Source: Methanosphaera stadtmanae
Lineage (GTDB): Archaea; Methanobacteriota; Methanobacteria; Methanobacteriales; Methanobacteriaceae
Length of the DNA stretch: 55,873 nucleotides
Assembly: GCA_015062825.1 (NCBI GenBank)
Contig: SUTR01000006.1
Span: 15,000 to 70,872, forward strand
Reading direction: 5' to 3'
How positions within the stretch are numbered: the first letter of the stretch is position 1; each line of letters begins with the position of its first letter. Position numbers and translations under genes: made by a program. Below, in pieces: positions 1 to 55,873 of the stretch. Below the pieces are notes generated by a model. It ran no database searches. It saw nothing but the letters and a program-made list of their open reading frames with translations, and was not told where the DNA came from.

Positions 1-495
1 AAAGAAGAACAATTCTGTAACTCAGTAGCATCAGAAATATTACTCCCAGAAAAGGAAATAAAGAACATACGCATCAGCAATGTTAATTCAGTAATTAGAA
101 TAGTATCTGCAAGATATAATGCAAATCTAGAAACCATACTCTACAGACTTAAAAATTTAAAAATACTTTCAGATGAAGAACTTGAAAAACAACTAATAAA
201 AAGAGTATATAAACCAGATGATAATCAAGAGGAAAGTGTTGAAGAAACAACCATCAAACAAGAAGATGATAATGAACCTAAGGTTCATCAGAAAAAGAAA
301 AGAAATAAAACCCAACAAAAGTACAGATCAATGGCATCCAAGAATCTTAATCAGAACGGATATTTATATGTTGAATTACTGCTTGAAGCATATGATGAAA
401 ATATTATAAATGATTTAGATTTATCAAATGAATTAGGACTTCCACATACTGCAATACCATATGTAATAGATAAAATCTATGGAGGCAGACGATGA
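1..495 (+). CDS. ImmA/IrrE-type protein, C-terminal part (5' end outside window)
   Basis: The frame is open from the first base and ends in TGA at 493-495, so at least 164 C-terminal residues are present and the start lies outside the window. The first visible residues read EEQFCNSVASEILLPE, which matches the segment after the HExxH helix in ImmA/IrrE metallopeptidases (family pattern roughly E-x-F-x-N-x-hydrophobic-A-x-E-hydrophobic-L-x-P). After it comes a helical region with an acidic/lysine-rich linker (about residues 75-105) and a C-terminal helical part ending IYGGRR. The catalytic HExxH itself is not visible. The stop overlaps the start of the DUF4411 PIN-like gene (ATGA), so the two are translationally coupled. 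This pairing is commonly seen as a toxin-antitoxin-like or mobile-element module; ImmA-type members act on partner regulators. Family call is likely; exact role is inference. Confidence 0.7.
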   Translation, partial: KEEQFCNSVASEILLPEKEIKNIRISNVNSVIRIVSARYNANLETILYRLKNLKILSDEELEKQLIKRVYKPDDNQEESVEETTIKQEDDNEPKVHQKKKRNKTQQKYRSMASKNLNQNGYLYVELLLEAYDENIINDLDLSNELGLPHTAIPYVIDKIYGGRR

Positions 496-1034
496 TGAGT
501 CCGAAATACTTAATTGATACTAATATCTTTGTCAGATTCCAAAGTGGACAACAATATGATAAGGACTGCTTTCCAGTACATTATAAAAACTTCCTAAGAT
601 TATTGGATGAAGGACTTGCAATATCACTAGATAAAGTAAGGGATGAACTTGATGATGACTTTTTCACCAATGAATACAAGGACATATTCAAGCCAAGCAT
701 TAGCAATGAAATTACCGATACATATAACCTGTTAAGAAGCAAATTTCCCGAATACTTCAATACAGCTACACAAGAACATCCTGATGATGCAGATAGCTTT
801 CTAATCACATATGCATACCACCATAACATGTGTATTGTAACACAAGATGAATTTCAGTCAACACAGACCATAAGCATAAATACAAAGGAATATAATATTC
901 CAACATTATGTGAAGCACTAGAAGGAATATGTATAGATAATAAGGATAGAAAAGAAAATATAGGTCAATATAAATCAGGTTTTGGATGCATATGTCTTAG
1001 TGAACTTATACGATTAGAACAGCTGATGAAATAA
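492..1034 (+). CDS. DUF4411 family PIN-like protein (probable toxin RNase)
   Basis: The 180-residue protein begins with a PIN-domain first strand (KYLIDTNIFVRF) carrying the first acidic residue of the active site. It also has a conserved acidic helix (LDKVRDELDDD) and the late PIN motif DDADSFLITYAYHHN followed by a strand with a Thr/Asp turn (CIVTQDEF), where the remaining acidic residues sit. This order is typical of DUF4411, a PIN-like family frequently encoded behind XRE or ImmA/IrrE genes. PIN proteins are metal-dependent RNases, often toxins. The ATG overlaps the stop of the upstream ImmA/IrrE-type gene (ATGA). A second ATG follows immediately, so the true start may be one codon later. 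Toxin activity is inferred from family and context. Confidence 0.8.
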   Translation: MMSPKYLIDTNIFVRFQSGQQYDKDCFPVHYKNFLRLLDEGLAISLDKVRDELDDDFFTNEYKDIFKPSISNEITDTYNLLRSKFPEYFNTATQEHPDDADSFLITYAYHHNMCIVTQDEFQSTQTISINTKEYNIPTLCEALEGICIDNKDRKENIGQYKSGFGCICLSELIRLEQLMK

Positions 1035-1235
1035 TCAATATGTTAAATAATACAATCAAGCATAAGTTATTCTATTGTATAAATAATTATAATTTTTAAA
1101 CTTTTTAAACTATCACCACCTTTTTATTTTAGATTTTACAATTTACTACATTATTTATCTTGTAGAAAAATAAATTACCAAATAAAAAATATAATAATAT
1201 TATAAAAGAAAAATAATATTTTTAGGTGAAAAGAT

Positions 1236-2243
1236 ATGTGTACAGCAGCTAGTTTTCAAACTGAAGAAGACCATTATTTTGGAAGAAATCTTGATTTAGA
1301 ATATTCTTATAATGAAACAGTAGTTATAACACCACAAAAATATGAATTTAAATTTAGACAAGTAGATAATATAACCTCACATTATGCTATAATAGGTATG
1401 GCGTTTGTAGTGGAAAATTATCCATTATACTATGATGCTTGTAATGAAAAAGGTCTTGCAATGGCAGGATTAAACTATCCTGAAGCTATATATAGAGAAA
1501 CTAATGACAACAAGAATAATATAGCATCATTTGAATTTATCCCATATATCCTCAGCCAATGTGAAACAGTACCTGAAGCAATAGAATTAATAGAAAACAT
1601 CAATCTATTAAACATGGACTTCAGCCAACAATTACCATCAACAGGCCTTCACTGGATGATTTCAGATAAAGAACATTCAATTGTCATAGAATCAGATAAA
1701 AAGGGATTGATGATATATAGCAATCCTATAAATGTAATGACAAATGCACCATCATTTGATAAACAAGCATTTAATCTTAAAAACTACAGGCACTTATCCC
1801 ATAAGACTCCAAAAAATACATTCAGCCAATCTGTCGACTTAAATGCATATTCAAGAGGAATGGGTACCATAGGATTGCCAGGAGGTCTTGATTCAGTATC
1901 AAGATTTGTAAAAGTTGCATTTACTCTACAAAATAGTTTAATTTTTGATGATGAAGAGGATAATGTAAACCAGTTCTTCCACATACTAGGCAGTGTTGAA
2001 CAACAAAAAGGATGTTGTGAAGTAGCAGAAGATAAATATGAATATACCATTTATTCATCATGTATGAATACAACAAAAGGAATATACTACTATAAAACAT
2101 ACAATAACACACAAATAAATGCTGTTGATATCAATAGTGTTGATTTAACAAACAATCAACTGTATGTTTATCCACTAAATGATAATGCTTCAATAAACTA
2201 TCAGAATATGGATGATGAAGATGAAAAGATAATGTATAATTAA
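1236..2243 (+). CDS. Choloylglycine hydrolase (conjugated bile salt hydrolase)
   Basis: This 335-residue Ntn-hydrolase is predicted to cleave the amide bond of glycine- or taurine-conjugated bile acids. It begins Met-Cys, so removal of Met exposes the catalytic Cys2 as N-terminal nucleophile. Other family residues are in place: GRNLDLE (Arg17, Asp20), GLNYPE (the oxyanion Asn near residue 80), MTNAPSF (second conserved Asn) and SVSRFVK (conserved Arg). Length fits the family (about 315-340). The start has an AGGTGAA ribosome binding site at suitable spacing. Bile salt hydrolases are known in gut methanogens (Methanobrevibacter smithii, Methanosphaera stadtmanae) and are considered acquired from gut bacteria. 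Penicillin V acylase activity is the alternative in this superfamily. There is no signal peptide, so it is probably cytoplasmic. It stands alone with its own promoter region. Confidence 0.93.
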   Translation: MCTAASFQTEEDHYFGRNLDLEYSYNETVVITPQKYEFKFRQVDNITSHYAIIGMAFVVENYPLYYDACNEKGLAMAGLNYPEAIYRETNDNKNNIASFEFIPYILSQCETVPEAIELIENINLLNMDFSQQLPSTGLHWMISDKEHSIVIESDKKGLMIYSNPINVMTNAPSFDKQAFNLKNYRHLSHKTPKNTFSQSVDLNAYSRGMGTIGLPGGLDSVSRFVKVAFTLQNSLIFDDEEDNVNQFFHILGSVEQQKGCCEVAEDKYEYTIYSSCMNTTKGIYYYKTYNNTQINAVDINSVDLTNNQLYVYPLNDNASINYQNMDDEDEKIMYN

Positions 2244-2641
2244 TATTACATCATCCAACCTTTTAATTTTTCATTTTAAATAATAAAGTTACACTTATCC
2301 ACGTACTTAAATTAGATTAAACATTAATTTAAGCAACATTTTATTCAATAAAACACATATAAATTAATCAGGAACTCTATTTTTCTAGAAAGCAATTACT
2401 TTAAATCACTTATATATTATGTTTCATAGATATATTCTAAATACATATTATCCAGACAATATTATAATTTACAAGATTATTTACAAGTATTAATAATTTT
2501 ATAAATACTTAAGCAGTAAGAATATTGTAAAAATAATCATATATTTAAATTAAAATATAAACGAGAATAAGTATTTTTTTCAACAATTAGAATGATTTAC
2601 AATAAGAGTATAATAAAAAAAAACAATAAGAAGTTTATTAT
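2244..2641. other. AT-rich intergenic gap, no gene seen
   Basis: About 400 bp between the bile salt hydrolase gene and the decayed membrane protein gene. The beginning has a short CC followed by T-rich sequence (about 2261-2278) suited to transcription termination. The rest is AT-rich with no open frame of interest in either strand, no tRNA-like fold and no repeat that I could recognise. Confidence 0.6.
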
Positions 2642-3225
2642 ATGGATACGAAAAAAATTATTATTGGAGCAGTAATTCTTTTAGTTATTTTAGTAGCTGG
2701 AGGATTTCTCTTACTTAGCCATAGTGAAAAAAACAATAATGGGAAGTACTAATCAAATTACTTACCAAGTTATTATGAATTAAATTGAGACAGCAGTGGT
2801 CCGTAGGACATGTAAACAATACTTATGTTACATTAATTTATGTGATGAGTGATGTTAAATTTGAAAGTGAATTTAATCAAGCTCTAGTAGCTAAGGGAAA
2901 TCAGTCAGGATACCAGAATATTAGTGAATGAAATGTAAATGGATATAAGACCTGTGAATATGCGGGTAAACCATCGGAATTAAAAAATATTACATATGGT
3001 TCATCTACCAAATGGACAGAATATCCTCCCATAAATTTAAAGGACATGGTAGGTTCAAATGTAACTATAGATCACTTTAGAATAGTAACTGCTATAAGTC
3101 CAAACAACAGTACTGTAAATTACATTCTAATATATACAGATGATCCAAATACTAATTTATATACTACTGAAATCAATCAGATAATTAACAGTTTATCTGC
3201 AAAAAAAAAGAATAACCTCAATTAA
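2642..3225 (+). pseudogene. Decayed secreted or membrane-anchored protein gene
   Basis: The ATG at 2642 opens a reading frame for a hydrophobic N-terminal anchor (KKIIIGAVILLVILVAGG) that stops after 36 codons at TAA 2750-2752. Coding sequence clearly continues: from about 2805 another frame reads VNNTYVTLIYVMSDVKFE, is interrupted by a single TGA at 2929-2931, and runs on to a natural TAA at 3223-3225 (ending INSLSAKKKNNLN). At least one frameshift and two or three premature stops separate anchor and C-terminus. The intact ancestor would have been an extracellular protein of about 190 residues with one N-terminal membrane segment. I do not recognise the family. The relatively clean C-terminal frame suggests recent inactivation. 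Confidence 0.7.
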
Positions 3226-3434
3226 CTACCTTTTTTTATTTTTTTTGATGTGATGATAATGTATATGCTTTTTTACAAAAATATAATTATCAATCTTTCC
3301 CAATTCCTATTGATTTTGAATACTTAATTTTCTAATTAAAGCTATTTACTTTAGAGAAATTATACTATACAATAAATAATATTTATTTTATAAATTTAAA
3401 TTAAAAATTAGCGTTAATTATAATACCACATTTT
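3226..3434. other. AT-rich gap with T-runs
   Basis: The sequence directly after the decayed gene contains two long T-runs (about 3229-3245), which fit termination. The remainder shows no open frame or structure. A transposase-like relic follows. Confidence 0.5.
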
Positions 3435-3640
3435 TTCCATGAAGCAACATATTGTCTAGCAATTCAGAAATATTATGAATATATAAACAAATACTATGAA
3501 ATTCCCGAAGTATTACAATAATTTATGGAAAAACACGTAATTAATTTCATAGACAGATAATTACTATATATCCAACCCCCTTAATAGAAAAAACTTCAAA
3601 CAGATTAGACAATTACTATAGAAATCTAATACATAAATAA
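3435..3640 (+). pseudogene. Possible transposase C-terminal relic
   Basis: Translating across frames gives a coherent but broken peptide. The pieces are FHEATYCLAIQKYYEYINKYY, then EIPEVLQ-stop-FMEKHVINFID, then after a frameshift PTPLIEKTSNRLDNYYRN ending at a stop near 3640. The segment TSNRLDNYYR resembles the motif near the C-terminal catalytic region of DDE transposases of several archaeal insertion sequences (T-S/N-x-hydrophobic-E/D-N-Y/F-F/Y-R). The three lesions exclude a functional product, and no ends or inverted repeats were recognised. The call rests on peptide resemblance only. Confidence 0.35.
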
Positions 3641-3761
3641 GTAAAAAACGAACAAAAATAGAAATAAAATATTAAGTTATTTATATTATCAAATGATAGA
3701 TTGGACTTATAAAATAAGAAAAAAGATGGTTTAAGCCTATGAAAATTTACAGCGCCAAAAA

Positions 3762-3769
3762 TTTAAATA
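3762..3769 (+). promoter_or_regulatory. TATA box of adhesin/protease gene
   Basis: TTTAAATA lies 54 bases before the start codon and is preceded by a purine-rich BRE-like stretch. Archaeal spacing of about 25 bases would place the transcription start near 3790, giving a short leader that contains the AGAGGATAACT ribosome binding site. Confidence 0.55.
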
Positions 3770-3815
3770 TTTTATTGAAGATATATACATTACATTATAC
3801 ATTTAGAGGATAACT

Positions 3816-6800
3816 ATGAAACATGAAAAAATAATATTGTATTTTTTGATAGTCGTAGTTTTTTTCATTTCAATCACTACAATATCTGCAACTGATATAA
3901 ATGACAGTGGTGATTTTGATAATTTAGATGATGTTAGTGATACATCATATAATGGTCTTCATGAAAAAATATCGGCTGAAAAATCAAGTTTTACATTTGA
4001 AAGTGATTATAAATTCAATAAAGAAAGTGACAAAAATTATTCTGGTGGAGTTAATATAACTAGGGATAATTTTATAATTAACGGAAATAATCATATAATT
4101 GACTGTAACAATCAATCTAGGGCATTTGATATAACTGGAAATAAAGTTGAAATAAATAATTTAATTATTAAAAATGCTTTTTATGGGTATGGTTCAGCAA
4201 TTAGTGTTAATTCCACATTAACATTAAACAATGTTACATTCATAAATTGTATTGGAGATAACAAAACATATGATGGTGGAGCCATTTATTCTAATAATAT
4301 TACATTAAACATTAATAACTGTAAATTCATTGATAATGGCGGTGAAAATGGTGCTTCAATCACTTCTATTAGTTCCACAGTTTATGTTGTCAATTCAACA
4401 TTTATCAGCAGTAGCGATAAAATTATTAAAGGCCAAATTTATCTGGAAAACTCAAGGTTAACTGTTGACAATTCCAATTTCTTAAATACTACTTCAAAAT
4501 ATGCTGCAGCAATCTTTTTAAGGAATGATGGAACATTAAAAATTAATAATTCCAAATTCAAAAACTTATATGCTTATAAAACTGCTGGTGCAATTGGAGC
4601 AAAAATTATTTCAAATTTAATAATTAATAACTGTGAATTTGACAATGTATCTAGTCAAAACAATGGTGGTGCCATTTTTACAGATAGTTTTGGTGATGGT
4701 TCTGTTTTCAGAAGTGATGTAAACATTAATAATACATCATTCAATAACTGTTTTTCTGATTTTGGAGGAGTTATCCTTCAATTAGATGGAAATCTAGTTA
4801 TTAACAATACAAATTTCACATCCAACACTGCAAATTATGAGGGTGGTGCAATTTATACAAGTTATACTGATGTTGAGATTTTTAATTCCAAATTTAAATC
4901 CAACAGCCTACTGGATGACATATCCTATGGTGGTGCATGTTATTTTGATGAGGGTCAGGTACTCCTTAAAGGAAATGATTTTGTAAACAATACTGCTTCT
5001 GAAGGATTGTCAATCTATGGATATGATACTACTTTAAGCTTAATTGGAAATTACTTCAACAATCCCTCTGATGGGATAAGCATATGCACAGTATATGGAA
5101 AAGTGGAAGAAGAATCTAATAACACTTACACATCCGATGTTAAATCATTCAACAATACCAATGATTTCTATAACTTTGAAAATAAGGTAAAACCATTTAC
5201 AATAACCAACAACACTCTTTCATTTGATAAGATGCCCGATGAATTTGATTTGAGAAAATATGGATGGGTCACATCCGTTAAAAATCAGGGTTTCATGGGA
5301 TCATGTTGGGCATTTGGAAACATGGCAGCACTTGAATCCTCATTGCTTAGATATACAAATAAGACATATTCTCTATCTGTAAACAATATGCAAAATTCAA
5401 TGCTTCAATATTCAAAATACGGAGTGGACACTATTAAAGAAGGAGGAAATCCATATTCTGCTGTTGCCTATTTAATTGATTGGCTTGGAGTTTTCCCTGA
5501 TGAATATGATGGTTATGATGAATTAGGTAAGATATCCTCATTGTTCATAACTCCTGAAGACATTCATATTCAAAATGTGGTTATTATTCCTCCAATAAAA
5601 AATGCTACAGATAGAAATTTAATCAAAAACGCCTTAATAAATTATGGTGCAGTAGCAGCAAGTCATTGTGCAAATTTCGATAAAAATAAATATTTCAACG
5701 AATCAAGTTCTGCACAATATTATTATGATAAAGATGAATCAACCCATAGGATTTGTGTCGTGGGTTGGGATGACAATTATTCTCGGTATAATTTCCTAAA
5801 AACTCCTGAAGGTGATGGTGCATGGATTTGTAAAAATAGTTGGGGAACCAGTTGGGGTGATGATGGATACTTCTACCTGTCCTATTATGACACATCATTT
5901 GCAGACAAGGAAAGTGTCTGTTATATAATTGACAATGATCCATATACTAGAATTTACCAGCATGATGTTGGTGGAGATATCAAACTGTTGCCAGAAAGTA
6001 AATATTATGCCAGTGTCTTCACGGCTGAAGAGGATGAAATTATCAGTGCTGTAGGAACAGTATTCAATGAAAGTGGCAGAGAATATGAATTTACAATATC
6101 AGTAAATGATGTTGATGTATATACCCAGAAAGGAATAAGTAAATTAAGTGGATATGAAACAGTTAAATTGGATAATGTTGTTCCAATTAAAAAAGGAGAC
6201 AAATTTAGAATTACATTTGAAAATACAGTATCTGTTGTTCATGATACTAGAATTCATGCACAATATGGCCAGTCTTTTGTAAGTGATAACAAAGATGAAT
6301 GGGAAGACATGGCAAAGGTATATTTTGTAGGAATCCTTAAGGCATATACAATTCCTAAACTTAATACAACCATTACCGCAGAGGCTGTTTCTGGCTTTTC
6401 TAGTGGAATGGCTAATGTAACGATAAATGTAACTGATGAAAATGGAAATTCAATAACAAATGGTACAACAATCTTAACAGTCAATGAAACTAATTATATT
6501 GCTTCAATAGTTAATGATACAGTTACATTTAAAAACATAACATTAAACTATGGAAAATATGAGGGTGTCATTACATATTCAGGTAATGATATATATAATC
6601 CATCAAATACTACTGTAACTGTGATTATTAGTAAAGAAAATTCAGATAAATCTAAAGATCAATCCAATAAAAATGGAAAATCACATTCAAGTAGTGCTGT
6701 CAAAGTTCACAATGGCAAGACCCACTTCATTAAGGTATTCTTACCAAGAAGTAATACGGTTGCTATATTAGACCATAGCATACCACATACGAACTATTTC

Positions 6801-7019
6801 ACACTTAATAGATTAAATACAATCTTTGGCCAGAATTTCATAAATGGATATTTAATCATATACATAGATGGAAAAGTAGTATTTAACGGCACAGTGGATG
6901 ATAATCCAAACAGTATCTTATTTGAAATATTGGCCAGTTATCTAGGCCAACATGAAATAAAAGTAGAATATACAAAAGAAGACAAAACACAAACATACAC
7001 TAAAAACGTGACTATCTAA
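3816..7019 (+). CDS. Adhesin-like protein with papain-type (C1A) protease domain
   Basis: This is a 1067-residue secreted protein. Residues 1-25 are a signal peptide (hydrophobic core ILYFLIVVVFFISIT). Residues 60-440 are repeating beta-helix units rich in Asn (patterns such as GGAIYSN and INNSKF), typical of adhesin-like proteins of gut Methanobacteriales. A C1A cysteine protease domain follows (about 473-720) with all key residues: oxyanion Gln491, nucleophile Cys497 in GSCWAF, His644 in STHRICVVGWD and Asn674 in CKNSWGTSWG. Residues 720-850 match the lectin-like domain that often follows archaeal and bacterial C1A domains. Residues 855-950 are an Ig-like repeat, then a Ser/Lys linker and an unrecognised C-terminal domain. 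No C-terminal membrane segment is seen, so attachment is unclear. No classic papain propeptide is apparent; the beta-helix occupies that place. Role is inferred as surface binding combined with proteolysis of host, diet or neighbour proteins. Confidence 0.92.
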   Translation: MKHEKIILYFLIVVVFFISITTISATDINDSGDFDNLDDVSDTSYNGLHEKISAEKSSFTFESDYKFNKESDKNYSGGVNITRDNFIINGNNHIIDCNNQSRAFDITGNKVEINNLIIKNAFYGYGSAISVNSTLTLNNVTFINCIGDNKTYDGGAIYSNNITLNINNCKFIDNGGENGASITSISSTVYVVNSTFISSSDKIIKGQIYLENSRLTVDNSNFLNTTSKYAAAIFLRNDGTLKINNSKFKNLYAYKTAGAIGAKIISNLIINNCEFDNVSSQNNGGAIFTDSFGDGSVFRSDVNINNTSFNNCFSDFGGVILQLDGNLVINNTNFTSNTANYEGGAIYTSYTDVEIFNSKFKSNSLLDDISYGGACYFDEGQVLLKGNDFVNNTASEGLSIYGYDTTLSLIGNYFNNPSDGISICTVYGKVEEESNNTYTSDVKSFNNTNDFYNFENKVKPFTITNNTLSFDKMPDEFDLRKYGWVTSVKNQGFMGSCWAFGNMAALESSLLRYTNKTYSLSVNNMQNSMLQYSKYGVDTIKEGGNPYSAVAYLIDWLGVFPDEYDGYDELGKISSLFITPEDIHIQNVVIIPPIKNATDRNLIKNALINYGAVAASHCANFDKNKYFNESSSAQYYYDKDESTHRICVVGWDDNYSRYNFLKTPEGDGAWICKNSWGTSWGDDGYFYLSYYDTSFADKESVCYIIDNDPYTRIYQHDVGGDIKLLPESKYYASVFTAEEDEIISAVGTVFNESGREYEFTISVNDVDVYTQKGISKLSGYETVKLDNVVPIKKGDKFRITFENTVSVVHDTRIHAQYGQSFVSDNKDEWEDMAKVYFVGILKAYTIPKLNTTITAEAVSGFSSGMANVTINVTDENGNSITNGTTILTVNETNYIASIVNDTVTFKNITLNYGKYEGVITYSGNDIYNPSNTTVTVIISKENSDKSKDQSNKNGKSHSSSAVKVHNGKTHFIKVFLPRSNTVAILDHSIPHTNYFTLNRLNTIFGQNFINGYLIIYIDGKVVFNGTVDDNPNSILFEILASYLGQHEIKVEYTKEDKTQTYTKNVTI

Positions 7020-7043
7020 CCTCCAAACCCTTTTTTCATTTTT
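7020..7043 (+). terminator. C-run plus T-run terminator
   Basis: Directly after the adhesin stop codon, short CC and CCC runs lead into TTTTTTCATTTTT. Archaeal RNA polymerase terminates at T-runs on the non-template strand. No hairpin is visible. Confidence 0.5.
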
Positions 7044-7388
7044 ACGTTAATAAAAGACATATAATAAAATGAGTGTATAAAAACATATCTGACCATGCAT
7101 TTATTGAATTATAATCTTAACCTGATATAACGGTCAAAAAATTTTTTAATTAACTCAGATACTGCAAAAGAAAAAAAAGAATAGAAAATATTTAATTAGA
7201 TTATAAATTTAGTGTTTAATCATTTAATTGTAATTTCAAAACAAAATAATTGACATCATAATAGCCGTCACTATCATTACAAATCCTATTGCATCATGAT
7301 GATTGATTAACTAAACATTCATCAATTGAATCCATCAGATTAAATAATTTTCATTGAGAATTTAATAAAAAAAATTAAAAAAAAAGAA
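7044..7388. other. Intergenic gap, no gene seen
   Basis: About 345 bp between convergent genes. It is AT-rich with scattered short A-runs. I found no open frame, tRNA fold or long repeat. Its last bases are the A-rich tract that serves as the T-run of the minus-strand terminator next to it. Confidence 0.5.
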
Positions 7389-7412
7389 AATCAATCAATT
7401 ACTTGATTGATT
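7370..7412 (-). terminator. Hairpin terminator of the anchored-protein gene
   Basis: AATCAATCAA (7389-7398) and TTGATTGATT (7403-7412) form a perfect 10-bp stem with a 4-base loop just after the minus-strand stop. Read on the minus strand it is followed by a long T-rich tract (A-rich at 7370-7386 on the plus strand), giving a classic hairpin-plus-T-run. Confidence 0.75.
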
Positions 7413-7422
7413 CATCACTTGT

Positions 7423-7983
7423 TTACTTTGGTATTAGAGATTGTGAACCATTTACCAGAACAAATGGATATTTGCTTTCATAATCTTTTAGTTGATTTTC
7501 AATAGATTCACCCTGAGAAATTGTATTATTCATATCCTGATCAACTTCAGATATTTTGGTTAGGGCTTCTGATGCAGATATTTTACCCCCATTCATATCC
7601 TTAACTATATTTAATCCATCCTTAAAATCAACTACAGATTTTTTAAGCAATTCTAAGTCTTCTACACACAATCCTATGTATTCCTTACGTGTAGAGTTAC
7701 TAATAGAGTTATTAAGATTTCTTAATAATTCAATGTCTTTATCTGCAGTAGCAGTTATATTATCTGCTTTTGTAGTAAATTCTTCTATTTGAGCATTATT
7801 TGAAACAGCCTGTGTTGTATTGCTCTCATTTAGAAATGCGTTTAATTCTTGTAAATCATCATATACAATTCCCATCTGTTGATTATATATATCATCTTCA
7901 TTAGGAACAAATACCATATATCCCGCAATTGCTACAATAATCACAGCAAATATAGCAATAATAATCGTTTTATTTAATTTCAA
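7423..7983 (-). CDS. Membrane-anchored helical protein of unknown function
   Basis: The 186-residue protein has an N-terminal membrane segment (residues 6-26, IIIAIFAVIIVAIAGYMVFV) and an extracytoplasmic, mostly helical domain with Asn-x-Ser/Thr-rich stretches. The spacing of Leu and Ile suggests coiled-coil helices (about 35-110 and 120-175). It ends in SLIPK. The start is TTG, chosen because GGAGG lies seven bases before it and no in-frame ATG exists upstream. The gene is alone, with a hairpin terminator behind it. The layout resembles a pseudo-periplasmic or cell-wall-facing protein. I do not recognise a family. Confidence 0.75.
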   Translation of the reverse strand: MKLNKTIIIAIFAVIIVAIAGYMVFVPNEDDIYNQQMGIVYDDLQELNAFLNESNTTQAVSNNAQIEEFTTKADNITATADKDIELLRNLNNSISNSTRKEYIGLCVEDLELLKKSVVDFKDGLNIVKDMNGGKISASEALTKISEVDQDMNNTISQGESIENQLKDYESKYPFVLVNGSQSLIPK

Positions 7984-8426
7984 AGTAATTCCTCCGGAAA
8001 AAAATTATATTTTTATAAATTATCTTAACTATCCATATTAAATATTGTTCAATTAAATTTTCATAATAATAATATTATTGAATGATGTTTAATTGATTAT
8101 TTGTTTTATAAAAATTTTTTAATAAAAGAAATGTTTTATTTTAAATAAATCAATAATAAAAGCTATTGATAAAAAATTTTTACTAATAAAAAATATGTTT
8201 TTCATTAATATATAAGTTTAATGTTAAAATAAAGTAATATAAATATTATTCATATAATATTAACAAAGATGTATTTTATTAAAATTTAGTATGAATTTAT
8301 CATATTATGAAAAAAAAAACAATATCATAAATGAATAAAATATCATTATCATAATCTATTCTTACAGAAATCTAATGTTTAGAAAATTCAAAATAATGAC
8401 AATGAAAATTAATCTTTAATACAATA
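7984..8426. other. Divergent intergenic region, no gene seen
   Basis: This very AT-rich stretch separates the divergent anchored-protein and SNF2 genes and should hold both promoters. T- and A-runs are common. No reading frame of note, RNA fold or repeat was recognised. Confidence 0.5.
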
Positions 8427-8434
8427 TTATAAAT
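8427..8434 (+). promoter_or_regulatory. TATA box of the SNF2 helicase gene (leaderless start likely)
   Basis: TTATAAAT begins 32 bases before the ATG at 8459. There is no Shine-Dalgarno sequence in the short space between. With the usual archaeal distance from TATA to start site, the mRNA would begin at or within a few bases of the ATG, so a leaderless or near-leaderless transcript is expected. Confidence 0.5.
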
Positions 8435-8458
8435 CATATAAATTAAATAGAATTAAGT

Positions 8459-11400
8459 ATGAAATTTGGTATTACATGGTGGGGAAATAGTTGGATGAAT
8501 GCACTTCACGATGCGGATTTTACCAACAGAATACCCCGAGGTAAATCATATGCAAATACAGGCAAAGTATATGACATAGAAATAAAAGATAATTCCATTA
8601 CTTCAAAGGTACAGGGAAGATATTCTGATTATTATGAAACAGATATTAAATTTAAAACTTTTTCGGATAAAGAAAAGAAGATTATTCTCGATACGATTAA
8701 TAATTCAGATATCTTGCTTTCAGCTCTTCTTAATCATGAATTACCTATTGAATTATATGAACAGTTAAGCAAAAAGGGAATTCAAGTTTTCCCAAATTCT
8801 ATAGATGATTTCTCATCAAACTGCAGTTGTCCAGATTATGCATATATCTGTAAGCATATTGCTGCACTTATTCATATGATGGTTCATGAAGTTGATAAGG
8901 ACCCATTTCAAGTATTTAAACTTCAAGGATGTGACCTTATTGAAATGCTGGAATATGAAAACAGTGATAATATCAAAGACATTAGTGAACTCTTTTATCA
9001 TAAAAATATTGTATGTGATGATGTTGGTGTAGCTGATTATTCAACTATTGACGATTTGCTTGAGCATATATCCATATTTTTAAAGGATAATCCTATGTTC
9101 TATGATTATGATTTTAAATCAATACTGATGAAAATCTACAAATCAATGGCGGCATATTATAAGAAAAATATTGATAATTATGAAATCTATTTATACAATC
9201 ATCTCCAACCTACAATAATGTTAGGAGATGATAAAGATACTGCAACATTTGATGAAAATTCTGATGACTTTGATGAATGGTTGGAGAACATATTGATTAA
9301 ACGATGGGATAATCCAAATCAATGGAATAACTTATCAATAGATATAGATGACAATTATGAAATATCCAAGATAACAACAGATTATGATTGTCTTTTTAAT
9401 AAAAATACTAAAATAGAAACATTATATTCCCTCCTAAGAGAAATAAGTAATATTCCAAAGAATAAATTTAATAAAAATATCCAAATACTACTTGAAATAT
9501 ATCAGTTTACGGGAGATCTAATAAAAAAACACGCCATTATTCCAGAATTATTTAAAAGTAAGGAAAAATATTATATCCGTTGGATTCCTGCAATATTTGA
9601 TAAAAATATAGAAAAAATAATTATACAACTATCAAATGAATGTCCAGATAATCTAATTACATATGACAACAGCAAACTATCAAAAAATGATCAGATAATA
9701 ACAGCTGTAAGTCTAATGATAAAAGGATATCTTAAAGAATATGTTAAAGATGGACTTACACAACAAAACAGAAAACGTATCAATGATAGCATATTTCAAT
9801 TATTCTTCGTTAAAGCCCAGAAATTTAATGAATTTAAAGAAAGAAATTATGAAAAATTAATAAATCAATGGCTATCAAAGTTTAGTTTAACAAGTCGAAA
9901 GTATGAATTATATCTGGTAATAGATGAAAATGAAAACTCATTCAATGTAGATATAAAAGTACAACTGGAAGAAGGTAAAGAGATACTTCCTATAAAAAAA
10001 GCAATAAATGATACTCTTGATGATACAGTTAAACTACAGTTATTAAGTGATAGTTATGTAATAGATGAGGTACTATTTAACTTGGAAAGTACTAAACGTA
10101 TCACAGAATGTGTAGAATATAACGTTGAAGATTTTTCACAATTCTTTATAGATATATTACCTTTGTTTGAAATGTTAGGTCTGAATATAATCCTTCCAAA
10201 GAATCTTCAGAAAATATTCCGTCCAAAACTGGTACTAAATATTGAAGCAAATAATAATCAACGAGGATACATTACATTCAATGATATTACCAAATTTGAC
10301 TGGAAAGTAGCAATAGGCGATAAAAACTATGATATACAAGAATTTAAACAATTAGCGGAAAAATCAAAGGGATTGGTAAAACTTGCCAATGAATATGTAA
10401 TACTGGATGAAAATGAAACAAAAACCCTTATTAAAGATATTGACAAACTACCTGAGAAGCTAAACAAACATGAACTCTTAAAGGCAACTCTCAGTGGACA
10501 ACTAGATAATGCTGATGTATACATTGATGAACAATTAAGTCAAATAATAGAAAATATAAAGAATACAGAAAATATAGAATTGCCTGAAACTATTAATGCC
10601 CAACTTAGACCATATCAGAAGACAGGATACTCCTGGCTTGTACAGAACATCAACACAGGATTTGGATCAATATTAGCAGATGATATGGGACTTGGAAAAA
10701 CATTACAAGTACTTACTACCATACAACACTTTAAAGATAAGGGATTACTAGAAAAAGAAAAAATCTTGGTAGTTGCACCTACAAGCCTTCTTACCAATTG
10801 GCAAGAGGAAATCAAACGATTCACACCAGAATTATCTTCATTTATCTTCCATGGAACTAAGAGAAAATTCCCAATAGAAGAATATGACATATACTTAACA
10901 TCATATGGTATAATTAGACGTGATATAGATACATTTAATAAGAAAAAATGGTTTTTAACCGTCATTGATGAAGCCCAAAATATTAAAAATCCAACTACCA
11001 AACAAACCCAATCCATCAAGAAGATAAAAACACGACATCGAATTGCATTAAGTGGAACACCAGTGGAAAACAGATTATCCGAATACTGGAGCATATTTGA
11101 CTTTATAAATAAAGGATATCTTACAAGTCTTAAGAAGTTTAAACAAAATTACATTACACCAATAGAAAAAGAAAGAAATAATGAAGTATTGAAGAAATTT
11201 AAAATGATTACAGAACCATTTATTATGCGTAGACTTAAAAGTGACAAAAACATAATTAAAGATCTTCCAGAAAAAATAACAAATGACATATACTGTAATC
11301 TAAGCACTTCACAAGCATCATTATATCAGGAAGTACTGGACTCTGCAATGAAGGATGTTGAAGAAAATGAGGGAATGAAACGAAAAGGATTAGTATTAAA

Positions 11401-12004
11401 ACTCATCAATTCCTTAAAACAGATATGTAATCATCCATCACAATTTACCAAATCAAAATATGCCCACATTGAAGAATCAGGAAAAATGGAACTACTATTC
11501 AATACATTAAAGAACATATTAGAAGCAGATGAGAAGGTACTTATATTTACACAATACGTTCAAATGGGAAATATAATGAAAGAACTGATAGAAGACAAAT
11601 TTAATCAAGAAGTATTATTCCTTCATGGTTCTTTAAATCGTAAACAAAGAGACATCTTAGTAGATAAGTTCCAGAACAATAGTCAAAATAAAATATTCAT
11701 AGTATCCCTTAAAGCTGGAGGTACAGGACTTAACCTTACAGCAGCATCCAATGTAATACATTATGACTTATGGTGGAATCCTGCAGTAGAAAACCAGGCT
11801 ACAGATCGAGCATATCGTATTGGTCAAACAGATAATGTAATGGTATATAGATTTATTACAAAAGGTACCTTTGAGGAAAGAATTAATAAAATGATACAGG
11901 ATAAGGAAGAACTTGCAAGCCTTACAGTTGGAAGTGGTGAAAAATTCATTACTGAGATGAATAGTGACGAATTGAAGGAATTATTATCATTACGTGATGA
12001 TTAA
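8459..12004 (+). CDS. SNF2-family helicase with SWIM zinc finger
   Basis: The 1181-residue protein is predicted to be an ATP-dependent dsDNA translocase. The SWIM zinc finger is Cys122-x-Cys124-x6-Cys131-x-His133. A long middle region (about 200-700) corresponds to the bacterial SNF2-associated part. The helicase core (about 710-1160) has motif I ADDMGLGKT (Lys747), motif II DEAQ (837-840; DEAH in many relatives), a conserved motif III-like ALSGTPVENR, and the second RecA lobe with LHGSLNRKQR and a motif VI of the form DRAYRIGQ. The C-terminus ENFITEM-like tail is standard for this group. No ribosome binding site precedes the ATG, and the TATA box is unusually close. The gene is monocistronic. 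Roles in chromatin, repair or defence are possible; nothing in its neighbourhood decides. Confidence 0.92.
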   Translation: MKFGITWWGNSWMNALHDADFTNRIPRGKSYANTGKVYDIEIKDNSITSKVQGRYSDYYETDIKFKTFSDKEKKIILDTINNSDILLSALLNHELPIELYEQLSKKGIQVFPNSIDDFSSNCSCPDYAYICKHIAALIHMMVHEVDKDPFQVFKLQGCDLIEMLEYENSDNIKDISELFYHKNIVCDDVGVADYSTIDDLLEHISIFLKDNPMFYDYDFKSILMKIYKSMAAYYKKNIDNYEIYLYNHLQPTIMLGDDKDTATFDENSDDFDEWLENILIKRWDNPNQWNNLSIDIDDNYEISKITTDYDCLFNKNTKIETLYSLLREISNIPKNKFNKNIQILLEIYQFTGDLIKKHAIIPELFKSKEKYYIRWIPAIFDKNIEKIIIQLSNECPDNLITYDNSKLSKNDQIITAVSLMIKGYLKEYVKDGLTQQNRKRINDSIFQLFFVKAQKFNEFKERNYEKLINQWLSKFSLTSRKYELYLVIDENENSFNVDIKVQLEEGKEILPIKKAINDTLDDTVKLQLLSDSYVIDEVLFNLESTKRITECVEYNVEDFSQFFIDILPLFEMLGLNIILPKNLQKIFRPKLVLNIEANNNQRGYITFNDITKFDWKVAIGDKNYDIQEFKQLAEKSKGLVKLANEYVILDENETKTLIKDIDKLPEKLNKHELLKATLSGQLDNADVYIDEQLSQIIENIKNTENIELPETINAQLRPYQKTGYSWLVQNINTGFGSILADDMGLGKTLQVLTTIQHFKDKGLLEKEKILVVAPTSLLTNWQEEIKRFTPELSSFIFHGTKRKFPIEEYDIYLTSYGIIRRDIDTFNKKKWFLTVIDEAQNIKNPTTKQTQSIKKIKTRHRIALSGTPVENRLSEYWSIFDFINKGYLTSLKKFKQNYITPIEKERNNEVLKKFKMITEPFIMRRLKSDKNIIKDLPEKITNDIYCNLSTSQASLYQEVLDSAMKDVEENEGMKRKGLVLKLINSLKQICNHPSQFTKSKYAHIEESGKMELLFNTLKNILEADEKVLIFTQYVQMGNIMKELIEDKFNQEVLFLHGSLNRKQRDILVDKFQNNSQNKIFIVSLKAGGTGLNLTAASNVIHYDLWWNPAVENQATDRAYRIGQTDNVMVYRFITKGTFEERINKMIQDKEELASLTVGSGEKFITEMNSDELKELLSLRDD

Positions 12005-12351
12005 ATATAAAATAATTCTTTTAATACTTATTTTTTAATTCATATTTAAATATTTATTGATACTTATTTTGAAGTAAAACAGTGTAAATAAATACATTTA
12101 AGATTATCACAGGATAATTAGACTTTTTCCATTAAAATAGAGCATACTTGGTAAAATAATTAAATTTAAGATATCTCCTATACTTTTGAAAATATATTGC
12201 ATAGCATTAAATTTTTAAAATAGATTAATTCTATTACTAAATTTTTGTTTTTGAACTAGTTAAATATATAAAATATAAACAATATAATTAAAATTAACGA
12301 TGAATTAAGGTTTACCTAAACATATCATTTTTTTCATGAGGAGGTGAAAAA
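12005..12351. other. Intergenic region with promoter for the microprotein
   Basis: About 350 bp. The start has T-rich sequence after the helicase stop. Near 12260-12270 TTAAATATATA is a candidate TATA box for the downstream 30-codon gene. The rest is AT-rich without other recognisable content. Confidence 0.45.
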
Positions 12352-12444
12352 ATGAATGAAACGTTAACACAGATAATTGTAGTACTTATTATGATTGTAT
12401 TTATAATTATTGTAGGATATGCAATGATTACATCAGTATTCTAA
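12352..12444 (+). CDS. 30-residue single-span membrane microprotein
   Basis: The ATG at 12352 is preceded at ideal spacing by GAGGAGGTG, the strongest ribosome binding site in the window. The frame encodes 30 residues: a short polar start (MNETLTQ), then an uninterrupted hydrophobic helix (IIVVLIMIVFIIIVGYAM) and a short tail (ITSVF). This is a typical small transmembrane protein. There is a candidate TATA box about 85 bases upstream. It sits alone between the helicase and a convergent multi-span membrane protein gene. Function is unknown. Small single-span proteins often regulate a larger membrane partner or belong to a transport or energy complex; nothing here identifies the partner. Confidence 0.65.
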   Translation: MNETLTQIIVVLIMIVFIIIVGYAMITSVF

Positions 12445-12668
12445 GATAATTAACAAAAAAATAATCAATTAAATCTATAAAAAAAAGTTACAATAAAATT
12501 TAGAAGTCATGTATTTACTTTTAATACATGATATTTTAAATCACTTCCCCAAAAAAATAACTAGTTTTATCATCACATTTATTTAAAAAAAAAATTAAGA
12601 AAATATCTAAAACAATAATAAATAAAAATCATTTAATAATTAAATTCTGACTTTAATTACTAACAATT

Positions 12669-13511
12669 TTATCGATAATATGAAGTAGTATCTCTTTTTG
12701 CTTTCATAATCACTTTAGTATCATATTCCAGATATAATTTATAGAATGCATTTGTAGCAAAGAATAAGAGAAATGATTCAAAAAATGCAGATAATAATAC
12801 ATCACTAAGAAACATTTCCAACAATACCAGAACATTCACAAGAACTATTAATAATAAGGTTATTAAAAGAATAAATTTCATAAAACGTTTAAATCCAATA
12901 TTTATTATGATTTTTATGATAATACGAATATCTAAAGCTATTTTAACACTATTATATTTTATTAATAGAATTTTTGATATGAATGAGAACGATGTAAAAA
13001 GTACAAAGAAGATTATTGCAATTAGAATATTTAGTTGAAGACTATGCTGCAATCCCATATGTAATGTATGTGGTAATTGTTTAGATATTTCATTTATTGT
13101 TAATGTAGTTGTATCAAGATCCATTTTTAAAATATATTCATGAATATGCATTAATTTTGAATATAAACCAGTAGGTATCATGAAAAATACACTTATTAAA
13201 GTTGGAATAATCAGATAATATAATGTAATAATATACTCCTTTATTGCCCCAAATAGATGTTGTTTTATATTTAAGTGCAAGGAATTATTAAAGATACAAT
13301 ATTCTACTATATTTAACGATATTCCCATCAATATTAATGTTATGATAGAACGCAGCAGAATTAAAAATAGATAAAATGATCCAATATGAAAATAATAAAA
13401 TATTTTTGAAATAATCTCACAGGATAATATTAATATGAATACAAAGACAAATGATTTATATTCACTAAACGGTAATTTTAATGATTCATATATTATTTCT
13501 CTTATTCTCAT
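12669..13511 (-). CDS. DUF4013-like multi-span membrane protein
   Basis: The 280-residue protein starts MRIREIIYESLKLPFSEYKS and has about six hydrophobic segments: around 22-42, 46-68, 92-118, 160-183, 208-235 and 240-258. The opening pattern (short amphipathic helix, then Ser/Pro and Lys, then membrane segments) and the overall layout resemble DUF4013 proteins, which are abundant in Methanobacteriales. It ends in a short basic tail (KAKRDTTSYYR). An AGGG sequence lies upstream of the ATG. The gene is alone. Function is unknown; the DUF4013 call rests on resemblance and could be wrong. Confidence 0.65.
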   Translation of the reverse strand: MRIREIIYESLKLPFSEYKSFVFVFILILSCEIISKIFYYFHIGSFYLFLILLRSIITLILMGISLNIVEYCIFNNSLHLNIKQHLFGAIKEYIITLYYLIIPTLISVFFMIPTGLYSKLMHIHEYILKMDLDTTTLTINEISKQLPHTLHMGLQHSLQLNILIAIIFFVLFTSFSFISKILLIKYNSVKIALDIRIIIKIIINIGFKRFMKFILLITLLLIVLVNVLVLLEMFLSDVLLSAFFESFLLFFATNAFYKLYLEYDTKVIMKAKRDTTSYYR

Positions 13512-13883
13512 ATTATTATACCCTACTTTTAAATTTGCTCATTTATTAATTTTTTCAATAATACATCCTTATAATATTAATATTTAAAGACCAGACCTAT
13601 TTAATAATATTATTTAATCCTATTAATTATCCTTTAAAATTTTACAAAAAAATATAAAACAAGAAAATAAAAAATAATACTTAACATATTCCATTAATGA
13701 ATTATTCCACAATTACATTAGCTATTTATCTTAGACAACAACAAATGTGAACTATATCAACCATTACAAAAATGAAAAAAAAATACAAAAAAGATAAGGA
13801 AAAAATATCTAAAAGTTTTGAATGATTTTTTATTGAAAGTTTAATCTAAAAAAAATCAAAACATGAATCATAAGGAGGTTAAT
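13512..13883. other. Divergent intergenic region
   Basis: About 370 bp between the divergent membrane-protein and ABC exporter genes. It is AT-rich, A-rich towards the exporter, and ends in the AAGGAGG site of the exporter gene. No other feature was recognised. Confidence 0.5.
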
Positions 13884-15605
13884 ATGAAAAATATTTTAAA
13901 AATATTTAAAAATAAGATTCACTTATTACTAGCGATAATCGTATTTTTAATTGTAGAAGTATATTGTGACTTAACACTCCCCTCCTATACTGCAGATATT
14001 GTTAATCTTGGAATACAAAATACAAACTTTAACATAATCACTACCACAGGTATTAATATGATGATAATGGTAATAATATCTGTACTTGCAACAATTGTAG
14101 TATCCTATTTTTCAAGTATTGTATCTGCATCATTTGGACGTGACTTAAGGGAAATAATATTTGAGAAAATATTGAGTTTTTCTAATCATGAATTAAATGA
14201 ATTCTCCAGAGCATCACTTATTACACGTTCTACAAATGATGTACATCAACTGCAAAACGTGATGGGGATGATATTTAGAACCTTGCTGTTTGCTCCTATT
14301 CTTGCGGTAGGAAGTATTATTAAGGTTTTTGAAATTGGATCTAGTCTATCATGGATAATCTTCTTGGCATTCATATCCGTTGCAGTATTACTTATGCTGG
14401 TAATATATAATGTAGTTCCATACTTTAGGAGAACTCAGGAAATTGTAGATGATATCAACAGAAAATCAAGAGAAATTTTAATAGGCATCCCTGTAATTAA
14501 AGCATTTGTTAGACAGGAACATGAGAAAAAAAGATTTGACAAATCAAATCAGGAGTATTTGAAAGTTAATCTTAGAGTTTATAGAATAATGTTTATTCTG
14601 ATACCTATGATGAATCTTATCATGAACTTGATGATTGTAATTATACTATACTTTGGTGCGTTTGATGCGTTGAATGGCCAACTATTAACTGGAGATATAA
14701 TTGCATTTGTACAATATTCTACTCAAATGGTTGCATCATTTATTATGATTGGAGGATTTACTATAATGCTTCCAAGAATACTTGTATCCGCAAGAAGAAT
14801 TGAAGAAGTGTTAGATACGGAAATTACAATCCAAGATGGTCGAAGTAATATTGAAAATAATCAAAGTGGTGAAGAAATAATAGAATTTAGAAATGTATCA
14901 TATACATATCCTGGTGCAGAAAGTGAAACTTTACATGATATTAATTTTTCATTAAGAACAGGCAAAACAACTGCAATAATCGGTGGAACTGGCAGTGGAA
15001 AATCCACAATATTAAATCTTATTCCACGCTTACAAGATACTACAAGTGGTGAAATATTACTAAACAATATAAACATTAAGGATTATCCATTAAAAACCCT
15101 TAGAAGTAAATTATCACTTGCTCCACAAAAAGCAATATTATTCTCGGGAACTATAAAATCCAACCTATTAAAAGGAAAAGAAAATGCAACAATTGATGAA
15201 ATGTATAATGCAATAGAAATTGCACAGGCAAGTGAATTTATAGATGACCTTGATATGGAAGTATCACAGGGTGGATCAAACTTCTCAGGGGGTCAACAAC
15301 AAAGAATTTCTATAGCCCGAAGCATCATAGGAAGTCATGAATTCTATTTGTTTGATGATTGTTTCTCAGCATTAGATGTAAATACGGAATACAAAGTCAG
15401 AAATAAACTAAAAAAGATAACACAGGATAGCAGTGTTCTAATAGTATCTCAAAGAATCAGTACAATTAAGGATGCAGATGAAATCATAGTTCTTGATAAA
15501 GGTGAAATAGTTGATAAAGGAACACATCAACAACTTAAAGAAAGATGTTCTATTTATCAGGAAATAATATCATCACAACTAGAAAATATAGGTGATGTGC
15601 TATGA
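13884..15605 (+). CDS. ABC exporter half, MdlB-like, with degenerate catalytic site
   Basis: This 573-residue half transporter has six membrane segments (about 1-310) and a nucleotide-binding domain (about 330-565). Walker A is GGTGSGKS (Lys373), the signature FSGGQ (467-471) is consensus, and Walker B is LFDDC with Asp492 in place of the catalytic Glu. Asp at this position is the hallmark of one subunit in heterodimeric exporters such as TM287/288, LmrCD and BmrCD. I chose the ATG at 13884 because AAGGAGG sits just before it; the ATG 21 bases upstream would place that site inside the coding region. The stop overlaps the start of the second half (ATGA). Substrate is unknown; drug, lipid or peptide export is typical for the family. 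Confidence 0.93.
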   Translation: MKNILKIFKNKIHLLLAIIVFLIVEVYCDLTLPSYTADIVNLGIQNTNFNIITTTGINMMIMVIISVLATIVVSYFSSIVSASFGRDLREIIFEKILSFSNHELNEFSRASLITRSTNDVHQLQNVMGMIFRTLLFAPILAVGSIIKVFEIGSSLSWIIFLAFISVAVLLMLVIYNVVPYFRRTQEIVDDINRKSREILIGIPVIKAFVRQEHEKKRFDKSNQEYLKVNLRVYRIMFILIPMMNLIMNLMIVIILYFGAFDALNGQLLTGDIIAFVQYSTQMVASFIMIGGFTIMLPRILVSARRIEEVLDTEITIQDGRSNIENNQSGEEIIEFRNVSYTYPGAESETLHDINFSLRTGKTTAIIGGTGSGKSTILNLIPRLQDTTSGEILLNNINIKDYPLKTLRSKLSLAPQKAILFSGTIKSNLLKGKENATIDEMYNAIEIAQASEFIDDLDMEVSQGGSNFSGGQQQRISIARSIIGSHEFYLFDDCFSALDVNTEYKVRNKLKKITQDSSVLIVSQRISTIKDADEIIVLDKGEIVDKGTHQQLKERCSIYQEIISSQLENIGDVL

Positions 15606-17404
15606 GACCCGATAGGTTAATGAGCCAGAAGCCAACAGATATGAAAAAATCATTCAAACAGGTATTATCATTATTGAAGGATTATAAACTAAAATTAATC
15701 ATTACTTTTATCTGTGCAGTAATAAGTACATCATTTACAGTTATAAGCCCAATATTAATTGGAAAGGCTACTACCACAATATATGATGGATTAACATTAT
15801 TATATAAAAATCAAGGAACAATTGACTTAAATATGCTGTTTAACCTTCTAATACTAGCAAGCATATTGTATATCATAAGTGCAATCTTCACATATCTGCA
15901 AAGTTGGTTTTTAACACAAATATCAACAAATATCAGTTACAGCCTCAGAAAAAGATTAATTGAAAAGGTAAATTCATTAGCATTAAAAGATGTTGATGAG
16001 AAAAAAAGAGGAGATATATTATCACGTATAACCAATGATGTGGATTCACTACAAACAGGAATTACATCCACATTCATTCAATTTATGACTGCCATAATTA
16101 CCATAGTCGGCGTATTCATAATGATGTTAAGCATTAATGTAATACTTACACTGATAACTGTAGTTTTAATACCTATAGCAGTATTGATTATGAGTTTTGT
16201 AATTAAACGTTCACAGAGATACTATAAAGAACAGTTAAACTATAAAGGTCAAGTTAATGCACATATTGAAGAAACATTTGGTGGACAAGATATCATACGA
16301 GTATTTAATCAAGAAGAAGATTCTATAAAATCATTTAAGCAAGACAATAATAAAATGTATGAATATGAATGGAAGTCACAATTCTATTCAAGTCTATTAG
16401 GTCCAATAATGAACTTCATATCAAACCTTGAATATGTTGTCATAGCTGTTATTGGTGCAATATTTGTACTTCAAAAAGCCATCATGGTAGGTGATATTCT
16501 AGCATTCTTCCAATACATACAGAACTTCACACAACCAATTCAACAGATTACCAGAGTAATTAACTTAGTACAAACGGCATTAGCTGCAACTGAACGTATA
16601 TTTGAATTCTTAGAATTAGAAGAGGAAGATGATTCTGCAACATTAATCATAGATGACATATATGATGCCATTATATTTGAAAATGTTAAATTTGCATATG
16701 AAGATGAAGATTATGTGATTAATGATTTAACACTAAAGGCAGATAAGGGTGAAAAAATTGCTATTGTAGGACATACAGGTGCTGGTAAATCCACAATTGT
16801 CAAATTACTTATGCGATTTTATGACATAAATAGTGGAGAAATAAAAATTGACAATGTCAATATTGAAGAAATTAATAAAAACAGTCTACGTTCAATGGTA
16901 GGAATGGTATTACAGGATACTTGGTTATTTAATGGTACCATACGTGAAAATATACGATATGGAAACTTAGATGCAAGTGATTCTGAAGTAGAACAAGCAG
17001 CCAGAATTGCATATGCTGATGATTTTATCAAGCAACTGCCTGATGGTTATGATACCATTCTTAATGAAGATACAGATAACATCTCCATTGGACAGAAACA
17101 ATTACTTACAATAGCACGTACTGTACTGTCTGATAAAAAGATTTTAATATTAGATGAAGCTACATCAAGTGTTGATACCCGTACAGAAAAATTAATACAA
17201 GATGCAATGGATAAGCTTATGGAGAATAAGACAAGTTTTATTATTGCACATAGACTGTCAACTATCAAAAATGCTGATAAGATAATTGTATTAGATGAAG
17301 GTAAGATTATTGAACAAGGAACTCATAATGAATTAATAAGCATCAATGGAGGATATTACAAATCATTGTATAATCAATTTGAAGCAGAAGGATTTGTATC
17401 ATAA
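15602..17404 (+). CDS. ABC exporter half, partner with catalytic Glu
   Basis: This is the second half of the exporter (600 residues): an N-terminal cytosolic stretch, six membrane segments (about 30-330) and a nucleotide-binding domain (about 360-590). Walker A is GHTGAGKS (Lys396), Walker B is ILILDEATSSVD with catalytic Glu519, and the signature is ISIGQ (494-498) instead of LSGGQ. Together with Asp492 of the partner this makes one consensus ATP site (this Walker A/B with the partner FSGGQ) and one degenerate site (partner Walker A/B with this ISIGQ). That asymmetry is well known in heterodimeric exporters. The gene overlaps the first half by four bases, so equal coupled expression is expected. 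Tautomerase and nitroreductase genes follow on the same strand. Confidence 0.93.
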   Translation: MRPDRLMSQKPTDMKKSFKQVLSLLKDYKLKLIITFICAVISTSFTVISPILIGKATTTIYDGLTLLYKNQGTIDLNMLFNLLILASILYIISAIFTYLQSWFLTQISTNISYSLRKRLIEKVNSLALKDVDEKKRGDILSRITNDVDSLQTGITSTFIQFMTAIITIVGVFIMMLSINVILTLITVVLIPIAVLIMSFVIKRSQRYYKEQLNYKGQVNAHIEETFGGQDIIRVFNQEEDSIKSFKQDNNKMYEYEWKSQFYSSLLGPIMNFISNLEYVVIAVIGAIFVLQKAIMVGDILAFFQYIQNFTQPIQQITRVINLVQTALAATERIFEFLELEEEDDSATLIIDDIYDAIIFENVKFAYEDEDYVINDLTLKADKGEKIAIVGHTGAGKSTIVKLLMRFYDINSGEIKIDNVNIEEINKNSLRSMVGMVLQDTWLFNGTIRENIRYGNLDASDSEVEQAARIAYADDFIKQLPDGYDTILNEDTDNISIGQKQLLTIARTVLSDKKILILDEATSSVDTRTEKLIQDAMDKLMENKTSFIIAHRLSTIKNADKIIVLDEGKIIEQGTHNELISINGGYYKSLYNQFEAEGFVS

Positions 17405-17479
17405 ATAAATGTAGATAAAGAAAAAAGATAATTATTTAAAAACTATAAAACTAAATATAACAATATAGGAGAAAATATT

Positions 17480-17707
17480 ATGCCATACATTAGAATTAAA
17501 GCATATCCAAAAGATGAAGAAATCAAACAGAAAGTTGCTGAAGAAATAAAAGATGTGTTTCTGAGAAATTGGGGTTGTCCACCAGAAGCATTATGCATAT
17601 CAATAGAAGAAGTATCACCAGAAGATTGGGAAAAAGAAGTGAGAAATCCTGAAATCATACCGAATGAAGATAAAATGTTAATAATGGACGGACAAAAGAA
17701 ATACTAA
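17480..17707 (+). CDS. 4-oxalocrotonate tautomerase family protein (PptA-like)
   Basis: This 75-residue protein starts MPYIRIKAYP. Pro2 becomes the N-terminal catalytic base after Met removal, as in all tautomerases of this superfamily. The pattern ISIEEVSPEDWEKEV matches the segment found in PptA/YdcE-type members, which have a similar length. These enzymes tautomerise enol/keto forms of small carbonyl compounds; the natural substrate of PptA-like enzymes is unsettled. The gene starts 75 bases after the ABC exporter, behind a TAGGAGAAAATATT ribosome binding site, and precedes a nitroreductase, so a shared detoxification or stress unit is possible but unproven. Confidence 0.85.
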   Translation: MPYIRIKAYPKDEEIKQKVAEEIKDVFLRNWGCPPEALCISIEEVSPEDWEKEVRNPEIIPNEDKMLIMDGQKKY

Positions 17708-17738
17708 TAAAATTAGAAAAATTTCAAATTTTATTATC

Positions 17739-17757
17739 CACCCCCATATTTTTCTTT
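17739..17757 (+). terminator. CCCCC plus T-run at tautomerase 3' end
   Basis: CACCCCCATATTTTTCTTT follows the tautomerase stop by about 30 bases. C-runs are rare in this AT-rich sequence, and similar CCCC-then-T tracts follow several other plus-strand genes here. Confidence 0.4.
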
Positions 17758-17795
17758 GAAATAAAAATAATTATCAAAAAATTAGGAGTTACACT

Positions 17796-18314
17796 ATGGA
17801 ATTAATGGATATTATGCTTAGAAGAAGAAGTATAAGAGAGTATACAGATGAAAAAATACCTGATGAAAAAATTGATAAAATATTGAATGCAGGACTACTA
17901 GCACCTACAAGCAGAAATAGAAAACCCTGTGAATTTATAGTAGTACAAGATAAACAAATCCTAGAAAAATTAGCATATGCTAAGAAGTCTGGATCATCCA
18001 TGATTAAAAACTGCAATACAGCTATTGTTGTAGTTGCAGATAAAAACAAGGCAGATACTTGGATTGAAGATTCATCTATTGCATTGACATACATGGATTT
18101 GATGGCTGCAAGTTTAGATATAGGAAGTTGTTGGTGTCAGATACATCTTAGATATTCAGCCGAGAATAGGGAATCTGAAGAAGTTGTTCGTGAAATATTA
18201 TCGTTAGATGATGATTATAGAATAGTAGGTATATTATCATTAGGAAATATTGCTAAAAGATTAGAAAGTCATAACTTGGATGAGATTGATAAAAATAAAA
18301 TTAAAAAATATTAA
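17796..18314 (+). CDS. Nitroreductase family flavoprotein
   Basis: The 172-residue protein matches the small nitroreductase family. RRSIREYTDEKIPDEKI is the FMN phosphate-binding start, followed by the helix AGLLAPTSRNRKPCEFIVV, a central DSSIALTYMDLMAASLDIGSC helix, and a C-terminal strand with GILSLGNIAKR. Such enzymes use FMN and NAD(P)H to reduce nitro groups, quinones or enones. The length is on the short side for the family but complete. The start has a TTAGGAGTT ribosome binding site. It lies 88 bases behind the tautomerase gene. The physiological substrate cannot be told from sequence. Confidence 0.9.
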   Translation: MELMDIMLRRRSIREYTDEKIPDEKIDKILNAGLLAPTSRNRKPCEFIVVQDKQILEKLAYAKKSGSSMIKNCNTAIVVVADKNKADTWIEDSSIALTYMDLMAASLDIGSCWCQIHLRYSAENRESEEVVREILSLDDDYRIVGILSLGNIAKRLESHNLDEIDKNKIKKY

Positions 18315-18355
18315 ATAGAAATTTTTGATTTAAAAAAAAAAGAAATCATTAGAAG

Positions 18356-18679
18356 TTATTTTGGTAAAAATGCATATGCTAATAGTAAAATTATTACAAT
18401 AACTACTAATACAATGATTGTTGTATTTGGCCCTGATGATTCGGTTTGTGTTGTTTGTGTTTTAACAACTTCTTTAATTTCTTCTTCAACTTTTTTATCA
18501 GCAGAAGATACTTCCTCATTAACTTGTTCTTCAACAGCTGATACTTCTTCTTGTATATTTTCAACTTCTTGTTCTACTTCTTCAACAGCCTCATCAGCTT
18601 TAGGAGCAGGTGTAGGTGCATCCCCTGCAATGAAGCCATCTTCTCTTAATTTTTGTGTAAATGATAAATCTGAACTCAT
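18356..18679 (-). CDS. Tail-anchored acidic protein with N-terminal LSFTQ motif
   Basis: The 107-residue protein has three parts. Residues 1-16 read MSSDLSFTQKLREDGF, a motif shared (12 of 16 identical) with the N-terminus of the Alba protein at 24957-25385. Residues 20-80 are Ala/Pro then Glu/Val-rich and predicted to form an acidic coiled coil. Residues 85-104 are a single hydrophobic span (TIIVLVVIVIILLLAYAF) ending LPK, so it is a C-tail-anchored protein whose bulk faces the cytoplasm. AAGGTGA precedes the ATG at good spacing. It is a separate transcription unit. The family is unknown to me. The shared N-terminus suggests that both proteins bind a common partner, which is inference. Confidence 0.8.
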   Translation of the reverse strand: MSSDLSFTQKLREDGFIAGDAPTPAPKADEAVEEVEQEVENIQEEVSAVEEQVNEEVSSADKKVEEEIKEVVKTQTTQTESSGPNTTIIVLVVIVIILLLAYAFLPK

Positions 18680-18870
18680 GATATGTCACCTTCAAGTAAG
18701 ATACTTATTATATATAATATTTATTCATACTATATATTAAATAATAATGATTTATTAAACAAATTATCATCATTTTTTATAAAAAAAAGTAGAATATATT
18801 AAAGTATTCTAGAAAAATATTATAAATTTAATAAATATTTATTATGATTTAATTATATAAATTCATTAGT

Positions 18871-19809
18871 TCAATCATATTTATAAAATCCTTCACCTGC
18901 ATTAATACCTGTTTTTCCTGCATCTATTTTTTCTTTAAGTTTTGCCGCAATTTTCCCAGGAGTTGTTGTAGGGTCTTTAGCTTCAGGATTCATGATTACT
19001 ATATTATATGCTGTAGTTAGTCCTACCACATCCAATATTCTAAATGGTCCATTTGGTGCCCCTGTTGCCAACATCCAAGTTTTATCTATAGTTTCAGGAT
19101 CTGCCACTTCATTTGCATATAATGCTTCTGCTGCACTTAAGAATGGTACAAGCATTGAGTTTAAAATATATCCTGGTTGTTCTTTTTTTAGTTTTAAAGG
19201 TACCATATTAATATCCTGTGCAAATGAAACTATTTCATCATAGTATTCCTGTTTTGTTTTTGGTTGTCCCATTACTTCTGCTGTGTTATTTCTCCAGATT
19301 TCATTTGCAAAGTGCAATGCCAAGTATTTTTCTTCACGTCCTGTGTATTCTGCAAATGCACTTGGAAGTAGTGTTGATGAATTTGTTACCAGTATTGTTT
19401 TTTCTGGCATATATTTTGATAATTCCTGATAGAATGCTATTTTTTGTTGTGGATCTTCTGCTATTGCTTCAATTATTAAATCAGCATCTTCAGCTGCATC
19501 TTGATAGCTTGTTGTTAATTTAATATTTTCATATGCATTTTCAACTTTTTCTTTTAATTGATTTATTTCTTCATCCGACAATTCTGTTTTATCAGTGAAA
19601 CCTCTACAGTATGCTTGGGGATTTGTTTTCATTGCTTCCATTGTTGAAAGATAAATCTCTTTTAATCTGTCAAGTTTAGGTTGTGCTCTCTCTATTGAAC
19701 CTTCACTTCTTAACCATATTGTTACATCAAATCCACAGTAAGCAGTTTGAAAAGCTATTTGACTTCCAAGTACTCCTCCTCCAGCTATAGTTACGTTTTT
19801 TATTACCAT
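18871..19809 (-). CDS. 3-hydroxyacyl-CoA dehydrogenase family, NAD-binding
   Basis: The 312-residue protein has the N-terminal Rossmann motif VTIAGGGVLGSQIAFQTA and the family segment ADLIIEAIAEDPQQK. A catalytic-region signature TILVTNSSTLLPS with HFAN follows (family: NTSsl...HF.NP, here HFANEIW), and then the C-terminal helical domain (about 195-312) with PGYILNSMLVPFLSAA. It oxidises or reduces 3-hydroxyacyl-CoA-like substrates using NAD. The HFANEIW variant and solitary location mean the true substrate may not be 3-hydroxybutyryl-CoA. GGGAGGAT precedes the ATG. The gene is downstream, in its own direction, of the insertion sequence at 20028-21282; the insertion lies about 220 bases upstream of its start. 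Confidence 0.88.
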   Translation of the reverse strand: MVIKNVTIAGGGVLGSQIAFQTAYCGFDVTIWLRSEGSIERAQPKLDRLKEIYLSTMEAMKTNPQAYCRGFTDKTELSDEEINQLKEKVENAYENIKLTTSYQDAAEDADLIIEAIAEDPQQKIAFYQELSKYMPEKTILVTNSSTLLPSAFAEYTGREEKYLALHFANEIWRNNTAEVMGQPKTKQEYYDEIVSFAQDINMVPLKLKKEQPGYILNSMLVPFLSAAEALYANEVADPETIDKTWMLATGAPNGPFRILDVVGLTTAYNIVIMNPEAKDPTTTPGKIAAKLKEKIDAGKTGINAGEGFYKYD

Positions 19810-20022
19810 GTTTTTTATCCTCCCTGAAAATTTTCACTAATATAACTATTAACTTAATATATATAAATAGTTTATCATGAATTATCATAAAAATAAAAAA
19901 TATCATCATTAATAATAATGAATAAAAATTAAATAGGAAATATAAAAATAATGATAAAAACCATATTCCGAGTACAAATAGACAATATCCAACCAATCAC
20001 ATATCTATGCATAACGGATATA

Positions 20023-20027
20023 ATGAT
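20023..20027. repeat. Target-site duplication (left), ATGAT
   Basis: ATGAT directly precedes the left end of the insertion sequence and is repeated at 21283-21287 directly after the right end, as expected for a 5-bp target duplication. Confidence 0.75.
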
Positions 20028-21282
20028 TTAGGGTTCTAGAAATATTTACTTTCGAAAGATTTGGAAGTCGTTTTTTGTATTAATGCAGCTATGTATGATT
20101 ATACCTGATAATAGTACAATTAATGATGTGGATTTATGCATGGAATCAAATGTATAATTGTGTAAATGTTTAAATCCTAATCCTTCTTTTATAAACTTGA
20201 AATAATCTTCAATTATACTACGTTTGTACCTAATTACTTTACGATTTGGTAAATTATCCATTAATTTTTTTACTAACCTTTTATATTCTCTTTTTAATAT
20301 ATTTGTATCTTTTTTATTGTAAAAATAGTCCAATAGATAACTGAACATTGAATTCATTTTCTTCATATTAAGTATACCTTTAACTAGAATTAATGGTATT
20401 ATTTTTAAGTTTCTAATGCTATTTTGTTATTGTAATATGAGCAATAACCTCCATCAAATAGTATTTTATCTCCAGTACTAATTAATTTTCTTCTTTTTAG
20501 TTCTTTCAATATTAATGGCACCATTTTAGTATCATGAGGTGAACCACCACTTAATAAAAATAAACAGATATTTTAGTATCATAATCAAGTACAAGAGTTA
20601 TTTTAAAGCCAAGATACTCATCTAACACTGTTCCCCCAAGCCCATTTATAGTCTTTGTCTTGATTGAATTCTTGGTTACTTTTTTTTGATCTAAAATTAA
20701 TATCTGAATCAGCAGCAGAGGCATCAACGATTAAAGTTCTATTTTTACTTTTAAAACATTTATTAATCTTTTTCTAGAATACTATTAACAGCATTTTGAA
20801 GATTTTCCTTATTACAACTAGAAATCTCTTAATATACTTCTTGAGCCGTTAACAATATTTAAAAATTTAAACCTTCTACAAGCTTAGATTTATTAAATAA
20901 TTCATTAACAGTGAATGATACATCATTTTCAAAGAATGATGATAAAAAAATAGTTTTAACTGCTGTTTTAAATCTTTTAATTCTTTTAAATCCATTTCTG
21001 GCTAGAATATTATCAGTTGATCTAGAATCGATAATTTTAAATATTTTGTTCAACAACATATAATTAGGGTCTTGTTCATCGTAATTTAATCCATGTATCA
21101 TTAGTATCGCCAATACTATATATGTTATGGGTTATATATAAATATTACGATGAATAACCCATAATTTCTAAAATAAACTCCAAATAAAATGTACTATTTC
21201 TATGACATAATTATTAAGTATTCAAATAATAAAAAGAAAGGACATATGAGCTCAAAAATAAGTTGATTTTTTAGAACCCTAA
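20028..21282 (-). mobile_element. Insertion sequence, DDE transposase type, inactivated (1255 bp)
   Basis: Imperfect terminal inverted repeats bound the element: left TTAGGGTTCTAGAAA (20028-20042) and right, read inward, TTAGGGTTCTAAAAA (21268-21282), 14 of 15 identical. ATGAT is duplicated on both sides. The only gene is a transposase on the minus strand, broken by several frameshifts and stops. A second copy of the same element begins at 55799 in opposite orientation. The transposase residues look IS4-like (DDE with R-x3-E-x6-K), but I could not assign a named family. The ends are well preserved, so mobilisation by an intact relative elsewhere would be conceivable. Confidence 0.85.
20046..21113 (-). 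pseudogene. Transposase pseudogene of the insertion sequence
   Basis: The minus-strand frame starts MAILMIHGLNYDEQDPNYML at 21113 and is broken after about 84 codons. Pieces in other frames carry the catalytic motifs: TLIVDASAADSDINF (first Asp), KILFDGGYCSYYN (second Asp), and in the C-terminal piece RSIIEDYFKFIKEGLGF (the Glu, with R-x3-E-x6-K spacing). The C-terminus ends NTKNDFQIFRK at 20046. At least three interruptions occur (around 20860, 20600 and 20400), so no active transposase can be made. Relation to IS4-group DDE enzymes is inferred from these motifs. Confidence 0.8.
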
Positions 21283-21287
21283 ATGAT
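21283..21287. repeat. Target-site duplication (right), ATGAT
   Basis: This is the second copy of the 5-bp duplication flanking the insertion sequence (partner at 20023-20027). Confidence 0.75.
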
Positions 21288-21434
21288 AAAGGAGATTCAA
21301 TAAAATATAAAAAATTAAATTATCTATGCAAAAAATAGCATATTCCATTTATAAGAAATCTTTTTTAAAAATATATCTAGAAAAATTGGTTTTAAAATTA
21401 AAAAAAAAGAAAAAAAAGTATAAAGTTAAATAAA

Positions 21435-22733
21435 TTAACTATTCTCCATTGTACCATTTAAATAACTTTCATAACCTTTAAAGTCCATTAAACCATGACC
21501 AGAGAAGTTTACTACAATAGTTTTTTCTTCACCTGTTTGTTTACATTTTTGAGCTTCATCTATTGCTACTTTCAATGCATGACATGTTTCAGGTGCAGGT
21601 ATTACTCCTTCTGTTTGTGCAAATAGTTTTCCTGCCTTGAATACTTCATTTTGATGAGCTGTTCTTGGAGTTATATATCCTTCTTTTGTAAGTAGAGATA
21701 TTTGTGAGTTCATTCCATGATATCTTAATCCACCAGCATGTACAGATGGTGCTACAAAGTCATGTCCAAGTGTGAACATTTTCAATAGAGGAGTAAAACC
21801 CATATTGTCTCCAAAGTCATAACGATATTCACCTTCACTCAATGTTGGACAAGCAGATGGTTCAGCAGCTAGGAATTCACAATCACTATTTCCTTTAATT
21901 TTTTCTCGTAAGAATGGGAATAAAGATCCTCCAAAGTTACTTCCACCACCCACACATGCAACCATAGTATCAGGTTCTTCTTCTGCTATTTCCAGTTGTG
22001 TCTGTATTTCTTGTCCTATAACTGTTTGATGTAATACCACATGATTCAATACGCTACCTAATGTATATTTAACTTTATCATCAGCCAATGCTTCTTCAAC
22101 AGCTTCAGATATTGCAATTCCTAATGAACCAGGATGATCTGGTGTTTCTTCAAGTATTTTTTTTCCAACTTCTGTTTGCATACTAGGAGAAGCATAAACC
22201 TTTCCATCATACAATTGCATAATTGTTTTTCTAAATGGTTTCTGATCAAATGATACTCTTACCATATATACAGTACATTCAAGATCCATTAAAGAACTTG
22301 CAAGAGATAAAGCAGTACCCCACTGTCCAGCACCAGTTTCTGTTGTAAGTCTTTCTACTCCTTCTTTTTTTGCATAATATGCTTGTGCTATTGCACTGTT
22401 GAGTTTATGACTTCCTGTTGGTGATGAATCTTCTCTTTTATAATATATTTTTGCAGGAGTGTTAAGTTTTTCTTCAAGTCCAACTGCCCTACATAATGGT
22501 GTTGGTCTTCCAAGTCTTTGATATAATTGTCTAACTTCATTAGGAATTTTAATATAACGTTCTGTAGAAAATTCCTGATCCAAACATTCTTTACAGAAGA
22601 TTTTTGGCAAATTACCAATTTGATCTTTTCCTTCACTATTTTGAGGCATTGGTAATTCTACTGGTAAATCTGCATTAATATTGTACCATTTACTTGGCAC
22701 ATCATCAGATGATAATTCAATTTTATTATTCAT
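21435..22733 (-). CDS. trpB: Tryptophan synthase beta, TrpB2 type
   Basis: The 432-residue PLP enzyme is predicted to join indole and serine to tryptophan. The N-terminal region has the extension typical of TrpB2 (ending around LYQRLGRPTPLCRA). The PLP lysine is Lys110 in GSHKLN, and ETGAGQWG, the glycine-rich CVGGGSNFGG and SGHG near the C-terminus complete the cofactor site. TrpB2 enzymes are longer than TrpB1 (about 390-400) and often lie outside trp operons, as here: no trpA or other trp gene is nearby. I start it at the ATG at 22733, which has AGGTG seven bases upstream, rather than 16 codons earlier. TrpB2 may act without TrpA, for example as an indole salvage enzyme or serine deaminase. 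Confidence 0.93.
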   Translation of the reverse strand: MNNKIELSSDDVPSKWYNINADLPVELPMPQNSEGKDQIGNLPKIFCKECLDQEFSTERYIKIPNEVRQLYQRLGRPTPLCRAVGLEEKLNTPAKIYYKREDSSPTGSHKLNSAIAQAYYAKKEGVERLTTETGAGQWGTALSLASSLMDLECTVYMVRVSFDQKPFRKTIMQLYDGKVYASPSMQTEVGKKILEETPDHPGSLGIAISEAVEEALADDKVKYTLGSVLNHVVLHQTVIGQEIQTQLEIAEEEPDTMVACVGGGSNFGGSLFPFLREKIKGNSDCEFLAAEPSACPTLSEGEYRYDFGDNMGFTPLLKMFTLGHDFVAPSVHAGGLRYHGMNSQISLLTKEGYITPRTAHQNEVFKAGKLFAQTEGVIPAPETCHALKVAIDEAQKCKQTGEEKTIVVNFSGHGLMDFKGYESYLNGTMENS

Positions 22734-22966
22734 ATATAAACACCTATTGATTAGTTTCATAAAAAAAATAATTACTAACAATAATTATTGTATTTTACTT
22801 CTATGAGTAGATATGTTTATAATATAATTTAAAGATTATGAAAAACTTTGATTTTGAAGGTTTAAAAATAGATAAAATCCAAAAAAATGATTAAGAATTA
22901 TAAAAAATTGAAAAATGTTTATTTATAGTACAAAAATTTAATTATTCATATACCGAATATCGTAAA

Positions 22967-23194
22967 TTAATGTCCCGGTCTAAAATGAAATACTTTTTCA
23001 GCCAACCGGAATGACACCTTATTAACAAATAATGTCACTAGGAAATATGCTACAACCCATCTAACTGGCCACCATAACAAACATATCTCAATAGGCATTC
23101 CATTAGGCAATGCAAAGATTAATGGCATCACCAAGCTCATGATAAGACTTATGAAAAACGCTATTGGATTCCATAAAAGATGTTTTAAGTCCAA
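22967..23194 (-). CDS. Small two-span membrane protein (DUF2798-like)
   Basis: The 75-residue protein has two hydrophobic segments (about 9-31 and 42-60) separated by a short Gly/Pro/Glu-containing loop (NGMPIEICLLWW), followed by a basic tail ending FHFRPGH. The arrangement and the WPVRWVVAYF segment resemble DUF2798 proteins. The start codon is TTG: GAGGTGA lies five bases upstream and there is no suitable ATG. It is alone in its region. Function is unknown, and the family call is tentative. Confidence 0.6.
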   Translation of the reverse strand: MDLKHLLWNPIAFFISLIMSLVMPLIFALPNGMPIEICLLWWPVRWVVAYFLVTLFVNKVSFRLAEKVFHFRPGH

Positions 23195-23544
23195 ATTTTC
23201 ACCTCATATAATTATTTCAAAAAAAAAGAATTTAAAAAACATTGATTTAACCCTTTAAATAATCTTCTTTAAATATTTTCAAAAAAAAGATAATTCATTT
23301 AATACTTAATGAATCCAAAGTATTTAAAATTATCCCATTAAAAAACAATATTCATTTAATTAACAGGCAAATATAAAGAAAAGATTAATATATAAAATAA
23401 CTCATATATTAAATATTACAATAAAAAAAGAAGAATAAAAGTAATTTAAATATTTAAATAATATATTATTAGTAATAATCCATGATTCTAATTAAAGTAA
23501 ACTAGATTATTAAAATCTTAAAAAATAACAAAGAATGTAATATT
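23195..23544. other. Divergent intergenic region, nothing recognised
   Basis: About 350 bp between divergent genes. It is strongly AT-rich and should hold both promoters. I saw no open frame, RNA fold or repeat. Confidence 0.5.
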
Positions 23545-23895
23545 ATGAACAATAAGAATTTAAGATTAAAAGATTTAAACGTTACAGAAGAGTTGAATTT
23601 CATAAAAAATTATTATAAATTTTTATTAAAGTATTGTCAAGATTATAATTTAAAATATGATGGAAAGATAGCTGTAGAAATCATATATCTAATAGAAGAT
23701 ATTGAAAGAATCTTATCCCAACCAGATGAAGTGATAAAAGCAAGTGATATAAAATTGTTAATTAAAATTGCGGAAGGAAGACTCTTTTTAAGATTAAATG
23801 AGCTATCTCTAGAATATAATAGAAGCAATACACATGATATATTAAGAGTTCCACGTTATAAACTTTATTATACTCTTGAAAGACATGGATACTAA
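23545..23895 (+). CDS. Hypothetical helical cytosolic protein
   Basis: This 116-residue protein has no signal or membrane segment. Its sequence is charged and Leu/Ile/Tyr-rich with helix-forming stretches (about 12-35, 42-62 and 70-92), then a C-terminal VPRYKLYYTLERHGY. I do not recognise a family. It ends 44 bases before the ADP-ribosylglycohydrolase gene on the same strand, so co-transcription is likely. A convincing ribosome binding site is not visible (only weakly purine-rich sequence upstream of the ATG). Confidence 0.65.
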   Translation: MNNKNLRLKDLNVTEELNFIKNYYKFLLKYCQDYNLKYDGKIAVEIIYLIEDIERILSQPDEVIKASDIKLLIKIAEGRLFLRLNELSLEYNRSNTHDILRVPRYKLYYTLERHGY

Positions 23896-23939
23896 TAATT
23901 TAATAGAATAAATGAATAATAGTAGAAGAGGTAATCTCA

Positions 23940-24734
23940 ATGAAAGGAATTATTGGTGCAATATGTGGCGATATTATTGGATCAGTACATGAATTTAATC
24001 CAATTAAAACAAAAGATTTTGATTTAATAGATAAAAGTGTGAAATTTACTGATGATACTGTTATGACATTAGCAGTTGCAAACTGGTTATTAGTAGACCC
24101 AAACTTATCTAAAAAATCATTAATTAACCAGATGCAAAACTTTGGACATGAATATCCTAGAAGTGGATATGGTGGACGATTTAATAAATGGTTAGTATCA
24201 GATAATCCCGAGGCATATAACAGTTGGGGCAATGGTTCTGCTATGAGAGTAAGTCCTGTTGCATGGTATGCAAACACACTTGAAGATGTAATGAATCTAG
24301 CAGAAATATCTGCAGTAGTCACTCATAACCATCCTGAAGGAATAAAAGGTGCAGTATCCACAGCAGCTTGTATTTATCTTGCAAGAACCGGTTCATCCAA
24401 GGAGGAAATTAAGGAATTTGTAATAGATAACTTTGACTATGATTTAAATAGAAAACTAGATGATATAAGACCAGATTATGAATTTGAAGTATCTTGTCAA
24501 AAATCCGTTCCTGAATCCATATTATGTTTCTTAGAAGCAGATGACTATGAAGATACTATACGTAATGCCGTTTCATTAGGTGGTGATGCAGATACACAAG
24601 CAGCCATTAGTGGAAGTATTGCATCTGCATACTATGAAGTACCCGATGATATATTCCGGCCATGCATTACAAAACTTGATACTAATCTATTTAGCATATT
24701 AAGAGAATTTAATGGATTAGTTATTAAAGATTAA
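23940..24734 (+). CDS. ADP-ribosylglycohydrolase family protein
   Basis: The 264-residue protein carries the DraG/ARH fold motifs. GAICGDIIGSVHE at the start is followed by KFTDDTVMTLAVA (metal-binding Thr-Asp-Asp), GSAMRVSPVAWY in the middle, THNHPEGIKGA, and the C-terminal metal site GGDADTQAAISGSIASAYY. These enzymes use two Mg2+ or Mn2+ ions to remove ADP-ribose from proteins or nucleic acids or to cleave related metabolites. Length is typical. A GAGGTAATC ribosome binding site precedes the ATG. The partner ADP-ribosyltransferase is not in the window, so the substrate (protein, DNA, RNA or free ADP-ribose derivative) is open. Confidence 0.92.
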   Translation: MKGIIGAICGDIIGSVHEFNPIKTKDFDLIDKSVKFTDDTVMTLAVANWLLVDPNLSKKSLINQMQNFGHEYPRSGYGGRFNKWLVSDNPEAYNSWGNGSAMRVSPVAWYANTLEDVMNLAEISAVVTHNHPEGIKGAVSTAACIYLARTGSSKEEIKEFVIDNFDYDLNRKLDDIRPDYEFEVSCQKSVPESILCFLEADDYEDTIRNAVSLGGDADTQAAISGSIASAYYEVPDDIFRPCITKLDTNLFSILREFNGLVIKD

Positions 24735-24789
24735 TTGAAAAGAATTATACATAACTTTAAGATAAAAATGATATAAGAAAATATCCTTT

Positions 24790-24809
24790 ATCCCCCAAAC
24801 ATTTTTTTA
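24790..24809 (+). terminator. CCCCC plus T-run after ADP-ribosylglycohydrolase
   Basis: A CCCCC run followed shortly by seven T residues lies about 56 bases beyond the stop codon. No stem-loop is visible. Confidence 0.45.
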
Positions 24810-24956
24810 TAAATCTTATTTTTAATATATGAAGAAGTTAATAGATACATTTTTAAATTAAGCATTGATAATTATTTAATAAATACTTTTAATTTTTAGA
24901 TAAATTTATAGTTAAAAAATGACAAATATAAATATATTATATTAAGAGGTAAGTTT

Positions 24957-25385
24957 ATGAGCGAACAATTATCATTTACTCAAGCTTTACGTGAAAATGG
25001 TTTTACACAAAGCAACGAAAATAGCCAAAATAACAACGATGAAGATGCTATCGAAAAAACAGAAAAAGTTGTAGAAGTATCCAACGATAATACTGTTAAT
25101 AATAATTACAATGATGATGAAGTAAGAGTCATGTATATTGGTAACAAATCTGTAATGAATTATGTTTTTACATTAGTCAATATATTTAATGAAGAAAGTG
25201 ATGTAGTAAGCATCCAAGCTAGAGGCAGAGTTATCAACAAAGCTGTTGATGTTGTTGAAGTTTTAAGACATAGATTCATCACTGATTTAACTATTGAAGA
25301 CATTAGTATTTCCACCCAACAGATTATCCGTGATGATGGAAGAGAATCTAATGTTTCAGCAATAAACATTACCATAAGAAACTAA
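24957..25385 (+). CDS. Alba DNA/RNA-binding protein with N-terminal extension
   Basis: The 142-residue protein is built from two parts. Residues 54-142 form a complete Alba domain: VMYIGNKSVMNYVFTLVN (with the conserved Lys region), IQARGRVINKAVDVVEVLRHRF and the C-terminal strands ending VSAINITIRN. Alba dimers coat DNA and RNA in archaea. Residues 1-53 are an addition not found in ordinary Alba (about 90 residues): MSEQLSFTQALRENGF, then an Asn/Glu/Asp-rich, probably disordered linker. The first 16 residues match those of the tail-anchored protein at 18356-18679. AGAGGTAAG precedes the ATG. It stands alone in its transcription unit. The extension may recruit partners or tether chromatin; this is inference. 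Confidence 0.92.
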   Translation: MSEQLSFTQALRENGFTQSNENSQNNNDEDAIEKTEKVVEVSNDNTVNNNYNDDEVRVMYIGNKSVMNYVFTLVNIFNEESDVVSIQARGRVINKAVDVVEVLRHRFITDLTIEDISISTQQIIRDDGRESNVSAINITIRN

Positions 25386-25551
25386 CAAACATAATTACTG
25401 ATTTTAGGATTTATTAAATCCTATATTTACTATTTTTAGAAATATTATTATTTATTTATCTATAGACATTTTTACAGATTATTATTAAGAATACTTTTAG
25501 ATAATATTAAACATAAACTTATAATATGATTGAGGATATTGGAATGATTTT

Positions 25552-26337
25552 ATGGAACTAATTGACATTGGAATAAATTTAATGCATAAATCATATGATA
25601 AAGATCGTACTGATGTTGTTGATGAGGCAAAAAAAGTGGGTGTTACCCAAAATATTATAACAGGAAGTAGCATTTCATCCAGCAGAACCGCAGTTGAATA
25701 CGCAAGCAAATATCCTGGAACTCTTTTTGCGACCTGTGGTGTTCATCCACATGATGCAAAGTCTTGTAATGAAAATACCATAGGAATTTTGAGAGATTTA
25801 GCCAGCAACGATTGTGTTGTAGCTATTGGAGAATGTGGATTAGATTATAATAGAAACTATTCTCCACAAAATATTCAACGCAAATGGTTTGAAGAACAGG
25901 TTAAACTTGCAGAAGAATTAAATATGCCCCTGTTTTTACATGACAGAGAATCTTATGATGATTTTAGTAAAATATTAAGAAGACATAAAGAAGTCAGCAA
26001 ACGCTCTGTTGTTCACTGCTTTACAGGAACTAAATATGAAGCAGAAGATTATCTTGATTTAGGATGTTATATCGGAGTTACTGGTTGGATTTGTGATGAT
26101 AGACGTAATGATGAACTTCTTAAGGCAATTAAGGTAATTCCTCCGGAAAAGTTAATGATTGAAACTGATGGTCCATTTTTACTTCCAAGAGATTTTGAAA
26201 GTAAACCTAAGAAGAATAGAAATGAACCAAAATATTTACCACATATTCTTGGTAGAATTGCTAAAGAAATGAATATTGATAAGCAGGAACTTGCAGAACA
26301 GGTTACTATGAATACTAGAAAGTTCTTCAATATATAA
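25552..26337 (+). CDS. tatD: TatD family metal-dependent DNase
   Basis: The 261-residue TIM-barrel hydrolase aligns along its length with bacterial TatD. It begins MELIDIGINL, has CGVHPHDAKSC, the metal Glu in AIGECGLDYNRN, His in PLFLHDRES, HCFTGTKYEAE and the late Asp in MIETDGPFLLPRD, then NEPKYLPHILGRIA. As in E. coli TatD, and unlike many YcfH/YjjV relatives, the N-terminal H-x-H is replaced by D-x-G-x-N. TatD proteins are 3'-5' exonucleases acting on DNA and RNA ends, in repair and DNA turnover. The ATG follows a weak purine-rich site. The close similarity to the bacterial subtype suggests, but does not prove, transfer. Confidence 0.92.
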   Translation: MELIDIGINLMHKSYDKDRTDVVDEAKKVGVTQNIITGSSISSSRTAVEYASKYPGTLFATCGVHPHDAKSCNENTIGILRDLASNDCVVAIGECGLDYNRNYSPQNIQRKWFEEQVKLAEELNMPLFLHDRESYDDFSKILRRHKEVSKRSVVHCFTGTKYEAEDYLDLGCYIGVTGWICDDRRNDELLKAIKVIPPEKLMIETDGPFLLPRDFESKPKKNRNEPKYLPHILGRIAKEMNIDKQELAEQVTMNTRKFFNI

Positions 26338-26820
26338 AAAGATTTATATATTAATATATATTGATATAATAATTAAGTATCTGTAGATATTAAATAATCA
26401 CACAAATTAGTTAAATAATACTACTAAAGAATATATCCTATACTTTTAAACTACTATAAACTAATTACGATATTTAACTGTCTGCAAATACCCATTTAAC
26501 AACAGATATAGAACTATTGCCTTTAAACATTAAATTGAAATTAAATGTAAATATTTCAATTATTTATCAATCCTCCTAAGTTTAGGAGGATTTTCACCCC
26601 CTATGAAAAATATAAACTCATTTTATTGATGATAATCATCGACAATCAAAATTTATGTCGGAATTAAATTAAAAAATAACACCATCACAACAATATTAGA
26701 TAAAAAAAATATTAAACAACAATAAAATTAAAACATATATTAATTAGAAAACAATTTTATAATTGAATATATAAAAATATTAATAGATTTAATTAACATC
26801 AACATAGTGGGGAAAGGATT
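26338..26820. other. Intergenic region with a perfect stem-loop
   Basis: About 480 bp upstream of the arsR-type gene. It holds a G+C-rich palindromic stem-loop at 26569-26592, described separately. After that the sequence is AT-rich and ends in the GGGGAAAGG ribosome binding site of the regulator gene. No open frame was recognised. Confidence 0.5.
26569..26592. promoter_or_regulatory. Perfect 11-bp inverted repeat, hairpin or operator
   Basis: AATCCTCCTAA (26569-26579) is the exact complement of TTAGGAGGATT (26582-26592) with only two bases between, so it can form a stem of 9 bp with a six-base loop. The right arm contains AGGAGG. It lies about 230 bases after tatD and 230 before the arsR-type gene. 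It stands out in otherwise AT-only sequence. A terminator, operator or relic of a mobile element end are all possible. Confidence 0.6.
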
Positions 26821-27162
26821 ATGCCAATTGATGAGATTAAGGAAGAACATGTAAAAAAACTAAGAGAATTAGAAAAAAACTTACCAACCATTGAAGAATT
26901 TGAAGATTACTCCGAAAAGTTAAAAGCATTATCTGATCCAACAAGACTTAAAATATTATACTTATTATCAGATGACAATTGCTGCACATGTTCAATACAG
27001 GAAATATTAAACAAGCCCCAATCAAACATATCACACCATCTTAAAATACTCAAAAATGCAGGATTTGTTGAAAGTAAAAAAGATGGAATATGGGTATATC
27101 ATAAAATAAAAGATAAAAAAATAATTAATTTATTAAATGAACTTATTGAACAAATTAAATAA
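26821..27162 (+). CDS. ArsR family metal-responsive repressor
   Basis: The 113-residue protein is a winged-helix regulator: LKALSDPTRLKILYLLSDDN, then CCTCSIQEILNKPQ, the recognition helix SNISHHLKILKNAGF and a wing with KDGIWVYHKI. The CCTCS cysteines occupy the place of the ELCVCDL alpha-3 metal site of ArsR/CadC-type sensors, so thiophilic metal or metalloid sensing is likely. About 40 residues of charged N-terminal extension precede the domain. GGGGAAAGGATT is the ribosome binding site. The downstream zinc-ribbon zincin gene begins 24 bases after its stop, so the two may form one unit. Confidence 0.9.
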   Translation: MPIDEIKEEHVKKLRELEKNLPTIEEFEDYSEKLKALSDPTRLKILYLLSDDNCCTCSIQEILNKPQSNISHHLKILKNAGFVESKKDGIWVYHKIKDKKIINLLNELIEQIK

Positions 27163-27163
27163 T

Positions 27164-27185
27164 CGCCCCACATTAACTTTTTTTT
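27164..27185 (+). terminator. CCCC plus T-run after arsR-type gene
   Basis: CGCCCCACATTAAC then eight T residues fill the short gap between the regulator and the next gene. It may cause partial termination between them. Confidence 0.35.
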
Positions 27186-27186
27186 G

Positions 27187-28140
27187 ATGATTAAAATGAA
27201 TATATACTGTTCTAATTGTGGATATTTAAATAGGGATAATGAAAAATACTGCACAAGCTGTAATGAAATATTACACAACTTCAACAAATTAAATATCAAT
27301 CAAACAATTACTACCACAGAAGAGCTATTTTCCAATGAAGTAATAACACAACTAAACAACTGCATATTAACAATTGATAGCTATGAAATGATTATAGAAA
27401 ATATTATAGAAACAGGATCTAATCATATAATATACAAAAAGAACATGACACCCTTAGAAAGAATCAAAGCACTAGCTGAAGCATACTCCATTGTAATCTC
27501 AAAAGATGATGGAAGAAGTTATGGAGAATATGCATATAATGTAATTTGCATAGATGAAAATTTTGATTCGGCAATACAAATTGCAACATTACTGCATGAA
27601 CTAACACACCACCTATTTAACGAAATTATCAAACAAATAGTAATGTATACACTGGAAATTAAAAAAACACCACTTATTGACGGATTGATACAAGTAATAT
27701 CCACCTTGCCTACTATCCTTCTCATATCAGAATACTGTGCCAGTTCAACAGAAAAAAGATACCTTCCTGAAGAATATGTATCCTATTCCTCATTTAATCA
27801 TATATGTGAAGATTTAAAATATAATAAGCAAATACTTATCAGAACACTCATTATAGGAAAAGGAATAAATGATAGCATTGAACGTATACTTACTACATTT
27901 ATTGATGAGAAATTAAAAGAAGACATTAAAAAAGAATTTGTAAAAAATAATACAAAACCTATCGCAAATCCCATATGTATTAATGATGATGGCATAGACA
28001 ATAGCATCTTAAGAAATGTTTATCTGATGAATGTAATATATGAAAACTTCTGCTATCTTAATACTGATGAAAACAAGAAGACTGTGGAAAAAAATGCAAA
28101 TTTATTTAAAAAATCCTATCAAAAAGGAGCTTACAGTTAA
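27187..28140 (+). CDS. Zinc-ribbon protein with HExxH metallopeptidase motif
   Basis: The 317-residue protein has an N-terminal zinc ribbon (YCSNCGYLNRDNEKYCTSC, four Cys) and a zincin motif HELTH (137-141) inside ATLLHELTHHLFNE. Downstream SEYCASSTEKRYLP provides a candidate third ligand Glu. The surrounding pattern (ICIDENFD before, HELTHH after) resembles ImmA/IrrE-like and related gluzincins, but I cannot name the family. No membrane segment is evident. I start at ATG 27187; an alternative ATG is at 27196, and neither has a clear ribosome binding site. It directly follows the ArsR-type gene, which may regulate it. The role may be cleavage of a regulator under metal stress; this is speculation. 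Confidence 0.7.
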   Translation: MIKMNIYCSNCGYLNRDNEKYCTSCNEILHNFNKLNINQTITTTEELFSNEVITQLNNCILTIDSYEMIIENIIETGSNHIIYKKNMTPLERIKALAEAYSIVISKDDGRSYGEYAYNVICIDENFDSAIQIATLLHELTHHLFNEIIKQIVMYTLEIKKTPLIDGLIQVISTLPTILLISEYCASSTEKRYLPEEYVSYSSFNHICEDLKYNKQILIRTLIIGKGINDSIERILTTFIDEKLKEDIKKEFVKNNTKPIANPICINDDGIDNSILRNVYLMNVIYENFCYLNTDENKKTVEKNANLFKKSYQKGAYS

Positions 28141-28148
28141 AAGGAAAA

Positions 28149-29483
28149 TCATAAATGTGTATTATACAATTGTATAATTTCAAAATTTAAATTGTTAATA
28201 TCATAACCCTCAAGACATTTAACAAGAATATTTAACAGTTCATCATATTCAATTATGATATTATCATCAATCACGTCAAGATATGCCTGATTCAATAGCT
28301 CATATAATTTATCCAAAGTTAAATTAGCAGATGAAATAATATTTTTTAAATAATGAATAAACTGTTCATCCAGTGGTGTTCGAATATTTCCATAATTAAG
28401 ATTAACATTAATTATAAAACGCTTTAATAAGATTAATAATTTATCTGATGATTTTCCAAATAATTCATGAAGAAATGCTTCTAAATTAAATGTTTGGTTG
28501 AATTCCTGCTGCATATTATTTTCCAAATAAAACATTCGTAAATTAGTAATTAGTTTAACTGATATATCTTCAAGATTTTCAGTAGCTATTCTATTTCTAT
28601 ACAAATATTCAAATTCCACTATATTATCTGCTATTGTTTCATATAATACATCATAATAGAATATTATGTAAACATTATTCTTTAAGAGCATTTTTCCTGT
28701 TGGCGTTAACTGATGCAAATAATTGGAATGATTTCCAATCATTGATTTTAACTGCAACATTTTACCATTTAATGAGTTTATTATCAAATTTTCATCCATT
28801 AATTCATTTATTATATAATTTACTTCTTCATCATCAATATGATATTTATTTGTTAGTTGATTGAGATTAATTTGTTTATCTATAAAATTTAATGTTAGAA
28901 TCTTCTTATAAAACTGTTGAATATTATGTTTATTCATTTGTTCATATTGTAGCTGATTGATTTCATCTGCTACTTTTTCATGTTTTATTCTTCTATCATC
29001 CAAGTCATATGTTGTTTTATCAATGCTATAATCCTTATTTATTCTAATTATATCCCCAGGTTTTATGTATGCAGAATTGATACTTGATAATAATTCTATT
29101 ATAGTAATTTTTGTCTTTTGTTCTTGACCACAATTGTAGCAATATTTATCTATAAAATGTAAGGGCTGCCCACAATTTTCACAGATTATCTTATTGTCCT
29201 GCTGATTTTCAAGATATATTATTAATTTTTCTTCATATCCCAACAGATTATCATTGTTAGATCTTCTTTGAGATAATAATTGGATAAGATAATGTAATCT
29301 TGGAATAACTGATTGTGATGTTTGTTTTGCAGATAATATTTCATCATTTAATTTAAGTTTAATTAAAAATCCGTCCGTTTCTTGTAAATTAGCATTTTTA
29401 AGTAATTGAAGATAATCTTGAGATAATGATTCTCGTCCGGTCAGATTATTTAATATTTCCAGTGCTTCTTCAATATCATTCAT
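28149..29483 (-). CDS. Zinc-ribbon protein with winged-helix-like region, unknown function
   Basis: The 444-residue protein has a helical N-terminal part (1-110), a central four-Cys zinc ribbon (ICENCGQPLHFIDKYCYNC), and a region around 185-260 that looks like a winged helix (LTNKYHIDDEEVNYIINELM, then LTPTGKMLL). The C-terminal half is helical, acidic and Asn/Ile-rich. No membrane segment is seen. I start at ATG 29483 (MNDIEEALEIL); the open frame extends 16 codons upstream but only to a TTG that overlaps the preceding gene. It is the last gene of a five-gene minus-strand unit. It converges with the zinc-ribbon zincin gene, nine bases from its stop. I do not recognise a named family. Confidence 0.7.
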   Translation of the reverse strand: MNDIEEALEILNNLTGRESLSQDYLQLLKNANLQETDGFLIKLKLNDEILSAKQTSQSVIPRLHYLIQLLSQRRSNNDNLLGYEEKLIIYLENQQDNKIICENCGQPLHFIDKYCYNCGQEQKTKITIIELLSSINSAYIKPGDIIRINKDYSIDKTTYDLDDRRIKHEKVADEINQLQYEQMNKHNIQQFYKKILTLNFIDKQINLNQLTNKYHIDDEEVNYIINELMDENLIINSLNGKMLQLKSMIGNHSNYLHQLTPTGKMLLKNNVYIIFYYDVLYETIADNIVEFEYLYRNRIATENLEDISVKLITNLRMFYLENNMQQEFNQTFNLEAFLHELFGKSSDKLLILLKRFIINVNLNYGNIRTPLDEQFIHYLKNIISSANLTLDKLYELLNQAYLDVIDDNIIIEYDELLNILVKCLEGYDINNLNFEIIQLYNTHL

Positions 29484-29520
29484 GTTATCACTACAAAAAA
29501 AAATATATGGGAAAAAATAT

Positions 29521-30630
29521 TTATCTTTCAAATGTTTCTATAACTTTTTCTAATTGTTGAGGTATGTCTATTGATTGTGGACAATAATTTATACACTTAG
29601 AACATTTTATGCATTCTGATGCTTTTTTATTACCATTTGCTATGAAATTTCTATAATACATTGCTATCGAATGTTCCTGGTTTAAAGTCTTCTGAGTATT
29701 GTATAATTTAAATAATTCAGGAATTGGTATAGATTGAGGACATTTATCTAAACAATAATTACATCCAGTACATTGTATTTCATTTTTTTGATTAATTAAA
29801 TCAATAGTTGTATTAATTGCTTCTTTTTCCTTTGATGTTAATTGAATATAATTATCAAAGGTATTCACATTATCTTCAAGAGCATCCATAGAATCCATTC
29901 CACTTAATATCATCTTAACATTATCCAAAGATAATAAGTATCTAAATGACCACGATGCAATTGACTTATCCTTGTTTAATGAATAGAATAAACTCTTTGC
30001 TTCATCAGGAATATCAATTAATGCCCCTCCTTTCAATGGTTCCATTACTATAATAGGTTTATTGTATTTTTCTGCAACTTCATAACATCCTCTTGCTTGA
30101 ATAATTTCATTTTCCCAGTCAAGATAATTAATTTGCAATTGTACAAATTCTATCCAAGGATTTTCATATAATATGCTCTCAAGAAATTGAGGACTGTCAT
30201 GAGTGGAAATACCAATATGTTTAACTTTTCCCTCTTTTTTCTTATCCTGAATAAATTTTATTGAATCAATTTGTGTATATTTCTTTTTATGCTTTGAACT
30301 AAGATTGTGTAACATATAATAATCAATATAATCCACATCCAATCTTTGTAATTGTTCATCAAATATCTTATCCATATCTGCATCTTCTTCAAGATTAAAT
30401 ATTGGTAGTTTATCTGCAATAACATATTCTTTCCTATCATATCGATACACTAATGCTTCTCTTATTGCTTTTTCACTGTTTCCATTAAGATATGTATGTG
30501 CCGTATCAAAGTATGTATAGCCATGATTCATAAAGTAATCAATCATTTCTTTGAACAATTCAATATCGACTTCCTTTTCTTCAGGATTTACTAGGGGAAG
30601 CCTCATACATCCAAATCCTAGTTTTTTCAT
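29521..30630 (-). CDS. Aldo/keto reductase with C-terminal 4Fe-4S domain (copy 2)
   Basis: The 369-residue protein has an aldo/keto reductase barrel (about 1-260) with the NADPH-enzyme motifs YFDTAHTYLNG (Asp, Tyr), Lys in ADKLP and His in YMLHNL. A C-terminal ferredoxin-like part carries two cluster motifs: CTGCNYCLDKCPQSIPIP and CIKCSKCINYCPQS. This fused type is common in anaerobes; it probably links electron transfer from iron-sulphur clusters to reduction or oxidation of a carbonyl, but no substrate is established. It lies 20 bases behind a paralogue, with the segment QLQINYLDWENE identical in both, so the pair arose by tandem duplication. It is fourth in the minus-strand operon. Confidence 0.92.
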   Translation of the reverse strand: MKKLGFGCMRLPLVNPEEKEVDIELFKEMIDYFMNHGYTYFDTAHTYLNGNSEKAIREALVYRYDRKEYVIADKLPIFNLEEDADMDKIFDEQLQRLDVDYIDYYMLHNLSSKHKKKYTQIDSIKFIQDKKKEGKVKHIGISTHDSPQFLESILYENPWIEFVQLQINYLDWENEIIQARGCYEVAEKYNKPIIVMEPLKGGALIDIPDEAKSLFYSLNKDKSIASWSFRYLLSLDNVKMILSGMDSMDALEDNVNTFDNYIQLTSKEKEAINTTIDLINQKNEIQCTGCNYCLDKCPQSIPIPELFKLYNTQKTLNQEHSIAMYYRNFIANGNKKASECIKCSKCINYCPQSIDIPQQLEKVIETFER

Positions 30631-30650
30631 TATAAAAAACCTACTTTACA

Positions 30651-31793
30651 TTATTTTAATGGAAATCCATATAATTCAGTCTCAAATGTTGCCTTTACAT
30701 CATCCATAACTGTTGGAATATCTATATGTTGAGGACATTCTTTTATGCATGCTCCACATTTAATACAATCAGATGCTATCTTACTATCTGATTTTGCAAT
30801 GTTTACATACATATTACCTACTGCTGTAAACTGATCGTTATCCTCTATTTTTTCATTATTATATAAAGTGAATAATTTTGGTATGTTAATTCCTACAGGA
30901 CAAGAGGATACACAATAATTACACTTTGTACATGCTACTGTGATGTTTGAATTAATTATATCCACTACCTGATCAATTATTTTATATTCTTCTTCATTAA
31001 GCTTTTGGAAGTTGTTCATAATTTCAATGTTTTGTTTTGCCTGGTCGAGAGTACTTGATCCAGTCAGTACCATCATTACATTTTCTATACTTGCCACATA
31101 CCTTAATGCCCATGAAACTATAGAATTATCAGGATTATAATCTTTCATGATTTTTTCTGCTTCTTCAGGTATGTCAACCAAGAATCCACCTTTTAATGGT
31201 TCCATAATTAGTATTGGTAAATCATATTTGTTCGCTATTTCTACACATTTTCTTGATTCAACACCCTCATTTTCCCAGTCAAGATAATTTATTTGTAACT
31301 GTACAAATTCCATCTCAGGATGTTGTGATAGTACATTATCCAAGTATTCTGCATTTGCATGTGTTGATAGTCCTAATTTTTTTATTTTACCTTCTTCTTT
31401 TTTTTGTTTTGCAAAACTAAAAGAATCTACATCTATAAATCCTTTCTCTGAAAATCCACTGACATTATGCATTAAGTAATAATCAAAGTATTCTACTCCA
31501 CATCTTTCTAACTGTTGATTGAATATTTGTTCTAATTGTTCTTCTTTTGTAATTAAAAATATTGGTAGTTTATTAGCAATAATTACTGATTCTCTGGGAT
31601 ATCTTTCTATTACACATTTTTTTACGGCTTCTTCACTTTTTCCATCATGATATGGATATGCCGTGTCAAAGTAATTATATCCATTTTCCATAAATAAATC
31701 TACCATTTTATTTACTTCTTCAAAATCTATACTTTCAAAATCATTTTCATCCAGAAGAGGCAATCTCATCATTCCAAAGCCAAAATTTTTCAT
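30651..31793 (-). CDS. Aldo/keto reductase with C-terminal 4Fe-4S domain (copy 1)
   Basis: The 380-residue paralogue of the following gene has the same plan: barrel with YFDTAYPYHDG, ANKLP and YLMHNV, then two cluster motifs CTKCNYCVSSCPVGINIP and CIKCGACIKECPQHIDIP. I use the ATG at 31793 (MKNFGFGMMRLPL), since AAGGTGATT lies right before it and the 13-codon extension would overlap the upstream acetyltransferase gene. Upstream is the hexapeptide acetyltransferase (25-base gap); downstream is copy 2. Sequence divergence between the copies suggests different substrates. Cytoplasmic, no signal peptide. Confidence 0.92.
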   Translation of the reverse strand: MKNFGFGMMRLPLLDENDFESIDFEEVNKMVDLFMENGYNYFDTAYPYHDGKSEEAVKKCVIERYPRESVIIANKLPIFLITKEEQLEQIFNQQLERCGVEYFDYYLMHNVSGFSEKGFIDVDSFSFAKQKKEEGKIKKLGLSTHANAEYLDNVLSQHPEMEFVQLQINYLDWENEGVESRKCVEIANKYDLPILIMEPLKGGFLVDIPEEAEKIMKDYNPDNSIVSWALRYVASIENVMMVLTGSSTLDQAKQNIEIMNNFQKLNEEEYKIIDQVVDIINSNITVACTKCNYCVSSCPVGINIPKLFTLYNNEKIEDNDQFTAVGNMYVNIAKSDSKIASDCIKCGACIKECPQHIDIPTVMDDVKATFETELYGFPLK

Positions 31794-31818
31794 ATTAATC
31801 ACCTTATTAAACATATGC

Positions 31819-32451
31819 TTATTTATTTTCACGTATTATCTTTGCAGGACTTCCTGCTACTATAACATCAGAGGGAATATCTTTTGTAACCACACTTCCA
31901 GCACCTACCACTACATTATCACCTATTGTAACACCTGGAAGTATTATAGTATTTGATCCAATCCAACATCTATCACCTATTTTTACAGGACTTGCCATGT
32001 TTACAAATGTATATTCTATTGAATCATCATAATTTCCTTCTTCATCAATGTAAGAATAATTTCCATCATCCAATTTATCATCTACTGGAACTATCCTTTC
32101 TTTAGTACCTACAGGATGATTTGCACAGATTATGTTTACTCCTGGAGCAAGAAGGGTATAATCACCTATTTCTATGGATTCTGTATCCAAATAGTTATTA
32201 TTTACATTGATGAATGATCCTTTACCTATTTTAATGTTAGTACCAATGTTACAGTAAAAAGGTAGTAATATTTCTGTTTTTTCTCCGATTTCCCCAAATA
32301 GTTCTTTTAATAGTTTTTCTTTTTCTTTATATTCTGATGGATGTAGATGATTAAGTTTATATGTTATATTTGCGGCTCTTTCAAATTTTTTAGCCCATTT
32401 TTCATCATCTAATTCCAATGGTCCTTTTACTGGCCAGTTACTTTCAGTCAT
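31819..32451 (-). CDS. Hexapeptide-repeat acyltransferase (maltose O-acetyltransferase-like)
   Basis: The 210-residue protein has an N-terminal helical part with W/D residues ([17 protein letters not shown]) as in the maltose/galactoside acetyltransferase group, and a left-handed beta-helix of hexapeptide repeats ([54 protein letters not shown]). The catalytic His is in [10 protein letters not shown]. The C-terminus [10 protein letters not shown] is typical. It transfers acetyl from acetyl-CoA to a sugar or similar small hydroxyl compound. An insertion of about 25 residues with Asp/Tyr ([17 protein letters not shown]) is unusual. The ATG at 32451 avoids overlap with the upstream stop; a start nine codons earlier is also possible. 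Confidence 0.88.
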
Positions 32452-32461
32452 TTTTATCAAC

Positions 32462-32800
32462 TCAGATATTATTTTCAAGATATTCCTTTTGTAGTTGAAA
32501 TATTCTTATTTGTTTATCATAGAATTCTTCTTCTTGTTTTTTTAGTTCATTTAAATTTTTTAATAATGTGTCTATCTTTTTTTGATAATCAGTTATTGTT
32601 TGAAGTTTTTCTTCTTCTAGTTTCATTATTTTTTCATTTATTTGTTCTATTTCCCAATAGTTCGTCGGATCATCATTTAATCGTAACTCATTATCCATTG
32701 CATTATCCAGTAAATCTTGTAAATTTAATCCTTTAGCTTTAATCAAGGCCATTTTTTCTTTATTTACTTTTACACATGTACATTTATTGTATTGAGACAT
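32462..32800 (-). CDS. Ribbon-helix-helix-like protein with coiled coil
   Basis: The 112-residue protein starts [20 protein letters not shown]. Residues 8-40 (a strand with CTCVKVNKE, helix KMALIKAKG, turn [15 protein letters not shown]) look like a ribbon-helix-helix DNA-binding unit such as CcdA/MetJ-type antitoxins. Residues 50-110 are a long coiled coil ([16 protein letters not shown] onward). I chose the ATG at 32800 because GGGGG lies just upstream. It is the first gene of the minus-strand operon with the acetyltransferase and two Fe-S reductases (10-base gap to the next), so it may be the autoregulator. The RHH call is by pattern only. Confidence 0.65.
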
Positions 32801-33004
32801 ATATAGCCCCCAAAACATTTTTATATTTTATGTATATGAAACTAAAAACTATGTATTATATATATAATTTTTTAATAATAAATATTGGTCTTAAAGAACC
32901 AATATAAAATAAATATATAAAAATGAAATATATTTAAAAAATGTTTATATTTTATATGAAATAATATAATATTTTATAAATAAATCAACATAAAGATAGA
33001 AAAC

Positions 33005-33012
33005 TTTAAATA
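33005..33012 (+). promoter_or_regulatory. TATA box of the second adhesin gene
   Basis: TTTAAATA at 33005 with an A-rich stretch before it (AAAACT) predicts transcription start near 33032-33037, immediately at the palindrome. Confidence 0.55.
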
Positions 33013-33034
33013 GTATAATAATTATAAGAATAAT

Positions 33035-33057
33035 TAGACAATGTTTAACATTGTCTA
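33035..33057. promoter_or_regulatory. Perfect 23-bp palindrome at the adhesin promoter
   Basis: TAGACAATGTT (33035-33045), one T, then AACATTGTCTA (33047-33057) form an exact inverted repeat of two 11-base arms. It starts about 24 bases after the TATA box, at the predicted start of transcription, and 40 bases before the ATG. The near-zero spacer and symmetry suit a dimeric repressor site; as RNA it would only form a tight hairpin in the leader. Confidence 0.7.
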
Positions 33058-33096
33058 CATATTTATAAAAAATTTAGGAGAGATTAATATAAATTA

Positions 33097-36000
33097 ATGA
33101 AAAATAAAAGTAGAATATGGATCATGATAATTATATTAACAATACTGTTCGTTAATATAACAACACTAACAGCAAATGAAAACACAACAACAAATCAACA
33201 GATAGACACACTTACAAAAAACACAGGCACAACAACCACACAAACAACAAAGAATATAGACACAACAGCAAATCAAACAACTAAAAACATTAAAACAGAT
33301 ACGACAATAAGTGTAACATCCTATCAAGAACTATACGAAACAATCGAAGAAGCTAAAAAAACAAGCAGTGCTAAAATAATCAACCTAGAAGAAGGAAACT
33401 ATAACATAACCACACCCATAGAAATCAAAGGAAAAAACGGGCCACTGACCATAACAATCAATGGACAAAATAACATCATCAACGGCAATTCAGTGACAAA
33501 CTTCATCACAGTACCAAAATCAAACAACCTAATCATAAGCAATCTAACAATAGAATATACAAATTCAACTGCAGGTAGTGCAATATTCTCCAGAGGATCA
33601 GTTAACATCAGCAACATACAATTCAAAAACTGTTTCTCAGAAAGTTGGATAAGTAATTGTGGTGGAGCAATTTATAACTCAGGAACAATGAACATAGAAA
33701 ATTCAACATTCATTAACAATACAATAGTCACAGATACATTCGGAGGCGGAGCAATATTCAATAATGGAAAATTAAATATTGAAAAATGTCTCTTCCAAGA
33801 AAACAATGCACTAAACGGTTCAGCAATTTTTTCATTAAACGCTCAGACAAACATAAGTGATTCCAACTTTACAAGCAACCATGCAAACATTACTGCAACA
33901 GTGTATAACTTCAAATCAACAGTCAAAATAAAAGATTCCAACTTCAATAACAACACGGCAACATATGCCAGCATACTAGAAACAATGGATAATGCATATA
34001 CCCATCTAGAAAATTCAACAATAACCAATCATCAAAACTCAAAAAACATTATCAACAACCAAGCAAATACAAGCATTTACCAATGCAATATCTCCAACAA
34101 TTCCATAATTTCAAATATAATTGAAAACAGACAAAACATCAATGTCACAAATAGCACAATATCCTATAACAATGCATCCAATTTGATTGAAAACAAGGCA
34201 TATCTCACACTAGAACAAAACAGTATATTAGAAAATAATGCTAGTGAATATATAATAAGAAATATCTTTGAATATGAAGACAGCACATGTTCAATAAATT
34301 TCACGAAATTCAACAACAACAATGCTAAATCCATATTATTCGATATCAATTCTACGACAATAGTATATGATTCAACATTTATAAATAATACATCAGAAGA
34401 ACTTTTCAATGGAACACTTGATACATTTAAAATAGTATCAAATAATACTTACCTCGGAAATAATTTATCATCCAAAATAGAATCGGAAAATGATGTAATA
34501 TTTAATTATGATGAAAATATCACAATTCAAGCATATGTTAAAGCATTACCAATATACAACACTACAATAGAATCAGGTTTTGTCACTATCTATGATGAAG
34601 ATGAGGAAATAGGAAAATTCAGTGTAAACAATGGAACAAGCAATATAACAGTAGCAAATAATATATTTGATGAAAAAATATATTCATTAACCTATACAGA
34701 TAACCCTAATTATAGAAACAACACAACAAAAGTTCATGTCCAAACTGCACACCCCGAATATGAAATTCAAATAATAGTTTCAGACAGCCAAGTATCATAC
34801 AATGATAATCTTAACTATACAATATACGTTAAAAATGTTGGAGAAGGAAATGGCAGCAATTTATATATCGAAAACATTCTCCCTAATGATGTGGAAATTA
34901 TAGATATTAATAATGAAAGTTATGATAAAAATAGTAACAAATGGTTTATTCAACGATTAGATTCAATGTCTGAAGTCATGTTAAATGTAACTACAGCTAT
35001 TAAAACATTAAACGACTTCAATATTAGTATAGAAATACCAACACCCACAGAAGATTTAATATACAATCAAGATATACATATCTTAAAACCTGATATTCAC
35101 TTAGACTTTGATTATATGAAAAAGTATTATATACTCAACGACAACTACACGTTTACATTGAACATAACCAACAATGGTCAAGGCATATCTCCAAATGTTA
35201 TTATTTATATCAGGGATGATGACAATGTTGAAGTTTTAGAAAGTGGCATACTTGAAGCAAAATCATCCAATACCTACGAAATTAAAAAAATAGCCAAACA
35301 CATAGGATCAAATAAATTATATATTAGCTTTCTAGAAACACTAACTAATCAAACAAATAACTATAGTATAACATTTAACGTTCAAGATGTTAGTGTAAAA
35401 ATTGAAAATTTGACAGTATTCCATGGAGATACAATTAACATCACAGCAACAGTAGAAAATATAACACGATTATCCAATAAAGCCATAGGTGTCTTTAAGA
35501 TTAATGGACTTACAATCAAGGAACATAACATTACAGTTAAGGACAATAGGATTACATTAGAAAATTACATAATACCACTTTCATGGAGTCAAATGAATTA
35601 TAGACTGGAAGTAAAAGTTCAAGATACAGGATTTAATAAGATCATACACGATAGTGCTATGATCCATATGGTCAAAAAGAAAATAATCTCCAAAGTAAAT
35701 GATATAAAATCATTACCTGGTGATATTGTAAATATTACTGCAAAAATATGTAGCGAAGATGAAAAAATGGTAGATTATGGATATGTCAAGTTTAAAATTA
35801 ATGGCAAAACAATTAACCAAATAGTTTTAGTAAAAGATGGCATTGCATGCCTAACATATCAGATTCCAGATACATTTCATAGCAGCAAGTATACAATATC
35901 ATTAGTTTATGGTGAAAACAAGAGATACTATTCAAATAGAAATTCTAGCACTTTAGAGTTAGAATCTCAGGAATGTGAAATTAACATTACTAATTCAACA

Positions 36001-36297
36001 TATGCTAAAGGTAATGACTATTATATCAATGCTACAATCTATGGTAAAAAGAATGGATTGAAAGCATATAGCGGTAAAGTAGTATTCAAATTAAATGATG
36101 TGACATTTACAAATATCATCTATGTCATGGATGGTTTTATTGATTGGAAAATAAACAAACCTAATATTAATAATATATGCAACATCACTATATGTTATTC
36201 TGGTAACAATGTATTGCAGGGTACAAGAAAAACAATCACTTTCATAAATGATACATCAAATAATTTAAATACAAACGAAAAAGGAATGAATATTTAA
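33097..36297 (+). CDS. Adhesin-like protein with beta-helix and Ig-like repeats
   Basis: The 1066-residue secreted protein has a signal peptide (about 1-27, core IWIMIIILTILFVNI), a Thr/Asn-rich stretch with repeating TTT/NQTTKN units (28-72), and a parallel beta-helix region (about 90-460; GGAIYNSGTMNIENSTF-like repeats). An Ig-like unit (480-560), DUF11/CARDB-like modules (570-750; YTIYVKNVGEG) and three or four Ig-like repeats (760-1060; each with VKFKINGKT-type strands) follow. It ends TNEKGMNI with no membrane anchor. This domain order is typical of adhesin-like proteins of gut methanogens, thought to bind host or bacterial glycans. AGGAG lies 16 bases before the ATG, an unusually long spacing. 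It stands behind the palindromic promoter element. Confidence 0.9.
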   Translation: MKNKSRIWIMIIILTILFVNITTLTANENTTTNQQIDTLTKNTGTTTTQTTKNIDTTANQTTKNIKTDTTISVTSYQELYETIEEAKKTSSAKIINLEEGNYNITTPIEIKGKNGPLTITINGQNNIINGNSVTNFITVPKSNNLIISNLTIEYTNSTAGSAIFSRGSVNISNIQFKNCFSESWISNCGGAIYNSGTMNIENSTFINNTIVTDTFGGGAIFNNGKLNIEKCLFQENNALNGSAIFSLNAQTNISDSNFTSNHANITATVYNFKSTVKIKDSNFNNNTATYASILETMDNAYTHLENSTITNHQNSKNIINNQANTSIYQCNISNNSIISNIIENRQNINVTNSTISYNNASNLIENKAYLTLEQNSILENNASEYIIRNIFEYEDSTCSINFTKFNNNNAKSILFDINSTTIVYDSTFINNTSEELFNGTLDTFKIVSNNTYLGNNLSSKIESENDVIFNYDENITIQAYVKALPIYNTTIESGFVTIYDEDEEIGKFSVNNGTSNITVANNIFDEKIYSLTYTDNPNYRNNTTKVHVQTAHPEYEIQIIVSDSQVSYNDNLNYTIYVKNVGEGNGSNLYIENILPNDVEIIDINNESYDKNSNKWFIQRLDSMSEVMLNVTTAIKTLNDFNISIEIPTPTEDLIYNQDIHILKPDIHLDFDYMKKYYILNDNYTFTLNITNNGQGISPNVIIYIRDDDNVEVLESGILEAKSSNTYEIKKIAKHIGSNKLYISFLETLTNQTNNYSITFNVQDVSVKIENLTVFHGDTINITATVENITRLSNKAIGVFKINGLTIKEHNITVKDNRITLENYIIPLSWSQMNYRLEVKVQDTGFNKIIHDSAMIHMVKKKIISKVNDIKSLPGDIVNITAKICSEDEKMVDYGYVKFKINGKTINQIVLVKDGIACLTYQIPDTFHSSKYTISLVYGENKRYYSNRNSSTLELESQECEINITNSTYAKGNDYYINATIYGKKNGLKAYSGKVVFKLNDVTFTNIIYVMDGFIDWKINKPNINNICNITICYSGNNVLQGTRKTITFINDTSNNLNTNEKGMNI

Positions 36298-36375
36298 TTA
36301 ACAAGTTAAGGAGGACAGTTTGTTAGTATTTAATAAAGAAATATACTAATCATATTACAAATTAAAAAAAGAGAG

Positions 36376-36414
36376 AAAAAAAGTATGTGTTTTCCCCTTA
36401 CATATACTTTTTTT
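36376..36414 (+). terminator. Hairpin terminator after the second adhesin gene
   Basis: GTATGTG (36383-36389) and CATATAC (36401-36407) pair with one G-U wobble. The A-run before and T-run after extend the stem, and the right side ends in seven T residues (36408-36414). It lies about 80 bases beyond the adhesin stop and fits termination. Confidence 0.65.
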
Positions 36415-36542
36415 AGAGAAAAACTAATTTTCAGGGGCATCTTAAAAATTATTTCGATTATTGTCTCAAAATAATTGAGTTAAATTTAAATACAATCTTT
36501 TGTAAAGTTATCATTATATAAAATCAATAAGGATGGAATTAT

Positions 36543-36839
36543 ATGATAATAGTAAATGCAATACTTCCTGCAAAAGAAGAAAAAAAAGACGAAATAATTA
36601 CAAAAGCTAAAGACCTAATCACTGCATCACGTACACATGATGGAAACATCAGCTATAATTTAGTAGAAGATGTACTTGATAATTCTTTAACATTTATAGA
36701 AAAATGGGAATCAAAAGAAGCATTAGAAGCCCATATGAAAACAGAAGAATTCATAGCTTTTGGTGAAGCAATAAAAGATGATTTAACTGATGAGTTATCC
36801 ATAACTGTATATGTTGCTGAAGCAGTATCTGGAAACTAA
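36543..36839 (+). CDS. Antibiotic biosynthesis monooxygenase (ABM) domain protein
   Basis: The 98-residue protein is a single ABM domain (dimeric ferredoxin-like fold): MIIVNAILPAKEEKKDEIITKA, then SYNLVEDVLDNSLTFIEKWESKEALEAHMKTEEF, and a last strand ITVYVAEAV. Proteins of this type include quinol monooxygenase YgiN and haem-binding relatives, but many have no known activity. AAGGATGGAATTAT precedes the ATG. It stands alone between the adhesin terminator and its own C-run/T-run terminator. A role in oxidative stress or quinone-like compound turnover is possible; an anaerobic methanogen makes true oxygenase activity doubtful. Confidence 0.85.
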   Translation: MIIVNAILPAKEEKKDEIITKAKDLITASRTHDGNISYNLVEDVLDNSLTFIEKWESKEALEAHMKTEEFIAFGEAIKDDLTDELSITVYVAEAVSGN

Positions 36840-36872
36840 AAAGATACAATTTTAAAAAAAAAATAAATTCTT

Positions 36873-36890
36873 AACCCCCATTTTTTTATT
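36873..36890 (+). terminator. CCCCC plus T-run after the ABM gene
   Basis: AACCCCCATTTTTTTATT lies 34 bases beyond the stop and is among the clearest of the C-run/T-run tracts found behind plus-strand genes in this window. Confidence 0.5.
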
Positions 36891-36946
36891 TAATTAGATT
36901 AAATTTAATAAAACTCTTTTAAAAAAAATATATAAAAAAAGATTAA

Positions 36947-37717
36947 TTATGCAGTATCCTCTAAAAGGATATCCTGCTTAATTTGACGAACCAGTTTTCC
37001 CCTAATTTTACTGTTTTGCTGAGGATCCTCAATGAAAATCTTAATCATCACATCCACACCATATGGAGTTACATCCCGTGGAAGTATGAGATAGGATGGT
37101 TCTTTTAATATTAATGGATTGTCATCCAAAACCTCTTCAATCTCAGCAATTTTCTCTTCAAGATTATATTTATTACTAATATTTATATGGAAAGTCTGTG
37201 GATAACAATCATAACGTGTATGATTAATATAAGATTTAGTGGAAAATAATGTGTTAGGAATAAATATACTTTCTTTCTTATAATATAATTCCACATATTT
37301 AAAATTTATATGAACAACCGTTCCCAATCGTCCATCAATCTCTATTAAATCACCAACACTAAATTTTTTATCAATGAGAATCATCAAACCAGATATAAAA
37401 TTTGATAATGTATCCTTAGCTGCAAGACTTACAGCAACACCCACCAATCCAAAACTAACTATTAATGATTGCAAATTCATTCCAAAAGCATCAAGAACTG
37501 CTAAAAAAATAAGAAAGTATGTTACCGTATGTATAATTGAAGACAATCTTTTCAATGGTTTTCTATCCATAGCAGTCCCATCATCAAACTTCTCAAGATA
37601 TCCTATTAAATAATGCATAATAATCAATAATACAGCTGAAAAGATTATTAAATAAATTATTTTAGATAAATAGGGCATTATAACATTTAATTGTCCAAAT
37701 AAATTAAAGAATTCCAT
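36947..37717 (-). CDS. MscS-family mechanosensitive channel
   Basis: The 256-residue channel has three membrane segments (about 16-40, 60-80 and 82-105). The pore-lining third helix reads LVGVAVSLAAKDTLSNFISGLMI, equivalent to the Gly/Ala-rich TM3 of MscS. It is followed by the beta domain with FSVGDLIEIDGRLGTVVHINF and the C-terminal cytoplasmic part. Such channels open upon membrane tension and protect against osmotic downshock. The length is close to E. coli MscS (286). AGGTGAATACT precedes the ATG. The gene diverges from the U32 gene. Confidence 0.92.
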   Translation of the reverse strand: MEFFNLFGQLNVIMPYLSKIIYLIIFSAVLLIIMHYLIGYLEKFDDGTAMDRKPLKRLSSIIHTVTYFLIFLAVLDAFGMNLQSLIVSFGLVGVAVSLAAKDTLSNFISGLMILIDKKFSVGDLIEIDGRLGTVVHINFKYVELYYKKESIFIPNTLFSTKSYINHTRYDCYPQTFHINISNKYNLEEKIAEIEEVLDDNPLILKEPSYLILPRDVTPYGVDVMIKIFIEDPQQNSKIRGKLVRQIKQDILLEDTA

Positions 37718-37842
37718 ATAGTATTCACCTATTAATTGTTGAAGAATATTGATAATCGAAAATTAAATAAAGATTTGTATAACAAATTACATATATTTAA
37801 ACATAATTAATTCTAATCTAATTAATATGAGGTAATAATAAA

Positions 37843-40392
37843 ATGGTTTTAAGAGAATTATTAGCACCTGCTGGTTCATATGAAATACTAGTTGCTGCAA
37901 TAAATGCGGGAGCAGATGCAGTGTATATCGGCGGACAGAGATATGGTGCAAGAGCATTTGCTCATAACTTTACATCAGAAGAGATTGAAAAGGCTGTAAG
38001 ATATGCTCATTTAAATGGTTCAACAATACATGTAACTGTAAATACATTATTTAACTGTGATGAAATATTAGAAGTACTTAAATATGTGCAATTTCTTTAC
38101 CGTACAGGTGTTGATGCCGTAATTGTACAGGATATAGGATTAATATATCTAATAAATAAATATATTCCAGAAATGGAAATTCATTCATCCACACAGATGA
38201 CCTTGAGAGATTATAATAGCATATTATGGGCTAAAGATGAAGGGATAACAAGAGTAATTTTACCTCGTGAAATGGAAATAAATGAAATTAGAAAGATTAC
38301 CCAAAGATTAGATGATGAAAATATAGATATGGACTTGGAAGCATTTGGTCATGGCTCCCTTTGTTACTGCATATCCGGTGACTGCTATATGTCATCATTT
38401 ATATCAGGACGTAGCGCAAATCGTGGAGCATGTGCACAACCATGCAGATCCAATTATAAATTAAAGTATAATAATCATAGCATAAGCAATGGATGTTTAA
38501 TATCCACACATGATCTTGCAACATATAAGAACATAAAGGCAATATCCGATGCAGGCATATGTTCTCTTAAAATTGAAGGGCGGCTTAAATCAGAGGATTA
38601 TGTTACTACAGTTGTATCATCATATCGTAAGATGATTGATAACATGGACAGTCCTAATCAGGAAGAACTAATTGACGAAGTTGAAAGTCAATTAGATTTG
38701 ACATTTAACAGATATTATACAAATGGTTATATCTTGGAGGATACACCCGGAGAAGTTATGGGTAGGGAAAGCTCATTTCATCAAGGATTATACCTAGGTA
38801 AAATCAAGTCAATAGAAGGAGATCTTGTAGATATTACCTTTGAAAATCCTAAACACCCAACATTAGTCACTGGCGATGGAATCGGCTTTAAGCATAATAA
38901 TCATATTAGAGGAATTTATCTAGATAAGATTATAGAGCAAGATGCCAATCATATCTTAATTGAAACAACACGTGATATTCGTGTAGGTTCACAGGTATAT
39001 ATCAGTTATTCCAAAACATTACATGATAAACAAAAACAGTATTTGGCAGAGAAGATCAAACAACACATACCATTATCATTGGATATCTCATGTAACAAGA
39101 AATTACAGATGACTGTTAATGTCAGCTTCAGAGTAGAAAATAAAGTTATAAGCTTTGGCTACAAATCCAACAGGAAGTTTGAAGAAGCGATAAACAAACC
39201 TGTAACTGAAGAAATGATTATTACACAAATGTCCAAATTAGGTGACACACCATTTACCAAACAAAGTATAAAGGTAACCGATTTTCCAGATAATCTATTC
39301 ATGCCTATAGCCAAGATAAATAATATTAGACGTGCAGTAACAGATATTGCTTCAGAAAAATTATTAGAATATTATATACCTGACCAGACAGATGCAAATA
39401 AGATTAGAAAAACCATCAAAAACCTTGTAAAAGAGGATAAAAACGATACTCATAAAGCCAGAAAGGCAAGCTATGTAGGATTAAATGTTTATGTAGATAA
39501 CCTTGAATTATTAACCGTTGCAAATCGTAATCCCTTAAATAGAATATACTTTGATGCGTCATTTATCTATGACAATACTAAGGATTACTTTGAAAATATA
39601 GAGGATATACTAATAGAAGCATATAACATTGCTATTGACAAAGAGTTAGTATGGGTTATAAGTACATTTACTTCAGATGAAGACATTGAAAAAATTGTGG
39701 AAATAAATGATAATCTTAAAAGCAAGGGCATTAACTTATCCATAATGGGCGATTCACCATCCCTTACAAGAATTTTCCCAGAAAATAATGTGTATGCATC
39801 ACACAATATGAATATCTGGAATAACTATAGTGTTGCAATGCTTAGCAAGAACAATTTTAAGGCATGCACCATATCAAGTGAATTATCTAATGAAGAAATA
39901 AAAGAATTGGTTAGAAAATCCAAACAATATAATACAAAACTTGAATTAATTGTTCAAGGAAATCAGGAGATAATGGTATCTAAAGATGACTTTTCAAACC
40001 TCAATGGAGGATTTGATCTTGATATTGATACTAATGAATATGTGGTTCTTGAAGATAAGGATAATAATAAAAAGTACAAGATACACTTTGATTACAACAA
40101 ACAAAGCCATTTCTTCAATAATGATATGTTGTGTTTAATTGATGAAATTGATGAAATTCGCAATATGGGTATAGAAAATATCACATTAGATTGTAGATTT
40201 ACAACTCCTAAATATACAAGTAAAATAATATCATTATATGTTCAACGTCTTAGAGATGAAAATCCGGAACGAACATATTCAGATAGCATTAAGGAAATTT
40301 CATATTCCAAGATGAATAAGGGTAATTATATTAATAAAAGAGTATTGGAAGATTTGAAAAGTCAAAGAAAAAGAAAAAAGAAAAGACAGTAG
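37843..40392 (+). CDS. U32 family protein, RlhA-like, with DUF3656 region
   Basis: The 849-residue protein has an N-terminal U32 barrel: LLAPAGSYEILVAAINAGADAVYIGG, then HSSTQMTL and the conserved cysteine cluster Cys176, Cys181, Cys197 and Cys201 within the motif GRSANRGACAQPCR, then CSLKIEGRLKSE. A DUF3656-type segment (about 390-510) follows and a long C-terminal part (to a basic KRKKKRQ tail) repeats barrel-like features. U32 plus DUF3656 is the layout of RlhA, which hydroxylates a 23S rRNA cytidine, and related U32 enzymes hydroxylate tRNA; they bind an iron-sulphur cluster. The peptidase name is historical. RNA modification is therefore the preferred role. It ends exactly next to the convergent GNAT-like gene. 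Confidence 0.9.
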   Translation: MVLRELLAPAGSYEILVAAINAGADAVYIGGQRYGARAFAHNFTSEEIEKAVRYAHLNGSTIHVTVNTLFNCDEILEVLKYVQFLYRTGVDAVIVQDIGLIYLINKYIPEMEIHSSTQMTLRDYNSILWAKDEGITRVILPREMEINEIRKITQRLDDENIDMDLEAFGHGSLCYCISGDCYMSSFISGRSANRGACAQPCRSNYKLKYNNHSISNGCLISTHDLATYKNIKAISDAGICSLKIEGRLKSEDYVTTVVSSYRKMIDNMDSPNQEELIDEVESQLDLTFNRYYTNGYILEDTPGEVMGRESSFHQGLYLGKIKSIEGDLVDITFENPKHPTLVTGDGIGFKHNNHIRGIYLDKIIEQDANHILIETTRDIRVGSQVYISYSKTLHDKQKQYLAEKIKQHIPLSLDISCNKKLQMTVNVSFRVENKVISFGYKSNRKFEEAINKPVTEEMIITQMSKLGDTPFTKQSIKVTDFPDNLFMPIAKINNIRRAVTDIASEKLLEYYIPDQTDANKIRKTIKNLVKEDKNDTHKARKASYVGLNVYVDNLELLTVANRNPLNRIYFDASFIYDNTKDYFENIEDILIEAYNIAIDKELVWVISTFTSDEDIEKIVEINDNLKSKGINLSIMGDSPSLTRIFPENNVYASHNMNIWNNYSVAMLSKNNFKACTISSELSNEEIKELVRKSKQYNTKLELIVQGNQEIMVSKDDFSNLNGGFDLDIDTNEYVVLEDKDNNKKYKIHFDYNKQSHFFNNDMLCLIDEIDEIRNMGIENITLDCRFTTPKYTSKIISLYVQRLRDENPERTYSDSIKEISYSKMNKGNYINKRVLEDLKSQRKRKKKRQ

Positions 40393-40857
40393 TCACTTCT
40401 TAACTTCTTTTTCCACTTTTTTAAATAAAGTTACCTGGTTATGCTTAACTGACTTTTTTGCCCTGTAAAAATTATAGCCCCTATTTAAATAGAACATTGA
40501 ATATACTATTGGAGTATCTATTAGAATATAATTAGTATTGTATCTAAACATTTTTACAAATTCTTCCACATCATTTAAGATATTTGTTGCTAAATTATGT
40601 AATCGATACTTCTTAAATATATAAAGATAATTAACTTTTATACATTCATTTTCTTTTGCATTTAATCTGAAAGAGTCTTCTTTTAATGTGAACAATCCAT
40701 ATAATCTTTCTTTGTTTGCTATGAGAAAAATAGCATTATCAACATTTATATTATTGAATTCTTCTTCTGATAGTATATTTTCATCTTTGTTATACTGTTG
40801 ATATTGTCTGTAATTTTTTAGTCTGATTTTTCTGTAAGTGATGATTTTTTCCGACAT
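40393..40857 (-). CDS. GNAT-like acetyltransferase, divergent
   Basis: The 154-residue protein follows the GNAT outline: ITYRKIRLKNYRQYQQY (first strand and helix), a segment with AIFLIANKERLYGLFTL, the acyl-CoA-binding part VNYLYIFKKYRLHNLATNIL (in place of the usual R/Q-x-x-G-x-G/A) and a final YFYLNRGYNFYRA-like strand (here MFYLNRGYNFYRAKK). The missing Gly residues in the CoA loop suggest divergent or lost activity. Substrate unknown. Its stop directly abuts the stop of the convergent U32 gene, with no spacer. No strong ribosome binding site is visible. Confidence 0.65.
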   Translation of the reverse strand: MSEKIITYRKIRLKNYRQYQQYNKDENILSEEEFNNINVDNAIFLIANKERLYGLFTLKEDSFRLNAKENECIKVNYLYIFKKYRLHNLATNILNDVEEFVKMFRYNTNYILIDTPIVYSMFYLNRGYNFYRAKKSVKHNQVTLFKKVEKEVKK

Positions 40858-41079
40858 TTTTTTGTCTATGATAATTATTTTTTAATTATCCTCCTATATT
40901 TTATATAACAATAATAATATTATATTAAACAATGTATAAATATATTATTATATAATTAACTATATGATGAAATATTATTAATATTTTAGTATTTTATCTA
41001 AAAATATAATAATAGAAAAGTTTTTATTAAATACATTAAATAAATATTAAAGTATAAGGTTTAATAAAAAAACCCGAAT

Positions 41080-41094
41080 ACTCATTAAATGAGT
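41080..41094. promoter_or_regulatory. Small palindrome upstream of purA
   Basis: ACTCAT (41080-41085) and ATGAGT (41089-41094) with a three-base spacer form a perfect inverted repeat 40 bases before purA, preceded by CCCG. It may be an operator or a leader hairpin. A short repeat like this can occur by chance. Confidence 0.35.
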
Positions 41095-41134
41095 TTACGA
41101 TTAATTAATTTTTTAAAAGGAGATATGATTTTAT

Positions 41135-42160
41135 ATGACATGTACCATTTTAGTAGGTGGACAATGGGGAGATGAAGGTAAAGGAAAATGTATTACCTAT
41201 TTCTGTACCAAAGACAAACCGGAAATAATTGCAAGAGCAGGAGTAGGACCAAATGCGGGCCACTCAGTGGAATGTAATGGTGAAAAATATGGTTTAAGAT
41301 TAACACCATCTGGTTTCTTCAATACTGACTCAAGATTATTAATCGGTGCAGGAGTACTTGTTAACCCAGATGTATTCAAACATGAACTTGAATACTTAAA
41401 CAAATACAATGTTGATGGAAGAACATTTATAGATGCTAATTGTGCAATAATCACAGAAAAACATACACAAGCAGATAAAGCATCATCATACCTATCCGAA
41501 AAAATTGGAACAACAGGTAGCGGATGTGGACCTGCAAATGCAGATCGTATAAACCGTACAATAGACTATGCAAAAGACATTGAAGGCTTAGAAGAATACA
41601 TAACAGATGTACCATCAGAAGTCAACAAAGCATTAGATGAAGGTAAAGATGTATTCATAGAAGGTTCACAAGGATTTGGATTATCATTATACTATGGAAC
41701 ATACCCATTTGTAACAAGTAAAGATACTTGTGCAAGTACAGCAGCAGCTGATGTAGGAGTTGGACCAACAAGAATCGATGAAGTAGTAGTAATATTCAAA
41801 GCGTATACCACACGTGTAGGAGAAGGACCATTCCCAACAGAAATTACTCCAGAAGAAGCAGAAAAAATGGGAATAGAAGAATACGGTGTTGTCACAGGAC
41901 GTAAAAGAAGAGTTGGATTATTCGACAAAGAATTTGCAAAACGTTCATGTATGATAAATGGAGCAACACAAGTAGCATTAACATGTATTGACAGATTATA
42001 TCCAGAATGTTACCAAGCAAATAAATATGAAGATTTATCCCAAGAAGCAAGAGAATACATTGAGGATATTGAAGAAAGCATAGGAGTACCTATAACCATC
42101 ATATCAACAGGTCCTGATTTAGCTGATACAATAGATTTAAGAGATGAAAAATTAAATTAA
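41135..42160 (+). CDS. purA: Adenylosuccinate synthetase, archaeal short form
   Basis: The 341-residue enzyme joins IMP and aspartate with GTP in AMP synthesis. Signature segments are [14 protein letters not shown] (GTP loop and catalytic Asp), VGPNAGHSV (catalytic His), [38 protein letters not shown] and [11 protein letters not shown]. It lacks about 90 residues relative to bacterial PurA (about 430), as is normal for archaeal members. AAAGGAGAT lies 12 or so bases before the ATG, a slightly long spacing. The gene is monocistronic; a small palindrome precedes it. Downstream is a T-rich tract. Confidence 0.96.
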
Positions 42161-42352
42161 TCTCCTTTATAATATTTTTTTAAAAAAAAAGTATTTTACA
42201 AATTAATCCAATCTTTTTTTAAATAAAGAACAATTAAACTCCATTAAAAAAAACTAGTTTTAGAAAACATAAAATTAAAAATCATAAAAAGTAAATGTTA
42301 AAATAATTAAATAAAAAAAAGAATTGTTTGGAAATAAACTCCATTAAAGAAT

Positions 42353-43129
42353 TTATTTTGCATCCCTATACATATGTGCAAATTTAGGGTCGTATAATTT
42401 GGATTGCTCTCCACTTTGTTGATCTAATACATCTCCAACAACAATCATAGCTGTTTTTGTAAATCCGGCATCATGGACTTTTTGAGCAATATTAGTTAAA
42501 TCTCCTCTTACAATTTCCTGATCAGGCCATGTTGCCTTTTTAACAACAGCAACTGGTGTTTTTTCATCATATTCCTTAAGTAGTTCATTAACTACATCAT
42601 CAATCATATGTATTCCTAAAAAGACACACATTGTTGCATTATGTTGTGCTAAACTAGCTAATGATTCTTTAGATGGTTTTGGTGTTCTTCCTTCAGGTCT
42701 TGTTATAATAATTGTTTGTGAAACTTCAGGTAGTGTTAATTGTGATTCTAATGCAGCAGCTGTTCCAAATAAACTACTTACTCCTGGAATTATAGTAAAT
42801 TCAATGCCTAATGGTCTAAGTTGATTTATTTGTTCTGCAATAGCACCATATATTGCTGGATCACCAGTATGTACTCTTGCTATAATTTTATTTTCTTCAT
42901 GTGCTGTTTTAATAACATCAATTATTTCATCCAAGTCCATTTCAGCACTATCATAAATTTTTGCATCATCTTTTGCTATGTCTAGTACTGCCGGATTAAC
43001 AAGAGATCCTGCATATATTATTACATCAGAATTTTTTATTGCTTCTGCACCTTTTACTGTGATAAGTTCAGGATCACCAGGTCCTGCACCTACAAATATT
43101 ACTTTTCCTTTATAATCTTCAAAATTCAT
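42353..43129 (-). CDS. cobM: Precorrin-4 C11-methyltransferase (cobM/cbiF)
   Basis: The 258-residue SAM-dependent methyltransferase acts in corrin ring synthesis (cobalt-precorrin-4 to -5 in the anaerobic route). It shows KVIFVGAGPGDPELITVKG at the start, IIYAGSLVNP, ARVHTGDPAIYGAIAEQ, and TIIPGVSSLFGTAAALESQLTLPEVSQT, all typical of CbiF/CobM. Methylotrophic methanogens need corrinoids for methanol:CoM methyltransferase. It stands alone here, so the rest of the pathway is elsewhere. The ribosome binding site is weak (GGCGAT). Confidence 0.94.
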   Translation of the reverse strand: MNFEDYKGKVIFVGAGPGDPELITVKGAEAIKNSDVIIYAGSLVNPAVLDIAKDDAKIYDSAEMDLDEIIDVIKTAHEENKIIARVHTGDPAIYGAIAEQINQLRPLGIEFTIIPGVSSLFGTAAALESQLTLPEVSQTIIITRPEGRTPKPSKESLASLAQHNATMCVFLGIHMIDDVVNELLKEYDEKTPVAVVKKATWPDQEIVRGDLTNIAQKVHDAGFTKTAMIVVGDVLDQQSGEQSKLYDPKFAHMYRDAK

Positions 43130-43258
43130 TTTATCGCCAAAATTTTTTTGTTTACTATTAATTTTATTTTTATTAAGTATATACTTTGTTTTAATAGTAA
43201 TTGATATTAACTTAATATTTTTTTAAATTAAAAAACAGGGAAAACAATTAACTATGTG

Positions 43259-44119
43259 TTATTTTCTTACTCGATTCAATGTATCTGTCAAGATTCCAGA
43301 CAATATTAAGATTACCCCTATAGCAATAATAGTAAAGCCTACAGCCATATAATACATATTATTTCCATATACAGTTATGTTTAAAGCCAATACTATCAGT
43401 ATTCCAAAGAACAATATAATTGATCCACCAATCCCATAAAAATATAATGGCCTATTAAATCTCATTATCTCCAATATTCTCATAAGAACACTTAATCCCT
43501 GTATGATTGGATTTTCAGTTGTAGTTTGTACATCATATCGAACAGTTATCTCTATTTCCATTATTCTTAGATTATGATTTGATGCTTCAATGAGCATATC
43601 ACTTTCTATTCCAAACCCATCAGGATTAAATTCAAAGAAATCAATTGATTTAGATGAAAAAGCTCTAAATCCACTTTGAGTATCTGTTAATTTAACACCA
43701 GAAGCAATATTGGTTGCAGTGTCAAGTACCGTTTGTCCTACACGCCTATAAGTAGGTGTGTTTGTTTCATCACCATTCAAATAACGACTTCCATTTACTA
43801 TGTCAGCATCATCATCCAGGATAGGTTTTATTAAACTTGGGATTTGATCAGGATTGTGTTGTCCATCTGCATCAATTGTTACTATTATATCATGATTTTT
43901 TGCATATTCAAAACCAGTCTTGAGGGCAACACCTTTACCTTTATTTGTATTATGATGCAATACTGTTGCACCTGCTAATTTAGCTACTTCTTGTGTTTTA
44001 TCAGTACTACCATCATCAATTACAATTACTTCATCCGCATATTTAGATGATAATATTATCATACTTGCTATAGCAATTTCCTCATTATATGCTGGTAATA
44101 ACACGGCAATAGTACTCAT
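43259..44119 (-). CDS. Family 2 glycosyltransferase with two membrane segments
   Basis: The 286-residue protein begins with a GT2 domain like dolichol-phosphate mannosyl- or glucosyltransferase: VLLPAYNEE, DEVIVIDDGSTDKT, GKGVALKTGF, ITIDADGQHNPD (DxD region; here VTIDADGQHNP) and DTQSGFRAF. The C-terminus has two membrane spans (about 224-244 and 252-276). It probably attaches a sugar to a lipid carrier at the cytoplasmic face for surface glycans or S-layer-type protein glycosylation. I start at ATG 44119, which has GGAGTG six bases upstream; the GTG nine bases earlier would overlap it. Neighbouring epimerases suggest a glycan locus, but the genes are on different strands. Confidence 0.9.
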   Translation of the reverse strand: MSTIAVLLPAYNEEIAIASMIILSSKYADEVIVIDDGSTDKTQEVAKLAGATVLHHNTNKGKGVALKTGFEYAKNHDIIVTIDADGQHNPDQIPSLIKPILDDDADIVNGSRYLNGDETNTPTYRRVGQTVLDTATNIASGVKLTDTQSGFRAFSSKSIDFFEFNPDGFGIESDMLIEASNHNLRIMEIEITVRYDVQTTTENPIIQGLSVLMRILEIMRFNRPLYFYGIGGSIILFFGILIVLALNITVYGNNMYYMAVGFTIIAIGVILILSGILTDTLNRVRK

Positions 44120-44279
44120 TAAAGACACTCCAAATAAAAGAACAATATAGAAATAATTTATTTATTATATTATTATATTTGTATTCTAAACTATTATAGT
44201 TATTTTAATTTTTATAGTTAACTATTAAGATATAAGAAGTACATAAGTAGTTATAGTAATAATTTGTAGGAATGTAAAT

Positions 44280-45533
44280 ATGAAATGGAAAGATAAAAAT
44301 GTTTTAATTACTGGAGTTAGTGGTTTTGTTGGTTCATACCTAGTCGAAAAATTAGTCGGCGAAGGTGCTAATGTATATGGATTAACAAGAGATAACCTTA
44401 ACAAGAAACTACCCTCTAATTTAACAAAGAAGAATATTGAATTTGATGACATAACATTACTTAATGGTAACTTAAAAGACATAACTTCTCTTGCAAATGC
44501 TATTACCAAGTCAGAACCGGATTATATTTTTCATATGGCTGCACAATCGTTTGTTCCACCATCATTTAAAAATCCTACAAATACTATTCAATTAAATACG
44601 ATGGGTACAAATAATTTACTTGAATCTATGAGAATAAAAGATTCAAATGCAAGAATGATTTTTGCAGGTTCAGGAGAAGAATACGGACTGGTAATCTCAT
44701 CAAAAAGTCAGTATAAACGAGCATTAAAACGTTACAAAACATTACATCCTGATATTCCCAAAGATTTCAAGACAGAACTGCCTGTATCAGAGAATAATCC
44801 ACTTAGACCTATGAATCCTTATGCCGCATCTAAAGTCTGTGCTGATTATCTTACACAGAATTATTATTATTCATTTAATCTTGATACTGTAGTTTCACGT
44901 TCATTTAATCATGAAGGGGCAGGACGTGGAACAATGTTTGTAACAAGTGTTGTAACCAGTCAGGCGATACAACTTAAAATGGGCCTTATTGATTCTATCA
45001 ATATTGGAAATGTAAACGCATTCCGTGATTGGACACATATAAACGATATAATAAATGGATATCTATTATTAGCATCCAAAGCCAAATCAGGTGAAGTTTA
45101 TAATCAGGGTTCCATGAGGACAAATTCAATACTTTCATATATTTTAGTTAGTTTAGAAGAGGCAGGATATACAGTTAAATCAATTGAAACATTTAATGGA
45201 GATAAGAAAATCACAGAACCTACAGTCATCAATAAAGACAAATTCTTTGATATTGCATTTCCAAAGACAAAAATTGATTCCATGATGCTGAATAATGAAG
45301 TGGAATATACAATAAAGGACAAAGGAATTATTGTCAAAACAGATAGTGATGATGTGAAGATAGTATTTAATCCAGAACGATTCAGACCATCAGAAGTACC
45401 AATATTACTATCAGACACATCCAAAATTAAGCAAATTGGAGCAAAGACCGAACATAGCATAACAGACATTATAAAAGATCAATTGGAATACTTTAAAATG
45501 CAAGAAAATAATCAAAAAATAGCAAAAGGGTAA
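44280..45533 (+). CDS. NAD-dependent epimerase/dehydratase, GDP-mannose 4,6-dehydratase-like
   Basis: The 417-residue extended SDR protein has NVLITGVSGFVGSYLVEKL (NAD motif), HMAAQSFVPPSFKNP, FAGSGEEYG, the active-site NPYAASKVCADYL (Tyr-x3-Lys) and SRSFNHEGAGRG, as in GDP-mannose 4,6-dehydratases. A late FNPERFRPSEVPILLSDTSK matches the nucleotide-sugar-binding RPxEV motif of that family. It is longer than usual (about 340-370) because of an insertion around 290-350. Sugar-nucleotide substrate is not certain. It is divergent from the glycosyltransferase gene (160 bases apart). Cytosolic. Confidence 0.88.
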   Translation: MKWKDKNVLITGVSGFVGSYLVEKLVGEGANVYGLTRDNLNKKLPSNLTKKNIEFDDITLLNGNLKDITSLANAITKSEPDYIFHMAAQSFVPPSFKNPTNTIQLNTMGTNNLLESMRIKDSNARMIFAGSGEEYGLVISSKSQYKRALKRYKTLHPDIPKDFKTELPVSENNPLRPMNPYAASKVCADYLTQNYYYSFNLDTVVSRSFNHEGAGRGTMFVTSVVTSQAIQLKMGLIDSINIGNVNAFRDWTHINDIINGYLLLASKAKSGEVYNQGSMRTNSILSYILVSLEEAGYTVKSIETFNGDKKITEPTVINKDKFFDIAFPKTKIDSMMLNNEVEYTIKDKGIIVKTDSDDVKIVFNPERFRPSEVPILLSDTSKIKQIGAKTEHSITDIIKDQLEYFKMQENNQKIAKG

Positions 45534-45576
45534 ATTAATAATTATTAATAAAATTATAAAAAAATTGGATGATGGA

Positions 45577-46518
45577 TTATTCAAGACGATAATACCATTT
45601 CATCCATTCTACTGTTTTTTTAATTCCTTCTTCCGGTTTTACTTTTGGATCATGTTTAAGGTCTTTGATAGATTTTGAGAAATCTATAGTTTTTACTTTT
45701 GTTGTGAATGGTTCTGCTTCTTCATAAGTGACAAGACTATCATCACAACCAGCTGCTTTTAACACCAAATCAGAATAATCCTTAATATCCATTTCCCATT
45801 CTTGATTTCCACCAATATTATATGCTTCTCCTGCTTTGAAGTTATCAACTATATTTGCAAATGTTCTTGCAGTATCACCTACAAAGTCTATAATTCTTTT
45901 ATGTCCTTTATAAACTGTGTATGGTTTATTATGTAATGCTAAATATGAAAATTTTGGTATGAATCCTCTGTATGGCGTATATTTTTCTCCTGGCCCATAA
46001 CAATTGACCGGTCTGACACGAACGGTTTCTGTATCAAACATTTTTGCAGAATTCATACACATCAATTCACCAGCCCATTTACTTATAGCATAGTCATTCA
46101 TTTGATAAGTGTCCTTGATTGGATTGTTTTCCATGACATCCTCACTCATTATTCCCTCATAATCACCATATACTTCTGCTGATGAGAAGAAAATCATACG
46201 GAATTTATTTTTTTCCTGAAGTCTTATCATGTTTTTTGTTCCTATAACATTTGTTTGCCATAAGTTTTCATAATATGCTTCTCCGTTCCATCTTCCATAT
46301 TCTGCAGCAAGGTGATATACATAGTCAAACTTACCATACTCCTCTAATGTACGTTCTATTTGCCTATAATTTCTAACATCTGTACGTACATAATCTTCTC
46401 TGTCATTGTTAAGTAAATCTGCCGCTATTACTTCATGACCCCTACTTTTTAATTCATTTACTAAATTGGTTCCTATAAAACCAGAACCTCCCGTAACTAA
46501 AATTCTATTCGTTTCCAT
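45577..46518 (-). CDS. NAD-dependent sugar-nucleotide epimerase/dehydratase
   Basis: The 313-residue extended SDR protein has RILVTGGSGFIGTNLVNEL, YHLAAEYGRWNG, FFSSAEVYGD, the active-site motif NDYAISKWAGELM (Tyr-x3-Lys), VRPVNCYGPGEKYTPYRGFI and DFVGDTARTFA. It probably forms or inverts a UDP- or dTDP-sugar for surface glycans. The AEYGRWNGE part is unusual. I use the ATG at 46518 with GAGTGAG a few bases before it; the ATG at 46530 lacks a ribosome binding site but cannot be excluded. It converges with the GDP-mannose-dehydratase-like gene and is divergent from nfo. Confidence 0.88.
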   Translation of the reverse strand: METNRILVTGGSGFIGTNLVNELKSRGHEVIAADLLNNDREDYVRTDVRNYRQIERTLEEYGKFDYVYHLAAEYGRWNGEAYYENLWQTNVIGTKNMIRLQEKNKFRMIFFSSAEVYGDYEGIMSEDVMENNPIKDTYQMNDYAISKWAGELMCMNSAKMFDTETVRVRPVNCYGPGEKYTPYRGFIPKFSYLALHNKPYTVYKGHKRIIDFVGDTARTFANIVDNFKAGEAYNIGGNQEWEMDIKDYSDLVLKAAGCDDSLVTYEEAEPFTTKVKTIDFSKSIKDLKHDPKVKPEEGIKKTVEWMKWYYRLE

Positions 46519-46616
46519 AAACTCACTCATCTATAAACATATCAATATATAAGAAATATATAATTGATAATATTAATATTTTAATAATGAATAAATATTT
46601 TTAGAGAGGAATAATT

Positions 46617-47450
46617 ATGTTAACTATTGGATCACATTTATCAATTAATAAGGGATTTGAACATATAGGAATGGAAGCTATAAGTATTGATGCTAATACA
46701 TTTCAGTTTTTTCCACGCAGCCCCCGTGGAGGAAAGGCTAAAGAATTGGACATGGATGATATTAATGCATTAAAAGAGCTGATGAATAATAATTCAATGA
46801 ATATTATTCTTGCACATGCACCTTATATCATTAATCTTGCCAGCAAAAGTGAAAAAACCAGGGCAAATGCTTATGAAATATTTGAAGATGACCTTAGAAG
46901 ATTAGATGTTCTTCCAAATAACATGTATAATTTTCATCCGGGAAGCCATGTTGGTCAAGGAGTAGAAAAAGGTATTGAATTAATTGCAGATAGTTTAAAT
47001 AGCCTTATACGTAGTGATATGAAAACAACCATATTGCTAGAGACTATGGCAGGAAAAGGAACAGAGATTGGTAGGACTTTTGAAGAATTGCGTAGCATTA
47101 TTGATAAGGTAGAAGATAATGACAAGTTAGGTGTATGTCTTGATACATGTCATGTGTATGATGCAGGTTATGATATTAAAAATAATTTATATGAAGTTAT
47201 TGATGAATTTGATGATGTTATTGGATTGAATAGATTAAAAGCTATTCATTTAAACGATAGTAAAAATGGATTGAATAGTCATAAGGATAGACATGAATGT
47301 ATTGGAGAAGGAGAACTTGGATTAGATGCTATTGTTGATATCATAAATCATCCAGACTTAAAGGATTTGCCATTTTTCTTAGAGACTCCTAATGATGTTG
47401 AAGGATATAAGAAGGAAATTGCAATACTTAGAAATTACTATGAATATTAA
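46617..47450 (+). CDS. nfo: Endonuclease IV (AP endonuclease)
   Basis: The 277-residue TIM-barrel Zn enzyme cleaves DNA at abasic sites in base excision repair. It has IGSHLSINKG (His ligand), FQFFPRSPRG, LAHAPYIINLAS (His), NFHPGSHVGQG (His), ILLETMAGKGTEIG (Glu), VCLDTCHVYDAGYDI (Asp, His), IHLNDSKNGLNSHKDRHECIGEG (Asp and His ligands) and FFLETPND (Glu). All metal residues of the family are present and the length is normal. AGAGAGGAATAATT precedes the ATG. A CC/T-run tract follows the stop. Confidence 0.95.
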   Translation: MLTIGSHLSINKGFEHIGMEAISIDANTFQFFPRSPRGGKAKELDMDDINALKELMNNNSMNIILAHAPYIINLASKSEKTRANAYEIFEDDLRRLDVLPNNMYNFHPGSHVGQGVEKGIELIADSLNSLIRSDMKTTILLETMAGKGTEIGRTFEELRSIIDKVEDNDKLGVCLDTCHVYDAGYDIKNNLYEVIDEFDDVIGLNRLKAIHLNDSKNGLNSHKDRHECIGEGELGLDAIVDIINHPDLKDLPFFLETPNDVEGYKKEIAILRNYYEY

Positions 47451-47686
47451 ATTTTCAACATTCACCTTTTTTTCATAAAAAATCAGTGACTTTTGGAAAT
47501 CAATTTAACATATGCCCCCCTAATAATTAATTTTATACAAAATTATATTACAAGTTAGTTAATTAACATATGCTTATATAAATCATAGAATTGTTTAAAT
47601 TATTAACATTGATTAATTAAGATAAAAATATTGATGAAATCTACATCAACTACTTTGAAAAAGAAAAAATAGATAAAAAATGAAAA

Positions 47687-47971
47687 TCATATTCTGGAGT
47701 AATAATCAATAATCCTGGATAAATCTTTAATTGCTTCAGTGCTATCTCCAGATTCTATAGCATCCTTAACACAGTGATTCATATGACCTTCTAAAATAAT
47801 GCTTCCCACTTTATTAAGTGCAGATTTAGCTGCATTAACCTGCATTAAAATATCTTCACAGGGAATATCCTCGTCAATCATCCTATCGATTGCCCTTATT
47901 TGACCTTCAACTTTTCTTAAACGTCTGTGTAAATTATCAGAATCCATACATTGCTTCACAAGTTTCACCAT
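47687..47971 (-). CDS. CsoR/FrmR family metal-sensing repressor
   Basis: The 94-residue all-helical repressor has RRLRKVEGQIRAIDRMI at the N-terminus. The sensing triad is Cys38 (IPCEDIL), His63 and Cys67 (EGHMNHC), spaced exactly as the Cu(I)-binding C-H-C of CsoR, so a thiophilic metal such as Cu(I) is favoured over formaldehyde sensing (FrmR lacks the second Cys). It starts six bases after rpiA and is the last gene of the egsA-UPF0179-rpiA unit. No copper transporter lies nearby. I use ATG 47971; a shorter form starting at MDSDNLHRR is possible. Confidence 0.88.
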   Translation of the reverse strand: MVKLVKQCMDSDNLHRRLRKVEGQIRAIDRMIDEDIPCEDILMQVNAAKSALNKVGSIILEGHMNHCVKDAIESGDSTEAIKDLSRIIDYYSRI

Positions 47972-47977
47972 CAAACA

Positions 47978-48664
47978 TTATAATTCTTCTTTATTAATTA
48001 CTTCAATACCGGACATTTTACCAACAATAACCTTGTCAGTGATACCTGCAAAAATACCATTTTCCAAAACACCAGGAATACTATTTAACTCAACCTCTAA
48101 TTTTGCAGGATCTTCAATATCAAACTTAGTATCTAAAACAAAGTTACCATTATCTGTTATCACAGGACCATCTTTTCGAATACCCATACGAATTTCAGGT
48201 TTTCCACCCATTTGAATAAGTGCATTTGTAACTGGACGAAGAGAATCAGGTATTACTTCAACAGGGACTGGAAACTCACCTAAATTATCAACAAGTTTAC
48301 TTTCATCCACTATTACTACAAATTTCTTAGCATTGCTATCCACTAATTTTTCAATAGTATGTGCTGCTCCTCCACCTTTGATTAAATCCAGTTGTGAACT
48401 AACTTCATCCGCTCCATCAACTGCTATATCCACATCATGTTCATCCAATGATGTGACTTTTATTCCAAATTCTCTTGCTAATATTAATGATTGAAAACTG
48501 GTTGGAATACCAAGTATTTCTAGTTCTTCTTCTTGTATGCGCATTCCTAAATGCTTAATAAAAAAATGAGTGGTAGAACCAGTGCCCAAACCTACAACCT
48601 GACCATCATCTATTAATTTTACAGCTTCTTTTCCAACATTCTCTTTTAATAAATCCATATTCAT
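47978..48664 (-). CDS. rpiA: Ribose-5-phosphate isomerase A
   Basis: The 228-residue enzyme interconverts ribose 5-phosphate and ribulose 5-phosphate. It shows [45 protein letters not shown] (catalytic Asp and Glu, Lys) and a C-terminal [14 protein letters not shown]. Archaea usually make ribose phosphates through the reverse ribulose-monophosphate or non-oxidative route, which needs this enzyme. AGGGATATACT precedes the ATG. It is the third gene of the operon, 29 bases after UPF0179. Confidence 0.95.
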
Positions 48665-48693
48665 AGTATATCCCTCTTTTATGATTTTGTTAT

Positions 48694-49116
48694 TTAATGA
48701 CTCAAAATTACTTCAATTAGATTTTTACCATCTTTACATACAAGTTCTGGACCAATTTCCTCAATTTTACATTTATCATCATTATATAATCCTTCAGGAT
48801 GACAGATATCCCAATTTTCACAATCATCACCACAATCTTGATTACGGAAAATAATTGTTGAACCCTTATATGCTTTTTTAGATTCTATAACCGTCCTAAT
48901 TGTTGCAGGTTCTACCTCGACAGTTTTAACCTTCCCATCCTTATGTAATGGACATTTATGAGTAACCTTTTTCACATTAGTAATCGTATATTTACGACCT
49001 TTTTCTAAGTTTAAACACGTCCTTTTAAATCTACATGATTCACATTTATTTGAACCACCATAAAATGTAAATACCAATCCTTTTTTTGCTAAACTTTCTC
49101 CAATCAATGTAATCAT
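48694..49116 (-). CDS. UPF0179 family cysteine-rich protein
   Basis: The 140-residue protein belongs to an archaea-specific family of unknown function. Eight or more cysteines are arranged in pairs: [29 protein letters not shown] and DDKCKIEE. They suit binding of zinc or an iron-sulphur cluster. The start [20 protein letters not shown] is characteristic. AGGAGG is placed well before the ATG. It is in one unit with egsA (21 bases upstream) and rpiA (29 bases downstream). Confidence 0.9.
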
Positions 49117-49137
49117 ATTACTTAAGCCTCCTACAAA

Positions 49138-50184
49138 TTATTCAATTACATTAGTCTTAATAGCTATATTTTCTGCAGCTTCTTTAGTTAAACCACGATC
49201 ACCTAAAATAGTATATCTACCCTTACGAATAGTATGAGCCTTAGTCAATGCTTCAATAATATACTCTTCTTTGATTCCTAATTCTTTGGCTGTAGTCGGA
49301 GCATTGACTTTTCTTAGTACATCCTGTATCTGCTGCCAGTTTCCACCTTGAAGATACATCATCATTATAGTACCAACCCCACATTGTTCCCCATGTAATG
49401 CAGGTTTAGGTGCTATGACATCCAATGCATGACAAAACATATGCTCAGATCCACTTGCAGGACGACTGTTTCCAGCAATACTCATAGCCATTCCACTACT
49501 TATTAAACCTTTTACAACAATTCCAGTACTTTCCACATGTCCTGGTTGTATATTATCAGACTGTTCTATCAATAAGTTTGCAGTCATTAAGGATAATGCT
49601 GCGGCCGAATCACTGAATTCTTCATTTATTAATTTATATGCTAATTTCCAATCTTCCACTGCAGTTAGATTTGACACAATGTCACTAAAACCTGAAGCAG
49701 TAAATCTGTAAGGTGATTGGGAAATTATCTGTGTATCAGCCACCAGTGCAAAAGGAGCATTTGCTTCAAGAGACAAACTACCATGATTACTTTTAATAGC
49801 AGCACGCGGTGATGCCATACCATCATGTGCTGCAGTTGTTGGAATACTTATAAATGGAATATTATTTATCGTTGAGGACATTTTTGCTGCATCTATAACT
49901 TTTCCACCACCAACTCCAAGTATTGCTGCTGATTTTTTAGACGCTTCCGCAATTTCATCAACTATTTCTTTTGTTGCATTTGTAATAATTTTTTCATGTA
50001 TTTCATAATCATTTTCTTCTAATATTTCCATCACATAATTTCCGGCAATTTTTTTAGTTGTTGGACCTGTAATAATAGTTACTTCCTTTTTTGAAAGTAA
50101 ATTGTTACATACATCACCTATTTCATCAAGTATTCCCGGTCCTGTATGTATTTCTCTTGGTAATTGCACATTTCTAAAATCCAT
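49138..50184 (-). CDS. egsA: sn-Glycerol-1-phosphate dehydrogenase
   Basis: The 348-residue enzyme makes sn-glycerol-1-phosphate from dihydroxyacetone phosphate with NAD(P)H, the first step of archaeal lipid synthesis. The start MDFRNVQLPREIHTGPGIL is characteristic. It has GVGGGKVIDAAK (dinucleotide binding), FISIPTTAAHDGMASPRA (Zn-binding Asp), EHMFCHALD (His) and LHGEQCGVGT (His). The length matches archaeal members. It is the first gene of a four-gene unit egsA-UPF0179-rpiA-csoR-like. It confirms archaeal origin of the segment. Confidence 0.96.
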   Translation of the reverse strand: MDFRNVQLPREIHTGPGILDEIGDVCNNLLSKKEVTIITGPTTKKIAGNYVMEILEENDYEIHEKIITNATKEIVDEIAEASKKSAAILGVGGGKVIDAAKMSSTINNIPFISIPTTAAHDGMASPRAAIKSNHGSLSLEANAPFALVADTQIISQSPYRFTASGFSDIVSNLTAVEDWKLAYKLINEEFSDSAAALSLMTANLLIEQSDNIQPGHVESTGIVVKGLISSGMAMSIAGNSRPASGSEHMFCHALDVIAPKPALHGEQCGVGTIMMMYLQGGNWQQIQDVLRKVNAPTTAKELGIKEEYIIEALTKAHTIRKGRYTILGDRGLTKEAAENIAIKTNVIE

Positions 50185-50578
50185 ATAATTACAACCATAA
50201 AATTATTTTGTTTATTTAGTTAAATATGGTTATTATTTATATCATTGCTTATTTATACATTTTATATTAGTGAAGTTCAAGAGATATTAAAAGATTATTA
50301 ATGATTAATTAATAGTATTTAATATAATGTTGTAATTAGAGATTAATTTTGAAAAAAAAGTTAAGAATATAAGATTATATATGAAAGACAGTATTTATAC
50401 TTTTCTAACCTTAATTTTAGGAAGACCTAAAGTGAAGGATAATTTGATAAAAAAATTTTAATTTTATGAAAAATAAATCAATTAAACTTAAAAAAAAAGA
50501 TATTTTATAAAAACTAAGAAAATTTTTTCAAGTAAAATTAATACTCAAAAAACAAGTTTAAATATTAAATCGTATAGA

Positions 50579-50690
50579 CCTCTTAAGTAGAGGACGTGAA
50601 TATATTGAAATGTATATTTATGTACATAATCTGAATGATTATGAAAGTAAAAACTAAATTAATAGTTATGTAAAAAATAAATTATTTTTG
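50579..50690 (+). ncRNA. Candidate small structured RNA upstream of the aquaporin gene
   Basis: CCTCT-TAAGT-AGAGG (50579-50593) and CATAATC-TGAAT-GATTATG (50625-50643) are two perfect stem-loops 31 bases apart, with more G+C than their surroundings. A TATA-like TTTAAATA lies 22 bases before the first stem, and T-rich sequence (about 50680-50690) follows. This is compatible with a small non-coding RNA or a long structured leader. No known family was recognised. Confidence 0.3.
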
Positions 50691-50697
50691 ATAATGT

Positions 50698-50756
50698 ACA
50701 TAAACGAAAACACCATGAAATTTACATGATTTATAAAACATTACAGAAGTTTATGT
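50698..50756. promoter_or_regulatory. Inverted repeat framing the aquaporin TATA box
   Basis: ACATAAAC (50698-50705) and GTTTATGT (50749-50756) are exact inverted copies on either side of TTTATAAAA (50730-50738). CATG repeats lie between (50714-50728). With transcription starting near 50760, the arms would flank the promoter rather than fold in the RNA, as for a regulator that loops or bridges the promoter. Confidence 0.4.
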
Positions 50757-50790
50757 CGTCGGCAATACTAAAAATTTGGAGGCTAATTAA

Positions 50791-51507
50791 ATGGCAAGTA
50801 CAATGCAAAAATTCTTAGCAGAATTAATTGGATCATTTATACTAGTATTCTTCGGTACTGCATCTGTAGTATTAGTATTACTAGTAAATGGTGGTATAAA
50901 TATAGCAGCAATCACTATGGCTGATTGGGTAGCTATTGGACTAGCATTTGGTTTAGCATTAACAGTAGCTATTTATGCATTAGGTCCTGTATCTGGTGCA
51001 CACTTCAACCCAGCAGTAACTATAGGTCTTTGGGCAGGTAAAAAATTCCCAACCTCTGACTTAATTCCTTACATAGTAGCACAATTTATTGGTTCAATAA
51101 TTGCATCCGCAGCATTAGTATTAATCGCAGGTGTAAAAATTGCATCAACAACCGGTGCTTTAGGATCAGTTGGTGACGTAGCTGGAATCGGTATGGTAGG
51201 AATCTTTATTGTAGAATTCTTAGGTACCGCATTATTAATGTACTGTATAATGGCAGCAGTAGTTGGTGGACAAGCTAAAGATGCTGGATTAAGTATCGGT
51301 TTAGTACTCGCTGGTATCATCGTAGCAATCGGTGGTTTCAGTGGTTGTGGAATTAACCCTTCAAGGGTATTCGCACCAATGCTCGTTAACACATTAGTTG
51401 GTACAGCAGCACCTTGGGAATTATTCCCAGTATACTTAATTGCACCTATCATAGGAGCAATCTTCGCTGTATATCTATATGATTTCTTAACCCCAGCTGA
51501 AGAATAA
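50791..51507 (+). CDS. aqpM: Aquaporin/glycerol facilitator family channel (AqpM-like)
   Basis: The 238-residue six-span channel resembles AqpM of Methanothermobacter: LAELIGSFILVFFGTASVVLV at the start, LADWVAIGLAFGLAL-like second part (here MADWVAIGLAFGLA), and the first NPA box in SGAHFNPAVTIGLWAGKKFP. The second box is NPS in SGCGINPSRVFAP, where AqpM has NPA; a Cys also precedes it. Changes at this box alter the pore entrance and may affect selectivity (water, glycerol, small neutral solutes such as methanol or H2S). TTTGGAGG is the ribosome binding site. Codon choice is regular (many TTA/GTA), suggesting a highly expressed gene. It is monocistronic with a hairpin terminator. Confidence 0.92.
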   Translation: MASTMQKFLAELIGSFILVFFGTASVVLVLLVNGGINIAAITMADWVAIGLAFGLALTVAIYALGPVSGAHFNPAVTIGLWAGKKFPTSDLIPYIVAQFIGSIIASAALVLIAGVKIASTTGALGSVGDVAGIGMVGIFIVEFLGTALLMYCIMAAVVGGQAKDAGLSIGLVLAGIIVAIGGFSGCGINPSRVFAPMLVNTLVGTAAPWELFPVYLIAPIIGAIFAVYLYDFLTPAEE

Positions 51508-51529
51508 GTATAAATGAAAAGTGTTTATT

Positions 51530-51564
51530 CATACAGTTAATGTATGGCTAAACAACTTTTTTTT
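51530..51564 (+). terminator. Hairpin/T-run terminator of the aquaporin gene
   Basis: CATAC (51530-51534) and GTATG (51542-51546) form a short stem 20 bases after the stop codon, and eight T residues follow at 51557-51564. Confidence 0.55.
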
Positions 51565-51689
51565 ATGAAGATAAGTAATAAATTATTAATAATAAATAAT
51601 AATTTATATATAATTATCGTCAAACAAAAACAACATACAGTCATGTTTTAAAGAATAATAAAAGAAAATAAAGCGAATTTTACAAAAAG

Positions 51690-51697
51690 TTTAAATA
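51690..51697 (+). promoter_or_regulatory. TATA box of tRNA-Ala
   Basis: TTTAAATA preceded by an A-rich BRE-like stretch lies 39 bases before the first base of the mature tRNA, compatible with a start of transcription about ten bases upstream of the tRNA and a short 5' leader. Confidence 0.6.
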
Positions 51698-51728
51698 GTA
51701 TAAAAACATAGTATAATATGTACTACAT

Positions 51729-51804
<76 letters not shown>

Positions 51805-51923
51805 ACTTTTTTAAATTATTTATTACATATCAACTTTAAATAAGATTTTCTACTCATTCTCAAAAAAATATTAATCAAATTAAATACAATATACTATTGA
51901 TAGAATACTTTGGAGTTAATTTT

Positions 51924-52424
51924 ATGATTACTGAAAAAAATATAAAAAAATATGCAAGCAGTGTACTTGTAAGTACAGTTAAAGAACTGTTTAATAATGA
52001 CCAAATAGCAATAGATCAATTCTACAAAGATTTTGTAAAAAACAATAAGAACAATAAACAACTAAAAAGCAATCCTAAAGATAATGAAGTAATCGATGAA
52101 TTAATCCTTGAAGAATTAGAAAAAAGCTTTACACAAAATGATATTGGTTTTACTCTACAAAGTCAAATGGTAAAACAAAATGACAAGGCAATAGATGAAC
52201 TTGCAAATGTGCTTGATGAAAAATTACGTCCAATAGCCTATGATCTTAGAACAATATTCAATGACGACAAAAAATACGATGAATTCAGGAAATATACAAC
52301 AGAAAACCTTGTTGTATCCAACCTTAACCTCAGCACATCAGTTGTAAAAGCTTTAAAAACAATAGGAATTTCAGGAATGCAAGCAGCTCAGATTATGCAA
52401 TTAATTAGCACAGTAGATATGTAA
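51924..52424 (+). CDS. Hypothetical helical protein
   Basis: The 166-residue soluble protein starts MITEKNIKKYASSVLVSTVK. I chose the ATG at 51924 because TTGGAGTTAA lies right before it. Residues 40-60 are Asn/Lys-rich and probably flexible. The rest is predicted helical and acidic (DELANVLDEKLRPIAYDLRTI). The C-terminus SVVKALKTIGISGMQAAQIMQL could be a small helical bundle. No membrane segment, cysteine cluster or catalytic motif is present, and I do not recognise a family. It follows the tRNA gene and converges with the ABC importer genes. Confidence 0.7.
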   Translation: MITEKNIKKYASSVLVSTVKELFNNDQIAIDQFYKDFVKNNKNNKQLKSNPKDNEVIDELILEELEKSFTQNDIGFTLQSQMVKQNDKAIDELANVLDEKLRPIAYDLRTIFNDDKKYDEFRKYTTENLVVSNLNLSTSVVKALKTIGISGMQAAQIMQLISTVDM

Positions 52425-52465
52425 AATTAAACAATCAAAAAAAAAGATACATATAGATAAATAGA

Positions 52466-53218
52466 TTATTCATCTGTTTGGTCTATATGTTTAGTTATTT
52501 CAACAACAAAATTTCTAAACTCAGCACTATCCCTATCTCTTGGTCTTTCAAGAGTATTGGTAAACACTTTTTTTATCCTTCCCGGTCTTTTTGTAAATAT
52601 TACAATTTCATCTGCAAGAAATACTGCTTCATCCACATCATGAGTAACAAAGATAGTTGTTCTTTGACGTGAAGCCCAATTAGATATGAATTGCTTCTGT
52701 AGATGATGTCTAGTTTGAACATCCAAAGCACTGAAAGGCTCGTCCATCAGCAAAGATTTTGATTCATTGATTACTGAACGTATTATAGCTACACGTTGTT
52801 TCATACCACCAGATAATTCATGAGGATATTTATCTGCAAATTCTTTAAGACCTACTGCATCCAAGTATGTTAATGCACGTTCTTTACTTTCTGCTTCATC
52901 TTTACCTGCAATATTTAATCCAAATACAACATTATCAATGACGTTTAACCATGGAAATAAGGAGTAATCCTGAAATATAAATCCTCTTTCTCTTGAAGGA
53001 TTCTGTACAAGTTCATCATCATCATATATCTGTCCTTGCGTAGGATTTTCAAATCCTTCCATTAATCTAAGGAGTGTAGTTTTTCCACATCCTGATGGTC
53101 CTACAAAACATACAAATTTACCAGATTCTATTTCCAGATTAATATTATCTAATGCTAAAACTTCCACATTATCCTTTGATGTGAATGTTTTACTAACATT
53201 TTCAATTTTAAATGCCAT
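52466..53218 (-). CDS. ABC importer ATP-binding protein (nitrate/sulfonate/taurine type)
   Basis: The 250-residue ATPase belongs to the NitT/TauT (SsuB/TauB) group: Walker A VGPSGCGKTTLLRL, Q-loop FIFQDYSLFPWLNVIDNV, signature LSGGMKQRVAI, Walker B SLLMDEPFSALD and H-loop TIFVTHDVDEAVFLADEI. It powers uptake through the permease encoded 11 bases upstream. A regulatory C-terminal extension is absent. AGGAGTGATTAA precedes the ATG. It is the last gene of the three-gene importer unit. Confidence 0.93.
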   Translation of the reverse strand: MAFKIENVSKTFTSKDNVEVLALDNINLEIESGKFVCFVGPSGCGKTTLLRLMEGFENPTQGQIYDDDELVQNPSRERGFIFQDYSLFPWLNVIDNVVFGLNIAGKDEAESKERALTYLDAVGLKEFADKYPHELSGGMKQRVAIIRSVINESKSLLMDEPFSALDVQTRHHLQKQFISNWASRQRTTIFVTHDVDEAVFLADEIVIFTKRPGRIKKVFTNTLERPRDRDSAEFRNFVVEITKHIDQTDE

Positions 53219-53229
53219 TTAATCACTCC

Positions 53230-53979
53230 TTACCAGAAGATTCTCTCCTGTATCTTTGTAAATATATAGTCAAAGATAATACCAAGAACTCCTATTACTA
53301 ACATTCCCACTACTGTTGAACCTGTATCAAATAGGTTAGTTGATGTAAGTATCATATAACCAATACCTGTACTTGATCCAATCATTTCTCCTGCAATTGT
53401 ACACATTAATGCGATTCCCATACCCACTTTTAATCCTGTAACTATATATGGAAGAGTTGCAGGCAATATTACCTTCGTTAACATCTGAGTATTTGAAGCA
53501 CCAAATGATTTGGCAGCTTCAATCAAAACACCCTTGGTTCTATGTACACCATCTATAGTAGAAACCAGTATTGGAAATACACATCCAATAAATATTATGA
53601 ATATTGCAGGCTTTGATCCTATTCCAAACCACAATATAGAAAATGGAATCCATGCAATTGGAGGTATAGGTCTTAAAATACTTATAATTAAAGTTGCCAA
53701 TCGTTCAAGTCGTTTAGACCATCCTAAAATTAAACCACAAGATATTCCGACAACACCAGCCAGTATCAATCCTACCAATACCTTATATAATGTTGCCATA
53801 ATATCTTTAAATAATTTACCAGACAACAGTTGTTTCATAAATGCCTGTAAGACTTCTACAGGTCCGGGAAACATATATGATGGAATTAAAACTAATACAT
53901 CACATATTATAAACCAGATAATCACCAGTATAACAGGCAATATCAACATGTCCAGTTTAGATGATAATTTATTATTCAT
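53230..53979 (-). CDS. ABC importer permease (SsuC/TauC-like)
   Basis: The 249-residue protein has six membrane segments (about 9-28, 63-90, 95-115, 120-140, 180-205 and 215-240). The cytoplasmic EAA-like loop is in the region AAKSFGASNTQMLTKVILPATLPYIVTGLKVG, the binding site for the ATPase. It matches the BPD_transp_1 type permeases of nitrate, sulfonate and taurine importers. The start is probably the ATG at 53979 or 53985; GGGATGA lies just upstream of both, and the further TTG is less likely. Solute-binding protein and ATPase genes lie on either side. Confidence 0.9.
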   Translation of the reverse strand: MNNKLSSKLDMLILPVILVIIWFIICDVLVLIPSYMFPGPVEVLQAFMKQLLSGKLFKDIMATLYKVLVGLILAGVVGISCGLILGWSKRLERLATLIISILRPIPPIAWIPFSILWFGIGSKPAIFIIFIGCVFPILVSTIDGVHRTKGVLIEAAKSFGASNTQMLTKVILPATLPYIVTGLKVGMGIALMCTIAGEMIGSSTGIGYMILTSTNLFDTGSTVVGMLVIGVLGIIFDYIFTKIQERIFW

Positions 53980-54151
53980 ATTCATTCGTTCATCCCTTAT
54001 CAATTTGAATTATTTATTACATTTATATTACAAAGTAAATAATAATTATGTTTTATAGAAAATTTTAAAATTAGTATATAAAACAAATTTAATTAATGAA
54101 AATTAGAGAGGATAATAACTGAAATTTAAAAAAAAATAAAAAAAAAGTTAT

Positions 54152-55093
54152 TTATTTAATGTAAAATAACTGTTCATCAGTAAAGTCATTGTTTAATATA
54201 CCTAAATCTTTTTCAACGTTAATGAAATCATGTATATCCTGTTTATATGTATCATTTAAGTCAGTTACCCATTTCATTTCACTTAATACATTTTTTTCAA
54301 TGTTAGGATCTACCACAACAGAATCCGGTAAGTACTGTACACATCCTTCTGGATCAGATATTAATTTCTGTGTTGCCTCTTTATGAATATCCACTATTTT
54401 ACTTACTTTATCAGGATGATCTTTGATGAACTTATCACTTACAGCCACTACACAACATGGATGATCAGGGTATATTTCACCAGATTTTTTAACTAGTGAA
54501 GCGTTGTTTAATTCTGTTGCTATTGATACAAATGGTTCGTGTGTTATAGCAGCATCAAGACTGCCTGTTTTAATTGCATCATTAATTGAAGATAGTTTCA
54601 TACTAGGTATTTCTAAATCACTTGTACTTAAACCATTTTTCTTAAGATCATATTTTAATAACATGTTTTGAATTGATGCTTCTCCAGGAATTCCGACTTT
54701 TTTACCTTTTAAGTCAGCGGTTGTTTTAATATTGCTGTTAGAAGCTATTATTCCACTACCTTCTCTTTGAGCTCCTGCAACAACTTTTACCGGCACTCCT
54801 TTTGATATTGAAGATAATACAGGAGTGATTCCAACATATCCTACATCAATATCTCCACTAGCCATTGCACTCATCAAGTCTCCACCATTATTATATTCAT
54901 GTAATTCAACTTTTATTCCTGCATTACTATACATGCCTGTAGCATTTGCAACAAATAATGCTGCATCATGGTCTGATGGCAAATATCCTATGTGGACTAC
55001 ATCATCATTTCCACCAAAAGCACCATAAGCTATTATTGCTGCTATGATTACTACTGCAACTGCTGCAATAGCAATATATTTCTTGTCAACCAT
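54152..55093 (-). CDS. ABC importer solute-binding protein (NMT1/SsuA-like)
   Basis: The 313-residue protein is exported and membrane-anchored: residues 5-27 are a hydrophobic segment (IAIAAVAVVIIAAIIAYGAF), and no lipobox Cys is seen, so it probably stays as an N-terminal anchor. The rest is a type II periplasmic binding fold: VHIGYLPSDHDAALFVANATG, then GDIDVGYVGITPVLSSISKGVPVKVVAG, DLKGKKVGIPGEAS and SLDAAITHEPF. These are typical of nitrate/sulfonate/taurine/thiamine-precursor binding proteins. Which solute is bound cannot be told. AGGAGCTG lies upstream of the ATG. It is the first gene of the importer unit (149-base gap to the permease). Confidence 0.92.
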   Translation of the reverse strand: MVDKKYIAIAAVAVVIIAAIIAYGAFGGNDDVVHIGYLPSDHDAALFVANATGMYSNAGIKVELHEYNNGGDLMSAMASGDIDVGYVGITPVLSSISKGVPVKVVAGAQREGSGIIASNSNIKTTADLKGKKVGIPGEASIQNMLLKYDLKKNGLSTSDLEIPSMKLSSINDAIKTGSLDAAITHEPFVSIATELNNASLVKKSGEIYPDHPCCVVAVSDKFIKDHPDKVSKIVDIHKEATQKLISDPEGCVQYLPDSVVVDPNIEKNVLSEMKWVTDLNDTYKQDIHDFINVEKDLGILNNDFTDEQLFYIK

Positions 55094-55798
55094 AATTATT
55101 ACAGCTCCTTTTTTTAATTTAATATTTTATATTTATGTATTTAATATACTTAATATAGTTTATTTTTTTATTAAATGTTTTAAATCTATCATTTAAACAA
55201 TATCTTAAAAAATATAGATACATATTAGAGAGACTATTTTCTTGTATAAGTCATGTTCTTGATTAGATTATATTTTCTGTGGTATTTTGATATCTAATTT
55301 AAAATTATCTATTTTTAATTAATTTATTAAATTTTAGATTATGAATAGTTTAAATGAATGATTTTTTTTTAAAAACATGATATAATTTAAAATATCCAAT
55401 ATTCAAAGTATCTGCTAATTATATAACAATGCATTATGAGTAAAAAAATCAACCATTTTTCAAGCGAACTTTCGGTTGTAATCAAATTATGATATATTAA
55501 AATATTAAATGTATTGTTATCATGTTTTTAATTACTTTAAGTCTAACCTGTTGTTAGATTATAATAACCTATGTGTCAAAGGCTGTCAAAAAATAGTATT
55601 TTTATAAGATCGCTTTATGAGGGTAAAACGGTTATATTTACAAAGTAATTAACAAATTAGCAATTAATATACTTAAACTTATTATGATACTATGACAGAG
55701 AAGGAAACTATTATTTCCATAAAATTTCATACAAGATAACATTGTGATATAACATTGTTATCTAAGTATAGATTATTAAAAAGTAGTATATAAATATT
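55094..55798. other. Intergenic region, 705 bp, short repeats only
   Basis: No convincing gene is present on either strand. It contains a small inverted repeat TCTAAC-CTGTT-GTTAGA (55542-55558) and, near the insertion sequence, AGATAACA/TGTTATCT arms (55734-55763) enclosing two copies of ATAACATTGT. The promoter of the importer operon should lie in its left part. The rest is AT-rich sequence without recognisable content. Confidence 0.5.
55734..55763. repeat. Inverted repeat with internal direct repeats
   Basis: AGATAACA (55734-55741) and TGTTATCT (55756-55763) are exact inverted copies; inside, ATAACATTGT occurs at 55736-55745 and again at 55749-55758 (13-base period). The element lies 35 bases before the second insertion sequence copy. 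Function is unknown. Confidence 0.45.
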
Positions 55799-55873
55799 TT
55801 AGGGTTCTAGAAAATGAACTTATTTTTGAGGTCATATATCCTTTATTTTTATTATTTGAATACTTTATAATTA
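55799..55873 (+). mobile_element. Second copy of the insertion sequence, 5' end only
   Basis: TTAGGGTTCTAGAAAA at 55799 and the following bases match, with about six differences in 75, the reverse complement of the right end of the element at 20028-21282 (the end that precedes the transposase gene). The transposase of this copy would therefore be on the plus strand, beyond the window, and the two copies are in opposite orientation. Whether this copy is intact cannot be seen. Confidence 0.85.

Follow-up and report, generated by a model that had tools for sequence, protein, structure and literature searches.

Why should a chromatin protein and a small membrane protein of the same archaeon begin with almost the same peptide? 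In the window, a 55,873-nucleotide stretch of Methanosphaera stadtmanae DNA, an Alba paralogue (Alba2) starts with MSEQLSFTQALRENGF and a small acidic membrane-anchored protein with MSSDLSFTQKLREDGF. As an earlier note had pointed out, the two N-termini share 12 of their 16 residues, and we confirmed this count and both open reading frames (ORFs). The shared peptide, called the tag here, and the features around it are the following.

24957..25385, plus strand: Alba2, the tagged paralogue of Alba, 142 aa (E=1e-29 to TIGR00285, E=4e-16 to Pfam Alba)
24972..25004, plus strand: core of the putative docking tag of Alba2, SFTQALRENGF, residues 6-16 (motif HMM E=2.1e-5 / 1.8e-5; matrix 34.3 bits)
25005..25127, plus strand: acidic/Asn-rich linker of Alba2, residues 17-57 (28% D/E, 7% K/R)
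25128..25379, plus strand: Alba domain of Alba2, residues 58-141 (TIGR00285 match)
18356..18679, minus strand: tagged small acidic membrane-anchored protein, 107 aa (from the ORF and its orthologues)
18632..18664, minus strand: core of the putative docking tag of the small membrane protein, SFTQKLREDGF, residues 6-16 (motif HMM E=5.5e-6; matrix 31.8 bits)
18365..18424, minus strand: C-terminal transmembrane span of the small membrane protein, TTIIVLVVIVIILLLAYAFL, residues 86-105 (read from the sequence)

One peptide at two N-termini

Could the likeness of the two N-termini be accidental? We scored all 126 ORFs of the window with a matrix trained solely on tag copies from the repeat proteins of other species (described below), with neither window protein included. 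Alba2 and the small membrane protein took the top two places (34.3 and 31.8 bits), the next ORF of the window reached 8.2 bits, and the maximum among 12,600 shuffled ORFs was 14.6 bits. These results exclude chance similarity of the two N-termini.

The earlier note had also read differing codons as a sign of selection at the protein level. In the window pair, codons differ at 5 of the 12 identical residues (S2, T8, R12, G15 and F16), and the argument from these two genes is therefore modest. On the other hand, it holds across the genus, where the fixed residues of 87 distinct tag copies use nearly all of their synonymous codons: TCA, TCT, TCC, TCG and AGT for serine; AGA, AGG, CGT and CGA for arginine; TTA, CTT, CTA, CTC and CTG for leucine; and four codons for glycine.

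The tagged proteins of Methanosphaera

How widely does the tag occur, and on what? Its consensus, LSFTQxLRxx[G/N]xI, spans about 13 residues. A degenerate pattern was run on 20 genomes of the genus and 139 genomes of the family, followed by profile searches. The tag was found in 19 of the 20 Methanosphaera genomes; in the 132 genomes from the rest of the class, the HMM found no copy at E<=0.01. Two pattern matches in 119 genomes of other Methanobacteriaceae were both short, non-gene frames, and the HMM gave none there. The search of Methanobacteriales proposed in the earlier note thus confines the tag to the genus Methanosphaera; named records with the repeat protein likewise belong to Methanosphaera or to uncultured Methanobacteriaceae.

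In the genomes searched, the matches fall almost wholly within one fixed protein set, which comprises the protease LonA, a CoA-disulfide-reductase-like flavoprotein, Alba2, the small membrane-anchored protein and a K/E-rich repeat protein. All five types are present in the window's own genome (G000). Weak matches to permease-like, kinase-like and NAD-kinase-like proteins and to a large-ORF fragment at a contig end were dismissed as chance, judging by how they score and where they lie. In G001, an ORF of about 1,800 codons that resembles a glycosyltransferase gene (G001:C31:137188) has a weaker tag-like sequence, SFTQKIRQEQQIQ, in a linker (E=2.7e-4) and is possibly an extra client. Forms with G or N at position 10 do not mark separate networks, since both occur within one genome and they do not sort by species. 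A viral origin was also rejected: the repeat protein is absent from viral contigs, and a scan by codon pattern gave two stretches with no tag in a credible protein.

LonA (endopeptidase La, TIGR00763; G000:C121 in the window's genome) has the tag at its N-terminus in all 18 proteins seen, ahead of the substrate-binding domain and on a short linker, with the serine at residue 7-12 in most of them. The flavoprotein (G000:C100), whose best family match is TIGR03385 at a score under its cut-off, has it at the opposite end, again in 18 of 18 seen; there an acidic linker, some 30-140 residues long, leads to the tag, which forms the last 11-14 residues. Orthologues outside the genus with visible termini lack both tag and linker (11 of 11 flavoproteins and 7 of 7 Lons). 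Alba2 is a member of the Alba family (TIGR00285 / PF01918) by score, with 102.4 bits against a curated cut-off of 88.25 over residues 58-141. It is the second, divergent Alba of the genome and retains the GNK loop and the ARGR stretch of the canonical protein, but differs in its tag and acidic linker. Every Alba2 copy with a visible start is tagged at the N-terminus (serine at residue 6 in all eight intact copies listed), whereas the canonical Alba is untagged, both in G000 (G000:C30) and in all 18 Methanosphaera genomes read.

The small membrane protein keeps its N-terminal tag, and its linker, in orthologues from 16 genomes of the genus. Its C-terminal segment is hydrophobic in 13 of these and a short amphipathic helix in 3 (G009, G013 and G019; sequences SFIGKIVDAIKNIF, SFIGKLVETIKNIF and EGFFSKIKKALGL), as if the helix in these three species kept contact with the membrane by other means. 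The fifth type, the repeat protein, is long and K/E-rich and occurs with the tag in all 19 tagged genomes. It has 2-5 internal tag copies about 45-160 residues apart, usually ends in a divergent C-terminal copy (KTFIDLIRSEGLL) and matches no Pfam or NCBIfam family. In M. stadtmanae it is 419 aa long.

The earlier note had taken the peptide for a shared docking tag that works at the protein level and that orthologues in related species should keep. Orthologues of both window proteins do keep it at the same terminus across Methanosphaera, and this, together with the one fixed protein set, supports such a tag strongly. The pairing of Alba with a membrane protein proved too narrow: both are tagged, but so are Lon, the flavoprotein and the repeat protein. 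Furthermore, Alba2 was not found in G001-G004, G012, G013, G017 and G018, about half of the genomes and several of them 97-99% complete, and the other tagged proteins are present there. Bridging of nucleoid or RNA to the membrane, the purpose suggested by the earlier note, is consequently not general, and Alba2 would be an optional client.

In G014, the one genome outside the tagged set, these searches found no tag, repeat protein or Alba2, although contig borders truncate its Lon at the N-terminus and its flavoprotein at the C-terminus, just where they would be informative. G014 is the deepest branch of the genus in the flavoprotein tree, where the 17 others form one clade (support 99/99), and its own branch is long. 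The lack of these parts in the deepest branch suggests, without proving it, that the tag system arose within Methanosphaera.

Form of the tag and a proposed assembly

The information in the tag is concentrated at a few residues (F 4.3, R 4.2, L 3.9, T 3.6, I 3.5, S 3.5 and Q 3.4 bits), a pattern that speaks for specific recognition more than for general stickiness. In an AF2 model of the repeat protein of Methanosphaera sp. rholeuAM6, built on an alignment of seven sequences, the later tag copies appear as isolated seven-residue helices that begin at the phenylalanine (256-262, 305-311 and 358-364); the tag blocks have pLDDT values of about 60-79 and the linkers 33-43. A single-sequence AF2 model of Alba2 gives a low-confidence helix at residues 7-13 and a linker with pLDDT 30-40. 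Taken together, the predicted helices and the residue information point to a short helix that is N-capped by Ser/Thr, turns at Gly/Asn near its end and would dock on a putative receptor. A comparison of the motif profile with PDB chains gave no relative at E<=1.

What might such a peptide be for? We consider it rather probable that the tag is a docking peptide, read by a putative receptor, and that it recruits clients to a multivalent, membrane-tethered assembly. A candidate common receptor would read LSFTQxLRxx[G/N]xI, with its near-invariant Phe, Leu and Arg, on flexible and mostly acidic linkers. The repeat protein, with its several copies, would cross-link receptors into a multivalent network, to which the single-tag LonA, flavoprotein and (where present) Alba2 would be recruited as clients, and the small tail-anchored or amphipathic protein would tie this network to the membrane. 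Receptor binding and the formation of an assembly or condensate are what we infer from the arrangement of the sequences. The tagged clients share no obvious pathway. Lon and a disulfide-reductase-like flavoprotein suggest protein and redox quality control, and our guess is that the assembly would handle proteolysis and redox quality control locally, close to the membrane.

Could the tags instead bind each other? Homotypic binding, for example by bundling of the helices, would produce an identical sequence pattern: the repeat protein would condense by itself and the single-tag proteins would co-partition with it, with no receptor. The same motif on scaffold and clients makes a third partner unnecessary, its F, L and I might line up as a hydrophobic face, and sticker motifs of this kind are known from the diatom protein PYCO1 (PMC10288592). 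However, the near-invariant polar residues (R 4.2, T 3.6 and Q 3.4 bits) fit a specific pocket better than bundling, and the copies modelled by AF2 are separate helices without bundles, which argues weakly in the same direction. We regard this explanation as unlikely, if worth keeping in view. The tag could also steer stability or localisation without any assembly, as an adaptor-type turnover signal linked to Lon or as a localisation signal, with the repeat protein as a decoy or adaptor hub. Lon is indeed tagged in every species with a visible Lon start, but it bears the tag in the manner of the other clients, as a ligand joined by a short linker to the substrate-binding domain behind it; moreover, an enzyme and a membrane anchor are tagged, and the sites are terminal and fixed, at N- and C-termini alike. 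Such a handling signal seems improbable to us.

Two further explanations fare worse still. A short terminal peptide joined to an enzyme by a flexible linker is the usual design of cargo for a protein shell, and the position and linkers of the tag, which would address unrelated enzymes, resemble those of encapsulin or bacterial microcompartment cargo. Nevertheless, the encapsulin fold (PF04454) was found in none of the 20 genomes of the genus, with positive controls (detected in 3), and neither a membrane-anchored protein nor a repeat protein with several tags would be usual cargo; to our knowledge, they have no counterpart in shell-cargo design. We therefore rejected an encapsulin and hold shell cargo in general to be very improbable. 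Marginally less credible again is a spread without function, either of a selfish or accidental coding repeat like the Rickettsia palindromic elements or by exon-like shuffling. One peptide does recur in unrelated genes, with tandem spread inside the repeat protein. Elements of the Rickettsia type, however, would be expected at varied sites and genes with near-identical DNA, and here, in all 19 species, the tag keeps to termini or inter-linker sites in one constant set of five orthologue groups, with essentially none elsewhere in the genomes searched, and its synonymous codons have diversified around fixed core residues.

A membrane-tethered assembly built on a docking peptide recalls known systems. 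In the Chlamydomonas pyrenoid, one Rubisco-binding motif is shared by the linker EPYC1 (about five copies in a disordered protein), transmembrane proteins and clients; it is enough for targeting and is restricted to one algal order (PMC10473226). As with EPYC1, RBMP1/2 and SAGA1/2, we see several spaced tag copies between the low-confidence linkers of a repeat protein, the same motif on a membrane-anchored protein and on Lon, the flavoprotein and Alba2, and a motif restricted to one lineage. The set described here differs in being archaeal and in its clients (Lon, flavoprotein and Alba2); the receptor in the pyrenoid is Rubisco, and no sequence relation is expected. The diatom PYCO1 is a tandem-repeat linker with sticker motifs that condenses by itself and also binds Rubisco; it shares the tandem-repeat linker with the Methanosphaera set, but its abstract describes no set of motif-bearing clients (PMC10288592). 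The repeat protein has no curated family and the motif no solved structure, so nothing links this system to the pyrenoid family by descent; if our reading holds, it would only work like one.

We put forward tentatively, and with more doubt than the docking role itself, that Methanosphaera has a membraneless, membrane-tethered compartment of pyrenoid-like logic, with a private motif, receptor, linker, tether and clients, which would have arisen in the genus once its deepest sampled lineage had branched off. If true, this would be an independent origin of the design of multivalent linker and tagged client known from algal pyrenoids, and a trait of gut methanogens that is absent from the other genera of the class. 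Since one peptide traceable in 19 species predicts membership of such an assembly, the purification of a putative archaeal condensate or scaffolded complex could be tested with that single peptide. Open-access literature on Methanosphaera with Lon and Alba or with NADH oxidase and on archaeal condensates with short linear motifs gave no description of the tag, nor did the passages of a Methanosphaera comparative-genomics paper that match the search terms (PMC6120340); an archaeal short-motif address system for a multi-protein assembly was not found described in the open-access literature.

Surroundings of the repeat gene

In G000, an assembly gap interrupts the repeat gene: the part for the N-terminus lies at the end of contig C28 beside thiC, and the part for the C-terminus at the end of C29 beside a DUF126 gene. 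The gene is intact in G003, G008, G011 and G017, with the same flanking gene order. Downstream of it, after 16-25 bases, comes the DUF126/aconitase-X swivel gene (PF01989); thiC is on the opposite side. Loci with the DUF126 neighbour are as follows.

L242, 8386-10075: repeat gene with DUF126 neighbour
L243, 8134-9750: repeat gene with DUF126 neighbour
L245, 8442-10203: repeat gene with DUF126 neighbour
L105, the window's own genome: repeat gene with DUF126 neighbour

The repeat gene and the DUF126 gene likely form an operon, judging from their spacing and order. The product of the PF01989 gene is probably the small subunit of phosphomevalonate dehydratase, an enzyme in the mevalonate pathway of archaea. 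We did not adopt this operon partner as the tag receptor, because the adjacency may merely mirror an ancestral gene order. A second conserved motif, LKRRVAPGxSEIIIRKNEEKR, stands at the N-terminus of the repeat protein (in L058, L066, L089, L090, L096 and others). Among the other proteins of the genus none matched it with a useful score, and it may bind a further partner.
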